Source: a bacterium
Lineage (GTDB): Bacteria > Bacteroidota > Ignavibacteria > Kapaibacteriales > UBA7675
Reading direction: 5' to 3'
Assembly: GCA_030426285.1 (NCBI GenBank)
Contig: JAUHYX010000004.1
Span: forward strand, 1 to 34,321
Length of the DNA: 34,321 nt
A program made the position numbers and the translations under genes. The notes beneath the pieces are model-generated. The model was not told the DNA's origin. It did not search any database and saw only the letters and a program-made list of their open reading frames with translations. Numbering within the stretch: position 1 is the stretch's first letter; each line of letters begins with the position of its first letter. This document shows positions 1-34,321 of the stretch, piece by piece.

Positions 1-153
1 TCTGTCTTCATATAAATACGCCAAAAAGTCGTAAATTGAGAGCTACCTCTTTTCGCAAACGGAATAGTTGGGCGCATGTTGTAGAATGCGCGGCGAACAG
101 AGGCTCTACAATTGACAATACATTACGCATACCATCTTATTTCCGGGAGTTAT

Positions 154-1242
154 ATGGAAATCTTTGATCACATCACCGAACACGATCACGAGCAAGTAGT
201 GTTGTGTTCTGACAAGGAATCTGGTCTCAAGGCAATTATTGCTATTCACGACACAACTCTCGGCCCTGCATTGGGTGGAACTCGAATGTGGACATATGCC
301 TCAAATGCAGATGCAGTGAATGATGCATTGCGCCTATCGCGCGGCATGACATACAAAGCCGCTGTGGCCGGCCTGAATCTCGGCGGAGGAAAGGCCGTGA
401 TTATTGGCAACCCCCACGAAGACAAATCTGAAGCGCTTTTTCGCGCATATGGTCGTTATGTAGAAGGCGTTGGCGGACGTTATATCACAGCTGAAGACGT
501 TGGAACATCTGTACGCGACATGGAATGGGTTCGCATGGAAACGGAATATGTTACCGGTGTTGGTGGCAAAGGTGGTTCAGGTGACCCAAGCCCGTTTACG
601 GCCTATGGAACATACTGCGGTATCAAGGCCGCAGCTAAGTATCAGCGTGGTAACGACTCACTCAAGGATGTGAAAATTGCCCTTCAGGGTGCCGGGCATG
701 TTGCTTGGTATTTGGCAGAATACTTGCACAAAGAAGGTGCAAAACTGTATGTTTCTGATATTTATGAAGACAAAGCCCAACAAATTGTTGCTGCAACAGG
801 CGCAGAGTTTGTAGCGCCAGAAGATATCTACGATGTGGATTGTGACGTGTTTTCTCCAGCCGCTTTGGGTGGGATTATTAACGATTCTACGATCGACAAA
901 TTGAAATGCTCAATTGTTGCCGGTGCTGCCAACAATCAATTGGCCGATGAAGCAAAACACGGTGAATTGTTGCGCAAGAAAGGTATTCTTTACGCACCTG
1001 ACTATGTTATTAACGCAGGTGGGCTAATGAATGTGGCCAGTGAGCTCGATGGTTACGACGCTGAGCAAACGCACCGCAAAGTTGAAGGCGTTTACGAAAC
1101 TCTACTCACTATTTTTGAACGCGCCGCAGCAGACGAAGTGCCTACGTATGTAGCCTCAGACACTATTGCGGAAGAACGCATAGCCAATATCAAACGCCTC
1201 AACAGTATTCACGTTGGCGCTCCTCGCATTAAACGCGGTTGA
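154..1242 (+). CDS. Glu/Leu/Phe/Val dehydrogenase family, leucine dehydrogenase-like
   Basis: Protein MEIFDHITEHDHEQVVLCSDKESGLKAIIAIHDTTLGPALGGTRMW... with GGGKAVI and NAGGLMNVASEL motifs typical of leucine dehydrogenases. ATG at 154 preferred over the upstream in-frame ATG at 112. Confidence 0.92.
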   Translation: MEIFDHITEHDHEQVVLCSDKESGLKAIIAIHDTTLGPALGGTRMWTYASNADAVNDALRLSRGMTYKAAVAGLNLGGGKAVIIGNPHEDKSEALFRAYGRYVEGVGGRYITAEDVGTSVRDMEWVRMETEYVTGVGGKGGSGDPSPFTAYGTYCGIKAAAKYQRGNDSLKDVKIALQGAGHVAWYLAEYLHKEGAKLYVSDIYEDKAQQIVAATGAEFVAPEDIYDVDCDVFSPAALGGIINDSTIDKLKCSIVAGAANNQLADEAKHGELLRKKGILYAPDYVINAGGLMNVASELDGYDAEQTHRKVEGVYETLLTIFERAAADEVPTYVASDTIAEERIANIKRLNSIHVGAPRIKRG

Positions 1243-1248
1243 TACCAC

Positions 1249-1824
1249 ATGGAAGAAAACACACAATCAACTGAACCAACTGGTCGCAAACCAATCACAG
1301 AGCCAGATGCAGTTCGTGGAACAAGGAGACTTGCTCGCGAAAAGGTAATGCAGATTCTGTTTGCCGAAGAAATGAGTGGTGGTGACTGGAAGAATCTTTT
1401 CAACTATGTTTTCCATTATGACTTTCGCGACGAAGAGCGCGATCCGAAAGACGATCGACTACTCACCCGCAAAGAAATCGAGTTGTTGGAACAAGATGCG
1501 CCGATAAATTGGGATCAAGATGAAAAGATGTTTGCAATGCGATTGCTCAACACAGTGCACGACTGCCGAGCAGACATAGAAACTCTGATCCGTCAGTTTA
1601 GCCACAACTGGGAATACGACCGATTGGCTCTTATTGACCGAATCATCATGATTATGGCCATAAATGAGCTCCAGAACTTCTTTGAAATTCCCGGGCGCGT
1701 GACGATTAATGAAGCCATCGAGATAGCCAAAAAATACTCGACCGAGAAAAGCGGGGTATTCATCAATGGGATACTCGACACAGCATTGGCGCACTTCAAA
1801 GAGACTGGTCTGCGCCAGAAGTAA
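1249..1824 (+). CDS. nusB: Transcription antitermination factor NusB
   Basis: ARRLAREKVMQILFA-like N-terminus (RRLAREKVMQILFAEE) and the NusB C-terminal block DRLALIDRIIMIMAINEL...PGRVTINEAIEIAKKYSTEKSGVFINGILD. Confidence 0.93.
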   Translation: MEENTQSTEPTGRKPITEPDAVRGTRRLAREKVMQILFAEEMSGGDWKNLFNYVFHYDFRDEERDPKDDRLLTRKEIELLEQDAPINWDQDEKMFAMRLLNTVHDCRADIETLIRQFSHNWEYDRLALIDRIIMIMAINELQNFFEIPGRVTINEAIEIAKKYSTEKSGVFINGILDTALAHFKETGLRQK

Positions 1825-1852
1825 CGAATTAACATATTGTTTGTTAGTCTAT

Positions 1853-1885
1853 GTGCCGAGGCGTAACGCTTTCGGCACTTTTTTT
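1853..1885 (+). terminator. Rho-independent terminator downstream of nusB
   Basis: GTGCCGA-g-GCG-taa-CGC-tt-TCGGCAC followed by TTTTTTT (1879-1885). Confidence 0.8.
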
Positions 1886-1989
1886 GCTGTTTGACTCCAT
1901 ACGGCCTTCACAATGTTTTCAGTTTTCACAATTGCTGTGTAGATTGATGCGCGTTGGGCCTATACACAAGAATGAACTTAGAGGGCGCT

Positions 1990-3435
1990 ATGAAGCGAAT
2001 TGCAACCCTGGTTTGCATGATGATGGTAGCTTTTTCAGGACTTAAGGCACAAGAAATTGTGCTTGAGCGATTTGACGCGGTTCCTGGAAAGTCGCACTTT
2101 ATCACGGCTACGCAGCCATTTAGTATGTTGATCAGCTTGGACAATGTCTCTTCCTGCACGGGAGTTTCATTTGAGCTGCGCTTCAACAATGCTGGTAGCA
2201 TTTACTTTGATGGATGGACAGCAGTTGGCGCTTTTCCTAGTGACGGTATCGTGATTATTGATGAATCCAACCGCGTTTCAGGACAAGGTAAAATCACTGT
2301 TGGCGCACTTTCACTACAAGGAACCAACGGAATTACTTTTGATGATCCTGTAGTGGTGCAGCTCAATTTTGTGGTAAATACGACTGCTCAGCACAACACA
2401 AACACCGTTTTTTCCTTTGTGAATTCCGAAGCTGTTGTTGCCCAGCCAGAAGGCACAATTGTGAATCTGTTTGGTCAACCACAACTCTTTAACGTACATG
2501 GATATGTAGACGTTTGGCCGGGCGACGCCAACAATGACGGGATCGTAAACAACAAGGACATCTCTCAAATTGGTTTGTTCTTCGACGATGGTGATCCAAA
2601 TGGGCGTATTCGCGGTTTTAAGCGCAGTCCAATGAGTACCAACTGGGCACCTCAGAGTGCGCTGGCATGGGATTCGGTACGCGTTACTTACACGGATTGT
2701 GATGGGTCGGGACGCGTAGATATCAACGATCTATTGGTTGTTTGGGCGAACATGTCCAAAACACATACCTCCATAAAGAGGAGCGATGAAGTGTCCTCGC
2801 CTGTATCTCCGACGCAGGACGCAGAGCCTGTGGTTGGTACTATCCAAATTCCAGTAGTTGTCAACACCGAATACAATGGCATTGGCGTGAGTGGTCGTAT
2901 AGACTGGTCTGCAAGTGCTGAGAACTACAAGGTAGTAGGTGTTAGCAAAGGCAGCATTTTCGCTGGCGCACCGGGATTCTTTTCAAAACCAGGTGGAGAA
3001 GGAAGCAACTATATCGATGTTGCATTGGGCTATTTTTACCCGTCACCAGACGTGCTTATCAATGGTGAGATAATGGTGCTCTCGGTAGAACCCCTTAACG
3101 GTGGCGATGGTTCGGACTTTGCTTATGCCTTCAAAAATCAGAAGGGTATTCATTCTTCTGGTGGCATTTTCGACCTTGTAACGAGTGTATTGCCAGAGAA
3201 ACTCGCTGGTGTCCACGTGTATCCGACGCCTGCTGAACACATGCTTACTGTGGAGAATGAGCGCCTCGATATTTCGCAAGTCGTGCTGGTGGATGCTCTC
3301 GGACGAGAAGTTTTGCGCGCAGATATCTCGGTTGGCAATTTCGAATTGAATGTTGAGACACTTACAAGAGGTGGATACACACTTCTGATGAAAGGCAAAA
3401 AAATAGAAGCGGCTGTACCTGTTGTACTCAAGTGA
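1990..3435 (+). CDS. Secreted protein with cohesin-like domain(s), dockerin-like EF-hand pair and type IX secretion-like C-terminal domain
   Basis: Signal peptide MKRIATLVCMMMVAFSGLKAQ; GDANNDGIVNNKDI and DCDGSGRVDINDL calcium-binding dockerin-type motifs; C-terminus VYPTPAEHMLTVENE...VVLVDALGREVLRADIS...GYTLLMKGKK resembles a type A sorting domain. Confidence 0.7.
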   Translation: MKRIATLVCMMMVAFSGLKAQEIVLERFDAVPGKSHFITATQPFSMLISLDNVSSCTGVSFELRFNNAGSIYFDGWTAVGAFPSDGIVIIDESNRVSGQGKITVGALSLQGTNGITFDDPVVVQLNFVVNTTAQHNTNTVFSFVNSEAVVAQPEGTIVNLFGQPQLFNVHGYVDVWPGDANNDGIVNNKDISQIGLFFDDGDPNGRIRGFKRSPMSTNWAPQSALAWDSVRVTYTDCDGSGRVDINDLLVVWANMSKTHTSIKRSDEVSSPVSPTQDAEPVVGTIQIPVVVNTEYNGIGVSGRIDWSASAENYKVVGVSKGSIFAGAPGFFSKPGGEGSNYIDVALGYFYPSPDVLINGEIMVLSVEPLNGGDGSDFAYAFKNQKGIHSSGGIFDLVTSVLPEKLAGVHVYPTPAEHMLTVENERLDISQVVLVDALGREVLRADISVGNFELNVETLTRGGYTLLMKGKKIEAAVPVVLK

Positions 3436-4121
3436 AACTAGGAGTCGTCATACCAGCTGCAGGAAGCGGAAAACGCTTTGGTAGCACACTGCCAAAGCAG
3501 TTTCAACCTTTGAATGGCGTGCCTTTACTTGTGCACGCCATTCGCGTTTTTGAAGACAGTTCATTCAACTGTTCAGTAGTTCTCGCTGTGCACCCAGATT
3601 ACAAGATGACAGTTCAAAACATGGTGATGCGCTACAACCTAACATGTGTGTCAGCCCTTGTCGATGGTGGCGCAGAACGCAGTGAGTCGATCGATAATGC
3701 ATTGTGTGACCCGTCCCTACGCAGCTGCCAGCTTATAGCAGTCCACGATGCTGTACGGCCATTTCATACCGAAGAGTTGTTGGAGCGTCTTGTTCGCACC
3801 GCCGAGCAATTCGGAGCGGCCGTGCCATGCGTTCCACTTAGCGACACCATAAAGGTCGTACGCAACTACACAGTGGTGGAAACAGTCCCAAGAACAGATT
3901 TGCGCGCCATTCAAACACCGCAAGTATTTAATGCGCAGTTGTTGCGTTCGTGCTACGAATCACTCGGTGAGTTGGATGGTAGCATCACTGATGACGCCTC
4001 TGTGCTTGAATTATGTGGAAAGTCGGTGTATACTGTTGACGGTTTAACAGAGAACATCAAGATAACTACACAGCAAGATTTTGCCTTTGCACAGTTCTTG
4101 CTTCACAAAGAGGATTATTAG
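3432..4121 (+). CDS. ispD: 2-C-methyl-D-erythritol 4-phosphate cytidylyltransferase
   Basis: LGVVIPAAGSGKRFGSTLPKQFQPLNGVPLLVHAIRVFE and VHDAVRPF, TDDASVLE motifs. GTG start overlaps the previous stop. Confidence 0.93.
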   Translation: MKLGVVIPAAGSGKRFGSTLPKQFQPLNGVPLLVHAIRVFEDSSFNCSVVLAVHPDYKMTVQNMVMRYNLTCVSALVDGGAERSESIDNALCDPSLRSCQLIAVHDAVRPFHTEELLERLVRTAEQFGAAVPCVPLSDTIKVVRNYTVVETVPRTDLRAIQTPQVFNAQLLRSCYESLGELDGSITDDASVLELCGKSVYTVDGLTENIKITTQQDFAFAQFLLHKEDY

Positions 4122-4158
4122 TCCTTCTTCCGTTTTATGGTTACAGCCTGAGAAAGTT

Positions 4159-4839
4159 ATGAAACATCAAGATGTGTGGCAGTGGCATGGCGATAGTGAA
4201 CAACACAGCACTCGCGACTTGGTAGTCGGGTCGATGTTCTGTATCGGCAAGAATTACGCTGACCACATTGCAGAAATGGGTGATGCCGTTCCCGGCGACC
4301 CAGTCGTTTTTCTGAAACCTCCTTGTGCATACGCGCCATCAGGAGCACAAGTTCGTATTCCCAGTATTTCTCAGAACATGCATCACGAAGTCGAAGCCGT
4401 TGTTGTTGTAGGGTCACCCATGGTGGATGTTGCTCCTGAACAAGTGTGGGAGCACGTGGTGGGATATGGAGTGGGGATTGACTTTACTCTGCGCGATGTT
4501 CAACGAAAAGCTAAAGACATGGGGCTGCCGTGGACAGTAGCTAAGAGTTTTCGTCATTCGGGTCCAGTCTCTCCACTCATACCAACAGACGGACAACCAA
4601 TTGATACCTCGCTTGAAATTTCTTGTACTGTGAATGGAACTGAAAAGCAGCGATCGACAATTGACCACATGCAGCGTACAATTCCAGAACTCTTGAGCTA
4701 TCTATCGCAATTGTTTGAGCTCAGACCCGGCGATTGTGTCTTTACTGGCACTCCTGCTGGGGTCTCTCAAGTTGTTGCAGGCGACCGCATCGCAGCCAAG
4801 TGCTCAGGCGGAGTAGAGTTGGAGGTTGATGTTGTATGA
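4159..4839 (+). CDS. Fumarylacetoacetate hydrolase family protein
   Basis: FCIGKNYADHIAEMG, VVFLKPP, HHEVEAVVVVG, GYGVGIDFTLRDVQ, VFTGTPAGV motifs typical of the FAH family. Confidence 0.9.
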   Translation: MKHQDVWQWHGDSEQHSTRDLVVGSMFCIGKNYADHIAEMGDAVPGDPVVFLKPPCAYAPSGAQVRIPSISQNMHHEVEAVVVVGSPMVDVAPEQVWEHVVGYGVGIDFTLRDVQRKAKDMGLPWTVAKSFRHSGPVSPLIPTDGQPIDTSLEISCTVNGTEKQRSTIDHMQRTIPELLSYLSQLFELRPGDCVFTGTPAGVSQVVAGDRIAAKCSGGVELEVDVV

Positions 4840-6233
4840 GGAACACGCGCACACTGAGTACTTCTGTTGTTGTTGCCGCTTGCTGTTTGATGGCCTTGAA
4901 CTCCTGCGGAATTACGCGCACAACAGAATACAAACTCACTAATACAACCATCGACACTCTAGTTGTTGAAGAAAGCAACAATGCACCGGGCGAGAATCGG
5001 GGTGTTGTCTTTCCTTCATCTACTTCAGAAACGCGAACAAGAATTGTGCAGCAGTACGACTCTCTGTTTGTGCGCGAATACCCAGATTTTATTCGTTACG
5101 GCTTGGTCGAATACGCAGGGTTTGCCGCTACTGGTGGTGGAGATAATCCATTAGCTCCGGGACTATTTGGTGTATATGAAATGTTTGGATTCGACCTGCC
5201 TGGGCAAGATGAGGAGTCAGCCGTTTTCACTGGCGGTCTCACGCGCTATGGCATTCTAGAATACCGTCTGCGATGGTTTCAAGACGCTGCCAATTGGTCC
5301 ATTGGAACATATCTTTATGAAGAAATTTGCAAAGACGCAGCTACTGAGAACACACTAGGTGCAGTTTTACCCATCTATATCAAAAAACGGTATTTCTTGC
5401 GCGATGATATCCCATATATCACGGTGTCGCCATACTTTGGATTCGGCATGTATCCGTCTGTGTACGGCAACCTTGGTGTGTCTCTAGATGTCGGCTCTCT
5501 GAGCGGACTCAACTTCAGAGCATATGCTGGGTACGCTATGGGAACAAATCCGGTGTATTCCCCATTTGTGCGCGACAATCGCAACGCTGAATGGGAAATT
5601 GAGTCAACTCAACCGAGCATACCTTATATCGGGCTGGGTGTGAGCTTCCTAGACTTTCACAATCATCCGCGTGAAACCGAAGAACAGTGGCACGAACATG
5701 TGCACTCTGGCTGGCAGATCGGATTCTTGAACGTTGCCCTCGTCAATGCTGGCGTAGAAAAGGGTTTGTTTGAGCTAACTGATGGTGAGTCAGCACCTGT
5801 CTCAGGATTAATCGCGCATATGTTACCCGTAAAAGTTGCATTGCCATATCTAAACAAACGCTTGTATGCAGGGACTTCACTGTTCTCACTACACGCCCTT
5901 GGATTGCAAGAGTGGGGTATGTCGGTACTTCCAGTGCGCTTGGGGTATTGGCACACTTTGCTACCCGACGAACTAACTGTTGAACCGTTCATAGAGTACG
6001 GATACTATCCTTCATCAATGTTTACTGTAGGATCCCGCGTCAATCTGTTTTTGACAAGAATGTTCAATGTTGGCCTGATTGGCGGTTTTACAACGGGTTC
6101 ATCCCCGCTTGATTTTGATGATAGACTCATTGACGAACTTGGCTTGCCGGATTCCTTCTCAACCGGCTTCTTTGGTCTACACATCGGTGTGTCAGATCGT
6201 ATATTTTTCCAAGTAGATGGAATGGAACAATGA
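4836..6233 (+). CDS. Uncharacterised lipoprotein, possibly outer-membrane associated
   Basis: Lipobox-like N-terminus (CCLMALNSCG); many aromatic-ending strands suggestive of a beta barrel; ATGA overlap with the upstream gene. Confidence 0.6.
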   Translation: MRNTRTLSTSVVVAACCLMALNSCGITRTTEYKLTNTTIDTLVVEESNNAPGENRGVVFPSSTSETRTRIVQQYDSLFVREYPDFIRYGLVEYAGFAATGGGDNPLAPGLFGVYEMFGFDLPGQDEESAVFTGGLTRYGILEYRLRWFQDAANWSIGTYLYEEICKDAATENTLGAVLPIYIKKRYFLRDDIPYITVSPYFGFGMYPSVYGNLGVSLDVGSLSGLNFRAYAGYAMGTNPVYSPFVRDNRNAEWEIESTQPSIPYIGLGVSFLDFHNHPRETEEQWHEHVHSGWQIGFLNVALVNAGVEKGLFELTDGESAPVSGLIAHMLPVKVALPYLNKRLYAGTSLFSLHALGLQEWGMSVLPVRLGYWHTLLPDELTVEPFIEYGYYPSSMFTVGSRVNLFLTRMFNVGLIGGFTTGSSPLDFDDRLIDELGLPDSFSTGFFGLHIGVSDRIFFQVDGMEQ

Positions 6234-6733
6234 TTAAGAAAATTTTGCTGTTTTTGTTGGTGGCATTTGTGGGTATACAATTCGTTCCGGTCGACAGATC
6301 AAATCCGCCAGTAACGGCGGCCGCAGAAATACCGGATTCTGTCTATACAATTGTTAAGAGAGCTTGTTTTGACTGCCATTCAAATGAGACAGACTGGCCG
6401 TGGTACTCGTATGTTGCACCTATTAGTTTTGTTGTTGCTGACCATGTTCAGCACGGGCGAAAAGACTTAAACTTTAGCGAGCTTGGCTCTGGACCCGGTG
6501 GAAGCATGGTAGCTCCTGCCGAAGAAATTGCAGAAGCTGTCGTAGAAGGCTGGATGCCCCTACGAGAGTACGTGCAAATGCACCCAGAAGCGGAGTTAAC
6601 GGCTGAAGAAAAGCGCGTTATCGAACAATGGGCGGAATCAATTGTTCCAGGACTAAAATCAACGATTGATGAGCAAAAGCAAGCAGAAGAATCTACCGAT
6701 AGTGAAGATTCAGACGATTCCTCAGAGGACTAA
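6230..6733 (+). CDS. Haem-binding domain-containing protein (single CxxCH)
   Basis: RACFDCHSNETDWPWYSYVAPISFVVADHVQHGRKDLNFSEL matches the haem_bd family pattern; one N-terminal TM segment; ATGA overlap with the upstream gene. Confidence 0.85.
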   Translation: MIKKILLFLLVAFVGIQFVPVDRSNPPVTAAAEIPDSVYTIVKRACFDCHSNETDWPWYSYVAPISFVVADHVQHGRKDLNFSELGSGPGGSMVAPAEEIAEAVVEGWMPLREYVQMHPEAELTAEEKRVIEQWAESIVPGLKSTIDEQKQAEESTDSEDSDDSSED

Positions 6734-7360
6734 ATGAAGTGCAAGGTATTCATATTTGTGACATGCTTGGGCTTCATGTGTTCGTCTTGTAACCCGTATC
6801 ACTTCCAGTTAAACCCGTGGTCACCGTATGCGATGCCAGGTGAAATTCTCAGTGACCTTAATACTGTTGATGTGGTACACGCAGAAAAAATTGTGCTCAA
6901 GCCAGAAGGTCGCGCAACTGTTCGCGATTGGAAAAAAACTCAGCAGGTGTTTGAGTGCTATTTTCGAGTTGAGGGAGAAGGAGTTGTGTTCCGAACACGT
7001 GAAATTCCCGATGACTCAACAAACAATCAACAAGCTGTACTTGTAGTTGTCACGCCTTCTGGGTCATGGGTAGAGACTGCTTCAGGGAGCCAACTTGCCT
7101 CTTCTGGTGAAGTTGTTGCAACTGGAGAGTATCAGAGAATTCAGGTAGCGGACGACGCATCCGTATTTACTGTCAGCATCGGCTGCGACACCCTTTTCCA
7201 CGGCTATGTAAGCGGTCCTTGTTCTGAGTTCTTTACGATGGAAAGTCTCGATGATAGCAATGTCGAATTAACAGGTTTCCGTGTAGTTGAGCAGGTGCGG
7301 GTAGACGGTATTATCGAACCGACGGTAATCATAAACGAAGACGAGGGATTCGCACCATAG
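6734..7360 (+). CDS. Hypothetical lipoprotein
   Basis: N-terminal lipobox-like sequence (VTCLGFMCSSCNP); starts directly after the preceding stop. Confidence 0.55.
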   Translation: MKCKVFIFVTCLGFMCSSCNPYHFQLNPWSPYAMPGEILSDLNTVDVVHAEKIVLKPEGRATVRDWKKTQQVFECYFRVEGEGVVFRTREIPDDSTNNQQAVLVVVTPSGSWVETASGSQLASSGEVVATGEYQRIQVADDASVFTVSIGCDTLFHGYVSGPCSEFFTMESLDDSNVELTGFRVVEQVRVDGIIEPTVIINEDEGFAP

Positions 7361-7387
7361 CAGGTGTTGTCCACAAGGATAAGGTGT

Positions 7388-7975
7388 ATGGCCTATATTG
7401 AAACAGGCGTCAATCAACCGGGAATTATTGAGTTGCTCTTTTACAAAGGGGCAACGGGTAAAGCATTATCCAACCTAGCGCACACTCTCCTCCATGGACC
7501 CTCAGATTTGAGCTCAGGCGAGCGAGAACTCATTGCCTCATATGTCTCCAAGCTCAACAACTGCGACTTCTGCCACGACTCTCACACCGCTGCCGTCAAT
7601 GCTCATTTGGGTGATAACGGAACAACTGTGCAATGCGTGATCGACAATGTTGAGACCGCCGATATTTCAGAAAAAATGAAGTGGTTGCTGCGCATAGCAG
7701 GAAAAGTTCAGATCAGTGGTCGCGAAGTAGCTCAATCGGACGTAGACGCCGCCAAAGCCCACGGCGCAACGGATCAAGATATACACGATACCGTACTTAT
7801 TGCCGCTGCATTCTGCATGTACAATAGGTATGTTGACGGCCTCGGAACAAAAAGAGCCTCTGGAGAAGAGTACACTGAAATGGGGCAACGCATGTCAAAA
7901 GGCTACAAATACCCTCCGCTCTTCATGCGCAAATACGTCATAAATATGATGAATAAAAAAGCAGCAAAAGGATGA
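7388..7975 (+). CDS. Carboxymuconolactone decarboxylase/AhpD-like family protein (peroxidase-related)
   Basis: SGERELIASYVSKLNNCDFCHDSHTAAV shows the CxxC...H AhpD-type motif. Start MAYIETGV at 7388 preferred. Confidence 0.87.
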   Translation: MAYIETGVNQPGIIELLFYKGATGKALSNLAHTLLHGPSDLSSGERELIASYVSKLNNCDFCHDSHTAAVNAHLGDNGTTVQCVIDNVETADISEKMKWLLRIAGKVQISGREVAQSDVDAAKAHGATDQDIHDTVLIAAAFCMYNRYVDGLGTKRASGEEYTEMGQRMSKGYKYPPLFMRKYVINMMNKKAAKG

Positions 7976-8013
7976 TTTTCTGCTATCCCTGCTGATCCAT
8001 GTCGAACAGTGTG

Positions 8014-8039
8014 ACTAACGTCATAGCCTAGCAGTTAGT
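8014..8039. repeat. Inverted repeat ACTAAC-N14-GTTAGT
   Basis: Perfect 6-bp arms in the intergenic region upstream of the porin gene. Confidence 0.5.
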
Positions 8040-8046
8040 GTCCTAT

Positions 8047-8083
8047 TAATTTTGTGAATGTAGAGATTTTACATTACAAAATT
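8047..8083 (+). promoter_or_regulatory. Candidate -7 element (TAATTTTG, 8047-8054) overlapped by a long bulged dyad (8048-8083)
   Basis: AATTTTGT-g-AATGTA-gagattt-TACATT-ACAAAATT: 14-bp arms with one bulged base, 13 bp upstream of ATG 8097. Confidence 0.6.
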
Positions 8084-8096
8084 CGAAGGTGCTGTT

Positions 8097-9356
8097 ATGC
8101 GCAACTTCACAATTCTCTGTTTGTTGGTTGCAATAGGTGTTACCTGTTCATCTGTTGCTGTCGCTAGTGATTCATTGTCTGGCTCAATTGACTTACAAAT
8201 ACGACCGCGCGCGGAATTGCAACATGGCTACAATGGACCAGTTGCCGATTCTGACGCCCCATCGCAATTCTTTGTTTCTCAGCGAGCACGGCTGGGGTTG
8301 ATGATAAATTCTCCGAGTTTGAGAGGCAAAATTGTCGTTCAAGATATCCGCACTTGGGGACAATCACCACAGCTTGTAGTTGCTGATGGTTTGTTTTCTG
8401 TCCACGAGGCATGGGCGGCTTTTGATCTTGGCGATGCCTTTGAAGTAAAGGCTGGACGCCAAGAGGTTATTCTGGATGATTCTCGCTTGTTCGGCAATGT
8501 GGATTGGGCACAACAAGGGCGAACACATGACATGCTACGAGTGAATTACACCAATACTGTTTCAGCATCTGTTCTTATTGGAGTCAATCGCGTTGGTGGA
8601 AACGCCGATCTCAACTATCCAGTGGCGAACTACCGCGACCTGCAGGCGGTGCATGTTGCTTCAAATCCAAGCAATGACTTGCGTTGGTCGGCATTGATTC
8701 TCAACAATGGTACGAACTCATTTGATGAGGAAGACAGCGTGTTTGTATCGCAATACAGCCACACACTTGGCGGTAATGCATGGAATAGCTTTGGAGATGT
8801 TGATGTGCACGTGGCTGGATATGTGCAGCTAGGTACAGACGGAGGAGGGCGTGACATATCAGCCCACTATCTCAAGGCATCCGCAAAAGTAAACCTCGAT
8901 GATATTGCTGTGGAACTGGGGGGAGAGAAGATATCTGGAGACGATGTGACGTCTACAGACAAGAATAATGCGTTTACACCTTTTTACGGCACCAACCACA
9001 AGTTCAATGGGCACATGGACTATTTCTATGTTGGCAACCACGGTAATTCTGTGGGCTTGATTGACGTTTTTCTGAAGGGCAGCATGGGGTACGAAGGCGG
9101 TTCAATTGGTGTAGATGTGCATTATTTTCTAGCTGACCAAGACGTATCCTTCGGTAATCTCGTAGATTCTGGCAACGACTTAGGAATAGAAGCAGATGTA
9201 CATTGGAAGCATATGGTTCAACCTCGTGCAGCACTTGCAGTAGGTGTCTCTGTGTTTTCCGCAACGGAAACTATGGCAATGTTGAGAAATGCGACAGATG
9301 GGCTCAACTATTGGGCATACATCATGTTGAATATTACACCAACAATTGATTTGTAG
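8097..9356 (+). CDS. Alginate-export-family-like outer membrane porin
   Basis: Signal peptide, then LSGSIDLQIRPRAELQHGYN...FVSQRARLGLMINSPSLRGKIVVQDIRTWGQ...DGLFSVHEAWAAFDLGDAFEVKAGRQEVILDDSRLFGNVDWAQQGRTHDMLRV, typical of alginate_export porins. Confidence 0.8.
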   Translation: MRNFTILCLLVAIGVTCSSVAVASDSLSGSIDLQIRPRAELQHGYNGPVADSDAPSQFFVSQRARLGLMINSPSLRGKIVVQDIRTWGQSPQLVVADGLFSVHEAWAAFDLGDAFEVKAGRQEVILDDSRLFGNVDWAQQGRTHDMLRVNYTNTVSASVLIGVNRVGGNADLNYPVANYRDLQAVHVASNPSNDLRWSALILNNGTNSFDEEDSVFVSQYSHTLGGNAWNSFGDVDVHVAGYVQLGTDGGGRDISAHYLKASAKVNLDDIAVELGGEKISGDDVTSTDKNNAFTPFYGTNHKFNGHMDYFYVGNHGNSVGLIDVFLKGSMGYEGGSIGVDVHYFLADQDVSFGNLVDSGNDLGIEADVHWKHMVQPRAALAVGVSVFSATETMAMLRNATDGLNYWAYIMLNITPTIDL

Positions 9357-9369
9357 TTTTTCGGACTAT

Positions 9370-10041
9370 TTACAAGTGCAGGCCGCATTCGGTTTTTGAA
9401 TGACCGGACCAGCGGCCTGTTCTGCTTTTCCCCCGATGTGTGCACTGCGAACAACCAATTGATTCAAACCCCTTGTTGGCCAGCGGGTGTCGTGGAACGT
9501 GCAACTCATCAAAATGTAGAATGGCTTGATCTTCGGTAAGATCGATAAGAGGGTGAATCCTCACAATATCTTCGCGATTGTGAATGATATTGAGTGAACT
9601 TCTGTGAGGTGTCTGCCAGCCCATAAGTCCCGAAACCCAGAAACTGTAGTTGTTCTTGATACGGTTGAGTGGTTCAACTTTGTTTACGTTGCAACACTCA
9701 TGTGGATTGTCTTGCCACATGCGTTGTTGTTTTGTCATTCTGTGACGCTCTGGAGAGGGGTACACCTCAACTACATTTATGCCCCATAGAGATTCCAGAG
9801 TTTTCTTGTACTCGAGTGTTTCCCTAAAATGGTATCCGGTATTAATGAAGTGGACGGTGGGCTCTTGCAGTGCATTGCATACTGCGGAAAGGAGCAGGCC
9901 AGACCATTTGCCAAACGAGGTCGTAATCAACAAGTTCTCGTGATCGATTTCATCGACAAGAAAGGGTAGGCGCGAAAAAGGAAGGAGCGCCTTACAATCA
10001 GAGTTCAGACGCTCCAAACAGTGAGTCTCTATACTTGGCAT
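9370..10041 (-). CDS. cysH: Phosphoadenylyl-/adenylylsulfate reductase-like protein (CysH family)
   Basis: LITTSFGKWSGLLL, HFINTGYHFRETLEY, CC and CSQC cluster ligands and C-terminal KTECGLH catalytic Cys motif. Confidence 0.82.
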   Translation of the reverse strand: MPSIETHCLERLNSDCKALLPFSRLPFLVDEIDHENLLITTSFGKWSGLLLSAVCNALQEPTVHFINTGYHFRETLEYKKTLESLWGINVVEVYPSPERHRMTKQQRMWQDNPHECCNVNKVEPLNRIKNNYSFWVSGLMGWQTPHRSSLNIIHNREDIVRIHPLIDLTEDQAILHFDELHVPRHPLANKGFESIGCSQCTHRGKSRTGRWSGHSKTECGLHL

Positions 10042-10769
10042 TGAGGTGCAGGTTCTTGCAGTTGCTGGTACAGGGCGATTGCTCTTGGGAACAGGATGTT
10101 GTTCTCTAAATGCACGTGTTTGTGCAAGTCAATCTCAAAGTCTCGCAAATTTGCAAACGCGACCTTGTATGTTTGACAGCCATCTTTCGGAGCGGTGTAG
10201 TCGCTGGAGAGTTCAGCAATTCTTCTGAATCGGTCACCTTCTTGCTGATGTTCTGCTTCCATAGTAGCAATTGGGTTCTCAACACTTCCGAACTGTGACT
10301 CCGGCAAATCAGTGCCATTCTTGGCTGCTTGCTCCAAACGAGTTATGTATGGAAACAGTACGAGTTCCTCTTTCATCATATGAGCCGCGAGCTCGGTTGC
10401 TGAGGCATCAAACTCCGCTCTAATTGTGTGAAGTTCTGGGTGGTTTCCACCGTGAACTCTACTCAATTTTTCAAGGTATTGTTGGATGATAGGCGTAATG
10501 CTACGCACATACTCATGATGCGTATCTTGAATTAGTCCGATCAGCGAAGTTAGCGAAAGGGAGTTGTAGTCTACTTTTGGTCGTGAGGTCAGCAGTACCT
10601 CAATCTGATTGACAACAGTCTGTTTGTCAACATTCTTACTGTCACATGCATCGCGCAGGGGAATTCCGCCGTTGCAACAGAAGTCAATGCCATACTGCGA
10701 AAACACCTGTGCAGTCTTGTAGTTTTGAGCAACAATTTTGCTCACTTTAGTATCGAGAAGATGTTCCAT
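10029..10769 (-). CDS. Iron-sulfur cluster repair di-iron protein (RIC/YtfE/ScdA family)
   Basis: FSQYGIDFCCNGGIPLRDAC N-terminal ScdA-type motif followed by hemerythrin-like HHEYV...HMMKEELVLFPYI...MEAEHQQEGD...HKHVHLENNILFPRA. Start MEHLLDTK at 10769. Confidence 0.92.
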   Translation of the reverse strand: MEHLLDTKVSKIVAQNYKTAQVFSQYGIDFCCNGGIPLRDACDSKNVDKQTVVNQIEVLLTSRPKVDYNSLSLTSLIGLIQDTHHEYVRSITPIIQQYLEKLSRVHGGNHPELHTIRAEFDASATELAAHMMKEELVLFPYITRLEQAAKNGTDLPESQFGSVENPIATMEAEHQQEGDRFRRIAELSSDYTAPKDGCQTYKVAFANLRDFEIDLHKHVHLENNILFPRAIALYQQLQEPAPQCQV

Positions 10770-10783
10770 CGTAAATTTTCCTT

Positions 10784-11212
10784 TTATCCAGATATTCGAA
10801 AATGTTGTTCTTCTAAAAGTTCTCGGGCTTCTGAGAGTGACATTGCCGCGAGGCGATTGCGGAGTGAACTCCTGATGTTGACAAACTCGGTGTGAAGTGG
10901 ACACGGATTCTCTGAACTGCACTCGGTCAATCCCAGAGCGCACCCAACAAAGTAGTCTGTACCGTCAATCGCCAATACCACATCCAGTACAGTTTTGGAA
11001 ACCTCATCATTGAGCTTGAAACCGCCGTTGGGACCGCGCACCGAGGTAACAATGTCACTCTTTACAAGAGTTTGTAAAATCTTAGATGTGAAGGCCTGGG
11101 GAATGTCGAGCTTGCTAGCTACTTCCTTTACACCTGTAAACTCACCCGCTTTCGAGCGCGAGGCGATATACAGGGCTCCACGAATTCCATATGTGCATGC
11201 TTTACTGAACAT
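10784..11212 (-). CDS. Rrf2-family transcriptional regulator with three conserved Cys
   Basis: MFSKACTYGIRGALYIA...VKEVASKLDIPQAFTSKILQTLVKSDIVTSVRGPNGGFKL; C-ALGLTEC-SSENPC cluster ligands. Confidence 0.93.
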   Translation of the reverse strand: MFSKACTYGIRGALYIASRSKAGEFTGVKEVASKLDIPQAFTSKILQTLVKSDIVTSVRGPNGGFKLNDEVSKTVLDVVLAIDGTDYFVGCALGLTECSSENPCPLHTEFVNIRSSLRNRLAAMSLSEARELLEEQHFRISG

Positions 11213-11229
11213 GTTTATTTCTCTCTAGA

Positions 11230-11260
11230 CAAAAGTAATCAAAAAATAATAAAGGACAAA
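11230..11260 (-). promoter_or_regulatory. Bacteroidota-type promoter for the Rrf2-RIC-cysH operon
   Basis: On the - strand: TTTG (plus-strand CAAA 11257-11260), 19 bp, TACTTTTG (plus-strand CAAAAGTA 11230-11237), about 17 bp upstream of the Rrf2 start codon. Confidence 0.65.
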
Positions 11261-11276
11261 TTAGTCCGGAATTATT
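11245..11276. promoter_or_regulatory. Candidate operator palindrome between divergent Rrf2 operon and nir-side genes
   Basis: AATAAT-aaa-GGAC-aaatta-GTCC-gga-ATTATT, a symmetric dyad centred at 11260.5. Confidence 0.65.
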
Positions 11277-11278
11277 CT

Positions 11279-11286
11279 TATGTTTG
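11279..11286 (+). promoter_or_regulatory. Candidate -7 element TATGTTTG for the 11298 gene
   Basis: Matches TAnnTTTG; no clear -33 TTG at ideal spacing, so weaker than the - strand promoter. Confidence 0.4.
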
Positions 11287-11297
11287 TACTGTAAGTT

Positions 11298-12521
11298 ATG
11301 AAAGCAACGAAGAACATACTGATGCGTGGCCCTCTAGCGTATAAACACGCACCCAAAACAGCGCTCGGGTTCTTTGCAGTTGCTGCTGGATTGGGAACAT
11401 ACATGAAGGCTGGCTTGGAGTTTGGGTTTGCATTTGAGTATGACCATACTCTGCATGCACACTCACACTTGGCGTTTCAAGGTTGGGTGTATCTAATTCT
11501 TTTCTATCTCACTACCAGTACGTTTCTCACCCAGTCTTCCCGAAATGCGAAGCGCGTGCAATTGCAATACTCTCTCACTGTTGTTGTGCTGGTTGGAATA
11601 GGTTGGGCCTTCTTGTACGAAGGTTACGGGGTAATATCCATAACACTCTCAACTCTGTTTCAGGTTCTGAACTGGTTGTATGCATACACAATACTGTCTA
11701 CAAGACAACAGCATACAAGTCAGCATTCGCTGGCCTCGCTCGCGTTGTATAGCTCGGTGGGTGTTGGGCTGTTTTCTACTCTCTTTCCGTTTGCAATAGG
11801 AGCTGTTGCAGCCAAGGGGATGGCTGGCTCAGAACTTTACCAATCGCTCATTTATACGTTTCTACACTTGCAGTACAATGGTTGGTTTCTCTTGGCTGCA
11901 CTCAGTGTCGTCTTACTCCATTACGAACAATTTCTGAGTAAAAAACTAAGAAAGGCGTTACACACTGCACTTGTTGTGTACATCGCTGGTTTGCTTCCGA
12001 GTATTGCGTTGTCACTCATGAATATGACTTTTGCAGATTATGTGATGCCGGCTGCACTTCTTGCAGCTGGTACACTGTTGTACCTGTTGGCTCCGATCAA
12101 AAGGATAGTTGTTGAGATCTCATGGCGATCATTGAAACCTGTCGCCATGTGGTTGGCAGCAACAGTATTGTTTGCATTTGCAAGTAGAGTTCTTTTGCAA
12201 AGCGCATCTGTTGTTCCCGAACTTGCGGACAAGTTCCTTGCAAACCGCTACTTCATCATCGCCTTTATTCATCTGTGTACCATAGGGATTCTTAGTTCTT
12301 TGCTCATATTTCTCCTGAACGATGGTTTCCAGAGCGCCGTAAAAGTAAGGGTTGGCATTGCCATGTTACTTGTTGGGTTTTTGGCTTCTGAATTAGTAAT
12401 GATTCTCGAAGGATCGATGGTCAGTATTCCAGCAACTGTTGTTGTATTTGTAACGACACTCATGCCGATAGGAGTTCTTGTGCTGCTGACATCCAAAAGA
12501 AAGCTGGAGGTTTCATCGTGA
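11298..12521 (+). CDS. Polytopic membrane protein, haem-copper-oxidase subunit I-like / NO-associated, uncharacterised
   Basis: About 12 hydrophobic segments; His-rich HTLHAHSHLAFQGWVYLILFYL, FLHLQYNGWFLL and FIIAFIHLCTIG motifs. Confidence 0.6.
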   Translation: MKATKNILMRGPLAYKHAPKTALGFFAVAAGLGTYMKAGLEFGFAFEYDHTLHAHSHLAFQGWVYLILFYLTTSTFLTQSSRNAKRVQLQYSLTVVVLVGIGWAFLYEGYGVISITLSTLFQVLNWLYAYTILSTRQQHTSQHSLASLALYSSVGVGLFSTLFPFAIGAVAAKGMAGSELYQSLIYTFLHLQYNGWFLLAALSVVLLHYEQFLSKKLRKALHTALVVYIAGLLPSIALSLMNMTFADYVMPAALLAAGTLLYLLAPIKRIVVEISWRSLKPVAMWLAATVLFAFASRVLLQSASVVPELADKFLANRYFIIAFIHLCTIGILSSLLIFLLNDGFQSAVKVRVGIAMLLVGFLASELVMILEGSMVSIPATVVVFVTTLMPIGVLVLLTSKRKLEVSS

Positions 12522-12994
12522 ATCATCAAACATTAGTTGTTGCCAGAATTCTACATGTTGTAGGCGTAGTTGTGTGGATAGGAGGAGTGTTTTTTGTGAC
12601 GGCGGTAATACTTCCCTATGTTAAGGCACGTCGAGCTGAGGACCCTGTAGGCCTTTTTGAGAGCATTGAGGGACAATTCTCGAAATACGCCAAGATAAGC
12701 GTTGCCTTAACAGGATTTTCTGGTATCTACATGATAGATGTCATGAGTCTGTGGTCGAGGTTTTCAGATGTTCGTTTTTGGTGGATGCATGCAATGGTGT
12801 TGATTTGGCTTGTGTTCAGTGTGATACTCTTGATTGTTGAACCAGTGTTGCGCAGAAAAATGGAACGCAATGGTATGACAATTCCTGCAGAACAGTTTCT
12901 ACGGGTTTCATCAAGAGTGCATGTACTCCTTTTAGGTTTGTCAATGTTAACAATCGCTGGTGCTGTCGCTGGCAGCCACGGATGGTTGTTGTAG
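12518..12994 (+). CDS. Small integral membrane protein, CopD-like/HemJ-like four-helix architecture
   Basis: ARILHVVGVVVWIGGVFFVTAVILPYVKAR; four TM segments; ATGA-like overlap with the upstream gene. Confidence 0.6.
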   Translation: MNHQTLVVARILHVVGVVVWIGGVFFVTAVILPYVKARRAEDPVGLFESIEGQFSKYAKISVALTGFSGIYMIDVMSLWSRFSDVRFWWMHAMVLIWLVFSVILLIVEPVLRRKMERNGMTIPAEQFLRVSSRVHVLLLGLSMLTIAGAVAGSHGWLL

Positions 12995-13050
12995 ATATAT
13001 GAATAGTCTAAGCATTGTTTTAGTTTTTATCATTATATGTGGTGTGTGAC

Positions 13051-14493
13051 ATGAAAGTTAAGAGAAATGTCTTTGCGTATGCTACAGCATTGTGCATGGT
13101 GCTCATGCTTGTGAGTTGTGAGAACAAGACGAGTGCTTTGAAAGACAACACTAAAATCAAAACTGTTGGAACGTATGAATTGGCAGAACTGGGTGTACCT
13201 CCACATGTACCACCTCCGGTTGGAAATCGCTCCGCTAAAAAGCTTCGTGTTGAACTCGAGATCATTGAGAAAAAGGGAGAGATAGCTGAGGGGGTTGAGT
13301 ATGTGTTTTGGACATTTGGTGGCACAGTGCCGGGTTCGTTCATCCGTGGACGTGTTGGTGATGAAATTGAATTCGTTTTGAAAAATCACCCAGACAACAA
13401 GTTGCCGCATAACATTGACTTGCACGCAGTAACAGGTCAAGGTGGGGGTGCTGAAGCATCATTTGTTGCTCCAGGGCACCAAAAGACATTTAAGTTCAAA
13501 CTCATCAATCCGGGACTATACGTGTATCACTGTGCCACAGCTCCAGTTGGCATGCACATTGCCAACGGTATGTATGGCTTGATTCTCGTGGAACCAGAAG
13601 GTGGTTTGCCACCTGTTGATCGCGAATACTATGTGATGCAAGGCGACTTCTACACACAAGGAAAGCATGGTGAACCAGGTCTTCAGGCCTTTGACATGCA
13701 GAAAGCATATGACGAAGAGCCGGACTATGTACTCTTTAATGGCAAAGTTGGTGCACTTACAAATGAAGATAAACTTGTAGCCAAAGCCGGAGAGACAATC
13801 CGCTTGTTTGTGGGTAATGGTGGACCAAACTTGGTGTCTTCGTTCCACGTTATTGGCGAGATATTCGACAAGGTGTATATCGAAGGTGGTAGCGCAATCA
13901 ACAACAACGTGCAAACAACGCTCGTACCGGCTGGTGGTGCCGCTATAGTTGAACTTAAAGCCGAAGTGCCTTCAAATCTCATTTTGGTAGATCACTCTAT
14001 TTTCAGAACATTCAACAAAGGAGCCCTCGGGATTCTCAATGTTGAAGGCGAGAAGAACAACCTCGTATTCGAAGGTGAGGTTCTCGATGGGATATACAAT
14101 CCGGAAGGGGCGACTATGCACAAAGATGCCAATGTCCCAGCAACGCAAGAGGCTAAGCCGGCCGCAACCAAAGAAGAGTCAATCGCTCGCGGAAAACAAA
14201 TTTACAATAACGCATGTTTCGCTTGTCACCAACCATCCGGTGAAGGCCTTGGTACAGTGTTCCCACCTTTGGCTGGCTCAGACTTCCTGAATGCTGATAA
14301 GGACAGAGCAATAAGTGCGGTGATTCACGGACTAGAAGGCGAGATCACAGTAAACGGTCAAACATACAATAGCCAAATGCCAGCTCAGATATTGAGTGAT
14401 GAAGAGGTGGCTAATGTGATGACATTTTTGTACAACAGTTGGGGCAACAACGGAACCGTTGTTTCACCAGAAGACGTAAAGAAACTCAGATAG
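13051..14493 (+). CDS. nirK: Copper-containing nitrite reductase NirK with C-terminal cytochrome c domain
   Basis: [85 protein letters not shown] plus C-terminal [29 protein letters not shown]. Confidence 0.96.
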
Positions 14494-14505
14494 TAGGGTA
14501 GTTGA

Positions 14506-15306
14506 ATGTTGAATAGAGTATCCATCTGGTATGGCAAGATGAATTCAATTCAGAGAAGTCTCCTTGCCTCCATGATATTTGGCCTGTCGCTCATGTACTC
14601 GTCACACGCCAGCGATACTAACCACATGGCAGATGTATCAGGTGGATACTTTGTTCCTATGTACGGTGTAGTTGACAATGAGTCAGTGTTCGTTGATTCG
14701 TTTTCGATTATGCCGCACCTTGTAACCAATCAAGAGTTTTTGACATTTGTACGAGAAAACCGCAAATGGATGAAGTCGAATGTAAGACGTCTGTTTGCCG
14801 ATGAAGGCTATCTGTCGTATTGGACGAGTGACACGACATTTACCGATTCGTTGAAGTTTGCGCCAGTTGCCAGTGTTTCCTGGTTTGCAGCCAAAGCTTA
14901 TTGTGAGTGTCAAGGCATGCGACTCCCTACCACCAATGAGTGGGAGTTTGTGGCTATGGCAGATAGCAAAGTTGTAGATGCACGCAAAGATTCAGTGTAT
15001 ACTGCCTCAATCTTGAAAGCATATGAATTGCGTGGAACTAATCTTCTGCCAGTGGGATTGTATCCACCAAATATTTGGGGAGTATATGATATCCATAAAT
15101 ATGTGTGGGAGTGGACATCTGACTTCAATGCTATCATGATATCAGGCGAGAATCGGGACAACAACAACGCCGGTTTGTTCTGTGGTGCTGGTTCATTGGG
15201 TGCGTCAGACCTTATGAACTATGCAGCGTTCATGAGATACGCTTTTAGAAACAGCATCGAAGCAAAGTACACTTTGCGTGGCCTAGGCTTTAGATGCGCC
15301 TTGTAA
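14506..15306 (+). CDS. nirV: SUMF1/formylglycine-generating enzyme-like protein, NirV-like by context
   Basis: MPHLVTNQEFLTFVREN, PVASVSWFAAKAYCECQGMRLPTTNEWEFVAMAD, DIHKYVWEWTSDF, RGLGFRCAL; directly downstream of nirK. Confidence 0.8.
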   Translation: MLNRVSIWYGKMNSIQRSLLASMIFGLSLMYSSHASDTNHMADVSGGYFVPMYGVVDNESVFVDSFSIMPHLVTNQEFLTFVRENRKWMKSNVRRLFADEGYLSYWTSDTTFTDSLKFAPVASVSWFAAKAYCECQGMRLPTTNEWEFVAMADSKVVDARKDSVYTASILKAYELRGTNLLPVGLYPPNIWGVYDIHKYVWEWTSDFNAIMISGENRDNNNAGLFCGAGSLGASDLMNYAAFMRYAFRNSIEAKYTLRGLGFRCAL

Positions 15307-15320
15307 CGAAGGATAGAGTT

Positions 15321-15926
15321 ATGAAGAATGTTAGTCTCATACTCCTGTTTGCTCTGAGTCTGCTCGCTTGTGAATCGAGTAGTGAAAAGGCTGAACCCCA
15401 AGAAAGTACCGAACATGCTGAGGTTTTCAGCGAAGAAGATGGTTTGTCGGTATATCAACTTACGAGCTCGTGGGAGAATCAATTCGGGGAGCAAGTTCAG
15501 CTGAACTCCCTACAAGGAAAACCAGTTGTTCTTGCCATGATTTACAGCACGTGCAAAGCGGCATGTCCGCGCCTTGTTGCAGACATGAAAGGAATTGAAG
15601 CAGATTTAGACGAACATGGAATGTCTGATGTCCATTTTGTTTTGGTAAGCATTGATCCGGAAAATGACACACCAGCAGTGATGCAAAAATTTATTGCTGA
15701 CAACAGAATGGATAAGCGGTGGACATTCCTGCGAAGCTCAGAAGAAAACACTCGCGAGTTCGCAAATATCATGGCGGTGCGCTATACGGAGATCTCTCCA
15801 ATCGATTATTCGCACTCAAATATCATCAGTCTCATCGATGAGAATGGTGTGCTGCGATTCCAGCAAGAGGGATTGGGTGTTGACAATGTAGAACTTGTTA
15901 AGAATGCTACGCTGTTGTTGCATTAG
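15321..15926 (+). CDS. SCO1/SenC family copper chaperone-like lipoprotein
   Basis: LLACESS lipobox; GKPVVLAMIYSTCKAACPRLVADMKGIEADL...FVLVSIDPENDTP with the CxxxC motif and a distal His (IDYSHSNIISLID). Confidence 0.92.
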   Translation: MKNVSLILLFALSLLACESSSEKAEPQESTEHAEVFSEEDGLSVYQLTSSWENQFGEQVQLNSLQGKPVVLAMIYSTCKAACPRLVADMKGIEADLDEHGMSDVHFVLVSIDPENDTPAVMQKFIADNRMDKRWTFLRSSEENTREFANIMAVRYTEISPIDYSHSNIISLIDENGVLRFQQEGLGVDNVELVKNATLLLH

Positions 15927-15989
15927 ACAAGACAATAGAAAACACAACCACATATTCAACTACACCTCATACTCCAAACAGAGGCATTT

Positions 15990-16952
15990 ATGTTGGCCGA
16001 ATCTGCTCAGAAAGAACCATATACACATTCTGACCAGTACCAAGAAATACGCGAGTTGGCGCAAGCAAAGAACGCTGTTATTCTAGCACACTACTATCAG
16101 ACAGACGATGTAAAGCGTGTAGCTGACTATGTAGGAGATAGCTTAGAGTTAGCTAAAAGAGCCGCAGCCTGTGAGGCCGAGAACATAGTGTTTGCCGGCG
16201 TTCGTTTTATGGCAGAAACAGCAAAGATTATCAATCCTAGTAGCTCTGTATATATGCCGGATCCGAGTGCAGGCTGTTCACTCGCTAGTTCTATAACAGC
16301 AGCGGATGTTGTTGCATTGAAGAAGCAATACCCCGGCCACAAGGTGGTCACATATATCAATACCACCGCTGATGTGAAGGCGGAGTCGGACGTTGCGTGT
16401 ACATCTTCCAATGCTGAGCACATTGTCAGAGAATTGAGTAAAGAAGCGCCTCTCATATTTATTCCAGATGAAAATTTAGCGGTGTATTTAGAAGGAAAGA
16501 CGGGAATTGAATTGAAGAAGTGGCGCGGCGTCTGCCATGTACACCAAGCACTGTCAGCTGAAAAGCTACTCAAACTCAAAGAACAGTTTCCCTCTTATGA
16601 GATTATTTCTCATCCAGAAGCACACATTAGCATCTTGGAAATCAGTGATTTTGTGGGTTCTACGTCGCAATTGCTACAAGCTGTGAAAAGCTCAAATGCA
16701 CCAGGTTTTATCATGGGAACTGAGGTGGGTCTTGCTACTCGATTGTCTGCAGAGAGCGGAGGTCGAACAGTAATTGCTGCTCCAGCCGAAGAAGACAATT
16801 CATGCTCCTGTAGCGAATGCGGGTACATGAAACTCAACACACTCGGAAAAATTCGCAACTGCTTGGTGGAAGGTTCAGGAGAAGTATTTGTTGAGCCAGC
16901 GTTGGCTGCCCGTGCACTTCGCTCTATTGAACGAATGTTTGTATTCTCATGA
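15990..16952 (+). CDS. nadA: Quinolinate synthase NadA
   Basis: NAVILAHYYQTDDVKRVADYVGDSLELAK, FAGVRFMAETAKI, PDPSAGCSLASS, CSCSECGYMKLNTL. Confidence 0.96.
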   Translation: MLAESAQKEPYTHSDQYQEIRELAQAKNAVILAHYYQTDDVKRVADYVGDSLELAKRAAACEAENIVFAGVRFMAETAKIINPSSSVYMPDPSAGCSLASSITAADVVALKKQYPGHKVVTYINTTADVKAESDVACTSSNAEHIVRELSKEAPLIFIPDENLAVYLEGKTGIELKKWRGVCHVHQALSAEKLLKLKEQFPSYEIISHPEAHISILEISDFVGSTSQLLQAVKSSNAPGFIMGTEVGLATRLSAESGGRTVIAAPAEEDNSCSCSECGYMKLNTLGKIRNCLVEGSGEVFVEPALAARALRSIERMFVFS

Positions 16953-18472
16953 ACACACCACAGAAGATAGCAGTCGTTGGGGCTGGGGTGGCAGGGCTTG
17001 TATTCTCACTTGAGCTTCTCAGACTCAGAGAATCAAGTGTCCGTCTTACAGTGTTTGCCGATGCTCCCAAGAATAATTCCGCTTATGCTCAAGGTGGCCT
17101 AGCTGTGTCGTCTCCAGATATCGAGGCCATTTCTCGACACAAAGCAGACACGTTCCTAGCTGGTGAATTTGCCAACGATGTACATGTGGTAGATCGAGTT
17201 GTGTCGGGCTCTGCTAGTGCATTGCAGACCTTGTTGGATTACGGTGTAGTCTTTGATGAAAATGAACGCGCTTTAAATTTCCACCAAGAAGGCGGTCATT
17301 GTGAAGCTCGTATTGTACACCGAGCAGACGCTACAGGGAGTGAACTTGTTCGTACGCTCGGACGCAAATTGCAAACGTACGCAAGTGTTCGGCATGTATC
17401 TAAGACCCTTGTCACCTCTATCGAGAAGCGCGATTGTGTGCCTACAGAGTCACCAGTGTTTGTTGTTACTTACATTGACAGCAACTGTGAAATGTACAGT
17501 GAGGAATTCGACATTGTGTATTTGTGTACCGGTGGTGTTGGAGGAGTGTTTGCCCGTACAACGAATGCAGAAACGGCCGTTGGGTCTGGACTTACCTTGG
17601 CAAAAAATCTAGGCGCAACACTTCGGGACTTAGAATTCATCCAATTTCACCCAACGGCGATGGTTGCTCCGAAAAGTGGCCGAATGCAATTGGCTACAGA
17701 GGCTTTGCGTGGAGCAGGCTCAATACTTGTAGACGAACACCGAAGAAGGTTGCGAGCAGGAGACGGTCAATATGTTGAGATGCTCACGCGCGACAAGCTT
17801 GCAAGACTAGTGTGGAAGCACACAACGTTAGAGAATGGTGGTGTTTATCTAGATTCAAGCAACATGCCACCAGAATTGCTACAACAACAATTTCCTCAGT
17901 TTTGGAAAGCATGTGAGGCATGGCACAAGAACCCTAGTAGAGATCCTATACAAGTCGATGTGGCAGCGCACTATAGCTGCGGTGGAGTTGCTGTAGACAG
18001 CGCAGGCAATAGCGGAATCAAACACCTGTATGTTGGTGGTGAGTTGATGAGTACTGGATTGCACGGTGCCAACAGGCTTGCGTCGAATTCGTTGACTGAA
18101 GCAGTGGTGTATGCCAAAGCATCAGCCTCAGATGTAAGCCGGCAAATTCGTCAGTCTACAAAAGTCCTACAACCTGCCGTTTTTATAGCTACGACCAAGA
18201 GTTCGAACCGAGACCTGAGTAAAATTCGAGAGGCCTTGCATTCGCTGCGCAAGTGTATGTCGCTCAATTTGGGCGTCGTGCAAAGTGCTAAACAGTATAT
18301 CAAAGCAGCCGAGGTTATACAACAGCTAGCGATCACAACAGAAAACAACAGAATGCAATCAAAAGAGTGGTTTGTATTGCAGTTTGCTGTTCAAACCGCG
18401 AAGCTCATTCTCAGTCATTCTACAGCTAGGAGCAGCAATATTGGGACGTTCTTTAACTCAGACCTTGCATAG
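16949..18472 (+). CDS. nadB: L-aspartate oxidase NadB
   Basis: VVGAGVAGLVFSLELLRL, NNSAYAQGGLAV, HQEGGHCEARIVHRADATGSEL, EFIQFHPTAM, AAHYSCGGVAVDSAGNSGIKHLYVGGELMSTGLHGANRLASNSLTEA. Confidence 0.96.
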   Translation: MNTPQKIAVVGAGVAGLVFSLELLRLRESSVRLTVFADAPKNNSAYAQGGLAVSSPDIEAISRHKADTFLAGEFANDVHVVDRVVSGSASALQTLLDYGVVFDENERALNFHQEGGHCEARIVHRADATGSELVRTLGRKLQTYASVRHVSKTLVTSIEKRDCVPTESPVFVVTYIDSNCEMYSEEFDIVYLCTGGVGGVFARTTNAETAVGSGLTLAKNLGATLRDLEFIQFHPTAMVAPKSGRMQLATEALRGAGSILVDEHRRRLRAGDGQYVEMLTRDKLARLVWKHTTLENGGVYLDSSNMPPELLQQQFPQFWKACEAWHKNPSRDPIQVDVAAHYSCGGVAVDSAGNSGIKHLYVGGELMSTGLHGANRLASNSLTEAVVYAKASASDVSRQIRQSTKVLQPAVFIATTKSSNRDLSKIREALHSLRKCMSLNLGVVQSAKQYIKAAEVIQQLAITTENNRMQSKEWFVLQFAVQTAKLILSHSTARSSNIGTFFNSDLA

Positions 18473-18493
18473 GTTTCTGAGCTTGTTCTTTCG

Positions 18494-18501
18494 TATCTTT
18501 G
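18494..18501 (+). promoter_or_regulatory. Candidate -7 element TATCTTTG upstream of the ABC ATPase gene
   Basis: Matches TAnnTTTG, about 28 bp upstream of ATG 18530; no well-spaced -33 element seen. Confidence 0.3.
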
Positions 18502-18529
18502 TACTGGTTTTTCACAAAGGTCGCAACTC

Positions 18530-19315
18530 ATGATCAGCATCAACAATCTCCATAAAGCATTTGGCCCTAAGTCTGTACTCAATGGTATAGACCTCGAGAT
18601 TCCAACAGGTGAGACCATTTGTATTATTGGTCCATCTGGTTGCGGGAAAAGCGTGTTGCTAAAGCACATTGTGCGCTTGCTTGAGCCGGATCAGGGAAGT
18701 GTGGAGATTGATGGAGTAGACGTAAATACAATGTCGCCAAGGGATTTGTTTGCCTTGCGCAAGCGTGTTGGCTATGTGTTTCAGTCTGCAGCCCTATTCG
18801 ATTCCATGACCGTGTATGAAAATGTTGTGTTGTCACTGCAAGAACATGGTGAAACGGATGAGTCGGTGCTAGACTCCGAAGCCCGTCGCGTTCTGTCTGC
18901 TGTTCAGCTGTTGCCGGATCCGGATAAGACCACAACCGACGAATTCAATCGCGAATACGCGATACTGAAAGACAAAAAGCCTAGTGACCTTTCAGGTGGA
19001 ATGCGCAAGCGTGTAGGAGTTGCACGCGCCTTGGTTGGTCAGCCAGAGTATATCTTGTATGATGAGCCAACTACGGGTTTGGACCCAGTGACATCAGAAC
19101 AGATAGACAACTTGATCTCAGATCTCGTAGAGAAGATGAATGTCACAAGCATAGTGATCACCCACGATATGTTCTCTGTGTACAAAGTTGCTCGCCAAGT
19201 TGCGATGTTGCACAAAGGAAAGGTGCACTTTCACGGAACTCCAGAAGAATTGAGACAATCGCAAGACTCGATTGTCAAAGAATTTATAGAGAGATTTGAA
19301 GTTTCACATACATGA
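18530..19315 (+). CDS. ABC transporter ATP-binding protein, MlaF/Ttg2A-like
   Basis: Walker A GPSGCGKSVLLKHIV, signature LSGGMRKRVGVARAL, Walker B YILYDEPTTGLDPVTS; the GGMRKR signature is typical of the MlaF subfamily. Confidence 0.93.
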   Translation: MISINNLHKAFGPKSVLNGIDLEIPTGETICIIGPSGCGKSVLLKHIVRLLEPDQGSVEIDGVDVNTMSPRDLFALRKRVGYVFQSAALFDSMTVYENVVLSLQEHGETDESVLDSEARRVLSAVQLLPDPDKTTTDEFNREYAILKDKKPSDLSGGMRKRVGVARALVGQPEYILYDEPTTGLDPVTSEQIDNLISDLVEKMNVTSIVITHDMFSVYKVARQVAMLHKGKVHFHGTPEELRQSQDSIVKEFIERFEVSHT

Positions 19316-19327
19316 GGTTTCCGATAC

Positions 19328-20605
19328 ATGTTCAAACAACCAGTTAGTTCGGCCGAAGCGGTCAAGTGTATCCAAAGTGGAAACCGCGTGTTTATTCATT
19401 CCGTTGCCGCTGCTCCCCAACAACTAATTCAGGCGATGACGAATCGGGCATCCGAGCTCAAAGATGTAGAGATCGTACACTTGCACACGGAAGGAGAAGC
19501 ACCTTACTGCAAGCCAGAATATGCATCTTCATTTCGCGTCAACGCACTGTTTGTTGGCGCAAATGTTCGCCAAACCGTTCAAGAGGGACGAGGCGACTAT
19601 TTACCGGTGTTTCTGAGTGAAGCACCCTTGTTGTTTCGTCGTGGACTGCTCCCCGTAGATGTTGCGCTGATTCAAGTATCACCGCCAGATTCACATGGGT
19701 ACTGCAGTCTTGGTGTGAGTGTCGACACCAGCCTTGCAGCCGTACAATGTGCGCGAATAGTTGTTGCACAGGTGAACCCGAATATGCCGCGAACGTTAGG
19801 CGATGGCATGATACACCTGAACGATATCGATACCATTGTAGAAGTAAATGATCCTCTGCATGAGGTTCACCCTCGACCATTTGGAGAAGTGGAGAAACAG
19901 ATCGGTCTTCATGTTGCTTCGCTAGTTGAAAACGGAGCAACCCTGCAGATGGGCATTGGCGCAATTCCCGACGCGGTTCTTGCTGCTCTCACACACCACA
20001 AAGATTTGGGCATTCATACAGAAATGTTTTCTGATGGACTCATCCCATTGATTGCATCTGGTGTCGTAAATGGCTCGCAGAAGCGCAAACATCCAGGCAA
20101 AGTTGTTTCGAGTTTCATTATGGGAACTCGGAAGTTGTATGACTTCGTGCACGACAACCCTTCTGTTGCGATGCTTGATGTTGCTTATGTAAATGACACT
20201 GCAGTTATCAGAACGAATCCCAAAGTCACAGCTATAAATTCCGCAATCGAAATTGACTTGTCGGGTCAAGTATGTGCAGATTCCATTGGCAGTAAAATGT
20301 ACAGCGGTGTTGGCGGTCAGATGGACTTCATTCGCGGTGCTGCACTCTCAGAAAGTGGTAAGCCTATTATCGCACTTCCAAGCACTACGAAGCATGGAGT
20401 CTCACGCATTGTATCGTGCTTGAAGCCGGGTGCAGGTGTTGTCACCACTAGAGCTCATGTTCACTATGTTGTCACAGAATATGGTGTTGCTCATGTGTAT
20501 GGCAAGAACCTACGTCAACGTGCCAAAGCGCTGATAGAGATAGCACATCCAGATCACCGAGAGATTCTTGAACGAGAACTTCTCGAAACTGCAGACTGCG
20601 TGTAG
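19328..20605 (+). CDS. Acetyl-CoA hydrolase/4-hydroxybutyrate CoA-transferase family protein
   Basis: SGNRVFIHSVAAAPQQLIQAM, NPNMPRTLGDGMIHLNDID, NGATLQMGIGAIPDAVLAAL, HTEMFSDGLIPL, GVGGQMDFIRGA motifs. Confidence 0.92.
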   Translation: MFKQPVSSAEAVKCIQSGNRVFIHSVAAAPQQLIQAMTNRASELKDVEIVHLHTEGEAPYCKPEYASSFRVNALFVGANVRQTVQEGRGDYLPVFLSEAPLLFRRGLLPVDVALIQVSPPDSHGYCSLGVSVDTSLAAVQCARIVVAQVNPNMPRTLGDGMIHLNDIDTIVEVNDPLHEVHPRPFGEVEKQIGLHVASLVENGATLQMGIGAIPDAVLAALTHHKDLGIHTEMFSDGLIPLIASGVVNGSQKRKHPGKVVSSFIMGTRKLYDFVHDNPSVAMLDVAYVNDTAVIRTNPKVTAINSAIEIDLSGQVCADSIGSKMYSGVGGQMDFIRGAALSESGKPIIALPSTTKHGVSRIVSCLKPGAGVVTTRAHVHYVVTEYGVAHVYGKNLRQRAKALIEIAHPDHREILERELLETADCV

Positions 20606-21024
20606 TGGTAGTCAAAACATGGCATAGAGTGTTGTTCATAGCTGCCGGACTCTACAATGTTGTGTGGGCTGGATTGAGCTCGCTGTACCCACAATGGTTT
20701 TTTCATATTGCTGAAGTGGAGCCGTTGAATCACCCCGTGATATTTGCGTGCCTGGCCATGGTCATTGGCGTGTACGGACTGCTCTATTTGGAAGTGGCTC
20801 GGCGACCGCGCGATGGATTCGCGATTGCTGCGGTTGGACTGCTGGGAAAGGTGCTCGGTCCGCTCGGTTGGGTGTATATGTTCCTCTCTGGCGAGTGGCC
20901 TCTTGCCTCTATCGTTTTGATTGCAACAAATGACCTGATTTGGTGGCTGCCGTTTTGCTTGTACTTGCGATCTGCGTGGCCAGAATATGTAAAATCATTT
21001 CAAGCGAACAGCGTCGAAACATAA
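20605..21024 (+). CDS. Small integral membrane protein, uncharacterised
   Basis: Four predicted TM segments; GTG start overlapping the stop of the CoA-transferase gene. Confidence 0.6.
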   Translation: MVVKTWHRVLFIAAGLYNVVWAGLSSLYPQWFFHIAEVEPLNHPVIFACLAMVIGVYGLLYLEVARRPRDGFAIAAVGLLGKVLGPLGWVYMFLSGEWPLASIVLIATNDLIWWLPFCLYLRSAWPEYVKSFQANSVET

Positions 21025-21026
21025 CA

Positions 21027-21386
21027 ATGAGTTTGCGCAATAATATCGCCGTACTTTTCCTCGTGTTCTCACTGTTGTTTACAGGTGTTTCCCAATTGAG
21101 TGTGTGGGGAGTGTACAGCATGAACAAGAAGGCAATTGCATCTGCGCTCTGTGAAAACGTTGCTGACCCCTGCTGTCAAGGCTCTTGTTTTGTAGAACAA
21201 TCAACCAATGCCTCAGATTCACCACTCAATCAAGTACTGACGATTGAGTTTGCTCCTTTTTTGTCTGTTTCATACATATCTGAGTTGTCCACACCCACTG
21301 AGTGTAAAGTTCTCGCTAGCGAAGTGTGCAACGCGACCACCCTTCTCGGCTGTAGCCAATCTGTGTTTCATCCTCCAGCATTGTAG
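21027..21386 (+). CDS. Small Cys-rich membrane/exported protein, putative metal-handling
   Basis: N-terminal TM segment followed by NKKAIASALCENVADPCCQGSCFVEQ, resembling the Bacteroidota pattern N-x3-Ia-x2-LCENx3PxxxCxGxCyL often found near TonB receptors. Confidence 0.6.
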   Translation: MSLRNNIAVLFLVFSLLFTGVSQLSVWGVYSMNKKAIASALCENVADPCCQGSCFVEQSTNASDSPLNQVLTIEFAPFLSVSYISELSTPTECKVLASEVCNATTLLGCSQSVFHPPAL

Positions 21387-21413
21387 GCCTTCAAACCGAC
21401 CTACAAATTTTTT
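21381..21413 (+). terminator. Terminator/attenuator-like stem-loop between 21027 ORF and lipoprotein gene
   Basis: TTGTAGG-N12-CCTACAA followed by ATTTTTT; overlaps the stop codon of the upstream ORF. Confidence 0.5.
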
Positions 21414-21435
21414 ATCACAAGCTGGAATTATAATC

Positions 21436-22221
21436 ATGAAATTCATTGCATTACTTTCGTGTACTGTTGCGCTATTCTTAATCTCTTGTTCAGACGATCC
21501 AACCTCACCAAGCACATCATCTGTGTTGGATGACTTGTACGAGCATACTACTGTCGAAGTTGAAGATATGTCCGTCACCATGTACTCGCGCGAACCGTCC
21601 CTCACAAATGGGTTTAACGAACTGCACTTTACTGTGGCTATGGACGGCGAGTTGATAGGCATTAGTCACATTGAAATAACACCTCAGATGAGCATGATGA
21701 GTGGCATGCAACACGGTGCTCCAACAGGACTCTTCTCACAGGTTGGTGAGTTTGGAATATATCGCCACGGCGTACTGTTCACAATGCCGTCGGAGTCAGA
21801 TACTTCGTGGACGTTGCAGCTCGCTATCTCAACTGTCAATCACGGCGTCGTGAGTGTTGAATTCCCAGTTGTTGTTGAGGCTGGTGGACTAGTGGACATC
21901 CTGAATGCCGGTGACAACAGGTTGTTCGCTTCCATTGAACGCAGAGCTTGGCAAGTTGGCAAGCAGTCATTTGACTTGTATATGTACAGCCCGCAGCACC
22001 ACGATTTCGATCCCCTGAGTGTTGATTCACTCGAGTTTTATCCGTGGATGGGAAGCATGGGACATGGCTCAAGTGGTAATGTACAGCCCGTAGAAATTGA
22101 AGCTGGGAAGTACAGTGGCGAAGTCAATTTTAGCATGACGGGACCTTGGCAGATGCATGTTGTGCTGCACAGTGGTGAGTTTGCTGGTGACACGTTAACA
22201 TTTGAAGTTGATGTGCAATGA
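21436..22221 (+). CDS. Lipoprotein with two YtkA/FixH-like beta domains carrying Met/His-rich motifs
   Basis: FLISCSDDP lipobox; repeated PQMSMMSGMQHGAP and PWMGSMGHGSSG motifs. Confidence 0.65.
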   Translation: MKFIALLSCTVALFLISCSDDPTSPSTSSVLDDLYEHTTVEVEDMSVTMYSREPSLTNGFNELHFTVAMDGELIGISHIEITPQMSMMSGMQHGAPTGLFSQVGEFGIYRHGVLFTMPSESDTSWTLQLAISTVNHGVVSVEFPVVVEAGGLVDILNAGDNRLFASIERRAWQVGKQSFDLYMYSPQHHDFDPLSVDSLEFYPWMGSMGHGSSGNVQPVEIEAGKYSGEVNFSMTGPWQMHVVLHSGEFAGDTLTFEVDVQ

Positions 22222-24125
22222 GTACACCCACATATCGCCTATTGTTGGTCGCGCTCGTTGCCGCGTGCTTTGGCTTGCCAACTGGTGAGCTGACCGCAGC
22301 GGAAGAGCAAGACAGCATCGTGCTTGTTGTAGCTGAAGTTGACGAAACTGAAGAACCAGGTGTTCACGACAATTGCGTGCATATCCCCGGTGTAGTTCAC
22401 ACTATGCCGGGAGATGCCTTTTCGCAGATTTCGGTTCGCGGAAGACTGCCTCATGAAAGCAAAACAACGCTGAATGATATTGAAGTGCATGCCGCTTGTA
22501 TTGACGGCATGGAACCCGCACATACGTTATTTACAGACTTTGCTCAGTTTGATGTGATGGGAGGCATCGGCAATGGTCGTGCCGCAGAGTTCACTACCCG
22601 TGTGGCCAAAGTGGAAGAGTTGGAAGCATCCGTAGCGCTTAGGGCCGGAGTGATGCGATCGCTCTACAAAGCAGATGTACGTGCAGCTGCACCCGTAGGT
22701 TCAGGGGCGATTGTAACACATGGATTCATTGCAATGGATGGGAACTATGAGGATGGAAATGGACGCACTGTGGCCGATTCATCCACCCGAGGCGGATTGG
22801 CGTTGCAATGGCAATCAGATCAACTGAGTGCAGGGTACATCGGTCAGTTCACAGGGTTCAATGCCTACGCACAACTCCTGATGGATACTCGCCATTCACG
22901 AAGTAATTTGATGTGGACAACGCTGAAAGTTCTAGAGAACGAAGCAACTTCTCTTGCAGTTACAGCCCATGCGCAGTTTATGTATCATGAAATGGACGAC
23001 TACAACCGGACGCAGCAAGAGATTCGCAACCGTGAATTCATGCCCAACATGTATATGCCCATGTATTCACATCGCAGCAATGTAGGTGTGCGTACACAGG
23101 CCGTGTTTTCAGATAGCAACACGATTCGTACAATCACGATGTCCGCAACAACTGAGAAGTGGGACGCAGATATGGATATGATTGCCATGGAAACTGCTCA
23201 AGAAGCATCGTGGATGTCCAATATTGCCAATGTCGAACGACATCGTATCGTTGCTTCTGCCGAGCAGTCATGGCAGTTCGCACACCATTGGCTTGCGGTG
23301 AAGATCGGTCTTGAAGCTGAGGCATCTCATTTGTTGGATAGGCGCGGTGCTCGCATGCTCGCGGGTTGGGTAGGTGAGGTTGAGCCACGGTCGTTTCTGT
23401 CACCGTTTGCCGAGATTGAATACGGCACAAACACCGATCAATCTACCTCGAAACTTGCGTTTGTGATAGAGCGAGTTGTCCCGACAGAACGAGAACTCTA
23501 TGCATTCTTCTTCTCGGATCCATATGACGAGGTTGCTATTGTAGGTAATCCTAGATTGCAAGGTGCGGTGGAAACCAGTCTTTCTTACTCGCACACACTG
23601 CAACTCAGCCGCTACTGGAGTGTAGAGTCGACGTTGTGGACGGATCTGAATACGGATGAGATTCGCGCCCTCGGCGATGAGGTCAAGCAGTATCAACACA
23701 TTGGCACCGCGGTTGGTGCTGGCGCAACGAGTTCACTCCTTTTTGATGGACCTACTGTTGGGCTCAGGTTTTCCGCTGATATTCATAGTCGGTACTCATG
23801 TGATCTAGAAACATGGCTGCCCACATATTCGCAGCCATCACTGGCGAATGATATTGTGTTTAGTCTTGATGACATCGAATGTGGGCTAAGTACCGTTGTG
23901 TACCTGAAATCCCCATTTGAGTCAGACTTGCTGCACAAAGAGTTGGCAAATCAGACGGCTGTTGTTTCGAGTTTGCGGACTTCTTTTCGCGTATTATCAT
24001 CGCTTTCTGCTCATGCAGAAATGTACAATCTTTTTGATACGTTTTTTGTACCGCGAGGCGCATCACGACATGTTCCAATGCCAGGGAGATATCTCTCTCT
24101 CTCGCTGAACTGGGAGGTGATGTAG
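22218..24125 (+). CDS. TonB-dependent receptor-like outer membrane protein, copper-receptor-like (NosA/OprC type)
   Basis: Plug-like ISVRGRLPHESKTTLNDIEVHAACIDGMEP; barrel FMYHEMDDYNRTQ resembling the HxMDNYSLR motif of TonB-copper receptors; C-terminal FDTFFVPRGASRHVPMPGRYLSLSLNWEV. Confidence 0.72.
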   Translation: MSTPTYRLLLVALVAACFGLPTGELTAAEEQDSIVLVVAEVDETEEPGVHDNCVHIPGVVHTMPGDAFSQISVRGRLPHESKTTLNDIEVHAACIDGMEPAHTLFTDFAQFDVMGGIGNGRAAEFTTRVAKVEELEASVALRAGVMRSLYKADVRAAAPVGSGAIVTHGFIAMDGNYEDGNGRTVADSSTRGGLALQWQSDQLSAGYIGQFTGFNAYAQLLMDTRHSRSNLMWTTLKVLENEATSLAVTAHAQFMYHEMDDYNRTQQEIRNREFMPNMYMPMYSHRSNVGVRTQAVFSDSNTIRTITMSATTEKWDADMDMIAMETAQEASWMSNIANVERHRIVASAEQSWQFAHHWLAVKIGLEAEASHLLDRRGARMLAGWVGEVEPRSFLSPFAEIEYGTNTDQSTSKLAFVIERVVPTERELYAFFFSDPYDEVAIVGNPRLQGAVETSLSYSHTLQLSRYWSVESTLWTDLNTDEIRALGDEVKQYQHIGTAVGAGATSSLLFDGPTVGLRFSADIHSRYSCDLETWLPTYSQPSLANDIVFSLDDIECGLSTVVYLKSPFESDLLHKELANQTAVVSSLRTSFRVLSSLSAHAEMYNLFDTFFVPRGASRHVPMPGRYLSLSLNWEVM

Positions 24126-24242
24126 GCAAAAAAGCAACATGTAAAAGGCACTGCGAAAACAACGAAAAATCAGGGAAATTTGTATAATACGGCCGATCTG
24201 TCAAAAATCGATTGTATTCCCCTTACATTTTGGAAGCTGAGT

Positions 24243-26426
24243 ATGAAACCTGTTTTACGAAGTTCTTTGTATGCGTTGCTACTCATTTTTTTCGCAGTGC
24301 CTGAAAACATTCAAGCCTTCTTTTGTCCCGGCATAGCCTTGAAGGTTGACCTAGGTGAGATGTCTGAAGTAGTCCTTGAAGGCGATGGATTCTCGCGCGG
24401 TAATTTTCTTGCCATGGAGTACGATCCGGAGTTTCTGGAATTTGAGTCCACGTATCTTGAAGACAAGTTAGAAGGGCGTTTTATGGTAACGGGAATTAAA
24501 GCAGGGGTGACTACTGCGAAATTCCATTGGGAGTTTACCGACAAGAGTGACGAGGGTGTGTGTGAAGTAGAATTTACGATTGAATCCAATGGCCTTGACC
24601 GTGAGGCAATGAAGACCCGTTTGGGAGAATACATCGGATTCAAGGGGTATAACCTAGACGACATTTGGGCCTTCTCACCTCAGGAACCATTGGAGACAGG
24701 AACTATCGTGGCTAGTGCAGATGGCGAGGTCGAAGTTGAGGTGAACCAACCAGCTTGGCTCGCTTGGATTGACCTCAATAAAGATGTGCGTTTCGGCCAC
24801 CCTGGAGATCTTGTGTTTATCGACCAACAAAGCGGCGAGATAACGTCATATGACACAAAGTTTTGGCCGATTATTGATGGCAATCCGTATTTGTCGCTGT
24901 TTGGTGATAGGCTGATATCCAACGACTTGATTTGCGGAACTCCGCCTGAGCCTTTGGACGAAGAGATTACCACCACAATCGAGGAAGAGGAAGTACCGGA
25001 GCAGCGGGATTCTGTGTGTGCCGTTCTTGTGAGTGGCTCAGCAGACACTGAGAGGCAAGAAGAGGCATTTTCTCAAGATATTGAATTCATGAAAAAGAAT
25101 CTGATGCTAGAAAGCATGGGGCCGCGTTTGGCTGAAGAAAACATAGAAGTAATGCACAATGCCTCGAAGCTTGAGATCAGAAATAAACTCGAATCAATGG
25201 CTGGCAAGTACAAGAAAGTGTATTTCTATTACTCAGGTCACGGAAGCGACGGGTATATGGTGACAAACGACGAAGTTGGCGAAGGCATGTTATATGCAAG
25301 CCTGGCTAGTGCTCTCGATGTGTCCCGAGCGGAAGAAGTTTGTGTGGTTATTGATGCTTGTCGATCTGGCTCCGCAATACGCGCTTTTGAGAATTGGCCG
25401 GGCCTACGAGACCAATCGATCGAAGTCTTTACGGCATGCAGCAATGACACGTCTTCATGGACTAGAAACATCTCAACAGGTGGTGAAGTTGTTCGTGTTG
25501 GTGAATACACATGGGCATTTGTACAGTGTTTTGGCGATCCTGATGCTGACAAAAATGATGATGGCATGACTTCCTTTATGGAAGCTCACGAATGGCTCCT
25601 AGAACAGAATGTAGAACTCGGTGTGGGTGGAACTATCAATGAAAGAATGAGGCCACAGCGCTACAAGCATGAATCTCGTCCTATCACAGAACGCGAAGCC
25701 GTGTTCGAAGAATTGGATTTCTACATTGAACTCGACGAAGAATTGGACCCGAATGACACAAACTACGTTTCAGTAAGGCACAACTTTGGAAACTTTGAAT
25801 ACGAAATCGATCCCAAGATAACATTCGGCATTTTTAACTGGACATTTGATATCTATTTGAGAGATCTCGTTCACGATACGTTGCGAGTTTCAGATAGGCC
25901 ATTCCGTGTTGGCTTTGGCACAAGAGAACGGGTTCAAGACACCAATGCATCAAACCAACCTGCAGTCGGAGTTGCAGACACCGTGAACAACAGTTGGACA
26001 ATTGGTCCAAATATCGAGTTTGACGCAAGTGCAGGAAGGGTGTATAGTGGCCCGTTTCACAGTGGTACAAGAGTGACGTTTGTACAGCAACAAGTGGAAC
26101 CCAATTCTGTGGCAGATGAAGAGAAGACAACTTCAGATTGGCTAACACTGTTCCAGAACTATCCAAACCCTATTGTTGGTAACACCACAAGCATACCAAT
26201 AAAATTGCAGAAATCTGCGACAGTCTTTCTCGATATACATACGATTGGTGGAGAGCAAGTGTACCGCAGTTCTGCCACACAGCTGCATGCAGGAGAACAC
26301 TTCTTGGATGTGCCGGAGACTGCGCTTGCAGACATTGCTAATCAGGTGTTGGTATATACGGTTCGCGCACAGTCAGGCGCGCAAACATTGGTGCTTAGTC
26401 GAAAGCTCATGACGGGAGCAAACTAG
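24243..26426 (+). CDS. Secreted caspase-like (clan CD, C14-type) peptidase with T9SS-like C-terminal domain
   Basis: Signal peptide; YKKVYFYYSGHGSDGYMV and EEVCVVIDACRSGSAIRAF His/Cys catalytic motifs; C-terminal LTLFQNYPNPIVGNTTSIPIKL...QTLVLSRKLMTG. Confidence 0.82.
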   Translation: MKPVLRSSLYALLLIFFAVPENIQAFFCPGIALKVDLGEMSEVVLEGDGFSRGNFLAMEYDPEFLEFESTYLEDKLEGRFMVTGIKAGVTTAKFHWEFTDKSDEGVCEVEFTIESNGLDREAMKTRLGEYIGFKGYNLDDIWAFSPQEPLETGTIVASADGEVEVEVNQPAWLAWIDLNKDVRFGHPGDLVFIDQQSGEITSYDTKFWPIIDGNPYLSLFGDRLISNDLICGTPPEPLDEEITTTIEEEEVPEQRDSVCAVLVSGSADTERQEEAFSQDIEFMKKNLMLESMGPRLAEENIEVMHNASKLEIRNKLESMAGKYKKVYFYYSGHGSDGYMVTNDEVGEGMLYASLASALDVSRAEEVCVVIDACRSGSAIRAFENWPGLRDQSIEVFTACSNDTSSWTRNISTGGEVVRVGEYTWAFVQCFGDPDADKNDDGMTSFMEAHEWLLEQNVELGVGGTINERMRPQRYKHESRPITEREAVFEELDFYIELDEELDPNDTNYVSVRHNFGNFEYEIDPKITFGIFNWTFDIYLRDLVHDTLRVSDRPFRVGFGTRERVQDTNASNQPAVGVADTVNNSWTIGPNIEFDASAGRVYSGPFHSGTRVTFVQQQVEPNSVADEEKTTSDWLTLFQNYPNPIVGNTTSIPIKLQKSATVFLDIHTIGGEQVYRSSATQLHAGEHFLDVPETALADIANQVLVYTVRAQSGAQTLVLSRKLMTGAN

Positions 26427-26507
26427 TTTCAACGCTGTAAAAAAGGTGTAAACCAAACTCTATAACATATTCATATCCGGGTAATGTTGTCGTGCTATGT
26501 TTGTAGC

Positions 26508-27554
26508 ATGAAAAAGCCTAGGGTATTATTTATCGGTGGTTCGAATAATCAGACCACACAAATGCACAGCATAGCTCGTGCATTGGGAAATGATGTAGAG
26601 AGTTGGTTTACACCTTTTTTTGCGACTGGCCTGTTAGGGTATGCTGCAAAAAGAAACTTGGTAGAGTTCACCATACTGGGTTCTACATTCAGAAAACGTG
26701 CACTTGAATACTTTGAACAAAACAATTTGTTGGTAGACGAAGATGCAACGCAGAATAGCTACGACTTAGTCGTTACTTGTTCAGACCTTGTTGTACCTTC
26801 TACGATCCGCAACACACCTATAGTCTTGGTTCAAGAAGGGATGACGGACCCTGAGAACGCTATGTATCACATTGTGAAAGCGTTGAAGCTGCCAAGGTAC
26901 CTAGCCAGTACATCTACGACCGGATTGTCGCACATGTATTCCGCATTCTGTGTGGCTTCAGAAGGGTATAAAAAGCATTTTGCCAACAAGGGTGTTGATG
27001 CCGCAAAGATTCGCGTTACGGGTATCCCAAACTTCGACAACTTCAATAGCTTCCTAGAAAATGCCTTTCCAATTCACGGCCATGTACTTGTAGCTACTTC
27101 GGATGCTCGAGAGACGTTTAAGTACGACAACAGACGAAAATTCTTGCGCCAAGTACGAGAGATTGTAGGTGACCGTCAAGTCGTGGTGAAACTACACCCA
27201 AACGAAAAATTTGAACGTGCAGAGGAAGAGATCCGACAGGAGATTCCAAGCGCGCTGGTGTACAGAACTGGTGATATCAATGCTATGATTGCAAACTCTT
27301 CAGAGATCATTACTCAATACTCATCGGTTGTATATGTGGGCATCGCACTCGGAAAGCCATTTCACTCATACTTCAACCGCAACGAGTTGCTAGATATGTC
27401 GCCAATTCAGAATGACGGAACTTCGTGTTATCTGATTGCCGACGTATGTCGTGAAGTACTGGGAATAGAGCAGCGTTTGCATGCAAATACCACCCTTGAA
27501 TCCAACAGACTGATGCGAAAAGCTTCACACCTCACCCAAACTGTAAAAGTGTAG
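26508..27554 (+). CDS. Putative glycosyltransferase/CDP-glycerol-phosphotransferase-like protein (GT-B fold)
   Basis: PRVLFIGGSNNQTTQMHSIARAL..., IRVTGIPNFDNF, VVVKLHPNEKFERA, SEIITQYSSVVYVGIALGKPF typical of capsule/LPS transferases of this fold. Confidence 0.65.
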   Translation: MKKPRVLFIGGSNNQTTQMHSIARALGNDVESWFTPFFATGLLGYAAKRNLVEFTILGSTFRKRALEYFEQNNLLVDEDATQNSYDLVVTCSDLVVPSTIRNTPIVLVQEGMTDPENAMYHIVKALKLPRYLASTSTTGLSHMYSAFCVASEGYKKHFANKGVDAAKIRVTGIPNFDNFNSFLENAFPIHGHVLVATSDARETFKYDNRRKFLRQVREIVGDRQVVVKLHPNEKFERAEEEIRQEIPSALVYRTGDINAMIANSSEIITQYSSVVYVGIALGKPFHSYFNRNELLDMSPIQNDGTSCYLIADVCREVLGIEQRLHANTTLESNRLMRKASHLTQTVKV

Positions 27555-27570
27555 TATACACATTACTGAA

Positions 27571-28350
27571 ATGGAGAATGAAATGACTCCCAAAATTGTC
27601 ACCGTTATACAAGCGAGAACCACATCTACACGTTTGCCAGGAAAGGTTATGCTGCCACTCGCTGGCGAGCCACTGCTGCTGCGTATGATTGAACGCGTTT
27701 GTTTGGCAAAAACAGTTGGAACTGTTGTTGTCGCTACAACGACAGACAGTGCGGACGACGTAGTTGTGGAATTGTGTACACAACACGGAATAGACGTGTA
27801 TAGAGGGCACCCTCTCGATTTGCTCGACAGGCATGTACAAGTAGGTATCGAATTCAATGCAGACGCCGTTGTAAAGATTCCATCTGATTGCCCTCTCATA
27901 GATCCTGCTGTTATCGACCAAGTGATAGGAGAGTGGTTGGCGAACCCGCACATCGACTATGTCTCAAATCTGCATCCGGCAACCTGGCCAGATGGCAACG
28001 ACGTCGAAGTAGTTTCCATGTCCGCTCTTACAAGAGCGCATGAAGAAGCATATCAAGCAATCGATCGCGAACACACGACTCCGTACTTGTGGCAAAATCC
28101 ACATCTGTTTTCGATTGCAAATGTTGAATGGCAGGTTGGGTTAAACCTCTTTGCATCTCATAGGTGGACCATCGACTACCAAGAAGACTACGAGTTTATT
28201 TCAACGGTGTACCGCGAATTGTATGACGCCGACAAAGCATTTGGTGTAGAAGACATCTTACAACTCTTGCGAAGAAGACCAGAAATCGCAGATATCAATG
28301 CCGTGCATGCCGGAGAAACCTGGATGACAAGAAGAAAAGCTATAGCATAA
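27571..28350 (+). CDS. Cytidylyltransferase-domain protein, SpsF/acylneuraminate cytidylyltransferase-like
   Basis: IVTVIQARTTSTRLPGKVMLPLAGEPLLLRMIERV...DVYRGHPLDLLDRH...VVKIPSDCPLIDPAVID. Confidence 0.88.
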   Translation: MENEMTPKIVTVIQARTTSTRLPGKVMLPLAGEPLLLRMIERVCLAKTVGTVVVATTTDSADDVVVELCTQHGIDVYRGHPLDLLDRHVQVGIEFNADAVVKIPSDCPLIDPAVIDQVIGEWLANPHIDYVSNLHPATWPDGNDVEVVSMSALTRAHEEAYQAIDREHTTPYLWQNPHLFSIANVEWQVGLNLFASHRWTIDYQEDYEFISTVYRELYDADKAFGVEDILQLLRRRPEIADINAVHAGETWMTRRKAIA

Positions 28351-28361
28351 GAGAACACAAC

Positions 28362-29165
28362 ATGACAAACGAACAGTTAGAACTAATCAGTCGCAATGTG
28401 CGCAAGCACATTCTCACAATGTCGAAATCCGGCGGATGTTTCCTGGGCGCAGCTATGTCCTGTGTGGAAACAATGGTGTATCTGTACGGGAAACAAGCCA
28501 ATATCTCGCCCGAAACAACGCAAGATCCCAACAGAGACTATGTGTTTCTGAGCAACGGACACGACGTCCCCTCTTTGTACGGCACGCTCGCCGAGTTTGG
28601 ATTTTTGGAAGCGAGTCGACTCGAAAAACACCTAGACATTTCTGACGTAATCTTCTGGCACCCTCACACGGATATCCCAGGCGTTGAGTTTCGTGCCGGA
28701 TCACTTGGGCATTTGTTGTCTGTCGCCACAGGAGTCGCACTCGACATCAAAATGCGTGGTGAGGACAACCAAGTGTATGTGATGTTAGGTGATGGCGAAT
28801 TGAATGAAGGGTCCAATTGGGAAGCCATCCTCGTAGCCCAGGCCCACAATTGCGACAACCTAACAATTGTGATTGATCGCAATAACATTCAGGCCAACAT
28901 GCGTACTGAAGACCTCATTCCTCTCGAACCTCTCGCCGATAAATTCCGGGTTTTTGGTTGCCAGGTTGAGGAATGTGATGGTCACAACTTTGATAGTCTC
29001 GCCACCGCATTTGAAGCCGAACGCGAGTCTGGAAAACCAAAAGTTGTGATCGCTCACACCGCACGAGGCAAAGGTCTGCAGGATCACACAGACAGAGTAG
29101 ACAGATGGTTCTATACGCTTAACGAATCTGAATACACCTCATTCATGCAAGAAGTGGAAGCCTGA
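28362..29165 (+). CDS. Transketolase N-terminal (TPP-binding) subunit
   Basis: FLSNGHDVPSLYGTLAEFG, GSLGHLLSVATGVALDIK, YVMLGDGELNEGSNWEAILVAQAHNCDNLTIVIDRNNIQ. Confidence 0.94.
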   Translation: MTNEQLELISRNVRKHILTMSKSGGCFLGAAMSCVETMVYLYGKQANISPETTQDPNRDYVFLSNGHDVPSLYGTLAEFGFLEASRLEKHLDISDVIFWHPHTDIPGVEFRAGSLGHLLSVATGVALDIKMRGEDNQVYVMLGDGELNEGSNWEAILVAQAHNCDNLTIVIDRNNIQANMRTEDLIPLEPLADKFRVFGCQVEECDGHNFDSLATAFEAERESGKPKVVIAHTARGKGLQDHTDRVDRWFYTLNESEYTSFMQEVEA

Positions 29166-29169
29166 AACC

Positions 29170-30108
29170 ATGACACAAACATATGAACAAGTCTTGGTAG
29201 AACTAGCCAAGAACGATGAACGAATAGTCGTAATGACAGCAGAAAATAGAGCCGCAATTCGCAATGTTCCAGCTCTACTGCCAAATAGATTTATTGACAC
29301 AGGAATTACAGAGCAGACGCTTATTGGCGCTGCAGCCGGACTAGCACTAAGAGGAAGAATACCAGTTGTGCACGGCCTTGCTGCCTTCATATCAATGCGC
29401 TCCTTTGAGTTTGCTCGAACAGATGTAGGCTTGGCCGACCTGCCGGTTAAAATTGTTGGCTATGTTCCAGGACTTCTCTCCGATGGCAATGGCCCTACAC
29501 ACCAAGCTTTGGAAGACAATGCACTGATGAAGCAGATTCCCGGCATGCAAGTGTTCACTCCCGCCGACAATGCTGAACTATTGGCGGCACTACCACATAT
29601 CATGAGTGACGGAAATCCCTGGTACATCCGCTACTATGACGGTGAGGCTACGGTTCAACACGAAGCTTTTGAACCGGGTATCGCTGAAGAATTTGGTGAT
29701 GGAACAGATGTTGCAATTCTGACATCTGGATATATGTTGCAGCACTGCTATAAGGCTATTGAAAAGCTTGATGCAGCAGGTGTTTCAACTCGGCTGGTCA
29801 ACTTGAGAACTGTAAAGCCACTCGATGAAGTCGCGGTGTGCAGTGCACTGCTTGAATGTCGCAATGTCCTGGTTGTTGAAGATCACTTCCGCAGAGGTGG
29901 AATATACACCGATGTTTGTGAGATAGCGATGCGACGCGGGGTAACTCAGGCGCGCGTGGTTCCGGTTTCATTCCATGAACGCTGGTTTAGACCCGCCAAA
30001 CTCGAGCAGGTTCTCGCTCACGAAGGAATGGATGCAAACTCGCTATTCGAATTTGCTCTCTCCTGTCACGCCACTTCAGCACAAGAAAAAGAAGAGGTGT
30101 TCTCATGA
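29170..30108 (+). CDS. Transketolase C-terminal (Pyr + C) subunit
   Basis: RFIDTGITEQTLIGAAAGLALRGRIPVVHGLAAFISMRSFEFARTDVG; GNGPTHQALEDNALMKQIPGMQVFTPADNAE. Confidence 0.94.
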   Translation: MTQTYEQVLVELAKNDERIVVMTAENRAAIRNVPALLPNRFIDTGITEQTLIGAAAGLALRGRIPVVHGLAAFISMRSFEFARTDVGLADLPVKIVGYVPGLLSDGNGPTHQALEDNALMKQIPGMQVFTPADNAELLAALPHIMSDGNPWYIRYYDGEATVQHEAFEPGIAEEFGDGTDVAILTSGYMLQHCYKAIEKLDAAGVSTRLVNLRTVKPLDEVAVCSALLECRNVLVVEDHFRRGGIYTDVCEIAMRRGVTQARVVPVSFHERWFRPAKLEQVLAHEGMDANSLFEFALSCHATSAQEKEEVFS

Positions 30109-31436
30109 GTATTTCTTCACAGATACATGTAGAAAAACCCACCATCACAGAGAGCAACGCGCTCTACCAACGGGCAAAGGGACTCATCCCTAGTGTAACT
30201 CAGACCTTGGCGAAAGGCCCAACCCAACACGTTGACGGTTTCGCTCCCAAGTTCTTGCGCCGAGGCAAAGGCGCACATGTGTGGGATGTTGACGGCAATC
30301 GCTTTCTCGACTACACCATGGGAGTCGGCCCTCTTTCCTTGGGTTATGCCGATGACCGTGTAGATGAAGCTATTCAGCGACAGTTGAAAGATGGCATAAC
30401 ATTTTCGCTCATGCACCCTCTAGAAGTGGAGGTTGCTGAGTTGTTTAGAGACATGATCCCGAATTGCGAAGCCGTGCGATACTCAAAATCAGGAGCCGAT
30501 GTCGCCAGTGCCGCCGTTCGTGTTTCACGTGCATTTACAGGTCGAGATGTTGTGCTCTGCTGTGGATACCATGGCTGGCACGACTGGTATGTAGGAGTGA
30601 CAAGTCGCAATGCCGGTGTTCCTGACGCAACAAAACAGTTGACATACACATTTCAGTACAATGATATCGAGACTATTGAGCAAGCGCTCGACGAAACCGT
30701 GGCCTGTGTGATTCTCGAACCAACTGTGTTTGAAGCACCACAGGCAGACTTTCTGCAGCGCTTGCACGAAGTGTGCAAACGCAATGGCACGCTGCTGATT
30801 TTTGACGAAATGTGGACGGGATTCAGAATGGCTCCCGGTGGTGCGCAAGAGTATTTTGGCGTGACACCAGACCTAGCTGTGTACTCAAAAGCTATGGCCA
30901 ATGGTATGCCAATTGCAGCTATAACCGGTCGGCGTGATGTTATGGCTTTGTTCGAAGAGGATGTGTTCTTTTACACAACATTCGGCGGTGAAGCATTGTC
31001 TTTAGCCGCAGCAAAAGCCACTATGGAAATCATTAGAGATGAGCCTGTGAACGAGCACATGTTTGCCATTGGAAAAGCAATAAAGGACGGGTACAACTCA
31101 CTGGCCTCGCAAAAGGGACTCACATTTACTAAGTGTTCGGGCTTTGACTGTCGCACTATTGTAACATTCGATGCTTCGGTTGGTGACCCTCTGCTGGTGA
31201 AGTCACTCGTGCAACAAGAAATGATTCGTCGCGGCGTGTTGTGGAGCGGCTTTCACAATGTGAGTTACGCCCATACTCAGGCAGAAGTAGAACACACGCT
31301 AGCCATATACGACGATGTTTTGGACACACTTTCGCATCACATAGACAACAACACGGTCGCCGATGCGCTCGAAGGCTCACCCCTACAGCCGGTGTTTCGC
31401 AAAGTGGACGGATTTAACATCAAGCCCAAACAATGA
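30105..31436 (+). CDS. Class-III PLP aminotransferase, glutamate-1-semialdehyde aminomutase-like
   Basis: GAHVWDVDGNRFLDYTMGVGPLSLGY, YSKSGADVASAAVRVSRAFTGRD, LLIFDEMWTGFRMAPGGAQEYFGVTPDLAVYSKAMANGMPIAAITGRR. Confidence 0.9.
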   Translation: MSISSQIHVEKPTITESNALYQRAKGLIPSVTQTLAKGPTQHVDGFAPKFLRRGKGAHVWDVDGNRFLDYTMGVGPLSLGYADDRVDEAIQRQLKDGITFSLMHPLEVEVAELFRDMIPNCEAVRYSKSGADVASAAVRVSRAFTGRDVVLCCGYHGWHDWYVGVTSRNAGVPDATKQLTYTFQYNDIETIEQALDETVACVILEPTVFEAPQADFLQRLHEVCKRNGTLLIFDEMWTGFRMAPGGAQEYFGVTPDLAVYSKAMANGMPIAAITGRRDVMALFEEDVFFYTTFGGEALSLAAAKATMEIIRDEPVNEHMFAIGKAIKDGYNSLASQKGLTFTKCSGFDCRTIVTFDASVGDPLLVKSLVQQEMIRRGVLWSGFHNVSYAHTQAEVEHTLAIYDDVLDTLSHHIDNNTVADALEGSPLQPVFRKVDGFNIKPKQ

Positions 31437-32263
31437 ATAGCGCCTCAGAAACATTGATATCTACCCCTCTCAGTGAATTTTCGTGTGAGGGAAAAACGGC
31501 CGTAGTGACCGGAGGTCCGGGCCTTATTGGCAAGGCACTCTGCCGCGCGTTGTATGAGGCAGGTGCAGAAGTGATCGTAGCTGATCTAGATATTGAAGCT
31601 GCCGACGAAACAGCCAGGAAGTGCGGCGCGCGCGCGTGGGCACTTCAGGTAGACATCTCGTCAAAAGCATCACTTGAAGCCGCGCTTGAAACAATTCAGA
31701 GTAAGAGCGGAAAAATAGATATACTTGTGAATAATGCTGCCATCAACGACAAGTTCGAAAACCCGGCATTGGCCGGAGAACAGTCGAAATTCGAGCGCTA
31801 CCCGTTGGAAATGTGGCAAGCATCACTGAATGTAAACCTGACCGGGATGTTCCTAGCTTGCCAGATTCTTGGCAGCTCTATGACATCCGGCTCCATCATC
31901 AATGTTGCCAGTACATATGGGATGGTTGCTCCCGACCAAAGTTTGTATAAAAACGAACAGGGAGAGCAACAGTTCTACAAGTCTCCATCGTACCCAGCAA
32001 CAAAAGGTGCAGTGTTGAACTTTACGCGCTATCTCGCAGCCTATTGGGGCGAAAAAGGAGTGCGTGTGAATACACTGTCTCCCGGTGGGGTTGAGGCTGG
32101 TCAGGATGCTTTCTTTGTTCGTAATTATTCACAAAAAACAATGTTGGGACGCATGGCACAACCATCTGATTACAAAGGTGCAATCGTGTTTTTGGCATCT
32201 GACGCCTCGGCGTATGTGACCGGCGCAAACATTGTGGTTGACGGAGGTTGGACCGCATGGTAG
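31433..32263 (+). CDS. Short-chain dehydrogenase/reductase
   Basis: KTAVVTGGPGLIGKAL, ILVNNAAIND, IINVASTYGM, SYPATKGAVLNFTRYLA, YVTGANIVVDGGWTAW. Confidence 0.93.
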   Translation: MNSASETLISTPLSEFSCEGKTAVVTGGPGLIGKALCRALYEAGAEVIVADLDIEAADETARKCGARAWALQVDISSKASLEAALETIQSKSGKIDILVNNAAINDKFENPALAGEQSKFERYPLEMWQASLNVNLTGMFLACQILGSSMTSGSIINVASTYGMVAPDQSLYKNEQGEQQFYKSPSYPATKGAVLNFTRYLAAYWGEKGVRVNTLSPGGVEAGQDAFFVRNYSQKTMLGRMAQPSDYKGAIVFLASDASAYVTGANIVVDGGWTAW

Positions 32264-32769
32264 TAGAACCGCATATCATTGAAAAAGTAAAAAAACTCAA
32301 GCTTGTTCTCACAGACGTTGATGGGGTGCTGACAGACACGGGAGTGTTTGTAGGACCCGAGGGCGAGTTGTTTAAGCGATACTCTATTCGAGACGGGATG
32401 GGCGTAGAACGTTTGCGCAACATTTGCGGCTTGGAAACGGGTATTGTAACGGGCGAACTGTCGAAGTCAGTACAAGCCCGGGCAGCAAAACTGTCTATCC
32501 AAGAACTTCATCTGGGCATTAAAGACAAACCAGCCGAATTAGCGCTGATTTGCAAACATCGCGACCTTACACCAGATCAGATAGCGTATATCGGCGACGA
32601 TTACAATGATCTGGATATGTTGAAGAGTGTAGGTCTTTCCGCATCGCCAGCAAATGGAATGCCGGCTATCCGGGAGGTTGTAGACATCGTAACAGAGAGC
32701 AACGGTGGTTTCGGGGCATTCCGCGACCTAGCCGAGCTCATAATATATGTCCATCAAACTTACACGTAA
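32257..32769 (+). CDS. KdsC-like HAD phosphatase
   Basis: KLVLTDVDGVLTDTGVFVGPEGELFKRYSIRDGMGVERL, GIVTGELSKSVQARAAKL, IAYIGDDYNDLDMLKSVGLSASPANGMPAI. Confidence 0.92.
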   Translation: MVVEPHIIEKVKKLKLVLTDVDGVLTDTGVFVGPEGELFKRYSIRDGMGVERLRNICGLETGIVTGELSKSVQARAAKLSIQELHLGIKDKPAELALICKHRDLTPDQIAYIGDDYNDLDMLKSVGLSASPANGMPAIREVVDIVTESNGGFGAFRDLAELIIYVHQTYT

Positions 32770-32781
32770 CGGAAGTGCAAC

Positions 32782-33675
32782 ATGAGCATCGTTAACATTG
32801 CCGGCCGCCCAGTGGGTGAAGGCCAGCCAGTTTTTGTCATCGCTGAAATAGGCATCAATCACAATGGTAGTATGGAGCTGGCAAAGAAGCTCATCGACGC
32901 TGCCGCAGATGCCGGATGCGATGCCGTAAAATTTCAAAAACGCACACCGGAGCAGTGTGTGCCAAAAGACCAGTGGGATGTTATGCGCGACACACCGTGG
33001 GGGCGCATGACATACCTTGAATACCGCCACAAGGTTGAATTTGATTTCGAAGAATACCTCGAGATCGATGGGTATTGCAAAGAGAAAGGTATTCTCTGGA
33101 CTGCGAGCTGTTGGGACGTAGAGTCCGTTGAATTCATGGGCAAGTTCAATCCAGCATTCTTCAAAGCAGCTTCTGCCTCGTTGACGGATATCGAATTGTT
33201 GAAAGCGATGAAGTCACATGGACCACTCATTATTTCAACGGGTATGTCTACCTGGGAAGAAATTGAGTTCGCCATTGACCAGATTGGTACAGACAATTTG
33301 TTGGTAGCACATTCAACTTCGGCGTATCCATGTCCGGTTGAAGAACTCAACCTCAAGATGATACACACGTTGAAGGAGCGCTACCCATCGTTGCCAGTAG
33401 GATACTCTGGTCACGAAACAGGTTTAGCTACAACTTGGGCTGCAGTTGGCATGGGTGCAACATTTGTTGAGAGACACATTACGCTCGACCGCGCTATGTG
33501 GGGCAGTGACCAAGCAGCCTCGGTAGAACCAGGCGGTTTGATGCGATTGGTAGCAAACATTCGCGACATCGAAACGGCGAAAGGCGACGGCGTTAAAAAG
33601 GTGTATGACAGCGAGTTAAAGTCAAAAGCAAAACTGCGTCGGGTTCAGTCAATCGACAAGCTCCAAACCGCATAA
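32782..33675 (+). CDS. NeuB-like sialic-acid-type synthase, short form apparently lacking the C-terminal SAF domain
   Basis: VFVIAEIGINHNGSMELAKKLIDAAADAGCDAVKFQKRTPE, IISTGMSTWEEIEFAI, HSTSAYPCPVEELNLKMI, VGYSGHETGLATTWAAVGMGATFVERHITLDR; only 297 aa. Confidence 0.92.
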   Translation: MSIVNIAGRPVGEGQPVFVIAEIGINHNGSMELAKKLIDAAADAGCDAVKFQKRTPEQCVPKDQWDVMRDTPWGRMTYLEYRHKVEFDFEEYLEIDGYCKEKGILWTASCWDVESVEFMGKFNPAFFKAASASLTDIELLKAMKSHGPLIISTGMSTWEEIEFAIDQIGTDNLLVAHSTSAYPCPVEELNLKMIHTLKERYPSLPVGYSGHETGLATTWAAVGMGATFVERHITLDRAMWGSDQAASVEPGGLMRLVANIRDIETAKGDGVKKVYDSELKSKAKLRRVQSIDKLQTA

Positions 33676-33690
33676 TTAAGGAAGTGAAGC

Positions 33691-34321
33691 ATGAACTTGG
33701 GTGAAGTTGATTTGTGGTTTCAACTGTGGAACACTCTAGCTATCATTGTTGGTGCCGGTGTCCTCATCGCGCTTGAGCGCATGTTTCCGTATAACGAAGG
33801 ACAGCCCCTTTTTAGAAAGGGGCTGTTTGACGATGTGTTTTGGTACACAGGCGTACAATCTTATGTGCTAGCCATTGTGATCACAGCAATCATCACATAC
33901 ACTGACCAAGCTACAGCGTGGCGGGCAGAAGCACTTGTGGCAGACTGGCCTTGGTACGCGCAACTGTTGCTGTTCTTTTTCATTCACGACTTTTACATAT
34001 ACTGGTTCCACAGATTACAGCACAATGTTGGCTTCTTGTGGCGAATTCACGAAGCCCATCACTCGAATCAGCATGTAGACTGGATTGCGGGAAGCAGGTC
34101 GCATGCACTCGAGATACTTGTGAACCAAACAATTGAGTTTGCACCGATGTACCTGTGCGGAGTGAGTCCAGAAGTTATTCTCCTGAAAGCTACAGTTGAC
34201 GCCGTGTGGGGCATGTATATTCACTCGAATATCAATGTGCGATCAGGTGTCTTGCAGTATATTGTCAACGGGCCTGAAATGCACCGTTGGCATCACTCAG
34301 ATGGAGTAGATGAAGCCCACA
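33691..34321 (+). CDS. Sterol desaturase/fatty acid hydroxylase family protein, truncated by window end
   Basis: Open frame from ATG 33691 to the window end (not in the ORF track): HDFYIYWFHRLQH, HEAHHSNQH, HRWHH histidine boxes. Confidence 0.88.
   Translation, partial: MNLGEVDLWFQLWNTLAIIVGAGVLIALERMFPYNEGQPLFRKGLFDDVFWYTGVQSYVLAIVITAIITYTDQATAWRAEALVADWPWYAQLLLFFFIHDFYIYWFHRLQHNVGFLWRIHEAHHSNQHVDWIAGSRSHALEILVNQTIEFAPMYLCGVSPEVILLKATVDAVWGMYIHSNINVRSGVLQYIVNGPEMHRWHHSDGVDEAH
33801..33826. repeat. Perfect 11-bp inverted repeat with 4-nt loop inside the desaturase CDS
   Basis: ACAGCCCCTTT-TTAG-AAAGGGGCTGT. Confidence 0.85.

Follow-up and report, generated by a model that had tools for sequence, protein, structure and literature searches.

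A putative copper-uptake operon in a Kapaibacteriales bacterium: an OprC-type receptor, a YtkA-like lipoprotein and a candidate copper-sensing leader

Results

The locus and its surroundings

The window, that is, the whole 34,321-nucleotide stretch of DNA analysed here, comes from a bacterium of the order Kapaibacteriales and contains three consecutive intact open reading frames (ORFs) on the plus strand. These encode a small Cys-rich protein, a Met/His-rich lipoprotein and a TonB-dependent receptor (Table 1). Between the first and second genes there is a gap of 49 nt; the second gene shares its last 4 nt with the third. A CoA-transferase gene and a gene for a small membrane protein lie upstream, the stop codon of the latter being 2 nt from the start of the first ORF, and nadA is also found upstream of the unit. 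The gene directly 3' of the unit, at 24243-26426, was excluded from it; this gene encodes a caspase-like secreted protein whose C-terminal signal is probably for type IX secretion.

A sequence-only reading of this DNA had described the three genes as a copper-acquisition triad and had quoted motifs from them. The genes and motifs are present, and the motifs are more than chance occurrences, with a set of residues in the receptor and in the lipoprotein that are invariant in their families. Two features were seen beyond that reading: paired Pro codons before the stop codon of the first gene and a hairpin between the first and second genes.

Table 1. Features of the copper locus and a likely client gene in the window
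Feature	Position	Strand	Evidence
Leader ORF for a small exported Cys-rich protein of 119 aa; proposed to sense copper as a nascent chain	21027..21386	+	Family in same position in relatives
LCENVADPCCQGSC codons, putative copper-binding Cys cluster	21147..21188	+	C-x-N...C-x-G-x-C conserved in leader family
His-Pro-Pro codons, two residues before leader end; putative stall motif	21369..21377	+	Pro-Pro counts among head ORFs
RNA hairpin: CCAGC (21375-21379) + TTGTAGG (21381-21387) with CCTACAA (21400-21406) + GCTGG (21421-21425)	21375..21425	+	Base pairing
Two-domain YtkA-like lipoprotein, 261 aa, Met/His loops	21436..22221	+	PF13115 E 1.5e-13
OprC/NosA-type TonB-dependent copper receptor, 635 aa, carries FMYHEMDDYNR and MPNMYMPMYSH	22218..24125	+	Family profile, fold, ligands
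Plug CxxxM: C94, M98 = OprC C143, M147	22497..22511	+	Alignment
Barrel HxM: H257, M259 = OprC H323, M325	22986..22994	+	Alignment
NirK fused to C-terminal cytochrome c, likely copper client	13054..14493	+	TIGR02376 344 bits vs cut-off 296

The receptor

The single receptor sequence gave no match in Pfam or NCBIfam, and phmmer against the PDB returned nothing relevant. It also gave no hit with the OprC/NosA model TIGR01778, whose curated cut-off is 472 bits. A receptor profile was made from an alignment of 18 members, which are ~20% identical to the window protein and were collected by whole-protein similarity alone, with no motif pattern. Homologues were present in 18 of the 80 genomes searched, counting the window genome and mostly within the same order, and the window genome has one copy only. 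When the family profile was compared with the PDB, OprC came first (E 5e-49), ahead by ~80 bits, and the heme receptor PhuR (7e-25), ZnuD (7e-16) and BtuB (1e-15) followed. This is the opposite of a grouping with siderophore or cobalamin receptors, which the sequence-only reading had named as the outcome that would count against it. TIGR01778 ranked first for all five relatives tested, the best of which scored 142 bits against the 472 required. Against a family profile built without it, the window receptor scored 220 bits, and it is the most divergent member of the family. A structural model of the window receptor (pLDDT 77, with a weaker plug) matched OprC structures at ranks 1-26, with a TM of ~0.77.

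Eight residues (C94, M98, H257, M259, M280, M282, M319 and M321) are invariant in the 18 receptors. The AC-x-D-x-M motif of the family aligns with OprC C143/M147, and H-x-MDD aligns with OprC H323/M325. In the profile alignment, the methionine track is conserved as well, with M222, M275, M280 and M282 corresponding to OprC M286, M339, M341 and M343. The copper site and methionine track of OprC have been described previously (PMC8610252). The CxxxM-HxM set is complete in 79 of 81 distinct receptors from a scan of the genome collection, the other two being truncated; since that scan used ACxDxMDP-type patterns, the conservation of C94/M98 there is partly due to selection, while the H and M residues were not selected. 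From these comparisons, the receptor appears to be a distant but clear relative of OprC. It is predicted to work like OprC with the same ligands and to transport copper, yet it lies outside the curated TIGR01778 equivalog.

The lipoprotein

The second gene encodes a YtkA-like protein that scored 51.6 bits against PF13115 (gathering cut-off 25.9) and is the sole protein of this type in the window genome. Its two Met/His clusters read MSMMSGMQH and MGSMGHGS, and M205, M208, H210, G211 and S212, which form an MxxMxHGS loop, are invariant in the family. The structural model has two beta-sandwich domains (pLDDT 87). The best match to a copper protein in Foldseek was Helicobacter CrdA, in both the apo and silver-bound forms, with a TM of 0.70 on the target. 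Other Foldseek matches were mostly generic Ig-like folds that superposed poorly, and these were disregarded. A phmmer search of the single lipoprotein against the PDB gave nothing. CrdA binds copper (PMC9182242), and YtkA/CtaK aids CuA assembly at low copper in Bacillus (PMC13344008, PMC9145763). In 61 of the 72 loci with enough upstream DNA, the lipoprotein gene lies near the receptor gene, on its upstream side and in the same orientation. We propose that it is a copper chaperone or a partner of the receptor.

The leader ORF

By inspection, the small protein has an N-terminal hydrophobic segment, a Cys cluster and the end HPPAL-stop; the membrane anchor and the Cys cluster are conserved across its family. 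It matched nothing in Pfam or NCBIfam, including DUF2946. DUF2946 is the CruR/CutF family, in which CruR serves as the copper-sensing leader of an operon for a TonB receptor (PMC9426467). In Pseudomonas aeruginosa, oprC is preceded by a cruR homologue (PMC9426467). CruR halts translation once its two Pro codons occupy the P and A sites (PMC12992588). CutF acts on the gene downstream of it by way of a stem-loop that covers the ribosome-binding site (PMC9973294).

In relatives, the slot at the head of the operon is taken by the window family, by one of three others that are specific to Balneolales, Rhodothermales or Calditrichota-type bacteria, or by unclassified ORFs. The four families are mutually unrelated, and all of them are small proteins with a hydrophobic start, Cys/His clusters and Pro-Pro near the stop. 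Of the 41 head ORFs in these families, 40 have Pro-Pro within their final 10 residues, compared to 29 of 1067 (2.7%) other ORFs in the same loci. The Rhodothermales leader of locus L080 fell just under the DUF2946 cut-off of 23.7 bits (22.7 bits, E 1.7e-4). Rhodothermales leaders end in RGPP or RAPP; the window leader has FHPP, without the RAPP/RGPP core.

A leader or nos genes were found in 52 of the 56 lipoprotein-bearing loci with enough upstream DNA. Seven loci (L027, L028, L029, L030, L035, L038 and L044) have the YtkA-receptor pair between nosL and nosD and no leader ORF. The leader is therefore not obligatory, and copper control must differ in those seven nos clusters.

The hairpin between leader and lipoprotein

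The 5' arm of the window hairpin consists of the Pro-Ala-Leu-stop codons of the leader, and 10 nt separate the end of the 3' arm from the lipoprotein ATG at 21436. Shuffling gave p values of 0.011-0.15 for this hairpin, according to the arm window, and it has no close relatives for covariation. Its geometry is the same as that of the Balneolales loci, where all nine have an 8-15 bp stem with the 5' arm on the leader stop codon and a 3' arm that stops 7-15 nt short of the lipoprotein start. The Balneolales arms differ in sequence between genomes, and in total each arm pairs better with its own partner than with swapped ones (permutation p 0.0002). Among control gene pairs, 5 of 119 had an equally good stem in that position. 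These results make a strong case for the hairpin in Balneolales, and the hairpin in the window is suggestive.

Elsewhere the picture varies. Locus L031 has a perfect stem reaching into the start codon (p 0.004-0.01), and no stem was found in L036, L066 and L102, which have short gaps. The two family-level relatives of the window have gaps of 340-355 nt with no clear hairpin, and many other relatives also have long gaps.

Given a standard ribosome footprint, a ribosome whose P and A sites are occupied by the Pro codons at 21372-21377 would cover the RNA to ~21387, which is the whole 5' arm. A run of six T residues at 21408-21413, after the inner stem, allows the window hairpin to be read as an intrinsic terminator as well. 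A scanner for intrinsic terminators missed it because the loop exceeds 8 nt.

Copper neighbourhoods in relatives and likely clients

Genes of nitrous oxide reduction (nos) lie near the receptor in 17 of 81 loci, and in several relatives the pair is embedded in the order nosZ-nosB-nosL-YtkA-receptor-nosD-nosF-nosY. MbnP and MauG are neighbours in 12-14 loci; in Rhodothermales and Thermochlorobacter, these are MbnP (PF20243, E 1e-30) and a MauG-type protein. With two independent copper neighbourhoods, a copper substrate is very likely for the receptor. The OprC/NosA-type copper receptor claimed by the sequence-only reading is thus strongly supported by the OprC match, the conserved ligands and relatives that lie inside nos clusters or beside MbnP.

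Some loci depart from these arrangements. In L031, the order is nosB-nosL-nosD-nosF-nosY-nadA-leader-YtkA-receptor, with nadA between nosY and the leader. No nosZ was found in that genome, which has nosBLDFY; the contig ends at nosB, and nosZ may be absent from the assembly. Eight metagenome-assembled genomes (MAGs) of hot-spring type Bacteroidia (L103, L104, L107, L109, L112, L113, L115 and L118) have the receptor without the lipoprotein, in most cases behind genes for uracil phosphoribosyltransferase and a small membrane protein.

A direct link to nos in the window genome was rejected, since no nosZ was found there. The nirK/SCO block that had been noted upstream of the copper unit is real: NirK scores above the TIGR02376 cut-off, and SCO1, at 15321-15926 (Pfam E 3.5e-19), lies ~5.1 kb upstream of the unit. 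The window genome has one COX1 and no COX2 was found in it; COX1 is presumably cbb3-like for this reason. Because the host is without nosZ and a CuA oxidase, the copper clients are probably NirK and the CuB of the cbb3-like oxidase, with SCO as an assembly factor. Proximity makes copper supply to NirK plausible. NirK without nosZ and without a CuA oxidase amounts to a truncated denitrification pathway. Adjoining the nirK block, at 10029-11212 on the minus strand, are genes for an RIC/YtfE iron-sulfur repair protein and an Rrf2-family (NsrR-like) regulator, a pair likely involved in nitrosative-stress control.

Discussion

The three genes probably constitute a copper-uptake operon in which an OprC-type receptor and a YtkA lipoprotein are controlled by a copper-sensing leader that serves as the operon's own switch. 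The basis for this is homology, conserved ligands, gene order, the terminal Pro-Pro and a hairpin that covaries in one branch, from which we infer that copper is transported and sensed, that the ribosome stalls, which way regulation runs and which proteins are the clients. In the proposed mechanism, the receptor would bind copper ions at the CxxxM-HxM site, fed by the methionine track, and import them across the outer membrane in a TonB-driven manner. The lipoprotein would take this copper and pass it on via its Met/His loops to periplasmic copper enzymes, probably NirK and the cbb3-like oxidase. The leader would be short-lived, and its Cys cluster would sample copper during export. At low copper, a ribosome would pause at the terminal Pro-Pro and cover the 5' arm of the hairpin, and the lipoprotein and receptor would be made. 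Copper bound to the nascent Cys cluster would relieve the pause, the hairpin would then form over the lipoprotein start (or transcription would terminate), and the operon would be turned off. The CruR direction of regulation is expected here because the operon imports copper.

Another possibility is that the first gene yields a stable copper binder, periplasmic or anchored in the membrane, that hands copper to the lipoprotein or to enzymes and has no role as a leader. The conserved Cys cluster and membrane anchor favor this, as do the fact that much of the protein can be aligned beyond its end and the many relatives whose long gaps have no obvious hairpin. However, at least four small families with no relationship to one another occupy the slot, and an export signal, Cys/His residues and the terminal Pro-Pro are all that they have in common. 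This would be odd for a chaperone and is expected for a leader, and the covarying hairpin in Balneolales also argues against a stable binder. We therefore consider this explanation rather unlikely. The product of the first gene probably senses copper as a nascent chain and is not a copper chaperone; the position of the gene, the terminal Pro-Pro and the hairpin after the gene are the reasons for reading it as a regulatory leader. Thus, the receptor and lipoprotein part of the copper-acquisition triad holds, but the first gene is less likely to be a metal-binding acquisition protein than a leader.

The substrate can also be questioned. Receptor-lipoprotein pairing is common in surface-capture systems. 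By analogy, the receptor could import a copper chelate (a chalkophore or other small ligand) and the lipoprotein could be a surface partner that captures the ligand. CrtA of Bordetella provides a precedent, as it imports chelated copper (PMC12914433). All the OprC ligands and track methionines are conserved, though, which would fit direct ion binding, and the lipoprotein resembles periplasmic copper chaperones, so that uptake of a chelate seems improbable. Finally, the barrel regions match heme and siderophore receptor profiles too, as would be seen if this were an iron, heme, zinc or cobalamin receptor with incidental Met/His residues. That explanation is largely refuted and appears very remote, since a copper model came first in every member tested, OprC led by the ~80 bits given above, the ligands do not vary and copper genes lie alongside.

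Copper passage across the outer membrane is poorly known for Gram-negatives outside Proteobacteria. Nitrous oxide reduction depends on copper and is the only biological sink for that greenhouse gas, and the locus offers a defined receptor, a partner lipoprotein and a putative switch, all in a group where clade II N2O reducers are plentiful. OprC-type receptors, CruR/CutF-like leaders and YtkA chaperones are already known. As far as the literature was searched, in a collection that is incomplete, the receptor-YtkA pair, its clade II nos placement, the non-DUF2946 HPP/RPP/KPP leader families and the covarying hairpin are new, and no paper on YtkA, TonB and nos combined was found in it. An earlier survey may already include some of the leader families in its CutF-like clusters; it describes CruR/CutF-like leaders as numerous in Bacteroidota and TonB-like neighbours as common (PMC9973294). 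Surveys based on RAPP/RGPP found copper-related leaders to be missing from Bacteroidota (PMC12992588), a gap that non-RAPP ends could explain.

The existence of unrelated families suggests repeated, independent origins of copper-sensing leader peptides. More tentatively, and with real doubt on our part, several unrelated families of copper-sensing arrest peptides in Bacteroidota, Rhodothermota and Calditrichota, ending in HPP, RPP, QPP or KPP and not RAPP/RGPP, may act together with a hairpin over the next start to control a receptor-lipoprotein module for copper import that can be plugged into nos clusters. If true, the arrest motif would be new, and so would the receptor-YtkA copper relay.

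The proposed operon has likenesses to several known systems. As in the CruR-BfrG (CrtA) operon of Bordetella and cruR-oprC of Pseudomonas, a small Cys-containing exported leader ending in Pro-Pro precedes a copper TonB receptor. The window leader differs in not being DUF2946 and in carrying HPP, not RAPP. Only a short gap, with a putative hairpin over the next start, follows it, in contrast to the long gap and Rho-dependent termination of Bordetella. The proposed leader also resembles CutF of Rhodobacter capsulatus, an exported nascent sensor with a Cys motif, C-terminal prolines and a stem-loop that shields the next ribosome-binding site, a counterpart of which is suggestive in the window; by profile, the window leader is unrelated to CutF in sequence. 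CutF turns on a detoxifying oxidase with copper, but the downstream genes in the window are for uptake, and the opposite response is predicted. The lipoprotein shares a YtkA domain, Met/His copper-binding loops and a lipid anchor with YtkA/CtaK (PF13115) and CrdA, and differs in its two tandem domains and its genetic linkage to an outer-membrane receptor. The receptor resembles OprC/NosA of Pseudomonas (TIGR01778) in its CxxxM-HxM ligands, methionine-track positions, fold and association with denitrification. In contrast to OprC/NosA, to which it is ~16% identical, it falls far under the TIGR01778 cut-off and is paired with a YtkA lipoprotein. Its plug is also shortened: the stretch at 22497-22560 is short of ~9 residues after CxxxMxP that most relatives keep, with a possible effect on plug movement or TonB coupling.
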